Assembly: GCA_009782175.1 (NCBI GenBank)
Contig: WRKR01000001.1
Location: 1 to 64,000 of the forward strand
DNA: 64,000 nucleotides
Direction: 5' to 3'
DNA from: Cystobacterineae bacterium
GTDB lineage: Bacteria; Myxococcota; Myxococcia; Myxococcales; Myxococcaceae
The translations under genes and the position numbers were made by a program. The notes below the pieces were generated by a model. It did no database searches, was not told the origin of the DNA, and saw only the letters and a list, made by a program, of their open reading frames with translations. This document shows, in pieces, positions 1-64,000 of the stretch. How positions within the stretch are numbered: the first letter of the stretch is position 1; each line of letters opens with the position of its first letter.

Positions 1-28
1 TAAGCCCCCGGCAGGGTGATTTTTTTTG

Positions 29-195
29 GTTACTTTTTTTGTTCAGACAAAAAAAGTGACTTGCCGAAGGCAAGGTGCGCCCGCAGGGCGAAAATAGCCG
101 GGCCGCAGGCCCCCTCCCCCACCCGGATGGGGAAAAAAACAAAACTAAAAACGAAAAAACCCTTCGCCGAAGGCGACTCCCCCCCCCCGGAAGGG
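29..195. repeat. Array of short perfect hairpins, several with GNA triloops
   Basis: The array starts with a 14-bp inverted repeat (29-42 with 47-60, one mismatch, loop TCAG) made of T/A tracts. Short stems follow: TTGCCGAAGGCAA (61-73), CGCCCGCAGGGCG (78-90), GGGCCGCAGGCCC (100-112), CCCCA/TGGGG (117-132), TCGCCGAAGGCGA (164-176) and CCC/GGG around GGAA (186-195). Four have 5-bp arms and a GAA or GCA loop closed by C-G, a geometry known to give unusually stable DNA mini-hairpins. A/T-rich spacers separate them. On the minus strand T tracts follow some stems, so the block may also end transcription of the Sel1 gene. No protein is credible here. Confidence 0.7.
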
Positions 196-379
196 AAAAA
201 ACAAAACCAACAGCAAAAAAACCCGGCGAACAAGACAGCGCGGACAATTTGGGCACTGCTTGCGCACGAGCGGCGCTACGAGAAGGAGCACCTCAGCATA
301 AAGCCGCAAGCCATTTGAGGAAGAAGTTGCATAGGCAACTTAAATTGAGCGTAGCCAAACACACAGTTTTCGAGCAACT

Positions 380-3016
380 TCAAGCAGCCCCAACATAGCC
401 CTGTGCCGCTGCCTCCGCATACCACTGCGCCGCCTTCTCGCTGTCTTGGGCAACGCCTCGGCCATTTTCATACATGACGGCGAGGTGGTGCTGCGCCTCG
501 GCATGCCCTTGTGCCGCCGCTTTTGCATAGCACTCCACCGCCGCTTCGTCGTCTTCGGGCATGCCTTGGCCATCGTCATATGCCACGCCAAGGGCGTGTT
601 GTGCGGCGGCTTCCCCGCCCTCCGCTGCCACCTTGCACCACTCGAGCGCTGCCTTATAGTCCTCCGGCACACCTCGGCCAGGGGTGCGCATGAGGTTAAG
701 TGTATATTTCGCAATGGCATTCCCGTGGGCGGCCGCTTTCTCATAGCACGCTGCGGCCATTGCCTCGTCTCGGGGGACGCCGCGGCCGTGGGCATATATG
801 GCGCCCAGCGCATATTCGGCCTCCGCCCCCTCCTTCCCCTGTGCCGCCGACTTTGTATACCACTCTATGGCCACCTTGTAGTCCTTGGGCACGCCTCGGC
901 CATTTTCATACATGGCACCCAGTGCATGCTGCGCCTCCGCATCCCCCTGCTCTGCCGCTTTTGTGTACCACTCCATCGCCACTGTATAGTCCTGGGGCAC
1001 ACCTCGGCCTTTTTCATGTGCCTCGCCCAGGGCTTCCAAGGAGCCGCTAAGCCCTTGAGCTGCCGCCTTTTTAAAGCATTCCAACGCTGCTTTGTCGTCT
1101 TGGGGGACGCCTCGGCCGGTTTGATACATGAAGCCGAGGCTGTGCTGGGCCACGGCATCCCCCTGCTCTGCCGCTTTTGTGAACCACTCCACTGCTGCTG
1201 TGTGGTTTTGGGGCACGCCTTGGCCAGCATAATGTATGAAGCCAAGAACAAATTGAGCGTCGGCATTCCCCTGCTCCGCCGCTTTCAAATACCACTCCAG
1301 TGCTTTTTTGTCGTCTTGGGGGACGCCTCGGCCATGCGTATACATGGCGCCAAGGCTCGTTTGTGCCGAGGCATTCCCTTGCTCTGCCGCTTTTGCGAAC
1401 CACGCCACTGCTGCCTTGTAGTCTTCCGGCACCCCTCGACCATTGTAATACATGGCGCCAAGGTTGTGTTGGGCCCAGTCATTCCCCTGCTCTGCCGCTT
1501 TTGTGTACCACGCCACTGCTGCCTTGTAGTCTTCCGGCACCCCTCGACCATTGTAATACATGTTGCCAAGGTTGTTTTGAGCATCGGCATGCCCTTGCTC
1601 TGCCGACTTCAAATACCACTGCACGGCGGCTTTGTCGTCTTGGGGGACGCCTCGGCCATGCGCATACATGGCGCCAAGGTTGTTTTGTGCCCGGGCATTC
1701 CCCTGCTCTGCCGACTTCAAATACCACTGCACCGCTGCTTTCTCGTCTTGGGGGACACCTCGGCCATGCGCATACATGGCGCCAAGGTTGTTTTGGGCCC
1801 GGGAATCCCCCTGTTCTGCCGCTTTTGTGTACCATTGCGCCGCCACTGCCTCATCTTCTGGCACGCCTTGGCCATTGTCATACATGAAGCCAAGGTTCGT
1901 TTGTGCCGTGGCATTCCCCTGCTCCGCCGCTTTTGTGTACCATTGCGCCGCTGCTTTGTCGTCTTGGGGGACGCCTCGGCCGGTTTGATACATGAAGCCA
2001 AGGCTGTTTTGTGCATCGGCATTCCCCTGCTCTGCCGACTTCAAATACCACTGCACCGCAGCTTTTTCGTCTTGGGGGATGCCTCGGCCGGTTGCATACA
2101 TGGCGCCAAGGTTGTTTTGTGCCCGGGCATTCCCCTGCTCCGCCGCTTTCAAATACCACTCCACTGCTTTTTTGTCGTCTTGGGGGACGCCTCGGCCGGT
2201 TGCATACATGGCGCCAAGGTTGTTTTGTGCCCGGGCATTCCCCTGCTCCGCCGCTTTCAAATACCACTCCAGTGCTTTTTTGTCGTCTTGGGGGACGCCT
2301 CGGCCATGCGTATACATGGCGCCAAGGTTCATTTGTGCCGAGGCATTCCCTTGCTCCGCCGCTTTTGTGAACCACGCCACTGCTGCCTTGTAGTCTTCCG
2401 GCACCCCTCGACCATTGTAATACATGGCGCCAAGGTTGTGTTGAGCATCGGCATGCCCTTGCTCTGCCGACTTCAAATACCACTGCACGGCGGCTTTGTC
2501 GTCTTGGGGGACGCCTCGGCCATGCGCATACATGGCGCCAAGGTTGTTTTGGGCCCGGGAATCCCCCTGCTCTGCCGCTTTTGTGTACCATTGCGCCGCC
2601 ACTGCCTCATCTTCTGGCACGCCTTGGCCATTGTCATACATGAAGCCGAGGCTATATTGGGCACAGTCATTCCCCTGCCCGGCCGATTTTGTGTACCACG
2701 CCACTGCTGCCTTGTAGTCTTCCGGTACCCCTCGGCCGTTGTAATACATGTCGCCAAGGCTGTTTTGTGCCCGGGCATTCCCCTGCTCTGCCGCTTTTGT
2801 GTACCACTGCACGGCGGCTTTGTCGTCTTGGGGGACGCCACGCCCACTTGCATACATGAGGCCCAGGTGGTATTGTGCTCCGGCGTGCCCCTGCTCGGCC
2901 GCCTTGCTCAGCCACTTTGCGGCGGCCCTGCTGTTTTGAGACACACCTAGGCCATTTTTATACATGAGGCCCAGGACATGCTCAGCCCTGGCTTTCCAAC
3001 GTCTTGCGGCGTTCAT
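380..3016 (-). CDS. Sel1-repeat (SLR/TPR-like) protein with 24 repeats
   Basis: The 878-residue protein is almost wholly 24 consecutive Sel1-like repeats of 36 residues (unit 20 has two extra), with consensus LGxMYxxGRGVPQDxxxAxxWYxKAAEQGxAxAQ. Sel1 repeats form alpha-solenoids that bind protein partners. No signal peptide, lipobox or membrane segment is seen, so it looks cytoplasmic or is exported by an unusual route. The ATG has AGGAG about 7 nt upstream. Central units are nearly identical in DNA as well as protein, while units 1 and 17-24 are diverged. Units 4-7 resemble units 11-16, suggesting block duplication. The partner is unknown. Assignment to the repeat family is secure; function is not. 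Confidence 0.93.
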   Translation of the reverse strand: MNAARRWKARAEHVLGLMYKNGLGVSQNSRAAAKWLSKAAEQGHAGAQYHLGLMYASGRGVPQDDKAAVQWYTKAAEQGNARAQNSLGDMYYNGRGVPEDYKAAVAWYTKSAGQGNDCAQYSLGFMYDNGQGVPEDEAVAAQWYTKAAEQGDSRAQNNLGAMYAHGRGVPQDDKAAVQWYLKSAEQGHADAQHNLGAMYYNGRGVPEDYKAAVAWFTKAAEQGNASAQMNLGAMYTHGRGVPQDDKKALEWYLKAAEQGNARAQNNLGAMYATGRGVPQDDKKAVEWYLKAAEQGNARAQNNLGAMYATGRGIPQDEKAAVQWYLKSAEQGNADAQNSLGFMYQTGRGVPQDDKAAAQWYTKAAEQGNATAQTNLGFMYDNGQGVPEDEAVAAQWYTKAAEQGDSRAQNNLGAMYAHGRGVPQDEKAAVQWYLKSAEQGNARAQNNLGAMYAHGRGVPQDDKAAVQWYLKSAEQGHADAQNNLGNMYYNGRGVPEDYKAAVAWYTKAAEQGNDWAQHNLGAMYYNGRGVPEDYKAAVAWFAKAAEQGNASAQTSLGAMYTHGRGVPQDDKKALEWYLKAAEQGNADAQFVLGFIHYAGQGVPQNHTAAVEWFTKAAEQGDAVAQHSLGFMYQTGRGVPQDDKAALECFKKAAAQGLSGSLEALGEAHEKGRGVPQDYTVAMEWYTKAAEQGDAEAQHALGAMYENGRGVPKDYKVAIEWYTKSAAQGKEGAEAEYALGAIYAHGRGVPRDEAMAAACYEKAAAHGNAIAKYTLNLMRTPGRGVPEDYKAALEWCKVAAEGGEAAAQHALGVAYDDGQGMPEDDEAAVECYAKAAAQGHAEAQHHLAVMYENGRGVAQDSEKAAQWYAEAAAQGYVGAA

Positions 3017-3472
3017 GCCCCACTCCTGTCCTGTTGAAACACACGTTGGGACACAACCTTAGCACGGCTTGGGCGTGCTGCCTAAGTCGTTTTGTGCCGC
3101 CACCATCACTTCTTCCCACATTTAATGCAAAGTGGTGGTGGGCACCAAACCAAAGAGAAGGCGCCCTTGAAACGCAAGAGGCCACAGGAGCGGAGGGCTC
3201 TGTGAAATACACCTCTGTGGCGGGACACGGCGGCTCCCTCTTTGTCCTGCCTCTTCCCCGACAACGCTTCGGTTGAAAACGTGGCAGCTAAGGCATTGAA
3301 TAACACCCCAAATGGACAACCCTTCTCCTTTGTGGCGTGCTTTGCAAAAAACAGTTGATCCACGGCTCCGCCGCTTCCAAAACCAAAAAATGTCAACAAA
3401 ACCTGACATTATGTCAAGCTTAACGCATACATTACTGGCGTACCCAAAAGGATGTGGATATGAAGACAGGAG
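3017..3472. other. Non-coding spacer upstream of the Sel1 gene
   Basis: About 450 bases with no credible gene. It should hold the promoter for the leftward Sel1 gene, but no clear -10/-35 pair was recognised. A small imperfect stem (AGCACG/CGTGCT near 3061-3080) is present. Short open frames here lack ribosome sites and family resemblance. Confidence 0.5.
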
Positions 3473-3508
3473 AAAAAAAGAAGCCCGCCTTGCAGAGACG
3501 GGCTTCTT
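3473..3508 (-). terminator. Rho-independent terminator after the DUF6273/caspase-like lipoprotein gene
   Basis: A perfect 10-bp stem (AAGAAGCCCG 3478-3487 with CGGGCTTCTT 3499-3508) and an 11-nt loop, followed on the minus strand by a T run (A run 3473-3479 on plus). It starts 23 nt after the stop codon of the leftward gene. Confidence 0.85.
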
Positions 3509-3531
3509 GGAGAAATTAGAGAGAATGAAGC

Positions 3532-5250
3532 TCAAGGGCTGGGTTTAAAAGTTATCAATAGAGCATTCTGTCCGGCTTCAGGAGGTCGATAGGATTCTCC
3601 TGGTTTCTCATATCTGTTCTCAGAGTTCCCTCTGTTGTTGCGCCAAATCAACCACCTGGGCATGTCCAGAATACCCAGAGCGGAGTTGATATCACTATAA
3701 TTTGTTTTTCCAGCATAAGCCTGAACACTCGCATTGGTTATGTTAGCCCATTTTTGCGCAAAACTGTCACTTTCACCAGTTCCAGTATTGCAAGCATAGA
3801 ACTTGGAAAATGACAGGGACAACAGTTGGCTGCCGCCTTCAAATGCAGCCGGGTCGATGTTGTCGAGGCTTTCTTTTGTCCAACTGAAAGCATCTTGTCC
3901 CGCATTTCCATGGCCAAGTTCGACACTGTCCACATAACCATGCGAATAAACATGGAAAGTCCTTATGAGATTTCCTTTTCTTTCTGCAGAAGCCTTGCTG
4001 GGGTCTTCTGGGCCTCTGTCTCCAATATAATTTTTGTTTATATATTGAGTAAGCTCTCGAGCGCTTTTAAACCATAGCATTGGGATGTTTCTGGACGTTG
4101 CTGCTTCCTCAATAAACTTTCTTTGATCAGCCGTCCATCCTATATCTGCAACCAGCCATGTTGCACCTTGGCAGCTTTTAAGCTGCCTTAAGGCCGTGTC
4201 GATAAACTCATACTGATAGTCTTGCCTAACACCTTGCGCATTTGGACCATATGCACCACCTGATACGACAATCTTCTCTGTAGGTATGTTGGCTGCCGCT
4301 GCCACCACCGCCATTGCACCTGCAGGTGTTGGCATTGCACCTTCGCTGCTGGGCTCGCAAGCTTCTAAGGGGTCGAAAATGCTCGAATCTACCCATGCTG
4401 CCGGATAAACATGGCCATGTTCGGACAACTTCATTTGATAGACTCTGCCACCTGTGGGGCCGTCCGCGTTGGCCAGCGCGCCTGCTGTGCTGGCAGCGTC
4501 GCCCGGTGAGCGCAGCCACATGCCATAGTCTCTTCCTGACGGAATGCTGAGCTTGTCATAGTTGGCGATTGCATCCACCTGGCTGGGAACGTCGGGTTTT
4601 TTTGAACCGGTCCTAAACTGAGAGCGGGACAAAAAGTTGGCGGATTCGGACCAGCTTAACGCAAAAGCAAGATCGTCGCCCTCGCCAACTTGAGAGCTGC
4701 CGGGCAGGCTGAGTCCATTGGCCAGTGACTTATCCGTGTTAGAAGTCCCAAGCGTCTTGAGTGCATTGTTTTGCATGGTATAATAACGCAACCTGGCATT
4801 TGAGGGCAGATTGTCGGCTGCACCGCTGGCGCGGCCATTGAACCACGCGTTGATTGCGTTTCGAACATTGGAGGAACTATAAGACTTTAGCTTGCCATAA
4901 GCGGTATATTGCCACGCCGGGTTGCCATAATAAGCAGCAGACGAATGAATGTTAATATAATTAGCACGCACAACCAGTGAGAATTGCTCGTATTGCGCAA
5001 TCTCCACCCAGTCGGAAGTATCTCCGGCCTGCTCCGCACTCAAAATCCGCCCGTCCACTATGTCGGGCGCCCCTGGAGTGCCTTTGCTGATGCACGCAAG
5101 AGGTATTCCAATCCCCACTTGCAGATCGTCCCAATCCTCATCGGGGGAAGCAATGCCTGTCACCTCCCCGTCCGCGCAGCTTGATAAAAACACCAGCGCC
5201 CAGCTGAAAAACAGCCCCAATATCCATTTCCGCAAATAAAAGCTTCTCAT
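3532..5250 (-). CDS. Lipoprotein with DUF6273-like domain and caspase-like (HG...C) C-terminal domain
   Basis: The 572-residue protein has a signal peptide with lipobox LSSC (Cys25), so it is a predicted lipoprotein. Residues about 45-290 resemble DUF6273, found in surface proteins: NAINAWFNGR near 131-140 and YGMWLRSPGD at 242-251. Residues about 355-530 look like a caspase/CHAT/DUF4347-type fold: a strand with LVAD (366-369), then HVYSHG with His437, then KFYACNTG with Cys487, the usual catalytic dyad spacing. Whether it is an active protease is inference. It has its own terminator and no operon partner. Ribosome site is weak (GAGGG 9 nt before ATG). Lipoprotein call is strong, DUF6273 moderate, caspase-like moderate. 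Confidence 0.75.
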   Translation of the reverse strand: MRSFYLRKWILGLFFSWALVFLSSCADGEVTGIASPDEDWDDLQVGIGIPLACISKGTPGAPDIVDGRILSAEQAGDTSDWVEIAQYEQFSLVVRANYINIHSSAAYYGNPAWQYTAYGKLKSYSSSNVRNAINAWFNGRASGAADNLPSNARLRYYTMQNNALKTLGTSNTDKSLANGLSLPGSSQVGEGDDLAFALSWSESANFLSRSQFRTGSKKPDVPSQVDAIANYDKLSIPSGRDYGMWLRSPGDAASTAGALANADGPTGGRVYQMKLSEHGHVYPAAWVDSSIFDPLEACEPSSEGAMPTPAGAMAVVAAAANIPTEKIVVSGGAYGPNAQGVRQDYQYEFIDTALRQLKSCQGATWLVADIGWTADQRKFIEEAATSRNIPMLWFKSARELTQYINKNYIGDRGPEDPSKASAERKGNLIRTFHVYSHGYVDSVELGHGNAGQDAFSWTKESLDNIDPAAFEGGSQLLSLSFSKFYACNTGTGESDSFAQKWANITNASVQAYAGKTNYSDINSALGILDMPRWLIWRNNRGNSENRYEKPGESYRPPEAGQNALLITFKPSP

Positions 5251-5652
5251 GTGAAACTGCCCTCGTCTTGGAAAATATAAATGAATGCCGCCTCAACGGA
5301 CGGCCCTTCTTGGATTTTCTCCATCCACCATAAAAGGACGGCTTCTTTCGAAGAACCTTCCTTCACTTATATTATCTGCTTTGTGCCTACAGAGTTGCCA
5401 AGACTGCGATAGAATTTCTTTGCATATGTGAACTATAGCATGCATATGGGAGAGGACTCGACAGAGAACCCCCAAAACTTTGGCTTCGACAATGGCTTCA
5501 TTCATATTTTGTTTGTCGAAAACCTTGCCACACCGGGCTTGTCTCAGTGCGTCTTTGAGTCAACGGTCACACTCAGCAGTCGCGGTGAGGGTGGAATCAG
5601 CCAAGCCATGACAACGGGATACCATAGGACGCGCGGCAAGCCACAAAGCGCC
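5251..5652. other. Non-coding spacer
   Basis: About 400 bases between two leftward genes. No convincing gene, RNA or terminator was recognised. The part next to 5250 should contain the promoter of the lipoprotein gene. Confidence 0.4.
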
Positions 5653-6408
5653 CTATTCCTCTGAGTCGCCCTTGCCTTCAGCGTGCAGGCGCCCAAGTGC
5701 AATGTCGAGCAATCCTTGAGCGTCTTTGTGCCCCTGCTCGGCGGCCTTGCGAAACCAGAACGCAGCCTGAGCGAAATCCGCACGAAGAAGGGAGTTTCCG
5801 CCCTCAAGAGGCAGGTAGTCACAGCCAAGGCTATGTTGGGCTTCGGCATCGCCTTTCTCAGCACAGGCCTGCAACTCGGCGAGTTCTTGTTCAGGCGTGG
5901 GAAATGTCGTGTCCCGCACAGTAATGCTCAGAGAATATCCATCCTGCTTCTGGTATTCCCCGCAATAGGCGCTGATGCACAACTCAAGGTTTTTTGCAAA
6001 GCTGAAGCAGCGTTGGACTGAATTCTCCCACCCCCCTTGCTCCATCGCACTCCATTTAGCGGGGGAAATCTCCTCCTTGAAGCGTTGCAAAAAAAGCGAC
6101 CAAGGGTTCGCCGCGTCGGGTTCTTTTGCAAAAAACGGAGAGCTAAACGAATAGGAACCGGGTCTCCAGGGATTGCCGGTCGACAAGTCAAGCCAATAGG
6201 GGGAAAGCTGCAGAGAGGGTATCAGCCATCGTGAAAACCTCACAACGTTATGCCGTGTCGGTGCACGCTCATTGTCATAGGCCTTCATTCCCGACAAGGG
6301 CAGTGAAACACTCCCCGCGGAAAACAAACCAAACAGCTTTGCAACCGAAGTCACAGCATCGCCAGTCAGCACCACTTTTTTCTCTATTGCATCGGGATAG
6401 CGGGCCAT
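5653..6408 (-). CDS. Sel1-repeat-containing protein of unknown function
   Basis: The protein has 251 residues. Roughly the first 170 match no family I recognise. The C-terminus carries two Sel1-like units, one around CAEKGDAEAQHSLGCDYLP and one around AFWFRKAAEQGHKDAQGLL. No signal peptide or membrane helix is evident. The only purine-rich site (GAGGA) lies about 19 nt before the ATG, too far for a standard ribosome site, so the start is uncertain. It shares the repeat type, but not the long array, of the Sel1 gene at the left end. Confidence 0.75.
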   Translation of the reverse strand: MARYPDAIEKKVVLTGDAVTSVAKLFGLFSAGSVSLPLSGMKAYDNERAPTRHNVVRFSRWLIPSLQLSPYWLDLSTGNPWRPGSYSFSSPFFAKEPDAANPWSLFLQRFKEEISPAKWSAMEQGGWENSVQRCFSFAKNLELCISAYCGEYQKQDGYSLSITVRDTTFPTPEQELAELQACAEKGDAEAQHSLGCDYLPLEGGNSLLRADFAQAAFWFRKAAEQGHKDAQGLLDIALGRLHAEGKGDSEE

Positions 6409-6530
6409 AGGTAAATAGGTTGAACGTTCCTCATGGTGTTGGTGTCAGGGGGCTCTTGTCAAGACTTGTGGGTGGGTATGTTATGGCGATCGGCAACGGC
6501 CTTGCCACCCGTCTTCCCAAGAAAAACCAA

Positions 6531-6567
6531 AGCCCGTCAATTATGTGCGAACATTGACGGGCTTTTT
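6531..6567 (-). terminator. Terminator hairpin downstream of tRNA-Ala
   Basis: An 11-bp perfect stem (6531-6541 with 6553-6563) around an 11-nt loop. On the minus strand it follows tRNA-Ala and is succeeded by TTGG then TTTTT; on the plus strand it is followed by T5, so it may work both ways. Confidence 0.75.
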
Positions 6568-6581
6568 CGGACTTCTAAAAA

Positions 6582-6654
<73 letters not shown>

Positions 6655-6709
6655 GTCGCTATCGTGAGGCACGCTCTCTACTATAAAGTGCCTCCAGCTG
6701 ACAACTCTT

Positions 6710-7060
6710 TTATGGCCCTGGCTCCTTCTTTTGACTCGCCAAGGCTTGGCCTTCATCCAAAAGCTCCGAAAGCTTTTGGTGCTGCTCCTGGTTTTTTTGC
6801 AGCGCATCCGCTATGCGTTGAAGCAAACTTTCCCAGCGTTTTTGGGGAGTTATGATGCCTTGTTGAATTTCTTCATAAATGGCCAGACCTAAGTCGCTCA
6901 GGGCTTGCAGGTGTTTCCGCTCTGCCTGTTCTTTCTCCTCCCAAAACCTTTCAAGCGTCGCCCTTTGCTGTACTTGTTTTCTCAATACGGCCAGCTGACG
7001 CTGAGCACCCTCCCAAGCTTTCTGGAGTTCAACAAACAATTCGGAGGACTCTTTAGACAC
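6710..7060 (-). CDS. Small coiled-coil protein of unknown function
   Basis: About 116 residues, charged and Glu/Gln/Lys-rich with heptad-like leucines, so mostly coiled coil. No membrane segment or recognised domain. The frame stays open to an ATG at 7102, but the GTG at 7060 has AGGGG 5 nt upstream and is preferred. It sits between tRNA-Leu and tRNA-Ala on the same strand, with tRNA-Ala about 55 nt downstream, so all three could be co-transcribed. Function unknown. Confidence 0.7.
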   Translation of the reverse strand: MSKESSELFVELQKAWEGAQRQLAVLRKQVQQRATLERFWEEKEQAERKHLQALSDLGLAIYEEIQQGIITPQKRWESLLQRIADALQKNQEQHQKLSELLDEGQALASQKKEPGP

Positions 7061-7117
7061 GGCAACCCCTGAAAATAATAAAATGCCCCGACGCCACCCC
7101 ATGCAGCGCCAAAAAAG

Positions 7118-7203
7118 TGGCCCTCCCCGGACTCGAACCGGGACGCGGTGTCAGCCGCAACGGATTTTGAGTCCGCCTCGTCTACCAATTCCGACAGAGA
7201 GCC
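7118..7203 (-). tRNA. tRNA-Leu (CAA)
   Basis: An 86-nt class II tRNA: acceptor GGCTCTC/GAGGGCC, anticodon loop CTCAAAA giving CAA, a long variable arm, T arm CCCGG/CCGGG, discriminator A. CCA is not encoded. Confidence 0.93.
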
Positions 7204-7298
7204 CTTCAAAACTCCTCCACACCCATCACCCTCAATGCACCATTTATCTTCAAAGCACCATTGTACCTATGCTCTAGCTTGTATAAAGCATTCCGCCT

Positions 7299-8054
7299 AT
7301 GATCAACCTGCTTCTTTCATTGGCTGTCGCTTTTTTGACAGCCCTTGCTATTCGCTTGGCAAATTTTTCCTGGCCGGCAGCCATTCTCCCCTCTCTCATC
7401 CTCTGGGTGGGCTGCTATATCCTCCTCGCCAGACGTATTGCCAAACGCTTCCAAGCCATTGTCGCCGAAGTCCAAGCCGAATTGCAAACCACACAAGCCA
7501 CTAACCCTCGAGAACAAAAAACCCGCATCGACAAAACCTTGCAAAAACTCGAGACGGCAAGGCCTTTGGGGCGTTGGCAGTTTATGATTGAAAAAGAAAT
7601 TGAGGGGTTTTTGGGGATGATTCGCTATTCGCTGCGCGAAGAAACTCTCGCCAAAGTCCACCTTCAAAAAGCAGGCATGCGCAACTTCTATGCAAGCGCC
7701 ATTCAGGGCGCCATGGCCTATAAAGGCAAAGACATCGCCAACATGCAAAAACATTTTGAGCTTGCAGTGAAATATGGAAAAAAAGAGAGCCTCATGTGGG
7801 CGGCCTATGCCTGGTGCTTGTTGCAACTCAAAGAAAAACAAAAGGCCCTGGCTATACTCTCTCGCGCCACCAAGGCCAACCCTACGGATGAAAAACTCAA
7901 AACCGCCCTCCAAGCTGTACAAAATGACAAACGACTCAAAATGAAAGCCTGGGAGCCAGCCTGGTGGCAGCTTGGCCTTGAAAACCCTCCAACACCACAA
8001 ATTTCTCCCTTTGCAGCTTCCAAACGCTCTGCCATGCGCGTCATGCGCCGCTAG
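7299..8054 (+). CDS. Inner-membrane TPR-like protein of unknown function
   Basis: The 251-residue protein starts with two hydrophobic helices (about 3-22 and 27-44), predicted membrane-spanning. A soluble region follows with a charged helical stretch and TPR-like helices near 130-205 (for example SLMWAAYAWCLLQL and KEKQKALAILSRATKANP). The C-terminus is basic. Such anchored TPR proteins usually scaffold complexes at the membrane; no specific role can be read. No strong ribosome site precedes the ATG. It ends 22 bp from the convergent miaA gene. Confidence 0.8.
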   Translation: MINLLLSLAVAFLTALAIRLANFSWPAAILPSLILWVGCYILLARRIAKRFQAIVAEVQAELQTTQATNPREQKTRIDKTLQKLETARPLGRWQFMIEKEIEGFLGMIRYSLREETLAKVHLQKAGMRNFYASAIQGAMAYKGKDIANMQKHFELAVKYGKKESLMWAAYAWCLLQLKEKQKALAILSRATKANPTDEKLKTALQAVQNDKRLKMKAWEPAWWQLGLENPPTPQISPFAASKRSAMRVMRR

Positions 8055-8076
8055 GCTGGTTTCACTTTGACAGGAG

Positions 8077-9009
8077 CTAGCTAAACCTCGCCTGCAAACG
8101 CTTTAACAACACTTCTGCACCATAAGGGGAAGGTATCCGCTCGGCCCTCTCCTCTTTGCGAAACCACGTCAGCTGCCTCTTGGCATAGTGGCGCGTGTTC
8201 TGCGCAACCAAAGTGCGCGCCTTGGCTTCGCTGAGCTTGCCATCCAATACTTCCAGGGCCTCACGGTAACCAACACTCTTCATCCCAGGCGCATGGCGAA
8301 ACCCCATTCTCAACAAGCCCTCCACTTCTGCCAACAAGCCCGCCTCAAACATCTGCTCAACCCTTTGGTTTATCGCTTCATAAAGCCAAGCACGCTCCGG
8401 AGAGAGCAGAAAATAACCATAGGCATATCTCTCTTCTTGGAAACGGTGCTCCCTCCAATGCGCGGAAGCAGGCTTTCCTGTCTGCTCAAAAATCTCCAAA
8501 GCGCGGATAACGCGAAGGCTGTCTCCCTCCGGCAAACGTGCTGCCGTCACCGCATCCACCTCACGAAGGCGTCGGTGGAGGACTTCTGCTCCTACCTTGC
8601 TCGCCCATGCCTCCAGTTGACGACGGAGCAACAAATCCACAGGCGGAAATGCCGCCAACCCGTGAAGCAATGCCCTCAAATATAGCCCTGTGCCCCCCAC
8701 CAAAATAACCTGCTTCCCCCGTGAATGAATGTCAGCAATGGCCTCATCCGCCAACGCGGCATAGCGCGCTGCGGTGCACTCTTCCATGGGCTCCAAACAG
8801 GAAATAAGGTGGTGTGGCACTCTTGAAAGCAGCTGGGCAGAAGGCTTGGCCGTGCCAATGTCAAAATGGCGATAGACTTGCTGAGAATCCGCCCCCACAA
8901 TTTCTGCACCCAAATACTCTGCCAACTCTATGGCCAACTGGCTTTTCCCCGCACCCGTAGGGCCGGCAATAACCAGCAAGCTTTGTTGAGGCAACCCCGA
9001 AAACTTCAA
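8077..9009 (-). CDS. miaA: tRNA dimethylallyltransferase
   Basis: MiaA transfers the dimethylallyl group of DMAPP to N6 of A37 in tRNAs reading codons that start with U. The protein is 310 residues, normal for the family. P-loop GPTGAGKS at 16-23 and the family signature DSQQVYRHFDIGTAKPS at 41-57 are present, as is the downstream VGGTGLYL motif. The start appears to be TTG, overlapping the hisS stop (TTGA) with GAGGG 9 nt upstream, so translation is probably coupled. Last gene of the psd-hisS-miaA run. Confidence 0.95.
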   Translation of the reverse strand: MKFSGLPQQSLLVIAGPTGAGKSQLAIELAEYLGAEIVGADSQQVYRHFDIGTAKPSAQLLSRVPHHLISCLEPMEECTAARYAALADEAIADIHSRGKQVILVGGTGLYLRALLHGLAAFPPVDLLLRRQLEAWASKVGAEVLHRRLREVDAVTAARLPEGDSLRVIRALEIFEQTGKPASAHWREHRFQEERYAYGYFLLSPERAWLYEAINQRVEQMFEAGLLAEVEGLLRMGFRHAPGMKSVGYREALEVLDGKLSEAKARTLVAQNTRHYAKRQLTWFRKEERAERIPSPYGAEVLLKRLQARFS

Positions 9010-10256
9010 CGCAACATTCCCTCAACCTCTGAAAGCATCACCTCGCGCTCCGTTCCGCTTTGCATGTCTTTGAGTTGGACTTGGCCTGTTTTTAACTCAG
9101 CTTCCCCAAGTACAATGCAATATTGGGCGCCCAGTTTGTTGGCACGCTTAAGCTGACTCTTCACAGAGCCACCTCGCAAATCCGCCTCCACAGCCAAACC
9201 CGCTTTGCGCAAAAACGAGAGAAGTTTCCAAACTTCATCCCTCGCCCCAGCATCCACCAAAAACAGCAGCGGCCCCTGAAGCACCGCTTTGGACTTGGCC
9301 CCCATCAAAAGGCATAGACGCTCCAAGCCCATTGCAAAACCCACCGCCGGCGTTGAAGGCCCTCCCAATTGCTCTACAAGAGCGTCATAACGGCCACCAC
9401 CACATACGGTGCTCGCCGTCCCCAACACAGAAGCTTCAGCAACCACCTCAAAAGCTGTGCGAGAATAATAATCCAAGCCGCGGACCAAACGTGGGTTGAC
9501 AACAAAGTCAATCTCCAAAAGCCGAAGCAGCCTCTGCAATTCATCAAAGTGCTCGCGCGAAGCATCGTCCAACTGCTCCAGAAGAATGGGGGCAGAAGCA
9601 ATCAGCGGCGCCATCCTTTCTTCTTTGCTGTCAAGCAAACGCATGGGGTTTCGATCCAATGTCTTTTGCAGCTCTTCTGACAACACATGCCTGGAGCTTG
9701 AAAAGTGTGCATGCGTTTTTTCAGCAAAACGCCGACGGCAATCCACATCGCCAAGTGAGTTCAACTCAAGTCGGACCTCAAAAATGCCAAGCTTCTTTAA
9801 AAACTCCAAAGCCAATTGAATGAGCTCCGCATCCTGCCTGGGTTCTGCAATGCCAAAAACCTCTGCGCCCAGCTGGTGGAATTGACGATAGCGGCCTGTC
9901 TTCATGCGCTCATAGCGGAACATGGGCCCCATATAAAACCACTTGCTGATGGGCTCACGTTGGTGGATGGCATGCTCAATATAAGAGCGGACAACAGGCG
10001 CAGTGCCCTCTGGACGCAAGCTGATGTGGCGATCTCCTTTGTCCAGAAAACTATACATCTCCTTGCCTATAACTTCTGTGTCCTCCCCTATTCCACGCTC
10101 AAACAAAGCCGTCTCTTCTGCAATGGGTGTCCTTATCTCTCCAAACCCAAAGGCCCCAAATATTTCACGAGCTGTTGCTTCCAAACGCTGCCACAGGACT
10201 GTGTCCGGAGGAAGAATGTCACCCATTCCCCGCAAACCCGAAAACTTTTGTTTCAC
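9006..10256 (-). CDS. hisS: Histidyl-tRNA synthetase
   Basis: Class II synthetase charging tRNA-His, 416 residues. Motif 2 region is visible at about 110-132 (GPMFRYERMKTGRYRQFHQ), the ATP-site segment RPEGTAPVVR at 81-90, and the histidine-binding LVRGLDYYSRTAFEV at about 258-272. The C-terminal third is the anticodon-binding domain. The GTG start overlaps the psd stop (GTGA), and its own stop overlaps the miaA start, so it lies inside a tightly coupled operon. Confidence 0.96.
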   Translation of the reverse strand: MKQKFSGLRGMGDILPPDTVLWQRLEATAREIFGAFGFGEIRTPIAEETALFERGIGEDTEVIGKEMYSFLDKGDRHISLRPEGTAPVVRSYIEHAIHQREPISKWFYMGPMFRYERMKTGRYRQFHQLGAEVFGIAEPRQDAELIQLALEFLKKLGIFEVRLELNSLGDVDCRRRFAEKTHAHFSSSRHVLSEELQKTLDRNPMRLLDSKEERMAPLIASAPILLEQLDDASREHFDELQRLLRLLEIDFVVNPRLVRGLDYYSRTAFEVVAEASVLGTASTVCGGGRYDALVEQLGGPSTPAVGFAMGLERLCLLMGAKSKAVLQGPLLFLVDAGARDEVWKLLSFLRKAGLAVEADLRGGSVKSQLKRANKLGAQYCIVLGEAELKTGQVQLKDMQSGTEREVMLSEVEGMLR

Positions 10257-11095
10257 GAGATTTTTCCTATTTTCTGCCCCATCTTCACAACACTCTCTGC
10301 TTGCAAGCTTTCTTCAAGCCGCATGGCATCTTTCTCAAACAAAAGAATGACGGTGGAGCCCATTTCAAAACGCATCAACTCTTCACCTTTTTTCACAGAC
10401 ACAGGCGAAGCATAATGCTTCACATAGGCGGCCTTCCCCTCATGCGTGGCGTGCTGCTCAAAAGCGGTTATAATCCTCCCAACGCATGTCGCGCCAACAG
10501 CAACAACCGCAAGCTTTCCAATGCGCGTCTGAAGCATTATGGCCATGCGCTCATTAATGGCATAGAGTGCCTTTTTGTTTTTAACCGCAATGGGGTGCAC
10601 CGGCCAAAACTCCCCGGGAATATAGTGTATATCCACAACCTCACCCTCCATGGGGGCGTGAATCCGGTGATAGTCGCGGGGAGACAAATACAGGGTTATA
10701 AAACTCCCTCCCAGAAAACAACGGGCTGCCTCTTCACTTCCCAAAAGCTTCGGCGCAGAAAACCAAAGCCCCTTCGCTTGCATGCATTTGTCAGAGATCA
10801 TATCCCCAAGCTGAGAAACACAACCATCCACAGGGCTGACAACAGCCAAATCATCCACATCCACAGGACGCATCCCCGGCTTGAGCCTGCGTGAGAAAAA
10901 TTCAGCAAAGTTTGCATATTCTTCTATGGGTTTTTCAGCTTCGTCTATATTGACAGCATATTGCTTGGCAAAAACAGCAATGCTCTTTCGGTGGATCCTC
11001 CTCGGAATAGGCGCATTCATCAACCGACCCACAACTGTCGACAGCATGGATTTGGGCAACAACCGCATTAACGTCAAAAAAGCTTGCTCTCTCAT
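10253..11095 (-). CDS. psd: Phosphatidylserine decarboxylase proenzyme
   Basis: Makes phosphatidylethanolamine from phosphatidylserine at the inner membrane. The 280-residue proenzyme shows the self-cleavage motif MGST at 245-248 (cleavage before Ser247, which becomes the pyruvoyl group; the common form is LGST), Asp90 in SPVDG, and His143/His146 in DYHRIHAP. Length matches the longer Psd class. It starts 3 bp after the phosphoesterase stop and overlaps hisS at its 3' end. Confidence 0.93.
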   Translation of the reverse strand: MREQAFLTLMRLLPKSMLSTVVGRLMNAPIPRRIHRKSIAVFAKQYAVNIDEAEKPIEEYANFAEFFSRRLKPGMRPVDVDDLAVVSPVDGCVSQLGDMISDKCMQAKGLWFSAPKLLGSEEAARCFLGGSFITLYLSPRDYHRIHAPMEGEVVDIHYIPGEFWPVHPIAVKNKKALYAINERMAIMLQTRIGKLAVVAVGATCVGRIITAFEQHATHEGKAAYVKHYASPVSVKKGEELMRFEMGSTVILLFEKDAMRLEESLQAESVVKMGQKIGKIS

Positions 11096-11098
11096 AAA

Positions 11099-11833
11099 TT
11101 AAATTCCCAAAACAAGCCGATTGGCAAAACTGAATGCCAAGGAAGCATCCAGAATTTTTTGCGCCGCCGTCGTAATGTCATATTCCACACGGATAAATTC
11201 TATGCGCTGCGCAGCTTCATCCAAAACAACAAAACAGGAGCGATTGTCATAGTCGCGCGGCTGCCCAACAGAGCCTACGGAAATTAAATAGTGCGCCGCA
11301 GGCTCCAATTCAAAAACCGTCTCATGACGCTCTTCCACTTCTCCATCGCATACCCGAAATACCTTGCACAAATGACTGTGGCCCACAAAGGACAAACGCG
11401 GCAAAGCCAATGTTTCAGACAACAAATGCTTAATCTGCTCTGCAGAAAAAACATATTCATAGGCTTGAGGCTCAAAAGGCGCGCCGTGAGAATAAAGGAT
11501 GTCCTCCCCATAGCGGTATGTATAAGGAAGGCTGGAGAGCCACCTGAAATTGTCCTCACTTAAAACCGTTGCCGTCCAATCCAACACCTGTCGGGCCGCA
11601 CCATAATAATAGGAATAATCCATTCGCCCAACAACGGCAGCATCATGGTTTCCAAGCAAAGCAAGCTCCGTGTTGCTTCGAATTAAATGGCAACATTCTT
11701 CCGGAGAAGCACCATAGCCAACCACATCACCCAAGGAGATGATTCTGTCTATTTTCAACTCCTCAGCTTTCCTGAGTACGGCAACCAAAGCCTCTACATT
11801 GGAATGTATGTCTGAAAGAATGCCAATCCTCAC
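11099..11833 (-). CDS. Metallophosphoesterase (calcineurin-like)
   Basis: A 244-residue protein with the full calcineurin-type motif set: SDIH (Asp8, His10), GDVVGYG (Asp36), GNHD (Asn62, His63), then later His motifs GHSH and SHGAP. The family includes cyclic nucleotide and protein phosphatases; the substrate cannot be read here. The GTG start has AGGTGA 6 nt upstream. First gene of the run to psd-hisS-miaA, with a 3-bp gap to psd. Confidence 0.88.
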   Translation of the reverse strand: MRIGILSDIHSNVEALVAVLRKAEELKIDRIISLGDVVGYGASPEECCHLIRSNTELALLGNHDAAVVGRMDYSYYYGAARQVLDWTATVLSEDNFRWLSSLPYTYRYGEDILYSHGAPFEPQAYEYVFSAEQIKHLLSETLALPRLSFVGHSHLCKVFRVCDGEVEERHETVFELEPAAHYLISVGSVGQPRDYDNRSCFVVLDEAAQRIEFIRVEYDITTAAQKILDASLAFSFANRLVLGI

Positions 11834-11883
11834 TGAAACTCACCTTGTCTAAGCATGAAGCAACCTCCCGCTTGTTCCACCCC

Positions 11884-11950
11884 TGTTTCAACAAAACATG
11901 TTTCAATAAAACATGTTTCAATAAACACAGAGTCCTCATCAGTCCTCATC
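11884..11950. repeat. Short tandem repeats (15 bp x3, 10 bp x2)
   Basis: Three 15-bp units TGTTTCAAYAAAACA at 11884-11928 (third imperfect), then AGTCCTCATC twice (11931-11950). They lie in the 158-bp gap between the phosphoesterase start and the end of the next upstream gene, where a promoter would be expected. Confidence 0.85.
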
Positions 11951-11991
11951 CCTGTCTCCCCCCTCCACTTTCCTTTCATTCTGTTTTCATT

Positions 11992-12633
11992 TCAAGAAGC
12001 TTCAAACTCATAAACACGTTGCGGGTTTATCTGCTTATAACGACCCAGCCGCAACAAACGCCGAGCACAATCCCACGTCAACTCCCGAGGGTGACGCTGA
12101 GGCTCTCTCTTCTTCCAGCGCCTCACCTCTTTCCGGATGGCGTCTGACACCTCAGAAGGATGCATCAAAAAACTCTGGGAGAATAACAAATCCCCATGAA
12201 AGGGTATCAGCCTCGCTTCTAAAATATCCTTTTTGTTTAAACCCCATATGGAGCGACGATCTGTTACTTCAAAGCTGGCTTCAGAAAACAATTCCTTCAA
12301 AACAATGCTGTGCGTTCGACACTTGCTCACTTCAAAAAGGCCGTGAACCGTTTCTGTAAAGCAACGGGCTTCTTCTGCTTTGCGTGGATCTACACGCAAC
12401 AAGTGCTCATAAAAGGCTAGGGCGGGTGTCTTGTTGTCAGGCTGGCGAGGGCGATCAAAAAGAAAATATTCCAGAAAACAAGTCATATAATTTTCAAAAC
12501 ACCTGTCTTCTTCATGAAAATCCCCCACAAACTTCATATATAGGGCCTTGGCTTCCAGCAAATCCGCATTGCTGGAATCCGGGATAGCCCAAGCAATCAA
12601 TTCCTCAAGCTGTTGTTGGTAGTGGCTATTCAT
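11992..12633 (-). CDS. Conserved-looking protein of unknown function, coupled to carA
   Basis: About 213 residues from the ATG at 12633, which overlaps the carA stop codon (ATGA). An in-frame ATG 21 nt further upstream is less likely. No signal peptide or membrane helix. The C-terminal part is basic (RRWKKREPQRHPRELTW). No recognised motif. Coupling to carA places it at the end of the pyrB-pyrC'-carA unit, but a pyrimidine role is only inference. Confidence 0.75.
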   Translation of the reverse strand: MNSHYQQQLEELIAWAIPDSSNADLLEAKALYMKFVGDFHEEDRCFENYMTCFLEYFLFDRPRQPDNKTPALAFYEHLLRVDPRKAEEARCFTETVHGLFEVSKCRTHSIVLKELFSEASFEVTDRRSIWGLNKKDILEARLIPFHGDLLFSQSFLMHPSEVSDAIRKEVRRWKKREPQRHPRELTWDCARRLLRLGRYKQINPQRVYEFEAS

Positions 12634-13712
12634 ACAAAACGGTTGTCTGCCCAACGGGCAAACGTTTGATAGAAAGAATGTAAGTGCGCCGCACCCAAAG
12701 GTTGAAACTGTATGCCTGCTGCCTTGAGCCCTGGCAACCCAATTCCTTCCAGGCTGCCATCATTCACATGACGATAGCTCGCTTCAACATCCTTGTTCCC
12801 TTTTGGAATCTCCATAACAAAACCATGGTGTTGGCCTGTCATTTCAATTTGGCCGCTTTCCAGGGAGCGCACCGCATGGTTTCCTCCACGGTGCCCCATC
12901 TTCATCTTCACCACCTTCAGCCCTGCAGCTAAACCCAACATTTGGTAGCCTAAACCCATGCCTGCCAAAGGTATTTTGCCCAGCAAAGAAGCCACCGTTT
13001 GGCTCGCCCCCGCCACCATCGTCGGGCTTCCTGGGCCATTGCTTAAAAATACGCCTTGTGGATTCATCCCCATAATGGCTTCCGCTGTGGTGCTGGCCGG
13101 AACAACGCTGACTCTTGCCCCCAATGCCACAAGCGTATTCAACACACTGCGACATATCCCAAAATCCATCACCACAACGTGCCAGCTCCCTTGCTTCGCC
13201 TCACCTTCAGGATAAGCATAAACCCTATCCGTCGTCACCGTGGCAACCAAATCCACATCCTCATAAGGCTTGGTCCATCGCGCTCTGTCAATCAACGCGC
13301 GCGTTGACATGGGCTCAGAGGAGAGTACGCCCGGTTGACAGCCGTGCTTGCGCAAGTGGTTGAGGACACGTCTCGTGTCCAACTCACACACGCCCGCAAT
13401 GCCCCAACGCTCTACATAGCTCTCAAGCGACTCTTTGGCTCTCCAGTTGGAAGGCTGCGTCAATTCGCTCAACGCAAGGCCAATGGCGTGGGGCTTGTCA
13501 GATTCACCATCCTCGTTATTCATGCCAACGCTGCCTATATGGGGATAGGTGAAAACCAATATCTGCCCGGCAAAACTTGGGTTGGTGATGAGCTCCTGAT
13601 AGCCAAACATGGATGTATTAAAAACCACCTCGCCCACAACCTCTCCTTGGACACCAAATGAACTGCCGTGGAATATGGCTCCATCCGCTAAAACCAGCAC
13701 AGCTTTCTTCAC
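12630..13712 (-). CDS. carA: Carbamoyl-phosphate synthase small subunit, glutaminase triad missing
   Basis: Normally this subunit splits glutamine and feeds ammonia to CarB. From the GTG at 13712 (GAGGAG 7 nt upstream, GTGA overlap with pyrC' stop) it has 360 residues, a normal length. The N-terminal domain is well kept (VVFNTSMFGYQE, FTYPHIG). In the glutaminase domain the nucleophile motif GICLGHQ reads GMGLGYQ, with Gly253 (12954-12956) in place of Cys. The HPE motif carrying catalytic His and Glu is replaced by PLGAAH near the C-terminus. MGHRGGNHAV and QHHGF remain. The glutaminase is predicted dead while the CarB-binding fold is kept. The frame upstream of 13712 is an overlap artefact. 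Confidence 0.93.
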   Translation of the reverse strand: MKKAVLVLADGAIFHGSSFGVQGEVVGEVVFNTSMFGYQELITNPSFAGQILVFTYPHIGSVGMNNEDGESDKPHAIGLALSELTQPSNWRAKESLESYVERWGIAGVCELDTRRVLNHLRKHGCQPGVLSSEPMSTRALIDRARWTKPYEDVDLVATVTTDRVYAYPEGEAKQGSWHVVVMDFGICRSVLNTLVALGARVSVVPASTTAEAIMGMNPQGVFLSNGPGSPTMVAGASQTVASLLGKIPLAGMGLGYQMLGLAAGLKVVKMKMGHRGGNHAVRSLESGQIEMTGQHHGFVMEIPKGNKDVEASYRHVNDGSLEGIGLPGLKAAGIQFQPLGAAHLHSFYQTFARWADNRFV

Positions 13713-14821
13713 AACATTGCTCCTCGTGAAAAACAAATACGCCCGTCGACAATGGTCTTCAAAACCTGCCCCGTCTTGACATCCAAAACAACAGCATCCG
13801 CAAAAGCCCCTTCTCCCAGGTGCCCACCTCCCAACCTCAAAGCACGTGCAGGGCCTGAAGTGAGACGGGCTATTTTGTCTGCCAGAGGCATATCCATGGA
13901 CCACAGTGTTGGCCAAACCGTGTTTAAATGCTCACCCCCGGGCACACAAAGCTCGAAAGGCTCTTCTATTTCATCCTTGGTGCGCCTATAGTGGTCTGAA
14001 GCAATGGCATCGATGAGCCCGGACTTGAGCCCCTCCCGGAGTGCCAAACTGTCTTCTTCTGCCCTCAAAGGGGGCCATACACGGGCACGGGGGGAATAAG
14101 CCTCTATGCTTAAATCCCAATTATTCAAATGCATGGGGGATACATCGGCTGTCACCGACAAACCTCTCTGTTTGGCTTCTGCAATCAACTGCAGACTGCG
14201 TTTGCAGCTGATGTGAGCAAAATGCAAATGCCCCCCTGCCTCTTCCAGCAAAAGCAAATCCCTGGCTATCACCGTGGCCTCCGCAGAGACAGGTACGCAT
14301 GGAATCCCCCAGGACAAAGCTGCTGCGCCTTCGCCTAATACGCCTTTGCCTGAAAGCAACTTGTCTTCAGCATGCACCATGACCACAACGCCTACAGCAG
14401 AAGCATATTGCATGGCCCTTCGCATCAACGCTGCATTTCCTATAGATCTGTTGCCATCAAACAACACCCGCGCACCCGGGGGAACACCCGCCAACTCTTT
14501 GCCCTCCCTGCCGCGTGTCAGCGGTGCCATATGAAGGCACTTGGGGGCTTCTGGAAAAAAAATGCCGTCCGGAGCCTCTTGAGGGCAAAGCAATGTGGTG
14601 TAGCCTTGCTCCAAAGCCAACTGTAGATCTGCCCGGCTGCGCACCGTGCAGCGCATGTCAACAAACCCGGGAACAAGGCAATGGCCCGCAACATCCAACA
14701 CCTGGGCACCTGAAGGTGCATGGGAGACAACAAGGCCATTTTCAAAATATATGTCTCCAACAGCATTTTTGTTGTTGCGTGGATCCACAACCAGAGCAGA
14801 CTTTAAAATGAGCGCGCTCAT
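13709..14821 (-). CDS. Dihydroorotase-like protein, probably non-catalytic (PyrC'/PyrX type)
   Basis: A 370-residue amidohydrolase-fold protein related to class I dihydroorotase. It has PGFVDM at 51-56, but the metal-binding HxH is replaced by RCT (57-59) and the Asn of the usual MPNT is absent. VHAED (His150), FAHIS (His203) and SDH (Asp276) remain, but the APH that normally follows TDH is lost. It overlaps pyrB by ATGA and carA by GTGA. In Pseudomonas an inactive dihydroorotase homologue encoded next to pyrB is needed to assemble aspartate transcarbamoylase; the same structural role is inferred. A working dihydroorotase should exist elsewhere. Confidence 0.85.
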   Translation of the reverse strand: MSALILKSALVVDPRNNKNAVGDIYFENGLVVSHAPSGAQVLDVAGHCLVPGFVDMRCTVRSRADLQLALEQGYTTLLCPQEAPDGIFFPEAPKCLHMAPLTRGREGKELAGVPPGARVLFDGNRSIGNAALMRRAMQYASAVGVVVMVHAEDKLLSGKGVLGEGAAALSWGIPCVPVSAEATVIARDLLLLEEAGGHLHFAHISCKRSLQLIAEAKQRGLSVTADVSPMHLNNWDLSIEAYSPRARVWPPLRAEEDSLALREGLKSGLIDAIASDHYRRTKDEIEEPFELCVPGGEHLNTVWPTLWSMDMPLADKIARLTSGPARALRLGGGHLGEGAFADAVVLDVKTGQVLKTIVDGRICFSRGAML

Positions 14822-15708
14822 TGCAAACTCTCCAAAATGGCTTGCCGGATAATGACGCCGTTGGAAACTTGCTCCAAAATTAAATTGGAAGGGCCCTCCA
14901 TCGCTTCAGAAGCCATTTCCAAACCTCGGTTGACAGGGCCAGGGTGCATCACAAATGCTCCCCTCTTGAGTTGTGAGAGGCGACGCAAATCCAACCCCCA
15001 ACGGCGGTGGTATTCTTGCACAGAAGGAATGAGTGCCTCTGTTTGACGCTCCTTTTGCAAACGCAACATCATCACCGCATCGGCTTCTTTCAATGCCTCA
15101 TCCAAGTCAAAATAAATGTGGGTACCCAAGGTTTCGAAGGCCTTGGGGACCAGGCTGGGTGGTCCGCAAAAACTCACCTTCGCCCCCAGCAACTTCAAAC
15201 AATAAAGGTTGGAGCGCGCCACCCGGCTATGCAACACATCGCCCACAATTAATATGTGACGCCCCTCCAAATCCCCCCACTTCTCCTTCAGCGTAAACGC
15301 GTCCAACAAAGCCTGTGAGGGGTGCTCATGTCGCCCATCCCCCGCATTGACAACAGCACAGTTTATATGCCTGGCAACCAAAGCAGGGGCCCCCGCATTG
15401 GGGTGACGAATGACGAAGGCAAACACCCCCATTGCGGCCAAATTGCGCGCCGTGTCGAGCAAAGTCTCCCCTTTCACAGAGGAGGAGCTTGCAACATTCC
15501 AATTCAAAACATGCGCGCCTAAGCCTGCCGCAGCAACCTCAAAAGAGCAGCTGGTGCGCGTCGAAGGCTCATAAAATAAGTTGACCACCACTTTCCCGGC
15601 CAACGCACTGCAACAAGCACCTTCACGCTTGAGTCTGGAGGCTCGCTCTAAAATGTCCAAAACATCTTCTCGAGAGAGCTCTCGTATCGACAACAGGTGA
15701 GGTATCAT
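14818..15708 (-). CDS. pyrB: Aspartate carbamoyltransferase catalytic subunit
   Basis: Joins carbamoyl phosphate and aspartate, the first committed step of pyrimidine synthesis. The 296-residue protein keeps the carbamoyl-phosphate site STRT (49-52), the loop SSSVKGE with Lys79, the segment GDGRHEHPSQALLD, and HPGPVNRG. First gene of pyrB-pyrC'-carA, with GGAGG 6 nt before its ATG and 4-bp overlap with the next gene. No pyrI regulatory gene is adjacent. Confidence 0.95.
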   Translation of the reverse strand: MIPHLLSIRELSREDVLDILERASRLKREGACCSALAGKVVVNLFYEPSTRTSCSFEVAAAGLGAHVLNWNVASSSSVKGETLLDTARNLAAMGVFAFVIRHPNAGAPALVARHINCAVVNAGDGRHEHPSQALLDAFTLKEKWGDLEGRHILIVGDVLHSRVARSNLYCLKLLGAKVSFCGPPSLVPKAFETLGTHIYFDLDEALKEADAVMMLRLQKERQTEALIPSVQEYHRRWGLDLRRLSQLKRGAFVMHPGPVNRGLEMASEAMEGPSNLILEQVSNGVIIRQAILESLQ

Positions 15709-15864
15709 TTTAAACCTCCGTCCAAAAAAACTGTTTTTACGAGGTGGACATGCGCTCTAAAAAACATCAGCTAAAGCCAGAGAAAAACACCTGGAATGAG
15801 CTAGCGTGGGAAGACACATGCGTCAAGCTTAAGTGCCAGAAAACCATGCCTCCCCATATAAAAC

Positions 15865-17160
15865 TCAAGGAAGTCCGCTGAGTTTGGATGGCTCTGTCCC
15901 GCATAAATTCATCGGCAAAAACAGGCGATCTATGCGCAATCCTCTCTCATTGAAGAGGCCTGCGCCCCACCCCTTTAGGCCCCAGGCCCACCAAACCACC
16001 ATCGCCTTGCCTTTAATATTGCCCAAGGGAACAAAATGCGCCTTTAAGCTGCCCGAGCCCAAGCCATAACGGCTGTCATCGCTGTGGTCGCGGTTGTCAC
16101 CCATGACAAAAACCTGCTTGTCGGGAACAACAAAAGGGCCTTCATTGTTGTTTTTGAAAACAGGCCAGTCAAACAAAACACGGTGGGGGTGGCTGCCTAA
16201 AAACTCACGCGCTAACTCTATGCCTCCTCGCTCTCCTTCTGGCCCCCAACCTGAATGTAGATCGAAAGTCATATAGCGATAGTTTTCAGCCTCTGTCCGC
16301 GTCAATATAGGCTCACCATTGACAAACAGCTTTTTGTCTCGCAGCTCCACCACATCTCCCGCTATGCCTATCACACGCTTTATATAGTCCACCTCCGGGT
16401 TGGTTGGGTTGTTAAACACAACAACATCCCCACGCTTGGGCTCCCTCACCAAAACAAAAGGCACAAGGTTTTTATAGGGAATGCGCACGCCATAGAGGAA
16501 ACGGTTGACGACGACATGGTCTCCAATTTCAAGCGTAGGAATCATCGAGCCCGAGGGAATGGCATAGGGCTCAACCACCACAAGCCTTAGAAAAATAACC
16601 AACAAAAGCGTGCCGACAAGCCCCATAAATTTCCAGCGCAAGGCTTTGCGTGAAGCCTTGGCAAAATGTTTGGACGCAAGGCCTTGCAGCTTGCTGCTTG
16701 CCTTTAAAAGCGCAGCCGCATCACCCTTCGCATAGGCCTGCCACGCCTGTTTTCTCAGCTCAGCAACTTCAGACAAAGCTTTGAGTTCCACGGGGGTGCG
16801 CGTGGATTTTTTAGCAAGCCACAACAACTCCCTATCCAACTCCTCTAAAGCTACCCGCGCCTTGCGCAAACGAAAAAAAGGCTTCAGCACAACACGCCCT
16901 GCCAGCAAGGCCAACCAGGCCAGCATGCACCCCAATGCTGCCCCCTTCATCCAAGGAAGCAACACCACATAGGCGCAAAGGCTGAATTCGACAATAACCA
17001 CATAAATGGCAAGTATGAAAAAAACCAAAGCAATGGGTGCCCACAAACTGGTTGCGCGGTTAAGCAACCACAACCTCTGCGCTTGTTGTGCAAACCGCTC
17101 CGCAATCTCCCGCCAAAGTTTTTTTTTCGAAAGCAATGTGGCTTCATTCATGGACTTCAA
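15865..17160 (-). CDS. lepB: Signal peptidase I with long N-terminal extension
   Basis: Cleaves signal peptides on the outer face of the inner membrane. The 431-residue protein has the nucleophile in PSGSM (Ser205) and the general base in YIKRV (Lys261), plus VMGDNRDHSDDSR near the C-terminus. Before the catalytic domain lie two or three hydrophobic helices (about 41-92), a charged helical stretch and another helix (178-196), making an N-terminus of roughly 195 residues, longer than in many bacteria. The TTG start has AGGTGG 6 nt upstream; ATG at residue 4 is the alternative. It follows lepA by 21 bp. Confidence 0.94.
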   Translation of the reverse strand: MKSMNEATLLSKKKLWREIAERFAQQAQRLWLLNRATSLWAPIALVFFILAIYVVIVEFSLCAYVVLLPWMKGAALGCMLAWLALLAGRVVLKPFFRLRKARVALEELDRELLWLAKKSTRTPVELKALSEVAELRKQAWQAYAKGDAAALLKASSKLQGLASKHFAKASRKALRWKFMGLVGTLLLVIFLRLVVVEPYAIPSGSMIPTLEIGDHVVVNRFLYGVRIPYKNLVPFVLVREPKRGDVVVFNNPTNPEVDYIKRVIGIAGDVVELRDKKLFVNGEPILTRTEAENYRYMTFDLHSGWGPEGERGGIELAREFLGSHPHRVLFDWPVFKNNNEGPFVVPDKQVFVMGDNRDHSDDSRYGLGSGSLKAHFVPLGNIKGKAMVVWWAWGLKGWGAGLFNERGLRIDRLFLPMNLCGTEPSKLSGLP

Positions 17161-17181
17161 TAACTCCCACCTGGCTAAACC

Positions 17182-19002
17182 TTATGCATCGGTTTTGAGG
17201 ATGGCCAAAAACGCCTCTTGTGGCAAATCCACGGAACCTATGCGCTTCATGCGTTTCTTGCCCTCTTTCTGCTTCTCCAGCAGCTTGCGCTTTCGGCTGA
17301 TGTCACCACCATAGCACTTTGCCAAAACATTCTTCCGCATGGCTGAAACGGTTTCGCGTGCAATTACCCGGGAGCCAATGGCTGCTTGAATGGCAACTTC
17401 ATACATTTGCCTGGGGATGACGGTGCGCAGCTTTTCACAAATTTCCCGCCCACGCATATAGGCACGCTCACGGTGCACAATAATGGAAAGCGCATCCACA
17501 ACATCCCCGTTAATGAGAATGTCCAGCTTCACCAACTCGCTGGCAGCATAGCCCGCCAACTCATAGTCCATGGAAGCATAGCCGCGGGACTGGCTCTTCA
17601 TTTTGTCAAAAAAATCAAACACCACTTCTGCCAAAGGCAATGCATAAGTCAGCTTTATGCGTTTGCCGGAGCTGCCCAAATATTCCATGCCCTTTTGCGT
17701 GCCCCGCCTCTCCTGGCAAAGTTTAAGCATGGCTCCCAAGTGCTCCTCGGGCACGTGGATGTTGCACGTCAACATGGGCTCTTCCAGGTGCTCTATGCTT
17801 GCAACGGGAGGAAGCCTGGCGGGGTTGTCCACAAGCAGCTCCTCTCCATTTTCCGTAAACACTTTATAGACGACAGAGGGTGCGGTGTTGATGAGGCTGA
17901 GTTTATATTCGCGCTCCAGCCGCTCTTGCACTATTTCCATGTGCAAAAGCCCCAAATAACCGCAGCGAAAACCAAAGCCCAGCGCCGTGGAGGTTTCCGG
18001 CTCAAAGGTGAATGCCGAGTCATTCAGCCGGAGTTTTGTCAACGCGTCCCTTAAGCCTTCATAATCCGCAGAGTCCAGGGGGAATACGCCGGAAAAAACC
18101 ATGGGCTTTACTTCTTGAAAACCAGGGCAGGCTTGCAGTGTGGGCACCTCATCATCGGTGACGGTGTCCCCCACCTTTGCGTCTGCCAGCTCCTTCACAT
18201 TGGCCACCAAAATGCCCACCTCCCCGGCCATTAAAGCCTGGGCCGAGCGCACATAGGGGCTGATAACGCCCAACTCCTGTACTTCAAACTTTTTCTGGTT
18301 GCTCCACAGGCGAATGCGTTGTTTTAGCCGTATTTCCCCCTCCATCACCCGTATAAGCATAATGACACCGCGATAATTGTCATACCAGCTGTCAAAAACC
18401 AGGGCCTTCAGCGGCGCTTCCTTGGAGCCTTTGGGGGGGGGAATGTGGCGGACAACGGACTCCAAAAGCTCCTCAATGCCTATGCCTTCTTTGGCCGACA
18501 CGGGGACGGCCATGGAGGTGTCCAGGCCAATAATGTCTTCTACCTCTTGCCGTGCGGCGGAAACATTGGCGGAGGGCAAGTCAATTTTGTTAATAACTGG
18601 AATAATTTCCAGGTTGTTTTCCAAGGCCATATAGACGTTGGCCAAAGTTTGCGCTTCTACGCCTTGGGTGGAATCCACCACCAGCAAGGCCCCCTCGCAT
18701 GCGGCCAGCGAGCGGCTCACCTCATAGGCAAAATCCACATGCCCGGGCGTATCAATGAGGTTTAAGGCATAGTCCACCCCATCCTTGCCCTTATAGGCCA
18801 TGCGTACCGTCTGCGCCTTAATGGTAATGCCACGCTCCCGCTCCAAGTCCATGTTGTCCAAAAATTGGGCCTGTGCCTTCCTGTCGCTGAGCGTGCCTGT
18901 CACTTCCAACAAGCGGTCCGCAAGCGTGGATTTTCCGTGGTCAATGTGTGCAATAATGCAAAAATTCCGAATATGAGCGTTTGGGGCCGGCATGGGCCAC
19001 AT
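17182..19002 (-). CDS. lepA: Elongation factor 4 (ribosome back-translocase)
   Basis: Translational GTPase that remodels stalled or mistranslocated ribosomes. The 606-residue length is normal. GTPase motifs are visible: AHIDHGKST (G1), RERGITI (G2), DTPGH (G3) and NKID (G4). The lepA-specific C-terminus with [18 protein letters not shown] is present. The first ATG or the one three codons later could be the start; neither has a strong ribosome site. Co-directional with lepB, the usual lepA-lepB order. Confidence 0.97.
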
Positions 19003-19440
19003 GCGCCTAACACGAAAGCTACCCGAAGTCTCCGTCTGAAAGCATTATTGCACAGAAGTGGCTTTGGGCGACAACAAGCCACGACAACAAGCCCATGCTG
19101 CAACCCATGTGTGGCAGCATAAACCATGGGCAAACCATGGGCTACACTGCTTCCTCAAACACATTATACAACATATAATACAACATATAATACAACATAT
19201 ACAGCAAATTATATTTTATGTGCGTATGTATATATATGCCTCTTGGATGAGCTGCCCAACCCACAACATGTTGGCTATGGTGTGGCTTGACATGTCAGGA
19301 TACATCTCCCTTTTCCTTCGTCTTCTATATTTGAAGGGTGCGGGGGTTTAAAATGCATACTCGTTTTTTTATATAGAAAGGCCAGAACCTGCTATTAGCC
19401 TTGAGCCGCAGGGCATAAACTGCTATCCGAGGAGTTATTT
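19003..19440. other. Divergent promoter region, partly AT-rich
   Basis: About 440 bases between lepA (leftward) and the secreted-protein gene (rightward). It contains repeated ACCATGGGC words near 19121-19141, the AT-rich repeat at 19158-19201, and a strong GAGGAG site before the GTG at 19441. Promoters for both genes should lie here; none is assigned firmly. Confidence 0.45.
19158..19201. repeat. AT-rich 12-bp tandem repeat
   Basis: The 12-bp unit ACAACATATAAT occurs at 19168-19179 and 19180-19191, partly again at 19192-19201, and in degenerate form just before. Located between the divergent genes lepA and 19441. Confidence 0.85.
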
Positions 19441-19962
19441 GTGAATAAAATTAAGCGAATAATTTGTTTCAGCTCTTGTCTTGGCGTTTGCGCTCTGGCG
19501 CAGGCGGTTGAAGCGCCGCCCGCACAGCCTTCTATGGTGGCAGCCTCTGCTTCGGTCCCCGTCCCCCCCCAAGACGAAATTCGGCGTGTACTCACTTATT
19601 ATTTTGATGGGAAAAACAGTCCCCCCGCGCTTGTTGACTTCATCCCCTGCCTCAAAGTGGATACTCAAAAAAACAGCGAAACAGCCAACCAATGCCTTGA
19701 AGTGGCCAAGGAGCTTGTTCCCCTCAATACGCGCATCAGCCTATGGACCCTGTGGTACCTCCCTCAAGGCTCTCAATATGAGGATGTCGTCTTGCAAGTA
19801 TTCTGGAATGAGCAGCTACGTTCGACGGAGGATTATAGGCTCAGCGCCAACGGGCGTTTTCGCACTTGGAAAATGGTGAATTTGAATAAAAAGGGCACGT
19901 GGACTTTTAAAATTATGCAGGGCACCCAGGAGTTGGGTGTTCAAAAACTCAGCGTAGAATAA
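19441..19962 (+). CDS. Secreted protein of unknown function (DUF2914-like tail)
   Basis: The 173-residue protein starts with GTG, preceded by GAGGAG 6 nt upstream. A signal peptide ends near ALAQA-VE (about residue 22). The mature part begins Pro/Ala-rich and ends with a beta-rich segment containing NKKGTWTFKIMQGTQELG, reminiscent of the end of DUF2914 domains; this match is weak. Periplasmic location is likely. It precedes pfkA by 60 bp and may be co-transcribed. Function unknown. Confidence 0.8.
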   Translation: MNKIKRIICFSSCLGVCALAQAVEAPPAQPSMVAASASVPVPPQDEIRRVLTYYFDGKNSPPALVDFIPCLKVDTQKNSETANQCLEVAKELVPLNTRISLWTLWYLPQGSQYEDVVLQVFWNEQLRSTEDYRLSANGRFRTWKMVNLNKKGTWTFKIMQGTQELGVQKLSVE

Positions 19963-20022
19963 GCGCCAGAGCAGGCACCTGCTTAAGGGCCACTTGGCCT
20001 TTTGGTTTTTTGGAGGAAGCAT

Positions 20023-21108
20023 ATGCGAATTGGAGTGATGACTGGGGGGGGCGATTGCCCCGGGCTAAATCCATTAATCCGTGCCATCATCAAAAGAGGC
20101 ATTTTGGATTATGGTTGTGAGTTTATCGGCATAGAAAATGGCTACCAAGGCCTGGTGGAGCCGGGCTTGGCAAGGCCTTTAGGGCTTTCGGATGTGCGAG
20201 GAATCCTCAACAAAGGGGGAACCATTCTCGGCACATCCAACAAGGCCAACCCATTTGAATATGCCATGAAAGTGGATGGCAACTGGGTAACCAAGGACAT
20301 GTCTGAAACCGCTGTACAGAGAGCAAGAGAGTTGCAGTTGGATGGTTTGATTGCCATTGGTGGTGACGGCACTCTGTCCATGGCTCATCGCCTCTCCCTC
20401 AAAGGACTGAATATTATTGGTTGCCCCAAAACCATTGACAACGACCTGTCGGGGACGGACCAAACTTTTGGATTTGATACGGCGCGCTCTGTCTGCGTTG
20501 AAGCCATCGACCGTCTGCACAGTACGGCAGAGTCTCATGATCGGGTGATGATCATCGAGCTCATGGGCAGACATGCAGGCTTTCTGACGTGTGACTCGGG
20601 TGTTGCCGGAGGAGCGGATGTCATTTTAATTCCTGAAATTCCCTATCGCATCGACTCTGTCATTGACAAAATTAAGCGTCGTGGGACGGCCAAGCATTCT
20701 TTCACCATCATCGCCGTTTCAGAAGGAGCCTATCCCCATGGAGGAACCATTTCCATTCAAGGGGGTCTGGATGAAGCCCCAGGGAGAGGCGTGGTGCGCC
20801 TGGGCGGCTCCGGCAAAGTGCTGGCTGACTTGCTTGCACAAAAAATTGAAGCCGAAATCCGCGTCACCGTCCTCGGCCACCTGCAACGAGGCGGTGCCCC
20901 CACCGCGGCGGACCGTCTGCTGGCCACACGTTATGGCTGCAAAGCTTTAGAGCTGATCTACGACGACTTGTGGGGCCACATGGTCGCCCTGCGCAATGGC
21001 GCCATAACCCATACCCCGCTGGCAGAATCCCGCAAAGAGAAGCGCATTGATCCCGATGGCCAAGAAGTCCGCTTTGCCAAAAGCCTTGGCATCTCTTTTG
21101 GAGACTAA
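20023..21108 (+). CDS. pfkA: 6-phosphofructokinase
   Basis: Phosphorylates fructose 6-phosphate in glycolysis. From the ATG at 20023 (GGAGG 6 nt upstream) the protein has 361 residues. Motifs: GGGDCPGLN near the N-terminus, GGDGTL for the phosphoryl donor, PKTIDND for the sugar phosphate, and ELMGRHAG. At the two positions used to tell donor type, Gly replaces the second Asp of the PPi-type GGDDT and Lys stands in PKTIDND where E. coli has Gly. This mixed pair leaves ATP versus pyrophosphate use undecided, with ATP favoured by the Gly. Convergent with 21114, only 5 bp apart. Confidence 0.93.
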   Translation: MRIGVMTGGGDCPGLNPLIRAIIKRGILDYGCEFIGIENGYQGLVEPGLARPLGLSDVRGILNKGGTILGTSNKANPFEYAMKVDGNWVTKDMSETAVQRARELQLDGLIAIGGDGTLSMAHRLSLKGLNIIGCPKTIDNDLSGTDQTFGFDTARSVCVEAIDRLHSTAESHDRVMIIELMGRHAGFLTCDSGVAGGADVILIPEIPYRIDSVIDKIKRRGTAKHSFTIIAVSEGAYPHGGTISIQGGLDEAPGRGVVRLGGSGKVLADLLAQKIEAEIRVTVLGHLQRGGAPTAADRLLATRYGCKALELIYDDLWGHMVALRNGAITHTPLAESRKEKRIDPDGQEVRFAKSLGISFGD

Positions 21109-21113
21109 TAACC

Positions 21114-21539
21114 TCAACGCTGCAGCGGCTTTATGGCGGGAGCAAGCTCCTGCACAAAAGCCATCATGTGTATGCTGTAGATCGCCATGAGTTTTCGCAG
21201 CATCTCAAAGAGTTTTTGAGATTCTGCGTCCTCACAACTTTTCTGAAGCCTCTCCAGTTGAGTCATCCACTCTGCGCGGTATTCCATCCAATTGTTGGCC
21301 GTTTTCAATTCTGGAAATACCCAGTTTTGACGTTCCTTCTCCAGGCTTTCCAAAAGCAACCAGCCTTGTTTTTGACAATCATCAACGCTTTGAGCTCCAG
21401 CAACCCATGTTCGTTTGGGCGTCATCGCCGCGACGGATTTGACGACGCTCATGGCCACAAGCAAACAAAACAAACTGGCAACCAACAAATGCAGCACAAC
21501 CAAAATGCGTCGAAACCATGGGGTGGGGGGGGCATTCAC
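21114..21539 (-). CDS. Small membrane-anchored protein of unknown function
   Basis: A 141-residue protein with one N-terminal hydrophobic helix (about 11-38) and a helical soluble part rich in Glu, Lys and Met. The GTG start overlaps the stop of the upstream gene (GTGA), so the two are translationally coupled and probably work together. No recognised domain. Confidence 0.75.
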   Translation of the reverse strand: MNAPPTPWFRRILVVLHLLVASLFCLLVAMSVVKSVAAMTPKRTWVAGAQSVDDCQKQGWLLLESLEKERQNWVFPELKTANNWMEYRAEWMTQLERLQKSCEDAESQKLFEMLRKLMAIYSIHMMAFVQELAPAIKPLQR

Positions 21540-22465
21540 GGTGCAGTGCTCGTTGCAGAAGGGCTTTGAGGCGCAACTTTCACTTCTGCTTCGCTTCGAG
21601 AAACACGTTTAGAAAGTCGACTGCGAAAGTTGCCTGAAAACTCCCCATTGGAGTTGCTCTCCAATCCCTCTCTGGCCACCTTCGCGGCTTCATCTCGAGC
21701 ACCTGTCATGTCCAAAGCCTGCACCAAAAGCAGTTGCGCAAATTCTCGAGAACGCCCTCTTTTGCTTGCTGACACATAACGCTGCAAATGCTCAATGGCC
21801 GCTGCAGCGTTGCGCGTTTGAACAAGGGCATTGCCCAGCAACAATGAGGCCTCCAACATTTCACTCTCTGGAGGCTTTAGGCTTATAAACCGAGTCAACG
21901 CAGGAATGGCAACCGCAAATTCCTGGCGACGCATGGCTTGTTTTCCATTTTCAAAAGCCAAAGCCCCTATTTCTTTTTTCAGTTGCTCAGCCTTGTCTTC
22001 CAACATCTCTTTGACAAGCACAGGCAATTTGTCAGCTTCTAATGTTGAAAGTGCCTCTATGCCTTTAAGGCGCTCATCCCCCGCTAAGGTAGACATCTCC
22101 CTAAATGCTTCTCTGGCTTGACGCAAGGCAGCCTCTTCAAGTTGACGCTTTTCCTCCATCTTCTGCTTGTCCGCATGGGCCTTGGCTGCAATTTCTTGAG
22201 CCTTTTCTAATTCAGCATTGGCCGATGAGGTCCGAAGAGAGCTGATGGTGAAGGCACCCAAACCACAAAGGAGTGCAAACAACACATAAGCAGCTGCGGA
22301 TGAAGTCCAATTCTTTTTGCGAAAATCCTCCTGCTGCTTTCCCAAAAGCTTCAACTCTGCATGAAGGTTTTTTAAGAGGCTATCGGTTTTAATGACTAGG
22401 TTGCGCGACTCAATAACTTCTCGCTTTATTTCTTCAAAGGCTTTTCCGTAGTCAGGCTGTGGCAT
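21536..22465 (-). CDS. Membrane-anchored coiled-coil/TPR-like protein
   Basis: The 309-residue protein has an N-terminal cytoplasmic helical segment, one membrane helix (about 55-77), a coiled coil (about 80-130) and TPR-like helices (about 170-270; for example ASLLLGNALVQTRNAAAAIEHLQRY). A Ser/Arg-rich tail ends the protein. Coupled to the following small membrane protein and 6 bp after mutL. Function unknown; a membrane scaffold is plausible. Confidence 0.8.
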   Translation of the reverse strand: MPQPDYGKAFEEIKREVIESRNLVIKTDSLLKNLHAELKLLGKQQEDFRKKNWTSSAAAYVLFALLCGLGAFTISSLRTSSANAELEKAQEIAAKAHADKQKMEEKRQLEEAALRQAREAFREMSTLAGDERLKGIEALSTLEADKLPVLVKEMLEDKAEQLKKEIGALAFENGKQAMRRQEFAVAIPALTRFISLKPPESEMLEASLLLGNALVQTRNAAAAIEHLQRYVSASKRGRSREFAQLLLVQALDMTGARDEAAKVAREGLESNSNGEFSGNFRSRLSKRVSRSEAEVKVAPQSPSATSTAP

Positions 22466-22471
22466 GTCAAC

Positions 22472-24286
22472 TCAACATTTATCAGCAGGAGAGGAGCTTG
22501 CGCCAATTTCTGGCTGATTTATTCTTTCGCCAGGCGGCAACAAACTCATCAAAGAAATTTCCTTCAAAATAACTTTGGATAGAGCAGCCGAAGTTTTCAA
22601 ACTTAACTTATCCACCTGTTTCAAAAGCCGACTCGTCTCTTCATGCGTCGCCTCATGAATGACATAGAAAGAAGCCGCCTTTTTGGCCACAACGCCAATG
22701 AAAGGCAAAACATTTTCTTCTAATATGGCATCCACAGGCAAATGGCTCGCAAGTTCCTCAAGCATGGCTTTGGCTTGGGCCGCATCCAAATCAACAAGCC
22801 GGTGTGCAACAGAAACAGTCCTCTCCCCAAAAACACTCAAATGGAAACCCAAATGCTCTAAAAAAGGCATGCCTTGCTCAATTTTCTCAAAGCTGTCTTT
22901 TTTCAGCTCAACCACTTGAGATAACAAAGCTTCTTGCTCAGAAGGCTTTTCATTTCTAAACAACTCCAAAAGTTGCGCATAACGGAGGTGTTCCACCATG
23001 GCTTTGGGGTCAACCACCACCAAAGTGCCGCCCAAGCCTTCACAAACCCAGAGACGTCCGGCCAAACACCCCAAAAGCTTCATGGACTTGGTTAAGCTAT
23101 TTAAGGCCGGCTCCAATTCCTGAGCAGATGGCCCACCGAAGTCAGAAAAAGCAGAAAAGCACTCACCCTCTTCCTTGGCAAGCATGGCCTGCGCAGCCGG
23201 GTTGGCCTTCATCAAAAATTTTTCGACTGCCGCCATATATTGAGCTCCCGAAGCCAAATCAGCGGGCACAGGAGAAGGCCCTTGCACATTCCACGGGGCG
23301 GAAGAAATGGCTTTGGAGATGCCGGCAATTAACGCATCCTGAACAGCCCGTGGATCTGCAAAACGCACCTCCATCTTCTGGGGATGTACATTCACATCAA
23401 CCTCATGGCTATCCATCTCCATAAACAAAATGGCGATGGGTTGGCGTCTGACAGGAAGCGTGTCCTGGAAAGCACGAGACAGCGCATAGTTAATTCCCCT
23501 GTCTCTTATATAGCGGCGGTTTATAAAGGTATAAACCCCCCTGGCTGAGGGAAGGTTATATTCCGGCAAAGCAACAAAACCTGAAATGTGAATTCCAAGG
23601 CGATGCTCTTCCACCTCCACAAGGTGAGAAAATACTTCTGAGCCCAGGGCCGCACAAATTCTCTCCCGAATATCCCCTGACGAAGCCATGCTGGAAAACA
23701 GGACTTTGCCTTCATGCTCCAACAAAAACCCAATTTCAGGATGTGCCAAAGCTAGGCGATAAATGGCTTCCTGACAATGGATGAGCTCCGTTGCTTTGCG
23801 CTTCATAAACTTCTTGCGCGCAGGCACATTAAAAAACAACTCAGCAACCTCAATACGGGTCCCCCCTATGGCGGGCGCAACTTCAACAACATACTCTTCT
23901 GAGCCCTCAACAAAAATGCGCGTTCCCGTGGATGCACCTCTTAAGGATGTCCACAGGTTAAACTTGGAAACCGAAGCAATTGAAGGAATGGCTTCTCCAC
24001 GAAATCCTTTCGTCAAAATGGAATTCAAATCCGCTTGAGAAAAAATTTTGTTGGTTGCATGCCTCTTAAAACAAGTACGTGCATCCAACTCATCCATTCC
24101 AATGCCATCGTCTTGCACAACAATGGAACGAAGTCCCCCTTCATCCAAACAAATCCGTAAATAAGAAGCTTGGGCATCAATGGAGTTTTCCAAAAGCTCT
24201 TTGACAACGGCAGCAGGCCTTTCAACCACTTCTCCTGCGGCAATCTGGTTAATCAGCGTTGAGTCCAGCACTTGAATGCGTCGCAT
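22472..24286 (-). CDS. mutL: DNA mismatch repair protein MutL, endonuclease motif lost
   Basis: MutL couples mismatch recognition to repair. The 604-residue protein has a complete GHKL ATPase: IAAGEVVERP, ELLENSIDA, DDGIGM and GFRGEA. In the C-terminal dimerisation domain the endonuclease motif DQHAxxExxxxE is degenerate: DPKAMVEH at 426-433 lacks the Gln and His, and no CPHGRP-type metal motif is seen near the end. The nick-making activity found in most bacteria without MutH is therefore predicted absent, as in E. coli-type MutL. First gene of a leftward unit with the two membrane proteins at 21.1-22.5 kb. Confidence 0.94.
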   Translation of the reverse strand: MRRIQVLDSTLINQIAAGEVVERPAAVVKELLENSIDAQASYLRICLDEGGLRSIVVQDDGIGMDELDARTCFKRHATNKIFSQADLNSILTKGFRGEAIPSIASVSKFNLWTSLRGASTGTRIFVEGSEEYVVEVAPAIGGTRIEVAELFFNVPARKKFMKRKATELIHCQEAIYRLALAHPEIGFLLEHEGKVLFSSMASSGDIRERICAALGSEVFSHLVEVEEHRLGIHISGFVALPEYNLPSARGVYTFINRRYIRDRGINYALSRAFQDTLPVRRQPIAILFMEMDSHEVDVNVHPQKMEVRFADPRAVQDALIAGISKAISSAPWNVQGPSPVPADLASGAQYMAAVEKFLMKANPAAQAMLAKEEGECFSAFSDFGGPSAQELEPALNSLTKSMKLLGCLAGRLWVCEGLGGTLVVVDPKAMVEHLRYAQLLELFRNEKPSEQEALLSQVVELKKDSFEKIEQGMPFLEHLGFHLSVFGERTVSVAHRLVDLDAAQAKAMLEELASHLPVDAILEENVLPFIGVVAKKAASFYVIHEATHEETSRLLKQVDKLSLKTSAALSKVILKEISLMSLLPPGERINQPEIGASSSPADKC

Positions 24287-24338
24287 ATCATTTCTTCAAG
24301 CGAGGAAGAGATAACTCGCTACATTTATAGAATTGCCC

Positions 24339-25277
24339 ATGAATATATCTCCGCAAAAACGTTTGGAGTCTTTGCAGTCCCATCTATCCCAGTTTCTCAT
24401 TGGAAAACACCAGGAAATTCGGCTGGCCCTTACATGCATTTTAGCACGCGGCCACTTGTTGATTGAAGATGTTCCAGGCGTTGGCAAAACAACTTTGGCT
24501 GAAGGGCTTGCACGTTGTTTTAAACTGAGCTTCTCACGCATACAATTCACATCGGATTTGCTTCCAAGCGATATTGTCGGAGTACAAATATACCGAGCAA
24601 CTGAAGGTGTTTTTGAGTTCCGCAAGGGGCCCATTTTCAACCAAGTGGTTTTGGCCGATGAGCTTAACCGAGCACCACCGAGAACACAGTCTGCCTTGCT
24701 TGAGGCAATGGCTCAAAAACAAGTCAGCGTTGACGGGAAAACGTATTCTCTTCTGGAGCCGTTTGTTGTTGTTGCTACACAAAACCCCACAGAATTTGCT
24801 GGGACTTATCCTCTTCCGGATTCGCAGTTAGATCGTTTCCTCGTGTGCATGCCTCTGGGCCACCTTTCTCCAGAAGATGAAGCTCGGTTGATTTTAGAAA
24901 AAAGGCCAGAGCTTCAAACTTCCAACCCCGTCGCCACACAAGAAGAGTTGCAAGAGCTTCAGGCGGCTTGTGATGCTGTTCGCATCCATCCGGACGTTGC
25001 ACATTTTGCCGTTCAACTTGGAAACTCCAGCCGAAAACACCACTCATTAGAGCGAGGCATTTCTACGCGTGCCATGCTTTCTCTTATTGCCGCAGCCAAA
25101 GCAAACGCCCTTTGGGAAGGCAGAGACTTTCTGGTGCCTGACGACTTGCGCGCACTCTTCATCCCAACGCTTGCACACCGCATCGTTGCAAACCAAAGTG
25201 AAAGCATGGTTGCCTCAAGAAAAATGGCCCAAACCGCTTTGCAAGAAATTCTCGATAGCACGCCAAACCCCCGCTAA
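24339..25277 (+). CDS. MoxR-family AAA+ ATPase
   Basis: The 312-residue ATPase shows Walker A GVGKTT (Lys50), Walker B LADELN (Asp107, Glu108) and sensor 1 ATQNP. MoxR proteins act as chaperones that activate or insert partner proteins, often VWA or DUF58 proteins. It heads a three-gene rightward operon with DUF58 and transglutaminase genes, a common bacterial arrangement. ATG at 24339 is chosen; an in-frame TTG lies two codons upstream. Divergent from mutL with 52 bp between. Confidence 0.93.
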   Translation: MNISPQKRLESLQSHLSQFLIGKHQEIRLALTCILARGHLLIEDVPGVGKTTLAEGLARCFKLSFSRIQFTSDLLPSDIVGVQIYRATEGVFEFRKGPIFNQVVLADELNRAPPRTQSALLEAMAQKQVSVDGKTYSLLEPFVVVATQNPTEFAGTYPLPDSQLDRFLVCMPLGHLSPEDEARLILEKRPELQTSNPVATQEELQELQAACDAVRIHPDVAHFAVQLGNSSRKHHSLERGISTRAMLSLIAAAKANALWEGRDFLVPDDLRALFIPTLAHRIVANQSESMVASRKMAQTALQEILDSTPNPR

Positions 25278-25281
25278 CACC

Positions 25282-26220
25282 ATGGCGTTATTTTCAAAAT
25301 GGAAAGCTCCTCGGCAACTGAAAACAACCCGCATTGGAAAAATATATATCGCCCTCTCCTTGGGCATTGGGGTTGCCGCCCTCAACACAGGCAATAACCT
25401 GCTCTATCTCATGCTGGGCCTCTTGCTCAGCTTCATTGTGAGTTCCGGAATTCTTTCTGAAATCAACATTCGCCACCTCTCATTAAACAGAGTCCTCCCC
25501 AACCATCCGAGAGCTGGAGAAGAGTGCACGCTCTTATATGAAGTTCAAAATAACAAAGGCTTTTCCTTTGCAATAGAGCTCCATGAAAAAAACAAATTGT
25601 TCCCCGCAAAAGCGTTTTTGGCTTCTACAAATGGCAAGCAAGCTGCCCTCGTCGCAGCCAAATGCAATGCACCCAGGCGTGGTCCTCTCAGGCTGGACGA
25701 AATTCAAATATCCACGCGCTTCCCCTTTGGCTTGTTTATAAAAACGCGCAACATTCACTTGCCGGAAACATTGCTGGTGCTCCCCAAACGCATTCACATT
25801 CAGCCCCAGGCCCTCCTGGCGCATTCTCCAAAACCCTTCAACGGAAACCTGAATACCCATATCAAATATAGCAGAAATGGCTCCGGGGACATTTGGGGAG
25901 TTATCAACTTGCAAGCGGAAAGCGATGCAAAGCACATCCACTGGCTGAAGAGTGCGGCTTCAGGAAAGCTCATGCAAATGCTCCGTGAAAATGAAAATGC
26001 TCACGTCTATATGCTTCAACTGGAAACCTCACACTCGCTTTCCGCCTTGGATGCTCAATGCGAAAAATTGGCTGCTCTTGCTCTTTGGCTTTTGAGGCAT
26101 GGCCACCATGTAGAGTTGCAGACACCCACCCAAACACTGAAAGCCTCCTTCGGCCCAGCACACGAGAAACGCATTCTTCAAACTCTGGCTTGGGCTGGGT
26201 TTAACGGCGAGGAAGCATGA
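25282..26220 (+). CDS. DUF58 domain membrane protein
   Basis: A 312-residue protein with two membrane helices near 25-60 and a soluble part carrying the DUF58 signature: YSRNGSGDIWGVIN followed by IHWLKSAASGKLM (the usual form is YxxGDxxRxIxWxxxAR). DUF58 proteins are MoxR partners of poorly known function. It begins 4 bp after moxR stops; the longer frame upstream overlaps moxR out of frame and is rejected. Its stop overlaps the next start (ATGA). Confidence 0.9.
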   Translation: MALFSKWKAPRQLKTTRIGKIYIALSLGIGVAALNTGNNLLYLMLGLLLSFIVSSGILSEINIRHLSLNRVLPNHPRAGEECTLLYEVQNNKGFSFAIELHEKNKLFPAKAFLASTNGKQAALVAAKCNAPRRGPLRLDEIQISTRFPFGLFIKTRNIHLPETLLVLPKRIHIQPQALLAHSPKPFNGNLNTHIKYSRNGSGDIWGVINLQAESDAKHIHWLKSAASGKLMQMLRENENAHVYMLQLETSHSLSALDAQCEKLAALALWLLRHGHHVELQTPTQTLKASFGPAHEKRILQTLAWAGFNGEEA

Positions 26221-28373
26221 GCGGCTCGCGTTGGCAATTGCTGTTGAGAGACTTGGGTGCAGCGTTTGCATTCTCAAGCCTGCTCTTTTCTTTTCTGCTT
26301 CCAAGTTGGGTTGCTCTTCTTTTCGGCGCCTGCCTGTTGCTTTCCATTTTTGGGGTTCGTCCACTGCAAAAATTGGAGCTGGCCTCAGCTTTGCTGTTGC
26401 TGGTTTTCGCAATCCCTTTGTTCACATCCGCACTCTTTGGGAAAATAGATTTCGTCATTGCTGCGTGCTGCTTTGCTTGCATTTTCTCAGCGCTGCGGAT
26501 GTTAAGAACGCCCGATGAGCCCACCAACGCTCAAGTAAACCTTGGCGCTTTGTTGATGATGATAGGAGGCGCAGCTCTCACAGGAGAGTTGTGGTATCTC
26601 TTTAGCCTCTGCGGGTTTGCCACCTTCACCTCCATCTCCATGGGAATGAGTGTCCTGCAACACCATGGAGCCAAGCCCTCTGAAATGCGCCCCGCTTTAT
26701 ATCGGATTGGCATGGGCATTTCCATGGCATTTGTCGGCATGGTTTTTCTCTTCATTCTCTTCCCTCGGCTGTCATGGAAAATAGGGCACCTCCCTCTCCC
26801 ACAAAGCTTGGGGGCCGTCACAGGCCTCTCAAACACCGTTAAACTCCAAAGCAATGGCAACATTAAAACCAGTCCGCGTATTATCGCCAGAATCCAACTC
26901 AAGCCAGATCCACAACAGTCTCAACTCAACCATTATTGGGTTGCACGCTATTATCGCGACTTTGACGGGAAAGAATGGCATTCACCTCGAGTGGGGAAAA
27001 CAACTGACTCACAAATTATTCTTCCTCGCAAAAATGGAAAAAAGTTTTCCCAACAGATTGAATTGCTTCCTGCCTATGGCTCAACAACGCTCATCGCTTT
27101 GGATAGGCCATTTCTTTTTTTTGAGCTGATGCGGCCAACAACCCAAGGGGACATTCGTGTTTCAATGACAGAGTTTAAGGACTCCGAAGTCCAAGCCACC
27201 TTCAACGCAACCTCCTTGAGTTATCATGCACAAAGCTTCATTCCAGAGGCTGAGCCAGAGCTGGTTTCAACGGACAACATTGAAAGTACACAAAATGACA
27301 ACCCCAAACCCATTGCCGTGCTTCCGCTGAAAACACCTCTCAAAATTTATACAAACCCTTTGGCCACAGACAAAGCGCTGAGCCCTTCTTCTGCAGAAAA
27401 CATACACGCTGCTCCCCATATGGATGAAGAGCTCAACAGCTATAAGAGGCTTCCAGAAAACGTCGATCCTCGCATTGCAGTGCTCGCTCAAGAGATTTTG
27501 AAAACAGAAAAATCCCCTCTCAAAGCCGCAAAGTTGATTGAAAACTATCTCTCTCAAAACTTGCAATATTCCCTTGAAGAAAGCATCCATGAAGAAGAGC
27601 CTCTCTCTGAATTCTTGTTCACCAAAAAACGAGGACACTGCGAGCAATTTGCAACTGCCTTTGCTATCCTGCTTCGCCAAGGAGGCTTTGCGTCGCGTGT
27701 CGTCGCTGGTTTTTTTGGAGGAGAGCGGCTCGGAAACCGTTATATATTGCGTGCCGGCGATGCTCACGCCTGGACTCAAGTGTATGACAATAACCTGGGT
27801 TGGGTCAGCTTCGACGCAACACCACCCACCGGGCGACAGGCTCGGCCTAACGCTTTTCTCGCATGGGCTTTGGAAATTCAAGAAACGGTCGATTCTTGGT
27901 GGCGCTCCAAAGTCGTCGACTATTCCTTGGGCGATCAGACAAAAATGGCCAAGTCACTGCTTCGCCCCAAAACACAAGCAACAGAAATTCGATGGAAGCC
28001 ACTTGCCCTCCATGGGCAAGGGCTGTGGCTATTGGTTTTCCCGCTTTTTTTAGGTTGCTTTCTCTATTTGAGAAGACGCAAGTTGCCACCTGAAACACGC
28101 TTTCTGAAACTTCTTGAGCGCCGCCTTCAAAAATTAAACTTTCTCAACCCCCAAACACCTTCTGTTGAAACCCTCTTGGCGCTTCTCAAAAAACAACACC
28201 ACCCACTCAAACCGTACATTGAATCTGCTTATTTGCACTATTTGCGCTGGAGGTTTGACAACATTCCCTATGAGTCTCAAACCGCACGAAAACTTCTGAA
28301 ACCTTTTAAAGGCAAGGCTTTGGAAAAAAATCCACCAAAGCAGCTTGAAAAATTCCAGCAAAATAAAACTTAG
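26217..28373 (+). CDS. Transglutaminase-like membrane protein (TgpA/DUF3488 type)
   Basis: The 718-residue protein begins with about six hydrophobic helices (residues about 10-195, DUF3488-like). A transglutaminase core follows with Cys475 (RGHCEQFATAF), His517 (DAHAW) and Asp533 (FDATPP), a complete triad. A final membrane helix (about 600-622) and a short tail end the protein. TgpA-like proteins are inner-membrane enzymes with a periplasmic catalytic domain. Coupled to DUF58 by ATGA; its stop overlaps the convergent recO stop by 4 bp. Confidence 0.93.
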   Translation: MSGSRWQLLLRDLGAAFAFSSLLFSFLLPSWVALLFGACLLLSIFGVRPLQKLELASALLLLVFAIPLFTSALFGKIDFVIAACCFACIFSALRMLRTPDEPTNAQVNLGALLMMIGGAALTGELWYLFSLCGFATFTSISMGMSVLQHHGAKPSEMRPALYRIGMGISMAFVGMVFLFILFPRLSWKIGHLPLPQSLGAVTGLSNTVKLQSNGNIKTSPRIIARIQLKPDPQQSQLNHYWVARYYRDFDGKEWHSPRVGKTTDSQIILPRKNGKKFSQQIELLPAYGSTTLIALDRPFLFFELMRPTTQGDIRVSMTEFKDSEVQATFNATSLSYHAQSFIPEAEPELVSTDNIESTQNDNPKPIAVLPLKTPLKIYTNPLATDKALSPSSAENIHAAPHMDEELNSYKRLPENVDPRIAVLAQEILKTEKSPLKAAKLIENYLSQNLQYSLEESIHEEEPLSEFLFTKKRGHCEQFATAFAILLRQGGFASRVVAGFFGGERLGNRYILRAGDAHAWTQVYDNNLGWVSFDATPPTGRQARPNAFLAWALEIQETVDSWWRSKVVDYSLGDQTKMAKSLLRPKTQATEIRWKPLALHGQGLWLLVFPLFLGCFLYLRRRKLPPETRFLKLLERRLQKLNFLNPQTPSVETLLALLKKQHHPLKPYIESAYLHYLRWRFDNIPYESQTARKLLKPFKGKALEKNPPKQLEKFQQNKT

Positions 28374-29107
28374 GTGGCTATCTCGTCCATAAAGGCCCGG
28401 GCTTTCAATTCCTTGCCCAAATGAAAAAACCAAAGCTTATCCAAAAACAAACGCATTTCTAAAATCTGCCTCTCATTGGGAAGCTGTTTTAGCTTGGACT
28501 GTCTTTGCAGCCCCCAAAAAACCTCGAGCGTTTCTTTTGAAAGGACAAGCTGCTCCTTGGCTTGTGTTGAGCAACTCATGCATATAACGCCTTCCGGCAA
28601 TGAAGCCATAACGGATTGCCCCAACACCTGTGCATGGCAACGCTCGCAAGAATGAAGCCTGGGCGACCACCCCGCATAACTGAGCATCGCCAACTCAAAC
28701 TTTATCAACGGCGCAACCGCAGCCGGAGCTTGTTGGAGGTTTTTCATCAATCGCATCAACAAGGAAAATATGCCTCCCATCGGCTCGCCCTCTTGGCAAA
28801 TTTCCCTGCATAACTCCAAAGCATACATCGCCTTTGCTGTTGCTTCTAAACTCTTGCGGAGCTGCGGGAAACCATCCATCACTTCAACTTTTTCCAGACG
28901 CCACAGCCCATAGGCACGTGGCCTTAGCCACACCTTTAACCAACTTCCCAATTCAATCCCCCCTGCAAAACGTTTTTGGCTGCTCTTGGCCTTGGCTGCA
29001 AATGCCGAAACCCTTCCATGGCGACAAGTCAACAACTCAATAACCCTATCGGCTTCAGAAAAATCTCTGCGCAGCGTTACGACAGCATCATCCACAACTG
29101 TTTTCAC
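28370..29107 (-). CDS. recO: DNA repair protein RecO
   Basis: RecO works with RecR and RecF to load RecA on gapped DNA. The 245-residue protein has an N-terminal OB-fold-like region (DFSEADRVIELLTCRHGRVS) and a zinc-binding pair CERC...CMSC in the C-terminal half. GTG start at 29107. It lies 34 bp after the TPR lipoprotein gene on the same strand. Confidence 0.92.
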   Translation of the reverse strand: MKTVVDDAVVTLRRDFSEADRVIELLTCRHGRVSAFAAKAKSSQKRFAGGIELGSWLKVWLRPRAYGLWRLEKVEVMDGFPQLRKSLEATAKAMYALELCREICQEGEPMGGIFSLLMRLMKNLQQAPAAVAPLIKFELAMLSYAGWSPRLHSCERCHAQVLGQSVMASLPEGVICMSCSTQAKEQLVLSKETLEVFWGLQRQSKLKQLPNERQILEMRLFLDKLWFFHLGKELKARAFMDEIAT

Positions 29108-29141
29108 AATGCCGGCCTAACATAGAAAACAAATGCCACAC

Positions 29142-29984
29142 TCATTCTTTAATTGAAATAAAGGCTTCAGGCTCCACCCACGCCTTGGCAGGTGCCTCCA
29201 GGCTTTGTTGGCAACTTCGCTTGGTGGCTTCTTCCGCATCCGTCGCCTTGGCAACACAGGCTTCAAAAGCTTGGGCGGCCTCTTGAGGTTTTTGAAGCTC
29301 CAACAAACAACTTCCATGTTGTCGGTGAGCGTCTGCATATTCAGAGCAATGCCTGGCAAACATCTCCAGTTGCTCACAGGCTGACAAAAGCTCGCCCTGC
29401 GCTTTATAAACAGAAGACAACATGAAATAGGCCAGGCAGAAGGATGGGTTTTGGGCAAGAGACTGATGAAGGTTCCTTTGGGCCAATTCAAAATTCCCAG
29501 ACTGGAAATAGGCCCAACCCAAATTGGCTCGAGCTAAATAAGGCGTGGAATACATGAGGTCGTCCAAAACTTCCTCATAGAGAGCAATGGCTTCTTCATA
29601 ACGCCCTTGCTCAGCAAGCAAATTCCCCAAGTTCACCTTGGCCTGCGAATATCCCGCCTTCTGGCGCAAAGCTTCTCTATAAAAAGCCTCCGCCTCCACA
29701 GGCCTCTTAAAACTTAAATGAAACAACACCGCCTTGGCATGGACAGCCTCTGTCAGCTGTGGATCCAAAGCCAAGGCCTGCTCAAACTCATATAAAGCGG
29801 CTTGTGGGCTCGTCTGCTGCGCATAAATGCCCAAGTCATAATGCGCCAGTGCCCCCTCCCTCTCTCTTTGCGTTGGAAAGTGTTTGCAAGCAAACAAAAA
29901 CAAAAAACACACCCCCAAACCAACACATGCCCCTCTTCTCAAAACAACCATGGCTTTTAAGCACACAGCACTCGTATAGCGCAT
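29142..29984 (-). CDS. TPR lipoprotein, PilF/Tgl-like
   Basis: A 280-residue protein with a signal peptide and lipobox FLFAC (Cys33), so probably anchored in the outer membrane. Five or six TPR units follow (for example AKVNLGNLLAEQGRYEEAIA and RANLGWAYFQSGNFELAQ), and a short acidic tail. PilF/PilW/Tgl pilotins, needed for assembling the type IV pilus secretin, have this layout and size; this role is an inference from architecture. ATG at residue 12 is an alternative start and would give a more typical signal peptide. Confidence 0.85.
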   Translation of the reverse strand: MRYTSAVCLKAMVVLRRGACVGLGVCFLFLFACKHFPTQREREGALAHYDLGIYAQQTSPQAALYEFEQALALDPQLTEAVHAKAVLFHLSFKRPVEAEAFYREALRQKAGYSQAKVNLGNLLAEQGRYEEAIALYEEVLDDLMYSTPYLARANLGWAYFQSGNFELAQRNLHQSLAQNPSFCLAYFMLSSVYKAQGELLSACEQLEMFARHCSEYADAHRQHGSCLLELQKPQEAAQAFEACVAKATDAEEATKRSCQQSLEAPAKAWVEPEAFISIKE

Positions 29985-30028
29985 GCTTATTGGCTAACCA
30001 GCTTCCTTAGAAAATACCATGAAAGCCT

Positions 30029-30493
30029 TCAAAAAAGACGGCGCATCTCCACATGGGGCATTCCCGCCTCATGAAAAACTTCCGAGGAAACAACAAAACC
30101 CTCTCTCTCATAAAAGGACTGAGCGGAAACTTGCGCATGCAGGCTTAGCCCGTCCAGGCCCAGTCCTTTGGCCTCTTTTGTCAATGCCTCCAATAAAGCC
30201 TTCCCTATGCCTGCACCCCGGCTTGAGCGAAGCACCGCCATACGCCCCAATTGCCCCCACCGCCCCCGCTCCCCTGGAGGAGCTTCCTTGAGGACCAGCA
30301 GCCGCCCCGTGCCCACGGCATGCCCTTGTTGATAGGCCAATAAGTGAAAGGCTTCCCTCTCCAATAACTCACTTTCCAGCTCCATCGACATCCCTTGTTC
30401 TTCAATGAAAACAACTTCTTGTATTGCAAGCACTTGCATCAGCTCGCCATCGCTTCTTGTAGGCTCAATGCGTATGGTGGACTCAAAATTCAT
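30029..30493 (-). CDS. GNAT family N-acetyltransferase
   Basis: A 154-residue single-domain GNAT protein. The acetyl-CoA loop motif is LGRMAVLRSSRGAGIGKAL (about 81-99), preceded by VGTGRLL and followed by SLHAQVSAQSFYEREGF, typical of the ElaA/YjcF group. Substrate unknown. Start ATG at 30493 has GAGG 9 nt upstream. Lies 44 bp upstream of the TPR lipoprotein gene. Confidence 0.9.
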   Translation of the reverse strand: MNFESTIRIEPTRSDGELMQVLAIQEVVFIEEQGMSMELESELLEREAFHLLAYQQGHAVGTGRLLVLKEAPPGERGRWGQLGRMAVLRSSRGAGIGKALLEALTKEAKGLGLDGLSLHAQVSAQSFYEREGFVVSSEVFHEAGMPHVEMRRLF

Positions 30494-30553
30494 CGTGGAA
30501 CCTCATCATGTTCTTAACGTCAAGGCAAAATTTATAGTAGCCTTTAGTCTGCT

Positions 30554-31651
30554 ATGCGTTTTTTCATTGTGCGTTTTTTTATGGCGCGTTTTTTCATGGT
30601 GCATTCTCTTATTGTCCTCGTCGCTTTGCTGACTTGCTTCCCCGTCTTCGCTCAAGTTCCCAAAATAACCATTTTTGGTGATGGGCGTCGCCCTTCTTTT
30701 AAAACAGAAGAGATTGATAAAAAATTTATGCGCTCTCGCCTGGCTCGAGCGCTCAATGAGGGCACATCCGATGACAACTGCAAGGCATTGCTCGGAGGGC
30801 TTTTGACGGCTCTGGCTGAAACAGCACCCTTCTTTCACAACAGAGACGAAAACCTCCACGTGGATCCACACCTGTTGGCCGCCATTGAAAGCCAACTCAA
30901 TAGCCCCACCTTCCCCGCAAGCGCATACTTCGTCACCATGGCCAGACAAGTGCTCATCAAAAAACGCATGCCCGAAGAATGGCTTAAAACCGCAGAAAAA
31001 ATTAACGCAACCTATAACATCATCGACTTGAGCAAACTGAAGATGATCAGCGAAGGCCTTAGCCCCATTGACAGCTTCCTCCTCACTTTGCCCATGCTCA
31101 AACAACGCTTCGATGAAGACGTCCTCTCTGTCACCAGTGCCTCTAAAACAGATGTGCTTACGGAATTCAAAGACACCTATATAGACAGAGAAGTCTCTTT
31201 CTCTGGCCTGCAGCTTGTCGACATCAAAATCCCTCCCAGAAACACCAGACAACAAAGGACGGCTACGCCCCTGAGCCAACTTGAAGCTTTGGTCGCCGAA
31301 TTAACTTGGGTCATCCCAGGACAACAAACCAATTCGCACACCTTCGGCCTCGAAAGGCCACGACCACCCAAAGCCATTGTGGTGCGCGCACTCCTCACGC
31401 CACGCCAATATATAAACCTCGACCGTATACCCAAAGGCGCAAAGCTGATCGTCAAAGGACGCCTCTGGTCCACCAATGAAGATCTAACCAAAGTCGAAAT
31501 ACACAACGCCTTGCTTTTTGAAGACAGAGATTGGTCCAAAGGTGTGCTGCTCGCCCTACCCGGTATGACGGACAAATGCCCCTTCACCACCAACGACTTG
31601 ATGGGAATTTTGCCAGAACAACCCGGAGGGTTTAACCGCAACAGAAGATAA
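30554..31651 (+). CDS. Secreted or membrane-anchored protein of unknown function
   Basis: The 365-residue protein has a basic/aromatic start and a hydrophobic signal segment ending near PVFAQ (about 35). The N-terminal residues RFF-V/A repeat arises from a 15-bp tandem repeat, so the true start could be the ATG at codon 1, 10 or 15. The rest is soluble, with no recognised domain. It abuts tatD with no gap (TAA then ATG), so an operon with tatD-tcdA is likely. Function unknown. Confidence 0.8.
   Translation: MRFFIVRFFMARFFMVHSLIVLVALLTCFPVFAQVPKITIFGDGRRPSFKTEEIDKKFMRSRLARALNEGTSDDNCKALLGGLLTALAETAPFFHNRDENLHVDPHLLAAIESQLNSPTFPASAYFVTMARQVLIKKRMPEEWLKTAEKINATYNIIDLSKLKMISEGLSPIDSFLLTLPMLKQRFDEDVLSVTSASKTDVLTEFKDTYIDREVSFSGLQLVDIKIPPRNTRQQRTATPLSQLEALVAELTWVIPGQQTNSHTFGLERPRPPKAIVVRALLTPRQYINLDRIPKGAKLIVKGRLWSTNEDLTKVEIHNALLFEDRDWSKGVLLALPGMTDKCPFTTNDLMGILPEQPGGFNRNRR
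30557..30601 (+). repeat. 15-bp tandem repeat in a signal-peptide coding region
   Basis: Three consecutive 15-bp units of the form CGTTTTTT[C/T]AT[T/G]G[T/C]G encode the repeated start of the secreted protein at 30554 and span its alternative ATG codons. Being in frame, a gain or loss of a unit would only lengthen or shorten the N-terminus. Confidence 0.85.
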
Positions 31652-32434
31652 ATGTTTGACTCACACTGCCACCTCGACTCCACGCTTTTTCAAGAACCCT
31701 TCCCCCTTCTTCTTCAGCGTGCACATCAAGCCGGCATATGTGGTTTTTTGGTGCCGGCCATTCTCCCAGAGCAATGGGAAAAACTCTCCACGTGGCCAAA
31801 GTTATACCCCTCTTGTTGCATTGCTTTGGGCATGCACCCTTCTGCTTTAGAAGGGCGCGAAACCAAAGAAAAACACGACCTCCTTGAGCGCTTGGAAACC
31901 TTGTTGCCCAAGGCTTGCGCCGTGGGGGAGTGCGGTTTGGACAAAAAACTCGGGAAGGTGGTTGCCCTTGAAAAACAGGTAGAGTGGTTTTCCGCGCAGC
32001 TTTTGCTGGCCAAAAAACATGCACTCCCCTTGGTCATTCACTGCCAAGGCGCTTATGGCATTCTGCTCGAGTTGCTCAAACAATATGCGCCACTCCCCGC
32101 CGGCTTTGTCCTCCATAGCTTCAGCGGCTCCGCTCAAAGCATTGCAGCCTTTGCTCAACTCGGTGGATATTTCTCTTATTCAGGAAATATTTGCCGCCCC
32201 AATGCCCGAAAAGCCCTCCTCGCTTTGCACAAAACTCCCCTGGAACGCCTCCTCTTCGAAACCGATGCACCCTTCCAAACACCCTTTCCTCTCCATGGCC
32301 AAACCAATGAGCCTGCCTTCCTCAAAACCATTGTCCACAAAGCCTCCTCGCTTTTGGGAATTCCTCCAGAAAAACTCGCGGACTTGAGCTTTCTCAATGC
32401 GCAACGGCTTTTCTCTCTGCCCCACCCACCATGA
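31652..32434 (+). CDS. tatD: TatD family metal-dependent DNase
   Basis: A TIM-barrel metallohydrolase of 260 residues with all usual ligands: DSHCHLD at 3-9, GECGLD, VIHCQ, HSFSG and FETDAP. TatD proteins are 3'-5' exonucleases linked to DNA repair and degradation. It abuts the preceding gene and overlaps tcdA by ATGA. Confidence 0.93.
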   Translation: MFDSHCHLDSTLFQEPFPLLLQRAHQAGICGFLVPAILPEQWEKLSTWPKLYPSCCIALGMHPSALEGRETKEKHDLLERLETLLPKACAVGECGLDKKLGKVVALEKQVEWFSAQLLLAKKHALPLVIHCQGAYGILLELLKQYAPLPAGFVLHSFSGSAQSIAAFAQLGGYFSYSGNICRPNARKALLALHKTPLERLLFETDAPFQTPFPLHGQTNEPAFLKTIVHKASSLLGIPPEKLADLSFLNAQRLFSLPHPP

Positions 32435-33204
32435 ATGGCTTTCACCCCTATTTTGAGCGTATACAAAAACTCCTCGGAAACCCCCTCTTTGAGCGTCTTC
32501 AAAAAGCCCACATCCTCGTTGTCGGCCTCGGTGGTGTCGGCAGTTATGCCGTCGAAGCTTTGGTGCGCTCCGGCGTCGGCATGCTGACGCTTGTGGATTT
32601 CGACTTGCTTAGCGCTTCAAATATAAACCGACAACTGCATGCCATGCCATGCCACATTGCCAGGCCCAAAGTGGAATTGATGGCTGAGCGCTGCTTGGCC
32701 ATTAACCCGCAGCTGCGCCTCATAAAGCAATGCTTGAGTTACCATCCACATAACGCGGATACCATCCTCAATGCCCCTAAAGAGACACCTTATGCCGTCG
32801 CCATTGACGCCATCGACCAGACCCAAAACAAGCTGCACCTCATCCACAACTGCATGCAACGCAAACTGCCTCTCATAAGCGCCATGGGCGCAGCAGGACG
32901 CTTAAACCCCGCCGCCATTCGCTCGGATGATTTGGCGCATACGCAAATGGACCCCTTCGCCAAAAATATACGCCGACAACTGCGACGAAAATATGGGTGC
33001 TCCTTCTCCTCCCCTACCAACGTCACCGCCATTTATTCCACGGAAATTCGAAACCCAAACGCCTTGGCTCCACGCCCCTCTCCCCTGGTGGATGGCCAAG
33101 AGAGCCCCCATGGCCACCAAACCCTCGGAAGCGCCGTGTTTGTTACCGCCGTATTCGGCATGCACGCAGCCGCAGCCGCCATTGCAAAACTGAACTCCCT
33201 ATAA
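32431..33204 (+). CDS. tcdA: tRNA threonylcarbamoyladenosine dehydratase (E1-like)
   Basis: The 257-residue ThiF-fold enzyme has the ATP-binding GLGGVGSYA motif at about 32-40, DFDLL, INRQ and a later DAIDQTQNK; TcdA/CsdL cyclises t6A37 to ct6A in tRNA using ATP. The E1-like CxxC zinc motifs of ThiF/MoeB are absent, which fits TcdA. Coupled to tatD by a 4-bp overlap. Confidence 0.9.
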   Translation: MNGFHPYFERIQKLLGNPLFERLQKAHILVVGLGGVGSYAVEALVRSGVGMLTLVDFDLLSASNINRQLHAMPCHIARPKVELMAERCLAINPQLRLIKQCLSYHPHNADTILNAPKETPYAVAIDAIDQTQNKLHLIHNCMQRKLPLISAMGAAGRLNPAAIRSDDLAHTQMDPFAKNIRRQLRRKYGCSFSSPTNVTAIYSTEIRNPNALAPRPSPLVDGQESPHGHQTLGSAVFVTAVFGMHAAAAAIAKLNSL

Positions 33205-33217
33205 CAAAGTGAACTCC

Positions 33218-34207
33218 CTATAACAAAGTACTTTGGGCCTTTAAAACAGGGGCTTTCCCCTGGGAAACCTCTGCCTCGCAGACTTTGAAAAAAGGACACA
33301 ACACACACCTCCCCGGTACATTCGTTTTTAGGAAACAGGACTCTTCCAATGCCGTGTTGCTGGGCACATCCAACAGCTTCGCCTTCATGGCCTCTGTGCT
33401 GGCTTTGAAAAAAGCACGGAATTTTTGAATGGCCCCTTCATCTATGACGAAACTCTGTTCCATTTTCTGGTTTAAATAAACCAAGCTGACACGCGAGCCC
33501 AACGCAGGAAAACCATGGCGAGCTTCAACAAACAAAGCATAGCCAACCACCTGCTCCACGTTTCCTTCATTGGGGCTTCCTGTCTTCCAATCCACAATGT
33601 GCACGCTTTGGCTTTCGTCGACAAAAGCCACATCCGGCATGGCAAACAGGCGTATGCCTTCCAATATGAAAAAAGAGCTTTCAAAATCCTTGCTGTCCGC
33701 TTCAAGCACTTGCCCTGGCTTAAGCTTTTGAAAAAGACGCGGCCATGCGGACTCCATAAAATAACTCAAAGCAGCCTCAACCGTTTGCCAGTTGCTTTTC
33801 CACTCTTCTGCTGACACTTCCACAGCGTTGGCATGCTCCACCAGCCCCCCAAATGACTTGGAAAACTGCCCTTGCCAAACACCATCGCGGGAAGCCGCAA
33901 ACTCCCGGCGCATATGCTGGCGAAGAGAGCTCATCATCTCCTCAAATGCTACAGGCTGCGCCGACAACCACTTCAACAAACTCTTGCGAATGGCCTCGTG
34001 CACCGCGTTGCCCGCCCATGCATAGCGGTTTGTCAGCTTTTTGAGCGCATAAAGCTGCTTCACCCTCGGCGGCGCCTCCCTCTCCCACCCTCCCCAGGAG
34101 AGGTAATAGTGGTAAAAATAAGCACGCTCACAACTCACCAACTTTTCATGGCGTGACTTGGACCAGGAAAAAAGGTTTTCAAGTTTAGGCCTCAAACAAA
34201 ACTCCAT
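33218..34207 (-). CDS. PD-(D/E)XK nuclease of Cas4/AddB/RecB type with iron-sulfur cysteines
   Basis: Numbering from the ATG at 34207 (329 residues): a conserved His in GNAVHEAI (His70), Asp192 in MPDVAF and DWK (Asp206, Lys208) form a PD-(D/E)XK active site. Cys26 (SCERAYFY) and a C-terminal CVLCPFFKVC give the one-plus-three cysteine pattern of the iron-sulfur staple in Cas4 and AddB. No helicase or cas gene is adjacent, so it looks like a stand-alone exonuclease for DNA repair. The frame runs on to 34357, but that part encodes the 9-bp repeat and is rejected as a start. No strong ribosome site. Confidence 0.85.
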   Translation of the reverse strand: MEFCLRPKLENLFSWSKSRHEKLVSCERAYFYHYYLSWGGWEREAPPRVKQLYALKKLTNRYAWAGNAVHEAIRKSLLKWLSAQPVAFEEMMSSLRQHMRREFAASRDGVWQGQFSKSFGGLVEHANAVEVSAEEWKSNWQTVEAALSYFMESAWPRLFQKLKPGQVLEADSKDFESSFFILEGIRLFAMPDVAFVDESQSVHIVDWKTGSPNEGNVEQVVGYALFVEARHGFPALGSRVSLVYLNQKMEQSFVIDEGAIQKFRAFFKASTEAMKAKLLDVPSNTALEESCFLKTNVPGRCVLCPFFKVCEAEVSQGKAPVLKAQSTLL

Positions 34208-34254
34208 GCTTGGAAAAACACAACCCTTTAACCGCCATAACACACATAACACAA

Positions 34255-34308
34255 TGCACTCCATGCACTCCTTGCACTCCATGCACTGCATGCACTCCCT
34301 GCACTGCA
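34255..34308. repeat. 9-bp tandem repeat, six units
   Basis: Six units of TGCACTCCA (variants ending CCT, GCA, CCC) between the divergent nuclease gene and mutY. Each boundary forms TGCA, so the tract is rich in small palindromes. Confidence 0.95.
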
Positions 34309-34416
34309 ATAAATGCCCTGCACGCCATGCCTTCTGACATGCTATTGCACACCTCAAACCACTTGCGCACCCAAAGCTTCAATGCCAAGCCCAAAGCCAC
34401 CTTTCTCATAACGCCT

Positions 34417-35628
34417 ATGCCCTCAAAAACCTCAAATGCCCAACTCCTGAAGCGCCTTGCCAAATGGTATGCAAAGCATGGGCGCAAACTCCCATGGAGA
34501 GGGTGTGGGGATGCCTATGCCATTTGGGTCAGCGAAATTATGCTGCAACAAACTCAGGTGGGCACGGTGCTTGGCTATTTCGAGCGGTTTATGCAGCGCT
34601 TTCCTCGCTTGGAAAGCCTTGCAAAAGCTCCGCTGGAGGAAGTCCTCTCGCTGTGGCAGGGCCTTGGCTATTATGGCCGCTGCCGCAAACTGCATGCCGC
34701 GGCGCAACAACTGCTTGCGGCGGGGCAAACACAGCTACCCTCAAGCCTTGAGGCCTTGTCTGCCTTGCCGGGCTTTGGGCCTTATACGGCGGGGGCTGTC
34801 GCCTCCATTGCTTTTGGGTTGCCTGTGCCTGCCATTGACGGAAACCTGCTGCGCCTCTGTGCCCGCCTCCATGCGCTGCCCCTCCCCAAGGAGCGGCTTT
34901 TGCCGCAGGTGCACCGCTGGGTAAGCCAACTCCTCCAAACGCCCAGGCCCCCTCGATCGGCTTTTCCTCCAGGCTCCCTCAACCAAGCACTCATGGATTT
35001 GGGAGCCACCGTCTGCAAACCACGTAACCCCCTCTGTACAGAATGCCCCTGGCACTTTGCTTGCCTGGCCTTGGCACAAAACAAGGTGACAACACTGCCT
35101 TTGCGCAAACAAAGCAAACCCAAACCCACGCTCAGCTGGCTTTTGGCCTATATAGAGTTTAAAGGCCAATTGCTCATGGCCCAACACCCCCCCAAAGGCC
35201 TCTTCGGCGGCTTGTGGGGCTTGCCCGGCGTGCCCGTGGAACGCCGCCTCCTCAGCCAAGAGGCCAGCCAGGGAAGCCCCCTCTCTCAACACTTGGGAGG
35301 ATACCCCCTGGCCCTGCTGTGCCAAACCCAGAGAGAGCTTACACACCGCCACCTCCAGCTTTTTGTCTATGCCATGAAGGGAAAAATGCCCCCCAAGGGA
35401 ATGCTACAAAAACTTATGCATTTTGAGGGGACACAAGCCATGGAGCTAAAAACCACAGGTATACAAACAGGGGGGACACAACCTGGGTGTTTCCCTGGCT
35501 ATGCGTGTTTGCGTTGGGTGCCTCGGGAAACGGCTTTGCAATTGCCCACCAGCGCCGCCTTGCGCAAAGCCCTGGAAGCCGCCTTGGCTGCCACCTCCGT
35601 GCATAAGCTTAAGCCAAAACGAGCCTGA
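34417..35628 (+). CDS. mutY: A/G-specific adenine DNA glycosylase
   Basis: MutY removes adenine opposite 8-oxoguanine. From the ATG at 34417 the protein has 403 residues. It shows the catalytic Glu in WVSEIMLQQTQV, the HhH motif LPGFGPYTAGA followed by the Asp region AIDGNLLRL, and a 4Fe-4S loop C-x6-C-x2-C-x5-C (CKPRNPLCTECPWHFAC). A NUDIX-like C-terminal domain with LFGGLWGLPG follows, recognising 8-oxoG. The frame is open back to 34210, but that part is repeat-derived and low in quality. Divergent from the nuclease gene. Confidence 0.94.
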   Translation: MPSKTSNAQLLKRLAKWYAKHGRKLPWRGCGDAYAIWVSEIMLQQTQVGTVLGYFERFMQRFPRLESLAKAPLEEVLSLWQGLGYYGRCRKLHAAAQQLLAAGQTQLPSSLEALSALPGFGPYTAGAVASIAFGLPVPAIDGNLLRLCARLHALPLPKERLLPQVHRWVSQLLQTPRPPRSAFPPGSLNQALMDLGATVCKPRNPLCTECPWHFACLALAQNKVTTLPLRKQSKPKPTLSWLLAYIEFKGQLLMAQHPPKGLFGGLWGLPGVPVERRLLSQEASQGSPLSQHLGGYPLALLCQTQRELTHRHLQLFVYAMKGKMPPKGMLQKLMHFEGTQAMELKTTGIQTGGTQPGCFPGYACLRWVPRETALQLPTSAALRKALEAALAATSVHKLKPKRA

Positions 35629-35652
35629 GGCAGGAGGGTGGAAAAACGGAGC

Positions 35653-35682
35653 GCAGGGAGTGAAGAAAGAGGCGTGCTCTCT
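35653..35682 (+). repeat. Copy A of a dispersed post-gene motif (GCGTGCTCTCT)
   Basis: The stretch GCAGGGAGTGAAGAAAGAGG then CGTGCTCTCT lies about 25 nt downstream of the mutY stop. It matches copy B (55504-55534) and, less well, copy C on the minus strand (48336-48366). The last part can form an imperfect hairpin. Role unknown. Confidence 0.55.
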
Positions 35683-35788
35683 GGCTTCACTCATGGAGCG
35701 GCGTGCAGACAACTTTGAGCTTGCTTCAAAGGAAGCAGCTGCCGAAAGGCTTTGACGCGCCCTGAAAAAAAACCTATAGGTTTCTCTC

Positions 35789-36172
35789 ATGTCTCCTGTT
35801 GAAGCTTCCCCGCTCACACCTTATATTCCCATTGCTGTGACGCTGCTCGTGGCAGGCCTTATGGCAGCGGCCATCCCCTTGGTTGCTGGTTTTTTGGGTT
35901 CTTCAAACCCTAACGCCACCAAGCAATCCACCTTTGAGTGCGGCAACATCCCCACCGGCTCGCCGTGGCAGAGGTTTCCCGTCAAGTTTTATGTGGTGGC
36001 CATTCTCTTTATTGTCTTCGATATTGAGGCTGTTTTTATTTATCCCTGGGCGGTCAACTTCAAGGCCTTGGGGTGGTTTGGCTATGCCGTCATGGCCATG
36101 TTTGCAGCAACCTTGCTGGTGGGGCTTGCCTATATTTGGAAAAAAGGTGCCCTGGACTGGGAGGAGGACTAA
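35789..36172 (+). CDS. nuoA: NADH-quinone oxidoreductase subunit A
   Basis: A 127-residue membrane subunit of complex I with three hydrophobic helices. The signature KQSTFECGNIPTGSPWQRFP and the later FVIFDIEAVF-like segment (IVFDIEAVFIYPW) are the conserved loop regions of NuoA. It is followed after 2 bp by nuoB. The remaining nuo genes are not here. Confidence 0.94.
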   Translation: MSPVEASPLTPYIPIAVTLLVAGLMAAAIPLVAGFLGSSNPNATKQSTFECGNIPTGSPWQRFPVKFYVVAILFIVFDIEAVFIYPWAVNFKALGWFGYAVMAMFAATLLVGLAYIWKKGALDWEED

Positions 36173-36174
36173 CC

Positions 36175-36708
36175 ATGGATAAGCTTAGCAACCTGCCTGT
36201 TGTCCCTACGCGCAAAGAAGAGGCGCAGGGTTTTTTTCAGCGGCTGCTCTCCAAAGGCCTTGGGTGGGCTCGAAAATATTCTCTGTTCTGCTATCCCTAT
36301 GCCACGGCCTGCTGTGCCATGGAATATATGTCCATCTCAGGAGCCCGGCATGATCTCTCGCGTTTTGGCGCTGAAATTCCGCGCTTCTCTCCGAGACAAG
36401 CGGATTTGCTTTTGGTTATAGGCACCATCAACTTGAAGCAAGCCCCCTTCCTCAAAATGGTTTATGAGCAGATGTGCGAGCCCAAATGGGTCATGGCTTT
36501 TGGCGTATGCGCCTCTTCAGGCGGCTTCTATAACAACTATGCCGTCCTCCAAGGCATAGACCGCATTTTGCCGGTAGATGTTTATGTCCCGGGTTGCCCA
36601 CCTCGCCCTGAGCAAGTGTTGGATGGCATTATGTTGCTGCAAAACAAAATTGCCAACCAGCCCCACACCATTGGCCCAGGCGCCTATAAACGAAGTCTGA
36701 TTCCCTAA
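36175..36708 (+). CDS. nuoB: NADH-quinone oxidoreductase subunit B
   Basis: Carries the terminal 4Fe-4S cluster N2 of complex I. 177 residues from the ATG at 36175. The four ligands are visible: the Cys pair in ATACCAME, one Cys in GVCASSGG and one in VPGCPPRPE. The next gene is a leftward PilZ gene, so nuoCDEFGHIJKLMN must lie elsewhere if complex I is complete. The frame upstream of 36175 is an overlap with nuoA. Confidence 0.95.
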   Translation: MDKLSNLPVVPTRKEEAQGFFQRLLSKGLGWARKYSLFCYPYATACCAMEYMSISGARHDLSRFGAEIPRFSPRQADLLLVIGTINLKQAPFLKMVYEQMCEPKWVMAFGVCASSGGFYNNYAVLQGIDRILPVDVYVPGCPPRPEQVLDGIMLLQNKIANQPHTIGPGAYKRSLIP

Positions 36709-36715
36709 AGCCCCC

Positions 36716-36736
36716 TTGGGGTTGGTTCCACCCCAA
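36716..36736 (+). terminator. Possible terminator hairpin after nuoB
   Basis: TTGGGGT/ACCCCAA 7-bp stem with a 7-nt loop, 8 nt after the nuoB stop. No T run follows, so intrinsic termination is doubtful. Confidence 0.35.
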
Positions 36737-36826
36737 CCAAAGCCCACATGGGTTGAGCAAATGGGCTAACGCTCGCCTAGAGCACCATCAGACACAGACA
36801 AAAGACACAGACAAAGTGAAAGCGGT

Positions 36827-37606
36827 CTAGCGACGGAAGGCGGCCAGTTGCATGGACAGGCGTCGCACAGCCAGCTCTGCTGCGCGGCGTGCTTTTTCTG
36901 TTTTCGCAAGCTCTTCTTCTCTCAACAGCAAGCGTTGTCGCAAGTTAATAAGCTCTCTGTCTTGTCGTTCAGCCCGTTTTTGAAACTCTTGCAGCTGTTC
37001 TCTCAGGCGGGCAATGCGGCCAAGCAAGCGAGGATCTGCCGCAGGAGCGTTCGCGGAGACAGTCCGCATCTGCTCTTCAGTCGAAACCAAATGCGTCTTG
37101 TCTTCCTCGTTTGGAATAAATTCCATAACGGAGACTTCTTCACCCAAAACAATGGGGCCACTCTCATCCACCTCCGCCTTTGGAAGCGAAGTGTTGAAAT
37201 GCTCTTTTATCACTTCCGGGGTTTGAAACTCTTCTGAAACACCAAACTCTGCCAACAGCTTCTTCAATGAGTTGGCAGCATCCGGCAACATGGGCTCAAA
37301 ACGAAGGCGGACTCCTGGCTGACAACCTTTTTTCTGGGCGGCCTTTGCAGAGGCAGCCCAAACCACGCGCGCTCTTACGGAAAAGGCAATGGGGGAGCCC
37401 ACGCGAAACAACTGCAAGCCCATGAGTACGCCTATGGGCATGGGGTCTGTCACTTGTACAAAAGCCCCCCCTGCATTGAGGTTGAGGACGGGGAAAGGGA
37501 CTGTTGTATTCAGCACATTTATATAGGTAGAAACTCCCCGCACATCCACTCGGGGGAAACGACGTCGTTCCTCTCCTGTATAAACCAGATCGTCTTTATC
37601 CCTCAC
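36827..37606 (-). CDS. PilZ-domain protein with C-terminal coiled coil
   Basis: The 259-residue protein has an N-terminal PilZ domain (about 12-125): RRRFPR at the start and NLNAGG near 43-48, corresponding to the RxxxR and (D/N)xSxxG c-di-GMP-binding motifs, the Ser being Asn here. The C-terminal 70 residues are a charged coiled coil. It likely senses c-di-GMP in motility or envelope control; this is inference. Its GTG start overlaps the lytic transglycosylase stop (GTGA). Confidence 0.88.
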   Translation of the reverse strand: MRDKDDLVYTGEERRRFPRVDVRGVSTYINVLNTTVPFPVLNLNAGGAFVQVTDPMPIGVLMGLQLFRVGSPIAFSVRARVVWAASAKAAQKKGCQPGVRLRFEPMLPDAANSLKKLLAEFGVSEEFQTPEVIKEHFNTSLPKAEVDESGPIVLGEEVSVMEFIPNEEDKTHLVSTEEQMRTVSANAPAADPRLLGRIARLREQLQEFQKRAERQDRELINLRQRLLLREEELAKTEKARRAAELAVRRLSMQLAAFRR

Positions 37607-38265
37607 TGCACATCCACTCTCCTGTCAAAATTTTGCCAAGCAACTGCCCAATCTCCTTCTTGGCCATGGGTTTGACGCATTCGAGCAAAAACACGCTTTA
37701 TTTCTCGAGGGTATTTTTCATAAACTGAAAACCTTCGCCTCTCTTGCGCTGATCGAATCCGCCTTGGCCCTGCATTGTATGCCATAAGCGCTAAGTCAAA
37801 GTCACCAAAACGTTCGTGTAACTCTCTTAAATAGCGCACCCCCAAACGGATGCACAATGCGTGATCTGCCTGAATGTCCTGGAGAGGCAATTTCAGCTTT
37901 GCCCGGCGCGCTAAATATTCCAATGTTTGAGGACGAATTTGCATGAGGCCCATCGCGCCCTTCTCGGAAACAGCATCCAGTTTGAACTGGGACTCGACTT
38001 CAATGAGCGCCAACACCACCAAAGGATCATACCCCGCCAGCTGAGCCTCCTCCGTAATGGCAACCGCTATCTGCCGCCGAATGGCCAAAGGCTCTACAAA
38101 AAGCTTCTCATCCAAAACCTGCTGGACAAGCCGGCTCCCCCTCTCTGGCTCACGTGGAAAAACAGAAAATTCAGAAGCTACAGGAGGCCTAAACAGCAGA
38201 GAAATAAAATAAAAAACGCTGGCTAGCAAAACAACAACCATTGTCCAATAAACAACTCGCACCAT
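37603..38265 (-). CDS. Lytic transglycosylase (SLT domain)
   Basis: Cleaves peptidoglycan glycan strands. The 220-residue protein has one N-terminal membrane helix (about 5-26) and a Slt70-like catalytic domain: catalytic Glu in ALIEVESQF, then GAMGLMQIRP and AYNAGP. It faces the periplasm. Coupled to the PilZ gene downstream, which suggests that c-di-GMP sensing and wall remodelling are linked here. Confidence 0.92.
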   Translation of the reverse strand: MVRVVYWTMVVVLLASVFYFISLLFRPPVASEFSVFPREPERGSRLVQQVLDEKLFVEPLAIRRQIAVAITEEAQLAGYDPLVVLALIEVESQFKLDAVSEKGAMGLMQIRPQTLEYLARRAKLKLPLQDIQADHALCIRLGVRYLRELHERFGDFDLALMAYNAGPRRIRSAQERRRFSVYEKYPREIKRVFARMRQTHGQEGDWAVAWQNFDRRVDVQ

Positions 38266-38543
38266 TTAGAAGCTTATGACTCTAGCCATACAAGCTCAAC
38301 CAAAATTTTCCAGCACCTTATGTTGCCACCATAACCTCTCAGCCTCGCCCCCACTCAACTCCTCCATGGACGGACACCTCCTTCACAACAACAAGCTTCA
38401 CGCCTTATGGCTTTTAAAGCACAGCACAGAAGCCCAATACCCCCCCAATTCTGGGGCTTCGCTTGGTGTGCTTATGTGTGCACAAACGCGCATATGGAGG
38501 AGCTAGGCAGCTCCTCCAGCATAAGGCGGTTTTGGGGGGAAAA
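38266..38543. other. Spacer after rpoC with a 9-bp stem-loop
   Basis: About 280 bases between the lytic transglycosylase start and the rpoC stop. It holds GGAGGAGCT/AGCTCCTCC (38496-38504 with 38509-38517, loop AGGC), a perfect stem about 30 nt after the rpoC stop. No T run follows on the minus strand, so it is only a possible terminator. No gene seen. Confidence 0.5.
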
Positions 38544-41500
38544 TTATCTGCTTAACAGTGAATGGATGGATTCTTCATCATCATGCACAGCGGCCAAAGC
38601 ACCTTCTAAGCCTTGGGCGGCTGTTGCAGGTCCTTCAACAGCAACTTCAAGGTGGCGGTAGCTGGCAAGGCCTGTCCCGGCTGGAATGAGGCGTCCCATA
38701 ATGACGTTTTCTTTGAGCCCTCGCAGATAGTCTACTTTTCCAGAAATGGCTGCCTCTGTCAGTACTTTCGTTGTTTCCTGGAAGGAGGAGGCTGAAATAA
38801 ATGACTCTGTTGAGAGGGAGGCCTTGGTTATGCCCAGAAGCAAGGGCTCGCCCACCGCAGGAAGTTTTCCTTGGGAGAGGGCTTTCTCGTTTTCTTCTTC
38901 AAAAAGCCACTTCTCCACCTGCTCATCCACCAAAAATTCGGTGTCACCCAATTCAGAAACCCGCACGCGCCTCAGCATTTGGCGAACAATAACTTCAATG
39001 TGCTTGTCGTTAATTTTTACGCCTTGCAAGCGATAGACTTCTTGGATTTCATCCACCAGGAAACGCGCCAATTCCTTTTCGCCCAAAACACGCAAAATGT
39101 CATGCGGGTTAACAGCACCATCCATCATCGGCTCACCCGCACGCACGTGATCGCCTGAATGGACCGTAATGTGCTTGGTTTTGGGAATGAGGTATTCCTT
39201 CGTTAAGTCTGAACGAAGCTCCCCATTCACCTCCGGCGTAATCATCAGCTTGCGCTTGCCCTTCGTGTCTTTCCCGAAGGAAACCACCCCGTCAATCTCC
39301 GCAATAATGGCATGCTCCTTGGGTTTGCGCGCTTCAAAAAGCTCCGCAACCCGAGGCAAACCACCCGTAATATCCTTGGTTTTTGTTGTCTCGCGCGGGA
39401 CTTTTGCAATGTCGCGCCCAGCGGCAATTCCAACACCATCATTCACCGTAATCACTGCACCCTGAGGCAAAAAATAAGCAGCGGGCTGATTGGCTCCCCA
39501 AAGTCTGGGCTCTCCATTCTCATCGCAGATGATGACACGAGGCCTTGCTTCAGGATCTTTAGACTCGATGATGGTTTTGCGCGACAAGCCGGTAACTTCA
39601 TCCAGCGTCTCGTTCATCGTCACGCCTTCAATAATGTCTTCAAACTTCACAAAACCATCCACCTCCGCAAGCAGAGGCATGGCGAAAGGATCCCACTCGG
39701 CAATTTTGGTGTTGGGCTCTACCCAGTCGCCCTCTTTCACCACCAACCATGCCCCATAAATAACCTGATAGCGTTCACGCTCACGACCCGAATCATCCAC
39801 AATCAACACCTCACCGTTGCGGTTCATCACCACAGAAGTGCCGTCCGAACGCATGACGGTCGTCAGATGATTGAATTTAATCCGCCCGGCAAAACGGTTA
39901 AACAACTCGCTTTGCTCGGCGCGCCGCGTCGCTGTTCCACCCACGTGGAAGGTGCGCATTGTCAATTGGGTTCCCGGCTCTCCAATGGATTGAGCCGCAA
40001 TAACACCAATGGCCTCGCCAATGGAAACCTTGCGCCCACGAGCTAAGTCACGTCCATAACATTCTACGCAAATGCCTCGCCGGGTTTGACAGGTGAGAAC
40101 AGAACGGATTTTTACTTTGTCCAAACCCGAATTTTCAATTTTGGAAACCCGCACCTCATCAATTTCTTCGTTCGCGTGAACCAGAACGTCTCCCGTGAGT
40201 GGATCCAAAATATCATCCAATGCAACGCGACCTAAAATACGCTCTGAGAGAGGCTCTATCACCTCGCCACCCTCTACAAGAGCCATCATGACAATGCCGT
40301 CCATGGTGCCACAGTCATATTCGTTGATGATGGCATCCTGAGCCACATCCACAAGACGCCGCGTCAAATATCCAGAGTTCGCCGTCTTGAGTGCCGTGTC
40401 AGCCAACCCTTTGCGGGCGCCGTGTGTAGAAATAAAATATTGGAGAACAGAGAGGCCCTCACGGAAATTCGCTATAATGGGAGTCTCAATAATTTCTCCT
40501 GAAGGCTTCGCCATTAACCCACGCATCCCCGCCAACTGGCGGATTTGCTGCTTGGAGCCGCGCGCTCCAGAGTCAGCCATAATATAAACAGGGTTAAATG
40601 AAGGCTGCGTCCGGGTTTCTTGCTTGCCCTCCACAGAAATGCCAACAATCTGCTCACTGGAAATTTGCGCCATCATCGCGTCAGTCACTTGCTCTGTGGT
40701 TTGAGCCCAAATGTCGATGACCTTGTTATAGCGCTCCCCTGAAGTAATCAACCCGTCCTGGTATTGCTCTTCAACCTCTGTCACTTCCTTCTGTGCCGCA
40801 TCCACAAGCTCCTGCTTCTGCGGAGGAATGATCATGTCTTTCACCGCAATCGAAATGCCTGCCTTGGTTGCATAGCCATAACCTAAGCTGCGAATGCGGT
40901 CCGCAAGCAACACCGTCTCTTTCTCTCCCGTCATGCGATAGCAATAGTCAATGAGGTTCCCCAGTTGACGCTTGTCGAGGACTTTGTTGACAGCATCAAA
41001 GCCAAGCTTCTTGGGAACAATGTCCCAGAAAAGCACGCGGCCTGTCGTCGTCTCATAAATTTTCCCCTCTATGCGACATTTAATTTTTGCCTGCAAGCCT
41101 ACAGCTTGCTGATCGAATGCAATGCGTACCTCTTCAGGCGAAGAGAAAAGTTTGCTCTCACCAACGTCAAACTCTCGAGCACGTGTGAGGTAATAAATGC
41201 CTAAAACCATGTCCTGCGTCGGAACAATAATGGGCTTGCCGCTGGCCGGGCTCAAAATGTTGTTGGTCGACATCATCAACACGCGAGCTTCCATCTGCGC
41301 TTCAATGGACAAAGGAACGTGCACCGCCATTTGATCGCCGTCAAAGTCGGCGTTAAATGCTGCGCATACGAGTGGATGCAGTTGAATGGCTTTGCCTTCA
41401 ATAAGCACAGGCTCAAATGCCTGCATGCCCAGGCGGTGCAGCGTGGGTGCACGGTTGAGCAGCACGGGGTGCTCTCGAATAACCTCGTCGAGAATGTCCC

Positions 41501-42728
41501 ATACTTCTGGACGCTCCCTCTCCACCATCTTCTTGGCGGATTTAATGGTTGTGACAAAACCCCTCTCTTCAAGCTTCTGATAGATGAAGGGTTTGAACAA
41601 CTCGAGTGCCATAATTTTCGGCAAACCACATTGGTGAAGTTTGAGCTCCGGCCCCACCACAATAACGGAACGCCCGGAATAGTCCACGCGCTTGCCCAGG
41701 AGGTTTTGGCGGAAACGTCCGTGCTTTCCTTTCAACATGTCTGACAAAGACTTCAGAGGACGCTTGTTGGGCCCCGTAATGGTTTTTCCGCGGCGGCCGT
41801 TGTCGAAAAGCGCATCCACGGCTTCTTGCAACATTCGCTTCTCGTTGCGGATGATGATGTCAGGCGCATTCAACTCCTGCAAGCGACGCAAACGGTTGTT
41901 TCGGTTGATGACTCGGCGATATAAGTCGTTCAAGTCTGACGTCGCAAAACGCCCACCATCCAAGGGAACCAGAGGACGCAAATCCGGAGGGATAACAGGA
42001 ATAATATCCATCATCATCCACTCAGGCTTGTTTCCCGAAGCCTTCAGGGATTCTGTTACCTTCAGACGCTTGGCTATTTTCTTGCGCTTGGCCTCAGAAT
42101 TGGTGGAACGCATTTCTGCGCGCAATTGCTCTGCCAACACGTTGATGTCTATTGACAGCAACATGTCTCGCACAGCCTCGCCACCCATGGCGGCAACAAA
42201 CGAATCCTCCCCAAATTCTGCAATGAGGCGCTGATAACGATCCTCCGTAATCAACTCACCCTTCTCCAGAGGCGTCGTTTTTGGATCCAATATAATATAG
42301 CTTTCACAATAAAGGATTCGCTCCAAATCCTTCAATGTAATGTCAAGCAAGTTTCCAATGCGCGAAGGCAAACTTTTCAAAAACCAAATGTGGGCAACCG
42401 GCGTTGCTAAAGAAATGTGCCCCAAACGCTCGCGCCGCACCTTTGACTGAATCACTTCTACGCCGCATTTTTCGCAAACCACCCCGCGGTGCTTCATGCG
42501 TTTATATTTTCCGCAATTGCATTCATAGTCCTTCACAGGGCCAAAAATGCGAGCGCAAAACAAGCCATCGCGTTCCGGTTTGAATGTCCGGTAGTTGATG
42601 GTTTCTGGTTTTTTGACTTCCCCATGTGACCATTGGCGGATTTTCTCAGAAGAGGCCAATGCAATGCGTATCGCTCGGAATGAAAGTGGATCCTTGGGTT
42701 TTTCAAAAAAATTAAAAATATCCTTCAC
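38544..42728 (-). CDS. rpoC: DNA-directed RNA polymerase subunit beta'
   Basis: Catalytic large subunit, 1394 residues. The N-terminal zinc site [19 protein letters not shown] is at about 70-88, the Mg-binding [12 protein letters not shown] near 460, and the second zinc site [13 protein letters not shown] in the second half. The bridge-helix and trigger-loop regions read normally. GTG start with GGGAG 8 nt upstream, 42 bp after rpoB. Last gene of the long rpl-rpo transcript. Confidence 0.98.
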
Positions 42729-42770
42729 AGAAGGGCTCCCTTTTTTCTTTCAGGGTTTCTTAAGTCAAAC

Positions 42771-45700
42771 TCAATCATCTGTGCCTATATGGCTGGGTTC
42801 AATGCTTACAAAACTCGAACGATGACGCTCCGGCGGTGGCTGCTCCAAAAGCTCAACATCCAACGCCAATGCCTGCAACTCTTTGAGCAGAACGTTGAAG
42901 GATTCGGGAAGGCCTGACTCCAAAGAGTGATCGCCTTTGACAATGCCCTCATACATCCGTGTTCGGCCGACGACGTCGTCTGACTTCACCGTCAAAAACT
43001 CTTGCAAAGTATAGGCTGCACCATAGGCTTCCATGGCCCACACCTCCATCTCACCCAGACGCTGACCTCCAAACTGAGCTTTGCCACCCAGAGGCTGCTG
43101 CGTCACCAATGAATAGGGGCCAATGGAGCGGGCATGGATTTTTTCGTCCACGAGGTGGTGCAACTTCAACATATACATCACCCCAACGGTTACTTCTTGG
43201 TCGAAGGGTTCCCCTGTTCGACCATCAAAAAGCACCATCTGCCCCGTCTTCGACATCCCCGCCATCTCCAGCAGATCGTGGATTTCATGCTCCAACGCTC
43301 CATCAAAAACAGGCGTCGAAACGTGAATGCCGTTTTGCAAACGACGGCACAAAGCAATGACATCTTCATCCGGAAGCTGCTCTACAAATGAGTTGAAACC
43401 TTCGTTTTTGTAGATCTCCTTGAGACGTTCCCGCAGCTTGTCCGCTGACCAATTTTCTTCAACGTATTTTTGGAGCTGCTCTCCCAATCCCTTGGCAGCC
43501 AACCCCAAATGGGTTTCTAAAACTTGCCCAATGTTCATGCGGGATGGAACACCCAGCGGATTCAAAACAATATCGACGGGGCGCCCATCGTCAAGATAGG
43601 GCATGTCTTCCACGGGCAATATGCAAGAGACCACACCCTTGTTGCCGTGACGGCCTGCCATTTTGTCGCCCACCGCCAATTTGCGTTTGATGGCGACATA
43701 GACTTTGACCATTTTGATGACACCGGGTGGAAGCTCATCACCCTTTTTGATTCTTGAAATCCGCTCACCAAAATTTTGACGAACGACTTCTTTCATCTCT
43801 TCCAATTTGTGCAAAATGTCTCGCACCTTGGTGTCAATGGCTTCGCCTACGGAAATTTCTTCCCAATAGCGATAGGGGATGGATGCCAAAAGCTGGGCAT
43901 TGAGGAGATCATCCTTCTTCAACAACTGGTTGCCCTTGTCATCAACAAGCTTGCCTTGGACTTGCTGCCCTTCCCAAAGCTTGCGAATGCGGTTATAGGC
44001 CGAGTTTTGAATGACTTTAATTTCATCATTCTGGTCCTTCAAAAGCTTGGCTTCTTCGGCAGACTCAATTTCTTTGGCGCGCTCGTCCTTCTCCACCCCT
44101 TTCCTTGAAAATACTTTGGCACCAATGATGTTGCCTGCCACCCCCGGAGGCACACGCAGGCTGCTGTCGCGCACATCCCCGGCTTTTTCTCCGAAAATGG
44201 CCCTAAGCAACTTCTCTTCAGGAGAAAGCTGCACTTCACTTTTGGGAGTTACTTTGCCGACCAACACGTCACCGGGCTTTACTTCTGCACCAATATAAAT
44301 AATGCCGGACTCATCCAAATTTTTGAGGGCTTCGTCACCCACATTTGGAATGTCCCGCGTAATCTCCTCTTTGCCAAGCTTGGTGTCTCGGGCAATGCAC
44401 TCAAATTCTTCGATGTGAATGGATGTCAGAAAGTCTTCTTTCACCAAAGCTTCAGAAACGAGAATAGAGTCTTCAAAGTTGTAGCCTTGCCAAGGCATAA
44501 ACGCCACAACCACGTTTGCCCCAAGCGCCAACTCACCCGTTTCTGTCGCAGGGCCATCGGCAATAATGTCCCCGGCTTTCACCTTGTCACCCTTTTTCAC
44601 AATGGGCTTTTGGTTGAGGCAGGTGTTCTGGTTGGAGCGCTGGTATTTGAGAAGGCTATAAATATCTACCTCGTTAACGCCTTCTTCTGAGGAGTCCAGC
44701 TCGTCTGCGCGAACAACAATGCGGCTTGCATCCACCGTCTCAATGACACCACTGCGACGAGCAACAACCGTCACGCCGGAGTCCCTCGCCACAATGGCCT
44801 CTATGCCCGTCCCGACAATGGGCGCCGAGCTCCGCAAGAGAGGCACCGCTTGCCGCTGCATGTTGGAGCCCATGAGTGCGCGGTTGGCGTCGTCATTCTC
44901 CAAAAATGGAATGAGGGAGGCGGCAACGGACACCAGTTGGTTGGGAGATACGTCCATCAAATTCACATCTTCAGCGCGCGCCAAAACAAACTCACCCTCA
45001 CGGTGAGAGCCGACAATTTCGCCAACAAATTTTCCTGAAGCGTCACACTCTGCATTGGCCTGGGCAATGGTATGCCGCTCTTCCTCCAGGGCAGAATAGA
45101 AGCTCACTTCCTGAGTGGGGGTGCTTTCTTCCACTCGGCGATAGGGTGTTTCGACAAAGCCAAACTCATTCACACGCGCATAAGTGGATAAGCTTGCAAT
45201 CAACCCAATGTTCGGCCCTTCTGGCGTCTCAATGGGACAAATGCGTCCATAGTGCGTGGGGTGCACGTCACGCACTTCAAAGCCCGCACGCTCACGTGTC
45301 AAACCACCTGGGCCAAGGGCAGACAAACGCCGCTTATGTGTCACCTCTGAAAGCGGGTTGTTTTGATCCATAAACTGCGACAATTGAGAGGAGCCAAAGA
45401 ATTCTTTGACCACTGCCGTAACGGGTTTTGCGTTAATTAAGTCGTGCGGCATGAGCGTTTCAATTTCTTGCAGGCTCATGCGCTCTTTAATGGCTCGCTC
45501 CATTCGGACCAAACCAATTCTATATTGGTTCTCCAAAAGCTCACCCACAGCCCTGACACGCCGGTTGCCCAAGTGGTCGATGTCATCAATGCCGCCCTTG
45601 CCGTTTTTTAGATCCACAAGATAACGGACCACCTCAAGAATGTCGCGTTTCGTCAGCACTTGGTTTTCAAGCGGCTCTTCCAGGCTAAACTTGAAATTCA

Positions 45701-46979
45701 GTTTGAGGCGACCTACTTTGGATAAGTCATAACGCTCAGAGTTAAAGAAAAGGTTATTAAACAGGTTGGCAGCCGTCTCAGGAGTCGGTGGATCTCCAGG
45801 ACGCAAGCGGCGATAAATTTCCATAATCGCCTGCTCCGGGCTGTCAATTTTGTCCATCAACAAAGTCTCTCGCAAAAACGGACCTACGTTGAGATTGTCA
45901 ATGAAGAGGACTTTGACTTCTGAAACGCCACGCTTAAGCAGCTCATCCACCTTCTCTTGAGAAATTTCTTCGTTGCACTCAAGAATCACCTCCCCTGTCG
46001 TCTCATCCACAACATCAAAAGCCGATACTTTGCTAAACAAGTCATCTGCATCAATGGGCAGACGCGTCATGCCGGCTGCCTGCAATTTTTTGAGAGCAAC
46101 GCGGTTGAATTTTCGGTTCTTCTTAACAATAATTTCGCCCGACTTGGACTTCACATCTCGAACGGCTCTTTGGTTGAGCAAAAGCTCTAAGTCCACGGAT
46201 TTTTCAAATTCCGTCGGCGAGAGCAAATAAATGGTTTCTGTCTCATAATAATAGTTGAGAATTTCTTCTGTAGAACCTTTGAAGTCCAAAGGGTTCTTTC
46301 GTGCTGTGTCTTGCACCGCCCCCAAAGCTCGAATCAAAATGGTTGCAGGCAATTTTCGACGGCGATCAATGCGCACATAAAGCAAGTCTTTGTGATCGAA
46401 TTCAAAATCAACCCATGAGCCTCTATAGGGGATGATTCGCGCATTATAGAGCAGTTTCCCTGAGGAATGGCTCTTGCCTTTGTCATGATCGAAAAAAGCA
46501 CCCGGGCTGCGGTGAAGTTGGCTGACAACAACCCTCTCCGTGCCGTTGATGATGAAAGTCCCATTGTGTGTCATTAAAGGAATTTCACCAAAATAAACCT
46601 CTTGCTCTTTGACGTCGCGAATAGACTGTGCACCCGTCTCTTCGTCTTTGTCCCAAACAACAAGGCGCACCACCACCTTCACGGGAGCCGCAAATGTCAT
46701 GCCCCGTTGATGGCATTCATCCACATCATATTTGGGCTTTTCCAGGTGATAGGCAACAAACTCCAATGACGAAGTTTCATTGAAATCCCTTATAGGAAAG
46801 ACCGATTTAAAGACCGCCTGCAAGCCGATGTCTTCTCGTTTTGTCGGCAAAACATCTGCCTGCAAAAACTTGTCATAACTCGACTTTTGGATGTTAATTA
46901 AGTTCGGTATTTCAATGACTTTTGGAATTTTTGCAAAGCTCTTCCGAACGCGGAAATTGGTTTGCAGGCTTGTTGTCAT
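42771..46979 (-). CDS. rpoB: DNA-directed RNA polymerase subunit beta
   Basis: The 1402-residue subunit contains the rifampicin-region segment [20 protein letters not shown] with [10 protein letters not shown] after it, all usual wild-type residues, and [12 protein letters not shown]. The ATG at 46979 (GGGA 6 nt upstream) is preferred: it gives the typical N-terminus [15 protein letters not shown]. The extra 19 codons upstream include part of the 47021-47054 hairpin and are rejected. Confidence 0.98.
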
Positions 46980-47020
46980 TCGTATTCCCATTGGCAAAAG
47001 GACATAGCCACAACAATAGA

Positions 47021-47054
47021 TAAGCCGGCGCCCCATGCAACAAACGCCGGCTTA
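47021..47054 (-). promoter_or_regulatory. Stem-loop between rplL and rpoB
   Basis: A perfect 10-bp GC-rich stem TAAGCCGGCG/CGCCGGCTTA with a 14-nt loop, about 20 nt after the rplL stop. No T run follows. In E. coli the same gap holds an attenuator and an RNase III site, so a similar role in setting the rpl:rpo ratio is plausible. Confidence 0.6.
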
Positions 47055-47071
47055 CCCTTTCAGGTAAACTG

Positions 47072-47443
47072 CTATTTCAGTTCAACAGACGCACCAACGG
47101 CGACAAGTTTCTCTTTCAATTTATTAGCCTCTTCTTTGCTAATCCCCTCTTTCACCGGCTTGGGTGCACCCTCCACCAGATCTTTCGCCTCTTTCAAACC
47201 CAATCCCGTAATCTCACGCACAGCCTTGATCACTTCCACTTTCTTATCACCAATTTTGGACAAAATAACGGTAAACTCCGTCTGCTCTTCCACTGGAGCA
47301 GCCGCAGCAGCACCCGCAGGCGCTGCAACCGCAACAGCAGCAGCTGAAACACCCCACTTTTCCTCCAACTTCTTGACAAGATCCGCCGCTTCTAAAATGG
47401 TTAAAGAAGACAATTGTTCAACAATGACATTTAAATCAGCCAT
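47072..47443 (-). CDS. rplL: 50S ribosomal protein L7/L12
   Basis: The 123-residue stalk protein: N-terminal dimerisation domain, Ala/Pro/Gly-rich hinge (about 40-52) and a conserved C-terminal domain with [19 protein letters not shown] and [10 protein letters not shown], which binds translation factors. GAGGA 7 nt before the ATG. Between rplJ and rpoB, as usual. Confidence 0.97.
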
Positions 47444-47473
47444 GGCAATTCCTCACATAAAAAACAAAAAAAA

Positions 47474-47989
47474 TTAACTGTTTTTCTCCAGACGCTGCGC
47501 CAAAACCCTCGCCAAACGCGAGCCGGGCTCTGCAAGCGTACGCACCAATTGGGTTGCCGGTTGCAACAACAATCCCAACAAACTCGCTCTCAACTCCGGC
47601 AATCCCGGTAGCTTAGATAGGGCATTGATCTCAGCCGCATTCATGCGCTGCCCATTCACAACGCCACTTTTTATTTTTAAAAAGTCCCTGTCTTTGAGGA
47701 ACTCCATCAAAATTTTCGCAGGAGCAACCAGATCTTCATAGCCTATAGCCAAAGCTATGGGCCCAACAAAATCATCAGCTATTGCAGAAACAGAAGTCCC
47801 TTGAGCGGCTCTCTTCGCCAAAGTGTTTTTTATCACCCTGTATTCAACACCACCTTCGCGAAGCTTGCGCCTCAATTGCGTCGCCGTCGCCACATCTATC
47901 TTCCTAAACTCAGCAACAACAATGGACTTGGCCTTGGCAAATTTTGCCGCCAACTCTTGAACCATTGCCTCTTTTTCGCTCTTTAACAT
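47474..47989 (-). CDS. rplJ: 50S ribosomal protein L10
   Basis: The 171-residue stalk base protein that binds L7/L12 dimers through its C-terminal helix. The N-terminal region is typical (SIVVAEFRKIDVATATQLRR, YRVIKNTLAKRA). Strong ribosome site GGAGG 9 nt before the ATG. L10 often represses its own mRNA by binding the leader; the long 457-bp gap upstream fits that. Confidence 0.96.
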   Translation of the reverse strand: MLKSEKEAMVQELAAKFAKAKSIVVAEFRKIDVATATQLRRKLREGGVEYRVIKNTLAKRAAQGTSVSAIADDFVGPIALAIGYEDLVAPAKILMEFLKDRDFLKIKSGVVNGQRMNAAEINALSKLPGLPELRASLLGLLLQPATQLVRTLAEPGSRLARVLAQRLEKNS

Positions 47990-48446
47990 CTTGTGTCACC
48001 TCCTTTTCCACAAATTCTGGCACAAAGTGCAAGAGCGAGAGAGGCTTCTTCTCCTCACGTCCTGTCTCGGCAGGGCCAATAAAACCGTTTAAGCTAAGGA
48101 CATATTCAAAAAACCACATCAAAAAAACACATGCCCCAAACCCCTGCTGTCTTCGTCCAGGCTTAGGTGCCATTACACATAACGACACCTCAACTCGAAA
48201 CCAGTGGCGCCTAGCATAAAAAAAACAAACTGTCAAACACCTCAAAAATCTTTTTTAAAGTCCGACAAAATTTAAACCCCTGTCAGGGCGGTGTAGGTTT
48301 GAAATGAGCCTGGCGAGAGACTCCGTTCGCCCCTCGGAGAGCACGCTCTTTCTTGTCATTCTCTCTATTAGCTTGAGGCTGGCTTTGCGAGACGAGCTTT
48401 AGCGCGCCTCAATTGAAACCGGTCTGGATTTTAACCTCAAAGCGCT
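47990..48446 (-). promoter_or_regulatory. Long rplJ leader, possible L10 autoregulatory region
   Basis: About 457 bases between rplA and rplJ, the longest gap in the ribosomal block. On the minus strand it contains a stem-forming segment with the GCGTGCTCTC motif (copy C), then CCGAGG, a word also found in the kink-turn of known L10 leaders. I could not fold a full L10-leader consensus. A promoter inside this gap is also possible. Confidence 0.4.
48336..48366 (-). repeat. Copy C of the dispersed post-gene motif
   Basis: Read on the minus strand: AGAGAGAATGACAAGAAAGA then GCGTGCTCTCC, about 80 nt after the rplA stop. It aligns with copies A and B with small gaps and, like them, lies sense-strand downstream of a stop codon. 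Confidence 0.45.
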
Positions 48447-49160
48447 CTAGCGGAGGAGGCCGGAAAAGGCTTGTGTCTCCAGCTTTATCCCCGGGCCCAT
48501 CGTCGATGAAATGGCTATTCCTCTCAAATAAACCCCTTTGGCCGTCGCTGGTTTCAACTTGATGACGGTTTCCATGAGTATCTGGAAGTTCTCAACAAGC
48601 TTTTCAACCTCAAACGAAACTTTGCCCAGGGGTGCATGGATGATGCCCGATTTTTCAACACGCAACTCCACTTTGCCACCCTTGGCATCCCGAATGGCCT
48701 TCGCCAAATCCATCGTCACCGTCCCTACTTTGGGGTTGGGCATCAACCCCCGTGGCCCCAAAAATTTGCCAAGGCGCCCCACCACACCCATCATGTCAGG
48801 CGTCGCAATGACGGTGTCAAACTCCATAAAACCTTCTTCAATACGCTTTGCCAAGTCCGCATCCCCCACTATATCCGCACCTGCGGATTGGGCCTCTGCC
48901 ACCTTGTCGCCTTTGGCAAAAACCGCCACCCTCACGGACTTGCCTGTGCCATGCGTCAACACCACCGCGCCACGTACCATTTGGTCCGCATGTCGTGGAT
49001 CTACACCTAAATTCACCGCCACCTCTACGGATTGATCAAACTTCGTGTTGAGTACATCCGCTGTCTCTTTGAGAAGCTTAAAACCTTCTGCAACAGCATA
49101 ACGCTTGTTGCGATCTACTTTCTGCGCTGCCGCACGGTATTTTTTTCCACTTTTAGCCAT
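48447..49160 (-). CDS. rplA: 50S ribosomal protein L1
   Basis: The 237-residue L1 with standard motifs: [20 protein letters not shown] near 40-60, [16 protein letters not shown] near 128-143 and TMGPGI near the end. L1 binds 23S rRNA in the mobile stalk and in many bacteria represses the L11 operon. GAGAGGG before the ATG. Confidence 0.97.
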
Positions 49161-49186
49161 TTCTTGTCCCTCTCAAAAGCAATGTG

Positions 49187-49630
49187 TCAGACAATTTCCA
49201 AACCCATGGAGCGCGCCGTTCCTTCAACGCTGCGGATGCAGGCTTCCAGTGTGGCCGCTGTCGTGTCCTGGAGTTTGGCTTTGGCAATCTCTTCAACCTG
49301 CTTCTTCGTCACCTGGCCCACTTTCTCCTTGCCAGGGCGCTTGGAGCCAGAGCCTTTTTTCTTCTCTGTGTGCAAGCCCGCAGCCTTTTTGAGGAGCACA
49401 GGGGTGGGGGGAGTCTTCAAAATAAACGTAAATGAACGATCTTGATATACGGTTATGACGACAGGGATGATCAACCCCTCCTTCATCTGCACCTGCGTCG
49501 CCGCATTAAACTGCTTGCAAAACTCCATAATATTCACCCCCTGCTGACCCAATGCCGGGCCAACGGGAGGCGCAGGGTTCGCTTTGCCCGCAGGGACTTG
49601 TAACTTAATCTGCCCCGTTATTTTCTTCAT
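49187..49630 (-). CDS. rplK: 50S ribosomal protein L11
   Basis: The 147-residue protein of the GTPase centre: N-terminal [19 protein letters not shown] and C-terminal RSMGLEIV are characteristic. AGGAG site before the ATG. Followed by rplA after 26 bp. The 187-bp gap before it (49631-49817) shows no gene or clear hairpin. Confidence 0.97.
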
Positions 49631-49817
49631 TTGTTTTTCTCCTGTGGTTCAAACGGCTCCAAAGCCTCCCACTTCTGAATTTAAGCCTCCGCCTACACCG
49701 CTTATAACTTATAACCTCCAGCCTCTGCCTTCAAACCCCTTCATGTCTTCCCACACCACGTGCTGACCATATTCCTGAATATTCCTTAAACCAGCCCCCT
49801 TGAAACCGGCCTCTCAT

Positions 49818-50366
49818 TTATCCGCCGGACTTCTCCACTTGCATAAAATCCAACTCAACAGGTGTTGCTCGACCAAAAATGGAAACCAATACCTTCACCC
49901 TCCCCTTCTCAGGGTTCACCTCTTCAATGGTGCCGTTGAAATTCGCAAAGGGGCCGTCAATAACGCGTACGGTGTCTCCAACCTCATATTGCACTTTGGG
50001 ACGAGGCTTGAGCGTTCCTTCAGAAATCTGCATCGTCAGCCGCTGCACCTCAACATCGCTGATGGGAGGAGGTTGCTGGTTGTGGGCAGCGCCAACAAAA
50101 CCCGTTATTTTGGGAGTGTTTTTGACAAGGTGCCAGGAACGATCGTTCATGTTCATCCGCACCAGAATATAGCCCGGAAAAAACTTCCTCCGCGTCGTCT
50201 TCTTCTCGCCCTTCACCATCTCCACCACTTGCTCCATCGGAATTAAAATTTCTCCAAAATATTCCTGCAACCCCTCAAGACGAATTTTGTCCTCTAAGCT
50301 TTTCTTCGCTTTGTTCTCAAACCCAGAATAGGTGTGGACCACATACCAGCGCATTTCTTCAGACAT
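49818..50366 (-). CDS. nusG: Transcription antitermination protein NusG
   Basis: The 182-residue factor links RNA polymerase to ribosomes or Rho. It has the NGN domain starting [16 protein letters not shown] and a C-terminal KOW domain with [19 protein letters not shown]. The ATG at 50366 overlaps the last base of the secE stop codon (TGATG). Longer upstream frame rejected. Confidence 0.97.
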
Positions 50367-50806
50367 CAGAGCAGTTCCCAAAGTCGAGGAAGCCATTCCA
50401 CCATCAACTCATAACTCAGAGAGTCGGCAAAAAATAAAAAAAGAGCGGCTATAAAAGAAGTAACAATGACGGCCACCGTCGACACGCGGACTTCTGCCAG
50501 AGACGGCCACACCACGCGCATTAACTCAGACGCAGCCTCTTCAGCATAAGCTCTGGGCTTCTTCGCAAGAGAAACCCAAACAATAACCCCCAAAGCCAAA
50601 GCAAGGCCGCCAAGAGAGGTAATGCGCCAACCCAAACCTTCAAACAAAAAAGGGTTGGCCCAACCTATCCCATCCAAAAGCAACTCAAGCAGATGTCCAA
50701 AAAACAACGCCAAAATAGAGCCCAACACCAAAGCGACAATGACAAGCAAACGCTTGGAGTCCATCTTCGCCCGGTTGGCTTTTTCACTGGCCTCATTGGC
50801 CGACAT
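50366..50806 (-). CDS. secE: Preprotein translocase subunit SecE
   Basis: The 146-residue SecE has three hydrophobic helices (about 20-45, 62-82, 110-132) and the conserved segment before the last helix, [19 protein letters not shown], which clamps SecY. GGAGG precedes the ATG. Translationally coupled to nusG, as in most bacteria. Confidence 0.95.
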
Positions 50807-50830
50807 ACAAAACCTCCACTACACAGAAGA

Positions 50831-50903
50831 CAGGCCAGGAGGGATTCGAACCCCCAACCGTCGGTTTTGGAGACCGCTGCTCTACCGTTAGAGCTACTGG
50901 CCT
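50831..50903 (-). tRNA. tRNA-Trp (CCA)
   Basis: A 73-nt cloverleaf: acceptor AGGCCAG/CTGGCCT, anticodon loop CTCCAAA giving CCA, T loop TTCGAAT, discriminator G. It lies between rpmG and secE, the usual place. Confidence 0.95.
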
Positions 50904-50905
50904 AA

Positions 50906-51070
50906 TCACACTTTTCCTTCTTTATGCGGCATGTGTTTTCGACAACGAGGACAAAACTTGGACAGCTGAAGCTTGTCCTGCTGCTTCCGGCGGTTTTTCG
51001 TCGTCGTATAGTTGCGCTCACTGCAACCAGAACACTCCATCGAAATAATGCTTCGATTTCCTTTGGGCAT
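50906..51070 (-). CDS. rpmG: 50S ribosomal protein L33 (zinc-binding form)
   Basis: A 54-residue protein, starting [20 protein letters not shown] and carrying two CxxC pairs (Cys13/16 and Cys40/43), so the zinc-binding C+ form of L33. It ends 2 bp from tRNA-Trp. No strong ribosome site because the T/A-rich repeat lies just upstream. Confidence 0.95.
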
Positions 51071-51083
51071 AAAAAAATACCTT

Positions 51084-51136
51084 CTTCAAAAACACCACAA
51101 CTTCAAAAAAACACCACAACTTCAAAAAAAATACCA
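51084..51136. repeat. A-rich 17-19-bp tandem repeat, three units
   Basis: Three units of CTTCAAAAA(AA)ACACCACAA between the tuf terminator and rpmG. Units differ by the length of the A run. Confidence 0.85.
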
Positions 51137-51167
51137 CGAGAGGAGAAAAACCACTTTTCTCCTCTCG
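51137..51167 (-). terminator. Rho-independent terminator after tuf
   Basis: A perfect 13-bp stem (51137-51149 with 51155-51167), 5-nt loop, 11 nt after the tuf stop. On the minus strand it is followed by TGGTA and then T8. It should separate tuf from rpmG and the secE-nusG unit at least partly. Confidence 0.85.
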
Positions 51168-51178
51168 CTGCAAAACAC

Positions 51179-52369
51179 TTAAGCAATAATGCCGGTGACA
51201 GCGCCTGCACCCACCGTGCGGCCACCTTCACGAATGGCAAAACGCAAACCCGCTTCCATGGCAATGGGCGTAATCAACTCCACTTCCACTTCGACGTTGT
51301 CCCCAGGCATGATCATCTCCGAGCCCGCCGGCAATTTGACAGTCCCCGTCACGTCGGTGGTGCGGAAATAAAATTGAGGTTTATAGCCATTCACAAACGG
51401 CGTGTGGCGACCACCCTCTTCCTTCGTCAAAATATATACCTGGCCCTTAAATTTGGTGTGCGGTGTCACCGTTCCAGGCTTCGCCAACACCTGGCCACGC
51501 TCAATCTCTTCTCGCTTCAAACCGCGCAACAAGGCGCCAACATTGTCGCCTGCTTGCCCCTCATCCAAAAGCTTGCGGAACATTTCCACTCCCGTCACCA
51601 CCGTCTTGCTCGTCGCGCGAATGCCCACAATTTCTACTTCTTCGCCTACCTTAATTTTGCCTCGCTCAATGCGACCTGTCGCCACCGTGCCACGACCTTC
51701 AATGGAAAACACGTCTTCCACAGGCATCAGGAAGGGCTTGTCTATGTCTCTTTGAGGCGTGGGAATATAGGCGTCAACAGCTTCCATCAACTTCAGCAAA
51801 GAAAGCTCGCCAATTTCCGAGGTGTCGCCTTCAAGCGCTTTGAGCGCAGAGCCCGCAACAATGGGGGTTTCATTGCCGGGGAATTCATATTTGGACAACA
51901 GGTCGCGCACTTCCATTTCTACCAGCTCACGCAACTCAGGGTCATCCAACATGTCAATCTTATTCAAAAAGACGACAATATAGGGAACTCCCACCTGGCG
52001 AGCCAACAAAATGTGCTCGCGCGTCTGGGGCATGGGGCCGTCCGCAGCAGAAACCACGAGAATGGCTCCGTCCATCTGCGCAGCACCCGTTATCATATTC
52101 TTCACATAGTCGGCGTGTCCCGGACAATCCACGTGAGCATAGTGGCGGTTCTTCGTTTGGTATTCCACGTGCGCGGTGGCAATGGTTATGCCGCGTTGAC
52201 GCTCCTCAGGGGCCTTGTCAATCTGATCATAAGCCAATGCTTGACCACCACCCTGCTTGGCCAAAACCTTCGTAATCGCCGCAGTCAACGTGGTCTTCCC
52301 GTGGTCAACGTGGCCGATGGTGCCAATATTCACGTGCGGCTTCGATCTCTCGAATTTCTCCTTGCTCAT
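51179..52369 (-). CDS. tuf: Elongation factor Tu
   Basis: The 396-residue GTPase that delivers aminoacyl-tRNA. Motifs: [14 protein letters not shown] at 19-32, [29 protein letters not shown] and NKIDM. AGAGGG precedes the ATG. It follows the four-tRNA cluster; the order tRNAs-tuf-rpmG-tRNA-Trp-secE is common in proteobacteria and Myxococcota. Confidence 0.98.
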
Positions 52370-52406
52370 AATTTCCCTCTTAAAAACCAGCGTTCTACTT
52401 CAATGG

Positions 52407-52479
52407 TGCCCTGATCCAGGATTGAACTGGAGACCTCATCCTTACCAAGGATGCGCTCTGCCAACTGAGCTACCAGGGC
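52407..52479 (-). tRNA. tRNA-Thr (GGT)
   Basis: A 73-nt cloverleaf: acceptor GCCCTGG/TCAGGGC, anticodon loop TTGGTAA giving GGT, T loop TTCAATC, discriminator A. CCA is not encoded. Confidence 0.95.
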
Positions 52480-52530
52480 TTGAAAAAACTCCTCTTCAGC
52501 TTCAACTGTCCTTCAACAACAAAAAACCAG

Positions 52531-52603
<73 letters not shown>

Positions 52604-52750
52604 AATGCACGCCTCTTCTTCAACTCATGCCCCTTCTTCTGCATTCAACCCCCTTCGCCGCTCATTCAAATGCCCTCGCCCTTCAACACCCCTGCTTCAA
52701 TAAACCCAACATAGCCCCTTCACCTCGTGCCGCTTCCGCCACTGCAACCT

Positions 52751-52834
52751 TGGAGGGAGTTGGATTCGAACCAACGAAGGCGCTATGCCGGCAGATTTAC
52801 AGTCTGCTCCCTTTGGCCTCTCGGGCATCCCTCC
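52751..52834 (-). tRNA. tRNA-Tyr (GTA)
   Basis: An 84-nt class II tRNA: acceptor GGAGGGA/TCCCTCC, anticodon loop CTGTAAA giving GTA, long variable arm, discriminator A. Confidence 0.95.
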
Positions 52835-52926
52835 AAAACAACTTCTGCTCAACACCCCTTCATCCTCAACACCGCTGCTGCTCAAAACCACGCTCTGCCT
52901 TCTTCACCCTCCTCTCTCCATATCCT

Positions 52927-52999
52927 GGCCGGCGGCGGGACTCGAACCCGCGACCTACTGATTACAAATCAGTTGCTCTACCAGCTGAGCTACACCGGC
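52927..52999 (-). tRNA. tRNA-Thr (TGT)
   Basis: Acceptor GCCGGTG/CGCCGGC, anticodon loop TTTGTAA giving TGT, T arm GCGGG/CCCGC. The discriminator position reads C rather than the usual A or T of tRNA-Thr, and CCA is not encoded. Thr identity rests on the anticodon and gene order. Confidence 0.9.
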
Positions 53000-53108
53000 A
53001 AAGCTCCAAAATGCACCTTGAAAGCCCGCCAAAAAAACCAGATCCGCGCTCCTTACATAGACAATACCCTCCCGTCAAGCATTGCCTGCAAAAACCCCTT
53101 TGAAATTC

Positions 53109-53873
53109 TTAAACCACACCCCCCCCTGTCTCCGCTTCCTTCATTTTGCGCTGACGAAATAACTCATATAACACTATCCCCCCCGAAACCGATGCATTCA
53201 ACGAAGAAACAAACCCACTCATCGGAATCCGCAGATGAAGATCGCAATGCTTCAATAAATTGGGACCAATCCCTCTGCCTTCACCACCTATGACTACAAC
53301 CCAGGGGCCCCTCCCGTCCATTTCCCAAAGCAGCTTCGAACCTTGAGGCGTTGCCGCCAAGGACCAATAGCCCCCTTTCTTCAAACGCTCCAACAAGCGA
53401 CAAAGGTTCGTCACTTGCGCTATGGGCAGGTGCACCAGGGCGCCGGCAGAGGCCTTCAGCGCCGCGGGCGTTATGCCCGTCGCGCGGTTCTTGCCAATGA
53501 CCAGGGCCGATAGGCCTAAAGCCAGGGAAGTCCTCGCAATGGCTCCGAAATTCTGCGGATCCTCTATGCCGTCCAAAAGCAATATACAGCTGTCTTCCCG
53601 CGGAGGCAAAACCAGCCCCAACAAAGCCTCCTCCGAAAGAAAAGAAAAGGCCACAACCCTGGCCAGCATGCCTTGGTGCGGCGCCCCCCTCGTCCATTCG
53701 TCCAGCGCCTCTCGCTCTGCCCACTCCACAACCACCCCTGCTGCTTGCGCTTTCTCTTCCAAAAGCCGCCAACGGCTCCCACAAAGCCCCTTCGCTAAAT
53801 AACAACGCAAAACCTTCTGCGGCGCATGCACAAGCAACTCCATAACAGGGTTAAATCCCCAAACCCACTGCAT
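53109..53873 (-). CDS. rlmB: 23S rRNA 2'-O-ribose methyltransferase (RlmB/SpoU family)
   Basis: A SPOUT methyltransferase of 254 residues from the ATG at 53873 (GGAG 5 nt upstream), which gives the family start QWVWGFNPVMELL. Motifs: DGIEDPQNFGAIARTS, VIGGEGRGIGPNLL and IPMSGFVSSLNASVSGGIVLYE cover the knotted SAM site (the last cut here to key residues N, S and G). RlmB methylates G2251. The frame runs open to 54080 over a repeat tract encoding Gly/Arg/Thr-rich sequence; that extension is probably not translated. The tRNA cluster follows on the same strand. Confidence 0.9.
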   Translation of the reverse strand: MQWVWGFNPVMELLVHAPQKVLRCYLAKGLCGSRWRLLEEKAQAAGVVVEWAEREALDEWTRGAPHQGMLARVVAFSFLSEEALLGLVLPPREDSCILLLDGIEDPQNFGAIARTSLALGLSALVIGKNRATGITPAALKASAGALVHLPIAQVTNLCRLLERLKKGGYWSLAATPQGSKLLWEMDGRGPWVVVIGGEGRGIGPNLLKHCDLHLRIPMSGFVSSLNASVSGGIVLYELFRQRKMKEAETGGGVV

Positions 53874-53960
53874 GCCCTCTCCCGCAGTCGCACCCATCCC
53901 CTCTGCTCCCAATATACCCGCCCGCTTCAACAAACCCTTTTTCTTGTATATGCGCCCACT

Positions 53961-54023
53961 TCCTCCCTCTGTACGGCCTCGCTCTGTACGGCTTCCTCCC
54001 CCTGTACCTCCTCCCTCTGTACG
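53961..54023. repeat. Imperfect 15-18-bp tandem repeat (CTCTGTACGG core)
   Basis: Four copies of a CTCC-CTCTGTAC-type unit; GTAC recurs at 53971, 53986, 54004 and 54019. It sits directly upstream of the preferred rlmB start. Confidence 0.75.
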
Positions 54024-54186
54024 TTGCTCCTGGCTATGCTCCTTCCCTATATGACGCGTTTTGGAAAACCTGCCTCTCATGCTTCTCTCCCTCTTCCCTT
54101 CTCGTGAAAGGAACTTCAGTAAACATCTCCCGCTTTAACTCGCAAAGTGTTGGCAGCTGGGAAAAAAAAGCATAAACTCACAGACA

Positions 54187-55482
54187 ATGAAAAACGCCTC
54201 CCTCTTTCTTGTGTTGGGTTTCGCTTTGGCTGCATGCCAAACATATGACTTTGAGCCTGTTAAACCTCTGGCTGTTACTCAGGTTTCTGAAGAAATTGAC
54301 ATGGAGGTCAACCCGCTTCCGGCCAATATTATGATCCTCCTCGACAAGTCGGGATCCATGGAGCACACCGTCAACCCAGGCTTTCAAGTCAGAGAGGGGC
54401 AGGCCAGCGCACTTCCCAACACCAACTGCAGCGAACACAATTGCTATGACAATCCCAACTATAGCTTGTGCACCTCTTCGTGTTCTACGCGAATCAACGA
54501 GTTGCGTTATGCCATGCGCGAATTTCTGGAAGAAAGCCGTGAGCTCAGCCCAGAGGATCCTCGGCCTCTTGGCAACTTCGGCCTCACCTTGTTTCCTATG
54601 GCAACAACAGAAGATGAAGATGAATGTGCAGCTCCTCAAAACGCTCATACTACCTTTGCAACTTCAGACGAAAATGCAGCTCTGCGCACGAACATCGACA
54701 AAATCCAAAGCTATATTTTTGATGAGCTCTTTAACACCTCAACCCGAACGCCCATTTATGGAGGAACCCCCACGGGCAATTCCCTGGAATATTTGCTCGA
54801 CAATGTCTTTTCCAGACGCGAAGAAGGCCGAAAAAATTATATATTGCTGCTGACCGACGGCCTGCCCAACTGCAACGCCAACAATGCACAGCCTGACGAA
54901 AATCAAACCATCTGCCCCAACAACAACCAGTGTATGTGCACCATGGGTTCCGTATGCAAAAGCCGAGGAGGAGGAGATGAAGGTTGTGGAAATGGCAACG
55001 GCTGCTTGGACACCCGTGCAACCGTGGAAGTGATCAGACAACTTCATGCGCAGAACATACAAACCTTCGTCATCGGCTTCGGAGATGAGACGAGTGGCAC
55101 CACAGGCCAAATTGACGCGGTAAATGAGCTCAATGCCATGGCCAGAGCCGGCGGCCTCGTGCGCGACTGTGATCTGAGCCAACCGGGCTGCACAGCCTAT
55201 TATCCCGCGAAAGATCGCGAAGAGCTTTTGAAAGCACTCCGAGAATTGGCGGGGAAGATAGTCGAGGACCCTTGCTTCTTCCGCCTTTCTGCCAACATCT
55301 CCAATGAAGAGCTCATTAACGTCTATGTAGAAAATAACCTGGTCGCACCAGGGCCTGATACTTATCAATATAACGCTCTCAGCGGCATCCTCGAAGTCCA
55401 AGGCAACCTCTGCGAGCGCTTGCAAAACTCTAACAACCTCAACCCCGTTAAAATACGCATTTCTGTTCTGCAACCCCTATAG
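54187..55482 (+). CDS. cglB: VWA-domain lipoprotein, CglB-like gliding adhesin
   Basis: The 431-residue lipoprotein (lipobox LAAC, Cys17) begins its mature part CQTYDFEPVKPLAVTQ, closely like CglB of Myxococcus, the integrin-like adhesin of adventurous gliding motility. The VWA domain has MIDAS DKSGSM at 53-58, a later Thr region (GGTPTGNS) and LLLTDG. Cysteines are numerous (NCSEHNCYDN, CTSSCS, and a Cys-rich stretch near 250-275), suggesting disulfides outside the cell. Monocistronic, divergent from rlmB, with the dispersed motif downstream. CglB identity is recognised from memory and not tested by search. Confidence 0.8.
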   Translation: MKNASLFLVLGFALAACQTYDFEPVKPLAVTQVSEEIDMEVNPLPANIMILLDKSGSMEHTVNPGFQVREGQASALPNTNCSEHNCYDNPNYSLCTSSCSTRINELRYAMREFLEESRELSPEDPRPLGNFGLTLFPMATTEDEDECAAPQNAHTTFATSDENAALRTNIDKIQSYIFDELFNTSTRTPIYGGTPTGNSLEYLLDNVFSRREEGRKNYILLLTDGLPNCNANNAQPDENQTICPNNNQCMCTMGSVCKSRGGGDEGCGNGNGCLDTRATVEVIRQLHAQNIQTFVIGFGDETSGTTGQIDAVNELNAMARAGGLVRDCDLSQPGCTAYYPAKDREELLKALRELAGKIVEDPCFFRLSANISNEELINVYVENNLVAPGPDTYQYNALSGILEVQGNLCERLQNSNNLNPVKIRISVLQPL

Positions 55483-55503
55483 GCGCTTTCCCAAAGGCAT
55501 GCA

Positions 55504-55534
55504 GCAGAGGGAATGAAGAGAGCGCGTGCTCTCT
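55504..55534 (+). repeat. Copy B of the dispersed post-gene motif
   Basis: GCAGAGGGAATGAAGAGAGC then GCGTGCTCTCT, 21 nt after the cglB-like stop. AGAGAGC/GCTCTCT forms a perfect 7-bp stem with loop GCGT, the best hairpin of the three copies. No T run follows. Confidence 0.55.
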
Positions 55535-55557
55535 CAACCCATCCACTCCGCTCCTAT

Positions 55558-55637
55558 TTGAGGTGGGCTGTGTTTGATGTGCGCTGTGTTTGAGGTGCGC
55601 TGTGCTTGAGGTGCGCTGTGTTTGAGGTGCGCTGTGT
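55558..55637. repeat. 16-bp tandem repeat, five units
   Basis: Five units of TTGAGGTGCGCTGTGT with single-base variants, in the 298-bp gap between the cglB-like gene and fumarase. Immediately upstream of the region expected to hold the fumarase promoter. Confidence 0.95.
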
Positions 55638-55780
55638 TTGCCTGAAAAAAATGAGGAGGGCCAGAGAGGAATTGTGCCCCTCTATATCCATTTTTGCTAA
55701 ACTGCTTGCGCGTTGAATTTTCCCCCTCATTTTTGCTCTAGGCTGCGGTTTTATGGCCTATAGAAAGGTTTGCTTAAGCC

Positions 55781-57274
55781 ATGGCTACCCCCATCCGCCA
55801 AGAGGATTTTATACAAAGCGTTGCCCAAGCCCTGCAGCACATTTCCTGCTTCCACCCTGTGGACTATATACGCGCCCTCAAAGCCGCCTGGGAAATGGAG
55901 GCCTCCCCCGCCGCCAAAGATGCGATGGCCCAAATCCTCGTCAACTCCCGCATGTGCGCCGAAAACCGCCGCCCCATCTGCCAGGATACGGGGATTGTCA
56001 CCCTCTTCCTCAACATCGGCATGCACCTCCAATGGGATGCCACCATGAGTGTAGAAGACATGGTCAACGAGGGCGTACGCCGCGCCTATTTGCTCCCTGA
56101 AAACAAACTGCGCGCCTCCGTCGTCGCAGAGCCGGCCGGCAAAAGGCTAAATACGCGCGACAATACGCCTGCTGTGGTGCATATGCGCGTGGTGCCCGGC
56201 GACACCCTGGAGGTTGTGGTGGCAGCCAAAGGCGGCGGCTCAGAAAACAAGGCCAAGTTTGTTATGCTCAACCCCTCGGACTCCATTGTGGAGTGGGTGC
56301 TGAAGGCCATGCCCACCATGGGGGCGGGGTGGTGCCCGCCCGGCATACTGGGCATAGGCATAGGCGGCTCTCCCGAAAAAGCCATGCTCATGGCCAAAGA
56401 GTCCCTCATGGAGCCCATTGATATGCAGGAGCTCAAAAAACGCGGCCCCCAAAACCACATTGAAGCGCTGCGCATAGAGTTGTTTGACAAAATAAACGCG
56501 CTGGGGCTGGGCGCCCAAGGGCTTGGCGGCCTCACCACCGTGCTGGATGTTAAAATACATAGCTGCCCCACCCATGCGGCCTCCCTCCCTGTCGCCCTCA
56601 TCCCCAATTGCGCCGCCACCCGCCACCTCCATTTTTCCCTCGACGGCTCCGGCCCTGCCCAACTTTTGCCTCCCCCGCTGGAAGAGTGGCCCAACTTTGA
56701 ATATTCCCCCGCACAGGGCACTCGCGTCAACCTGGACACCGTGACGCGCGCAGAAGTGGCAACGTGGAAACCCGGCGACGTCCTCCTGCTTTCAGGCAAA
56801 CTGCTGACAGGACGCGATGCGGCCCACCAGCGCCTCACCCAAATGCTCGACGCTAAACAACCCCTGCCCGTTCATTTTAACAACCGCTTTATTTATTATG
56901 TGGGCCCCGTGGATCCGGTGCGCGATGAGGCCGTCGGCCCCGCCGGCCCCACCACCGCCACCCGCATGGACAAATATACGCGACAAATGCTGGCCCAAAC
57001 CGGCCTCCTGGGCATGGTGGGCAAAGCCGAGCGCGGCCCCGCGGCCATTGAGGCCATTCGCGAGTTTAAGTCCGTCTACCTCATTGCCGTCGGCGGCGCC
57101 GCCTACCTCGTCTCCAAAGCCATCCACGCCGCCCGCGTCCTCGCCTTCGAGGACTTGGGCATGGAAGCCATTTATGAGTTTGAGGTGAAGGACATGCCCG
57201 TTATGGTGGCCGTTGACAGCCAGGGCAACTCCATACACACCACCGGCCCTGAAAAATGGAAGAGAGCCCCCTAA
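55781..57274 (+). CDS. fumA: Fumarate hydratase, class I (4Fe-4S)
   Basis: Interconverts fumarate and malate in the TCA cycle using an oxygen-sensitive 4Fe-4S cluster. The 497-residue protein has the three expected cysteine motifs PICQDTG (Cys67), GAGWCPPG (Cys185) and HSCPTHAAS (Cys262), in the spacing of class I enzymes, and the C-terminal beta-domain with VGPVDPVRDEAVGPAGPTT. The gene looks clearly richer in G+C than its neighbours. Single gene, convergent with bioB. Confidence 0.95.
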   Translation: MATPIRQEDFIQSVAQALQHISCFHPVDYIRALKAAWEMEASPAAKDAMAQILVNSRMCAENRRPICQDTGIVTLFLNIGMHLQWDATMSVEDMVNEGVRRAYLLPENKLRASVVAEPAGKRLNTRDNTPAVVHMRVVPGDTLEVVVAAKGGGSENKAKFVMLNPSDSIVEWVLKAMPTMGAGWCPPGILGIGIGGSPEKAMLMAKESLMEPIDMQELKKRGPQNHIEALRIELFDKINALGLGAQGLGGLTTVLDVKIHSCPTHAASLPVALIPNCAATRHLHFSLDGSGPAQLLPPPLEEWPNFEYSPAQGTRVNLDTVTRAEVATWKPGDVLLLSGKLLTGRDAAHQRLTQMLDAKQPLPVHFNNRFIYYVGPVDPVRDEAVGPAGPTTATRMDKYTRQMLAQTGLLGMVGKAERGPAAIEAIREFKSVYLIAVGGAAYLVSKAIHAARVLAFEDLGMEAIYEFEVKDMPVMVAVDSQGNSIHTTGPEKWKRAP

Positions 57275-57329
57275 AAAAAGAGGCTTTATTCTCCATTTTA
57301 TACCCGCTGCCTGGGGGGGGGGCGAGTGC

Positions 57330-58409
57330 TCAGCTGTTGTGGGCTTCCATGGGGGTGGCGCCCAATTTTGAAAGCAGGGCCAAATCCGCTTCAGCGGGGC
57401 TGTTGGGTGCTGTCAGCAGCTTCTCGCAGAAGAAAAGCGAGTTGGCACCGGCCAGCATGCACAGGGCCTGGGCTTCCATGGACATGGCTGAGCGGCCTGC
57501 CGCCATGCGTATTTTGGACGTAGGCATGAGGAGGCGGGCCGTAGCAATGGTACGCAGCATTTCAAAGGCGTCTGGTGTGGGGCGGCCTTCCAGGGGAGTA
57601 CCCGGGAGGGCAATGAGGGCATTGATGGGGACGGACTCGGGGTGCTCTGGTTGGTTGGCAAGCGTCAGCAGCATTTTGCAGCGGTCGGCAATGCTTTCAC
57701 CCATGCCCAAAATGCCGCCGCAGCAGACGTGGATGCCGGCTTTTCTCACATGCTCCAGGGTTTGCAGGCGCTCCTCATAGGTATGCGTAGAAACAATGTT
57801 GCCATAAAACTCAGGAGAGGTGTCCAAGTTGTGGTTATAAGCATGCAGCCCGGCCTCCTTAAGGCGGCAAGCCTGCGAGGCTGTCAGCATGCCCAGGGTG
57901 CAGCACACCTCAAGGCCGAGGGCACGCACTTGCCTCACCATTTCCAACACCGCCTCAAAGTGTGCCCCCTCCCGTACCTCACGCCAGGCCGCCCCCATGC
58001 AAAAGCGGGTGGCCCCCACTTTTTGGGCTGCCCGTGCCGCCTCAACCACCTCCTCCAGGGGCATCAGCTTTTGTACGTTTTGGGTGCCGCCATGGTGGAT
58101 GGATTGGGTGCAATAGGCACAGTCCTCAGAGCAGCCCCCTGTTTTAATGGAAAGCAAGCTGCACATTTGCACGCGGTGCCCAGGGCCAAAAACAGCGCGG
58201 TGGGTGGACATGGCTGCATAAAGCAACTCCATAAGGGGGAGGTTATAGAGAGCGAGTATTTCCTCAAGTTGCCAGTTGTGGCGGGGGCATATGCCGGGGG
58301 GCGCCACGGCATGGGTATGCAGGTGTGCATGCCCAAAAAAAGCGGGAGTGGAGGCGGTGGGAGAGGAGCTTGTGGGCCCCAAAATATTTTCTGGCATACT
58401 TTCTGGCAT
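57330..58409 (-). CDS. bioB: Biotin synthase (radical SAM)
   Basis: Inserts sulfur into dethiobiotin. The radical-SAM motif CSEDCAYC, then TRFCMGAAW, YNHNLDTSPEFYGNI, CCGGILGMGES and the Arg-bearing IRMAAGR are all present, so both clusters should form. The frame is open to 58532; BioB homology begins only at PRHNWQLEEIL, so the N-terminus is unusually long. The ATG at 58409 is one choice (359 residues), but no start has a good ribosome site. No other bio genes are adjacent. Confidence 0.88.
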   Translation of the reverse strand: MPESMPENILGPTSSSPTASTPAFFGHAHLHTHAVAPPGICPRHNWQLEEILALYNLPLMELLYAAMSTHRAVFGPGHRVQMCSLLSIKTGGCSEDCAYCTQSIHHGGTQNVQKLMPLEEVVEAARAAQKVGATRFCMGAAWREVREGAHFEAVLEMVRQVRALGLEVCCTLGMLTASQACRLKEAGLHAYNHNLDTSPEFYGNIVSTHTYEERLQTLEHVRKAGIHVCCGGILGMGESIADRCKMLLTLANQPEHPESVPINALIALPGTPLEGRPTPDAFEMLRTIATARLLMPTSKIRMAAGRSAMSMEAQALCMLAGANSLFFCEKLLTAPNSPAEADLALLSKLGATPMEAHNS

Positions 58410-58554
58410 TTTCAATTTTTGTCCCACAGAGGCCATAGCTGTCAACAAACAAGGCATGCATGCTGAAAAACCCATTTGAAAAAACCATGTACTCATGAGC
58501 ATGCTTGGCATGAGTGTTTTGGGCTCAAACACCCACGAGGGGAGTTTTCAAATA

Positions 58555-59265
58555 ATGAAGCGCATGTTGAGGTATAACCCTGTTTTGCTCCTGGCGGCGT
58601 GGCTTTCGGCAGGGCTGTTTGCAGCCTTTGGAATGCCTTCCGCACAAGCACAAACACACCACACGGAGGCACACCATGCGGAGGCTTCAACGCAAAGGGC
58701 CTTTGGCAAAGCAGAGGACACGCCTCTAAGCCTCAGCCATGAAAGCTTTCCAAAAAAGCCTCGCGAAGGATATATTTCGGACAAAAGCACGCAAAGGCGT
58801 CAGCACCAATTTCTCTTTTTGAGCGACACCTTCTGGTTGATGGGGAAGTTTTTTGACAACGCCCGTCCTCTCTCGTTGAGCACCCGCTATCATCTGCCCC
58901 TTAAACGCAATGGCTTTATTCGCTCCATCAACAACTGGGTTGCTCTAGAAATAGGGGCAGATATTGTCATATCTCTCAAAAAAAATACCAGAGGGTTTCA
59001 TGACAAGCTGATATTCATCCCCATAGAATTTTTCTGGGCCTTCCGTTTTATGCCTGAGCTCGCCGTATATAGGAAACTGGGCATGGGGCTCCTCTTCACG
59101 CGTATGCTTGACTCGGATGGCTATATGTTGCCTTTTGCCATTATCCCCATCCCCGTCCCCATCTACCAATGGGGCCTCATGTGGAATGTCTCTCAAGCCT
59201 TCCACATGCGCCTGGAAGTCGGCTTCCCCGGCCTGCTGCGCCTCGGCCTGGGCTTTGGCCTATAA
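58555..59265 (+). CDS. Secreted, possibly outer-membrane protein of unknown function
   Basis: From the ATG at 58555 (GGGGAG about 10 nt upstream) the protein has 236 residues. The signal peptide ends near SAQA-QT (about 33). A His/Glu-rich linker follows, then a region of alternating hydrophobic strands (for example WVALEIGADIVISL, IFIPIEFFWAFRF, FAIIPIPVPIYQWG) ending in LLRLGLGFGL, compatible with a small beta-barrel or beta-rich membrane protein. Divergent from bioB. No family recognised. Confidence 0.75.
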   Translation: MKRMLRYNPVLLLAAWLSAGLFAAFGMPSAQAQTHHTEAHHAEASTQRAFGKAEDTPLSLSHESFPKKPREGYISDKSTQRRQHQFLFLSDTFWLMGKFFDNARPLSLSTRYHLPLKRNGFIRSINNWVALEIGADIVISLKKNTRGFHDKLIFIPIEFFWAFRFMPELAVYRKLGMGLLFTRMLDSDGYMLPFAIIPIPVPIYQWGLMWNVSQAFHMRLEVGFPGLLRLGLGFGL

Positions 59266-59273
59266 GCTGCCCT

Positions 59274-59325
59274 TGTGGCTTCAACCTCACATGTGGCTTC
59301 AACCTCACATGTGGCTTCAACCTCA
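59274..59325. repeat. 18-bp tandem repeat, about three units
   Basis: TGTGGCTTCAACCTCACA repeats at 59274-59291, 59292-59309 and partly 59310-59325, just downstream of the secreted-protein gene. A short AT-rich repeat (ATTAAAATTTT-like) follows before the glycoside hydrolase gene. Confidence 0.9.
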
Positions 59326-59407
59326 TGCTGAGTTATATATTAAAATTTTAAGCATTAAAATTTTTAAACATTAAAATGAGGTATCCAACCATGCTGAGCC
59401 ACCTGCG

Positions 59408-60991
59408 GTGAAATTCCCCTTTTTGTTTTTTGGTTTTTTATATGCCCTTAGCCTTTCTTGCCAAGGCGGCTTAGCGTTTTCTGAAAACATTCCAAAGCAT
59501 ACGGCCAACAGCCATGTGGATGCCTATGGTGGTTATTTTTTATATGGCTCCAACATGGGTTGGCTGAATGAAAATTGGAGGGATGAAGACATTGCCGACA
59601 TTTTAATAGGGAATGAAACCCAAGGCATAGAAGGTGTGGGGGTGCGCAGTCTGCGTCCAGCGCTCTATGAAGACTTTGTTGAGAGATGGGGGTATGACAT
59701 TAAAGTCAACACTTTTAAATATTATGCGGAGCAGGGCGCAAAACACCATGTGGTTTTTATTGGCGACAGGCCTTCAGAGCAGCATCGCGAAAAAAAACAA
59801 CATGTGCCGGGTGTGCCGTCGAGCTCCTATGAAAACCTCTATGAGCCTGTTTGGATAGAAAACGAAAGCGGGACAAGCATCAACGAGAACAATGTTTATG
59901 CGTTATATGTTTATAAACTTGTTCAAAACTATAAAAACCATGTCCAGTTTTGGGAAATAAAAAACGAGCCTGATTTAACGGATTCCCCCTGTGGATGGGC
60001 GCATGCCGGAACGGAATGCAATTGGTGGGACAGAAATCCCTCGCCGGCTGAGCTTATTCATTTTCATGCGCCCATTCAAAGCTATATCCGCATGTTGAGA
60101 ATCTCCTATGAGGTTATTAAGTCCGTGGACCCCAAAGCCTATATTTGCATAGGGGGCATTGGATATGAAAGTTTTCTGGACGCGGTTTTGCGCAATACGG
60201 ACAATCCAGACCATGGAAAAGTTGCAGAGCGCTATCCCCTGAAGGGAGGCGCATGGTTTGATTGCCTCAGCTTTCACATTTATCCCATGTATTATTTAAG
60301 CAGTTGGGGCAACAACGGATGGAATTATTTTCGACACTCTGATGCTGCCGTTGCTGCTGTGGAAAACCAAACCAACACCTATGTGGAGCTGTTGAAAAAA
60401 TATGGTTATGGAATGGAATACCCCACCAAGGAAATGATTATTAGTGAAACCAATATTCCCAACAAACAAATAGGCACTTCCATTGGCTCAGAAGAAGCCC
60501 AGCGAAATTATTTGATGAAATTGGCCATTTCCGCTCAAAAACAACACCTTCGGGGGGTATACCCCTTTAGTGTTTGGGACAACAGTGAACAAAATGCCTA
60601 TGGTGACGAATATGCGTTTATGGGGTTTTATAAACCGCTTCCCGAGTTGCCCCGTGGGCCACTCAGAATAAATGAAGCAGGCATAGGGTGGCGCACCACA
60701 AGCAAATGGCTTGGTCAGCGAAAATATGACGAAAATGAAACACAACGTTTAGCTCTTCCTTCAAACATAGAGGGAGGCGCTTTTTATTCAGAGGACTCAG
60801 ATGACTATGTTTATGTGCTCTGGGCAAAAACAACCGCGGATTTGAGCGAAGAAGCCTCAGCCTCATATCGTTTTCCTGCCTCAATGAATGTCAAAGAAAT
60901 AACCTCCACCCATTGGACTGAAAACCAAACCCTTGTTGCGGGGAATAGCCTCCACCTTTCGGGAACGCCTCTCTTTATTCAAATAAAATGA
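59408..60991 (+). CDS. Secreted glycoside hydrolase-like protein, clan GH-A fold
   Basis: The 527-residue protein starts at a GTG and has a signal peptide (about residues 1-22). The catalytic region has the acid/base in WEIKNEPD (Glu187) and the probable nucleophile in IISETN (Glu347), the spacing of TIM-barrel clan GH-A enzymes. The exact family (GH5, GH39, GH30 or another) and substrate cannot be told. A C-terminal beta-sandwich (about 440-527) follows. The gene looks more A+T-rich than fumA and may have been acquired. A Cys at 18 sits in SLSC, not a canonical lipobox. Confidence 0.8.
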   Translation: MKFPFLFFGFLYALSLSCQGGLAFSENIPKHTANSHVDAYGGYFLYGSNMGWLNENWRDEDIADILIGNETQGIEGVGVRSLRPALYEDFVERWGYDIKVNTFKYYAEQGAKHHVVFIGDRPSEQHREKKQHVPGVPSSSYENLYEPVWIENESGTSINENNVYALYVYKLVQNYKNHVQFWEIKNEPDLTDSPCGWAHAGTECNWWDRNPSPAELIHFHAPIQSYIRMLRISYEVIKSVDPKAYICIGGIGYESFLDAVLRNTDNPDHGKVAERYPLKGGAWFDCLSFHIYPMYYLSSWGNNGWNYFRHSDAAVAAVENQTNTYVELLKKYGYGMEYPTKEMIISETNIPNKQIGTSIGSEEAQRNYLMKLAISAQKQHLRGVYPFSVWDNSEQNAYGDEYAFMGFYKPLPELPRGPLRINEAGIGWRTTSKWLGQRKYDENETQRLALPSNIEGGAFYSEDSDDYVYVLWAKTTADLSEEASASYRFPASMNVKEITSTHWTENQTLVAGNSLHLSGTPLFIQIK

Positions 60992-61017
60992 AACTTGACA
61001 AGGCAGCCCCTCAAAAC

Positions 61018-61212
61018 TAAAAGAGGCGCCACCTTTAGGTTCCATGGAGGACTTTCAAAGGGAAGCCGGTGGAAATCCGGCGCGGTCCCGCCACTGTAAC
61101 CAAGCCGGCGAGAAGCCGGGCGGGGGTTGTTCGCTGTGCCACTGCGCCTTGAGCGTGGGAAGGCATCAACACCCGCTATCGTGCTTGGAAGCCAGGAAAC
61201 CTGCCTAAAGGT
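61018..61212 (+). promoter_or_regulatory. Cobalamin (AdoCbl-type) riboswitch
   Basis: The conserved core is clear: GAAGCCGGTG-like segment at about 61066-61076, GCGCGGTCCCGCCACTGTAA with the B12 box at 61080-61099, and the 3' element GAAGCCAGGAAACCTGCC at about 61189-61206. It lies 180 nt before the ATG at 61390. High cobamide is expected to switch the downstream gene off. Confidence 0.95.
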
Positions 61213-61235
61213 GCGCTTTGCAGCGCTTTAGCCTT

Positions 61236-61254
61236 CTCTCTTCGCGGAAGAGAG
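61236..61254 (+). promoter_or_regulatory. Stem-loop in the riboswitch expression platform region
   Basis: CTCTCTTC/GAAGAGAG, a perfect 8-bp stem with loop GCG, about 25 nt after the aptamer. A smaller GCGC stem lies at 61213-61226. No T run is seen, so control may act on translation or through Rho. Confidence 0.45.
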
Positions 61255-61389
61255 CAGAGGGCATATGTATGGGTGGGTTGTTGCCATTTTTGCTGGATAC
61301 ATGCCTCCGGAAGCGCCGGGGTTGCATGCCTCCTCCACCCTTGCGTTGCCCCCACTCCAACAACCCAACCCCAAAGGAAAACACTGAAA

Positions 61390-62727
61390 ATGAAAAAATT
61401 TCTGCTCCTGTTGTCTGTCTCTGTTGTGCTGGCAGGCTGCTCTGAAAACGACAGCAACAACTTGACAAATCCAATCATCCAGGCGGAAACCAGCTTGTGC
61501 GACGGCCACCATGTTGACTTGCAAATAAACCCCTCGCACTGCGGCGCGTGCGGAAATAGCTGCGCTGCAGAAGAAAGCTGCGTGGCAGGCGTCTGCAACC
61601 CCGCTCCCACCTATTTGTGCGACGACGACCATGCTGTTGACTTGCAAACCAACCCCGCGCACTGCGGCGCGTGCGGAAATAGCTGCGCTGCAGAAGAAAG
61701 TTGTGTGGCGGGCGTCTGCGGCCTCTCTCCCCAAATGAGGGTGGTGGCCTCTGCCAGTGGGGTTGCAAGGCAATGGTTTCGCCTGGCGCCAGAAGTCGAA
61801 AGCGACAGCGCCACGCACTATAGCTGGGTGCTTAACGGTGAAGAAATATCCACAGAGCAAAACCTTGTGCATGTTTTTGCTGAGGCAGGAAACTATGCGC
61901 TGACATTCACCGCCACCAATGCGGCGGGGGCGAGTGTGCGGAATATTTCGGTGCGCATAGACGCGCCCGCCCAAGCCTATAACCCTTGGACAAGCACAGT
62001 TTATGACTTTGTGCGCGCGCCTGGGCAATATGCCAACACCATTCCAACCATACCTGCCGGAAGCACGAAGGACGCGGTTTTGGCCATTGTCGAGTCAACC
62101 ATTGCCTCAAGAGGCCTCGTGAGTTTGGGCGCATATGGTGGATATATTGTCATGGGGTTTGGGCACACGGTGGTGAATGGCCCTGGGAATGACTTTATTG
62201 TCCACGGGAATGCCTTTGCCGGCTTTGCGGAGCCGGGGGTTATTGAGGTTTCTTGGGACGCCAACGGCAACGGCCTGCCGGATGACGCATGGTATGAGAT
62301 TGCGGGCTCCGAATATTATACAGCAAGCGCCATCCACAACTATGTGCTCACCTACCATAACCCGGCGACGGACACAGAGCGCGAGGCGGGGGCGACGGGG
62401 ACGCGCTGGAGCGACAACCAAGGGCGCGCGGGCTATTTCCCCGCAACGGGCTGGCCCAACTGGATGGGAGACACCATTGTGGTGGGCGGCTCCCTCTATA
62501 ACAATGGGGGCTCTATGGCTGCATTCGCCTATGGCTATGCCGACAACTGGCCAAACAGCGACGAGCGCGCGCAAATAGACATAGACTTAGCCGTGGATGC
62601 GAATGGAAACCCTGTACACCTCAAAGGCATCGACTTTATAAAAGTATATACGGGTGTGCTCCACCACGCCGGCGCCCTCGGGGAAATTTCCACGGAAGTT
62701 ATGGGCGCAGAAGACTTAAGCCTATAG
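61390..62727 (+). CDS. B12-riboswitch-controlled surface lipoprotein, candidate cobamide-binding protein
   Basis: The 445-residue lipoprotein (lipobox LAGC, Cys17) has two near-identical Cys-rich units (about 37-69 and 77-110; core HCGACGNSCAAEESCVAGVC), as in many myxobacterial surface proteins. A PKD-like domain follows (about 115-192). The C-terminal domain (about 198-445) with GAYGGYIVMGFGHTVV, NGNGLPDDAWYEIAGSEY and STEVMGAEDL resembles surface proteins encoded beside btuB in Bacteroidetes cobamide loci. A role in capturing B12 at the cell surface is inferred. No btuB or TonB gene is adjacent. Start at 61390, no strong ribosome site. Confidence 0.85.
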   Translation: MKKFLLLLSVSVVLAGCSENDSNNLTNPIIQAETSLCDGHHVDLQINPSHCGACGNSCAAEESCVAGVCNPAPTYLCDDDHAVDLQTNPAHCGACGNSCAAEESCVAGVCGLSPQMRVVASASGVARQWFRLAPEVESDSATHYSWVLNGEEISTEQNLVHVFAEAGNYALTFTATNAAGASVRNISVRIDAPAQAYNPWTSTVYDFVRAPGQYANTIPTIPAGSTKDAVLAIVESTIASRGLVSLGAYGGYIVMGFGHTVVNGPGNDFIVHGNAFAGFAEPGVIEVSWDANGNGLPDDAWYEIAGSEYYTASAIHNYVLTYHNPATDTEREAGATGTRWSDNQGRAGYFPATGWPNWMGDTIVVGGSLYNNGGSMAAFAYGYADNWPNSDERAQIDIDLAVDANGNPVHLKGIDFIKVYTGVLHHAGALGEISTEVMGAEDLSL

Positions 62728-62753
62728 TCCGGCGCACGCTTGGATGTTTTTTG

Positions 62754-62783
62754 CCTCTTGCCCGGGGGGAGGCAAGAGGTTTT
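62754..62783 (+). terminator. Rho-independent terminator after the B12-regulated lipoprotein gene
   Basis: A 9-bp perfect stem CCTCTTGCC/GGCAAGAGG (62754-62762 with 62771-62779), 8-nt loop, then TTTT. It lies 26 nt after the stop codon. The rest of the gap to carB contains the palindrome CTTAACGTTAAG (62871-62882). Confidence 0.75.
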
Positions 62784-62885
62784 CGCTCTCGCGCACTCCC
62801 CTCAAGCTATGTCTCTCTCTGAGGGGAAGAAGGGCAAGCAACTTTAAATTGTTGTGTCGCAGCAGCTCAACTTAACGTTAAGCCG

Positions 62886-64000
62886 CTATTTGAGGGAGCC
62901 GGACAAATATTCCTGGAGGGGGCGGCACGGGTAGGGTTTTCGGGCCTGGGCTTCGAGGGCGCCTACCAACATGCGGGCGGCCTCGAGGGTGGTGAAGCTG
63001 GGTATTTGCTTCAGCAGGGCCTCGTGGCGAATGGCATAGCTGTCGGAAATGGCTTTCTTGTTATCCGTGGTGTTAATAATGAGGGCCACCTGGTTGGCGC
63101 GGATGAGATCCACAATGGAGGGGCTGCCCTGGGCCACCTTGTTCACCTTCTGCGAGGCAATGCCCTTCCTCGCCAAATAGCCTTGTGTGCCCTGCGTCGT
63201 CAAAACCTCAAAACCCAGCGCATTCAACCTCCGGGCCACATCCACAATGCCGGGCTTGTCATCATCCCTCACAGACAAAAAGGCTTTGCCTCCTCGAGGC
63301 AGCGCTGTGCCTGCGGCCAACTGGCTTTTGCCAAAGGCCACATCCACGCAGTCCGCAAGCCCCATGACTTCGCCTGTGGAGCGCATTTCAGGCCCCAACA
63401 AAATGTCCGTGTTGGAAAAACGCGCAAAAGGAAACACCGCTTCTTTCACCGCCACATAGTTTTTCAAAGAGAGCTCAGAGCCAAAACCCATGTCCGGCAA
63501 AGTTTCGCCCAACATGCAGCGTGCCGCCAACTGCGCCAGAGAAACCCCCGTGGCCTTGGAAACAAAGGGCACCGTCCTCGAGGCACGCGGGTTGGCCTCC
63601 AACACATAAATGCTTTTGCCCTGCACGGCAAACTGCACATTCAACAAACCCACAATGCGCAACTCCCTTGCCAAATCCGTCACCACATCTTTGAGTCGCT
63701 CCACCATTTCCGTGGACAAAGAGTGCGGAGGCAAAGTGCAGGCCGCATCCCCCGAGTGCACCCCCGCCTCTTCCACATGCTCTAATACGCCTCCCACCAG
63801 GACGTTGCCGTCTCTGTCGGCCACCACGTCCACGTCCACCTCCACCGCCTCATTCAAAAACTTGTCCAGAAGCACCGGGTGCTGAGGGGAAGTGCTGATG
63901 GCTTCATTCATACACCGGGCCAAGTCCTCCCCGTCACGCACCACCTGCATGGCCCTTCCGCCCAATACATAAGAGGGGCGAAGCATCAGCGGGAAGCCCA
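62886..64000 (-). CDS. carB: Carbamoyl-phosphate synthase large subunit (3' part)
   Basis: The C-terminal part of CarB; the 5' end lies beyond the window. Seen are the second ATP-grasp half (RPSYVLGGRAM, VLLDKFLNEAVEVDVD, GVHSGDAACTLPPHSL, NVQFAV, EANPRASRTVPFVSK) and the C-terminal MGS-like regulatory domain (from about KAFLSVRDDDK to the end, with INTTDNKKAI). All ATP-grasp residues visible look intact. It lies about 49 kb from carA, whose glutaminase site is degenerate. Confidence 0.96.
   Translation of the reverse strand, partial: GFPLMLRPSYVLGGRAMQVVRDGEDLARCMNEAISTSPQHPVLLDKFLNEAVEVDVDVVADRDGNVLVGGVLEHVEEAGVHSGDAACTLPPHSLSTEMVERLKDVVTDLARELRIVGLLNVQFAVQGKSIYVLEANPRASRTVPFVSKATGVSLAQLAARCMLGETLPDMGFGSELSLKNYVAVKEAVFPFARFSNTDILLGPEMRSTGEVMGLADCVDVAFGKSQLAAGTALPRGGKAFLSVRDDDKPGIVDVARRLNALGFEVLTTQGTQGYLARKGIASQKVNKVAQGSPSIVDLIRANQVALIINTTDNKKAISDSYAIRHEALLKQIPSFTTLEAARMLVGALEAQARKPYPCRPLQEYLSGSLK

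Follow-up and report, generated by a model that had tools for sequence, protein, structure and literature searches.

The window, a stretch of 64,000 nt (positions 1 to 64,000 of contig WRKR01000001.1) from the draft genome of a Cystobacterineae bacterium (GCA_009782175.1, 65 contigs), carries on its plus strand a cobalamin riboswitch aptamer (61020..61222; RF00174, 91.2 bits, E = 2.8e-21), a 40-codon leader open reading frame (ORF, 61265..61387), and a btuH-like gene encoding a lipoprotein of 445 residues (61390..62727, with its ATG at 61390 and its stop at 62727). The aptamer covers the full model (1-189), scores far over the gathering threshold of 31.5 bits, and ends 167 nt before the start of the btuH-like gene, in agreement with the earlier note, made from the letters of this DNA, which had placed a cobalamin aptamer ahead of a lipoprotein. 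The same note had seen no transporter gene next to it, and indeed the neighbors are an ORF without any Pfam match (59408-60991) and a convergent carB. The product of this ORF has 527 residues and a signal-like N-terminus; with a GC content of 0.446 against about 0.57 around it, it is perhaps another acquired gene. Five tRNA genes are clustered on the minus strand at 50831-52999.

By inspection, the lipoprotein starts with the export signal MKKFLLLLSVSVVLAGC (61390..61440), with a lipobox LAGC and Cys17, to which Pfam LPAM_1 gives a weak match below the cut-off (E = 0.007). It is followed by two tandem Cys-rich repeats (61486..61722), whose copies are 88% identical as DNA and which match Pfam Stig1 (E = 2.9e-12) and NCBIfam C_rich_MXAN6577 (E = 2.8e-20), then by one PKD domain (61741..61959; Pfam PKD_3, E = 4.1e-10) and a C-terminal domain of ~250 residues (61975..62724). 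The N-terminal repeats are shared with the MXAN_6577-like and STIG1-like Cys-rich lipoproteins, but the window protein stays under the curated cut-off of the MXAN_6577-like family NF041328 (72.7 vs 100 bits), the repeats alone being matched. Besides this protein and a propeller lipoprotein encoded on contig 36, the sole further protein of the genome with such repeats is encoded on contig 63 (L120:2-1258), where its gene adjoins a phosphoglycerate mutase-like gene.

Riboswitch and leader of the btuH-like gene

The genome contains exactly two cobalamin riboswitches, one in the window and one on contig 36 before a btuB operon. A block of the window (60995..61316) is 80% identical (262/327) to the 5′ region of this btuB (about 20308-20630 of contig 36), and the identity passes through the aptamer and the following hairpin into the first ~17 codons of btuB. 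In the riboswitch tree, the four switches of the genus form one clade (100/99), and the window copy pairs with the contig-36 copy (90/62), so the copying probably happened in this lineage, the support for this timing being moderate. Judged from these sequence comparisons, the window riboswitch is an in-genome duplicate of the native btuB switch. A riboswitch transferred together with the gene was ruled out, since the window copy falls inside the clade of the genus and shares 80% identity with the btuB switch of this very genome. The switch had been called an orphan, which is right for its position, but not for its regulation: the genome search uncovered one more switch, before btuB, a BtuG-like gene, and btuF, of which the window copy is a duplicate.

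A TTGACA hexamer separated by 17 nt from TAAAAG (60995..61023) is a tentative promoter; TTGACA recurs at the corresponding position ahead of the btuB switches in contig 36 and in genomes G001 and G002. The −10 box is weak; the TTGACA site did not pass the consensus scan, which found no promoter. After the aptamer, the stretch 61231..61262 folds as one hairpin that pairs a Shine-Dalgarno-like AGAGGG, and this hairpin is identical in contig 36, G001, and G002 and near-identical in G015. Folding of the leader was not much stronger than that of shuffled sequences (z −1.6 and −1.2). A terminator was rejected as the expression platform, since the hairpin is not followed by a T run and the scan showed no terminator-like site on the plus strand; the hairpin would rather act on translation. 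The E. coli btuB riboswitch exerts translational control through an RF00174 aptamer and a hairpin hiding the ribosome site. The window copy shares the aptamer class and such a hairpin, but its duplication included a fragment of btuB, and it now precedes another gene.

This fragment forms the leader ORF, a remnant of the btuB signal region (MYGWVVAIFAGYMPPEA... vs MYWWVVAILARPMSPEA... in the contig-36 BtuB), and because its stop lies 2 nt from the btuH ATG, we propose that the two are translationally coupled. With adenosylcobalamin bound, the riboswitch would favor the hairpin hiding AGAGGG, and the leader ORF would be little translated; by coupling across the leader stop (61387), the btuH start at 61390 would be little translated too. 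When cobamides are scarce, both the leader ORF and btuH would be translated. We infer both the riboswitch regulation and the coupling. It could also be that the riboswitch governs only the leader ORF and that translation of btuH is constitutive, starting from an AAAGGA of its own located about 11 nt ahead of the ATG, the ribosome site hidden by the hairpin being some 130 nt upstream. We consider this unlikely, though worth keeping in mind, as the leader ORF has stayed open over its 40 codons up to the btuH start and both aptamer and hairpin have been conserved despite the duplication.

The C-terminal domain and its ligand

Neither Pfam nor NCBIfam names the C-terminal 250-residue domain. Searching residues 196-445 against all PDB sequences returned 8blw_B, the H-domain of BtuG1 (E = 3.9e-47), and 7biz_A, BtuH2 (E = 1.8e-40), and no chains beyond 8blw and 7biz. 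The AlphaFold model of the whole protein is mostly confident over residues 130-445, where most 10-residue blocks reach 85-97 pLDDT, and does not resolve the first 104 residues; the top three PDB matches of the fold search were 7biz_B, 7biz_A, and 8blw_B (E = 3.9e-29 to 5.4e-25). Whole-length homology to BtuH2 and BtuG1, in sequence and in the predicted model, clearly makes it a BtuH domain. The earlier note had likened it to domains of Bacteroidetes btuB loci and had proposed structure prediction and search as a check, and it proved correct on this point. DUF4465 (BtuJ) was rejected for this domain: it gave no Pfam match, whereas BtuH matches strongly.

BtuH2 (BT1956 of Bacteroides thetaiotaomicron, 7BIZ) is a proven B12-binding surface lipoprotein, with its binding, structure, and fitness role reported (PMC8941943). 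Like BtuH2, the window protein is a lipoprotein in which PKD/Ig-like domain(s) precede BtuH, its gene follows a B12 riboswitch that probably controls it, and the nucleotide-loop residues are conserved. It differs by having one PKD domain where BtuH2 has three, two Cys-rich repeats in front, and a Myxococcota host, and its gene stands alone and not in a btuB operon. The closest solved sequence is the H-domain of BtuG1 (8BLW), which is fused to the BtuG propeller and bound to BtuB1 (PMC10404256); here, in contrast, BtuH is a separate protein and the propeller is encoded at the other riboswitch locus. The domain class has been known since mBio 2022, and three Firmicutes homologs were reported there (PMC8941943). 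Hence, an occurrence outside Bacteroidetes, which had been put forward as a new component, is not new in itself. With BtuH itself known, the novelty lies in the taxon of the host, in the joining of Cys-rich repeats to PKD and BtuH, and in the btuB leader that was captured.

Half of the eight B12-touching residues of BtuH2 are replaced or deleted in the window domain. The residues contacting the nucleotide loop and the lower ligand remain (Gln333, Asn399, Phe401, and Leu578 correspond to Q213, N274, F276, and L430), but those for the side chains of the corrin are gone: the His476 loop is deleted, and Tyr510, Trp511, and Trp577 are replaced by S375, M376, and A429. Position 577 also varies among the Bacteroidota relatives (A, S, I, D, or F), so we do not treat the corrin contacts as family-defining, though they still weigh on the claim of binding. 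From its sequence, the protein is likely, but not certain, to bind a cobamide, and its affinity or choice of ligand may differ because the four corrin-ring contacts are missing. The ligand might even have changed, the metal/nucleotide-loop site being kept while another corrinoid (such as incomplete or base-free cobamides) is bound, or the protein might be a weak scavenger; that the His loop and the Trp and Tyr contacts to corrin side chains are lost next to a remaining Gln, Asn, and Asp-rich motif would fit this, as would the long branch of the domain. This appears improbable to us, as residue 577, being variable in the relatives, may not be critical and the control by a B12 riboswitch keeps the link to cobamides.

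Descent of the PKD-BtuH part

A search of 84,980 species genomes yielded 551 relatives, and the best 80, which were kept, all belong to Bacteroidota wherever their group is named. Over its full length, the BtuH domain shares about 40-52% identity with Bacteroidota proteins, and in a tree of 95 rows it falls, on a long branch, within the Bacteroidota range, in a set of 42 rows (starred) rich in Flavobacteriaceae, Weeksellaceae, and Chitinophagaceae. The PKD domain is homologous to that of the Flavobacterium BtuH proteins, and proteins of Flavobacterium and Chitinophaga align with the window protein from about residue 112-126 on, at or slightly before PKD, which argues that PKD and BtuH moved together. 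As both align with Bacteroidota as one unit, the Cys-rich module alone is a local addition. The PKD-BtuH lipoproteins of Flavobacterium and Chitinophaga (L041, L044, and L054) share this unit in about 370-390 residues, without the Cys-rich module, and only one of the 22 members tested, the window protein, carries Stig1 repeats. The domain fusion suggested earlier is thus retained for the Cys-rich module, joined locally, but not for PKD, which came together with BtuH; likewise, the suggested transfer holds across phyla for the protein but not for the riboswitch, a native duplicate. At the level of sequence, these comparisons establish that the PKD-BtuH part descends from a Bacteroidota-type protein. 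No foreign base composition was seen: the GC content of the gene (0.567) resembles that of carB (0.579) and bioB (0.575), so the transfer did not happen very recently.

Within the phylum, a full BtuH domain was found in one of 195 genomes, that of the window itself, and four other genomes encode short, divergent BtuH-like lipoproteins (L127:4557-6783, L130:9094-11220, L128, and L129; by eye, NCBIfam LIC_13355-like), most of them near B12 riboswitches. Such riboswitches are present at nine of the ten loci with BtuH or BtuH-like genes. The short proteins were rejected as the source, being too distant. They could suggest that BtuH is ancestral in myxobacteria and was lost in the relatives, with no transfer at all, but they match only about 90 of the 250 residues (hhalign E = 1.5e-9), against the full-length identity to Bacteroidota, and btuH is absent from both congener genomes examined, also beside carB, which makes this reading very improbable. 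The carB-side comparison in these two congeners met differing neighbors, so the insertion event was not reconstructed. An assembly or binning artefact that mixed a Bacteroidota gene into the contig might be thought of for a cross-phylum gene in a draft of 65 contigs, but it is hardly credible given that the gene sits between a native-type riboswitch and a carB 92-94% identical to that of the congeners, on a contig of 284 kb, with a GC content matching its neighbors and a contamination estimate of 0.21%.

Cobamide uptake in the host

The riboswitch of contig 36 precedes btuB, a Cys-rich propeller lipoprotein, and a btuF-like gene, in that order (L003:8383-12694), and the best PDB match of the btuB product is BtuB. 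The top ten PDB matches of the propeller in a fold search include 8okv, 3dsm, 8blw, and 8bmz (12-14% identity, TMt about 0.7 for most) and are mostly BtuG structures, whereas the phmmer matches were a gluconolactonase and a YVTN surface-layer protein and did not include BtuG. By fold search and operon order, the protein is a lipoprotein with a beta-propeller whose gene accompanies btuB behind a B12 riboswitch. Relatives of the propeller occur in 132 of the 195 phylum genomes. For 25 of the 35 genomes from the family, a reading by eye puts the propeller gene on the strand of a B12 riboswitch and about 2-2.8 kb downstream from it, and at all nine loci inspected directly, the riboswitch is followed by btuB and then by the propeller. 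The literature searched contained no report of BtuG or BtuH in Myxococcota. The btuH-like gene is outside this operon, which is the genome's sole btuB operon under a B12 riboswitch, and shares its switch by duplication. As riboswitch, btuB, and propeller recur and the propeller has a BtuG-like fold, the BtuH protein most likely serves this native BtuB/BtuG-like system.

Biosynthesis was probed by single protein families. The one tetrapyrrole methylase (TP_methylase) gene of the genome is RsmI-like by reading, so corrin-ring methylases are not encoded. A MetH-like protein, a methylmalonyl-CoA mutase adjoining a MeaB-like gene, a PduO-type adenosyltransferase, and one FecCD permease are present. 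Scavenging of B12 makes sense with the corrin-ring methylases missing while MetH, methylmalonyl-CoA mutase, and adenosyltransferase are present, and, as predicted from these families, the host must import cobamides. In Bacteroidetes, the copy number of btuH tracks the lack of B12 synthesis (PMC8941943).

Taken as a whole, the locus is best explained, with a probability of roughly three in four, as encoding a cobamide-capturing BtuH lipoprotein that feeds BtuB, the BtuG-like propeller, and BtuF in a host unable to make the corrin ring. As the sequences show, the PKD-BtuH part was acquired from a Bacteroidota-type protein, with a local Cys-rich module placed after the lipobox, and the host's own btuB promoter hexamer, riboswitch, ribosome-site hairpin, and first codons were duplicated in front of the gene. 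Anchored in the outer membrane, the lipoprotein would bind cobamides outside the cell and hand them over to the single-locus BtuB/BtuG-like/BtuF system; we infer this capture, the surface exposure, and the hand-over to BtuB from the characterized BtuH2 and BtuG. More tentatively, and with the odds somewhat against it, the acquired capture gene would have been wired into the vitamin regulon by the btuB 5′ duplication, with the leader opening the btuH start and the corrin contacts changed to suit a Myxococcota-type BtuB/BtuG-like partner.

The locus offers a readable case of a gene acquiring its regulation after transfer: the protein descends from Bacteroidota, and in front of it stands a copy of the host btuB switch to which part of btuB is still joined. 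In addition, lipoprotein-assisted B12 capture by systems like BtuB/BtuG/BtuH seems to extend past Bacteroidota into Myxococcota. The operon of riboswitch, btuB, Cys-rich propeller, and btuF recurs across the family and order (L168-L176), and G001 has another btuB (L167) lying between two propeller genes in a BtuG-BtuB-BtuG arrangement.
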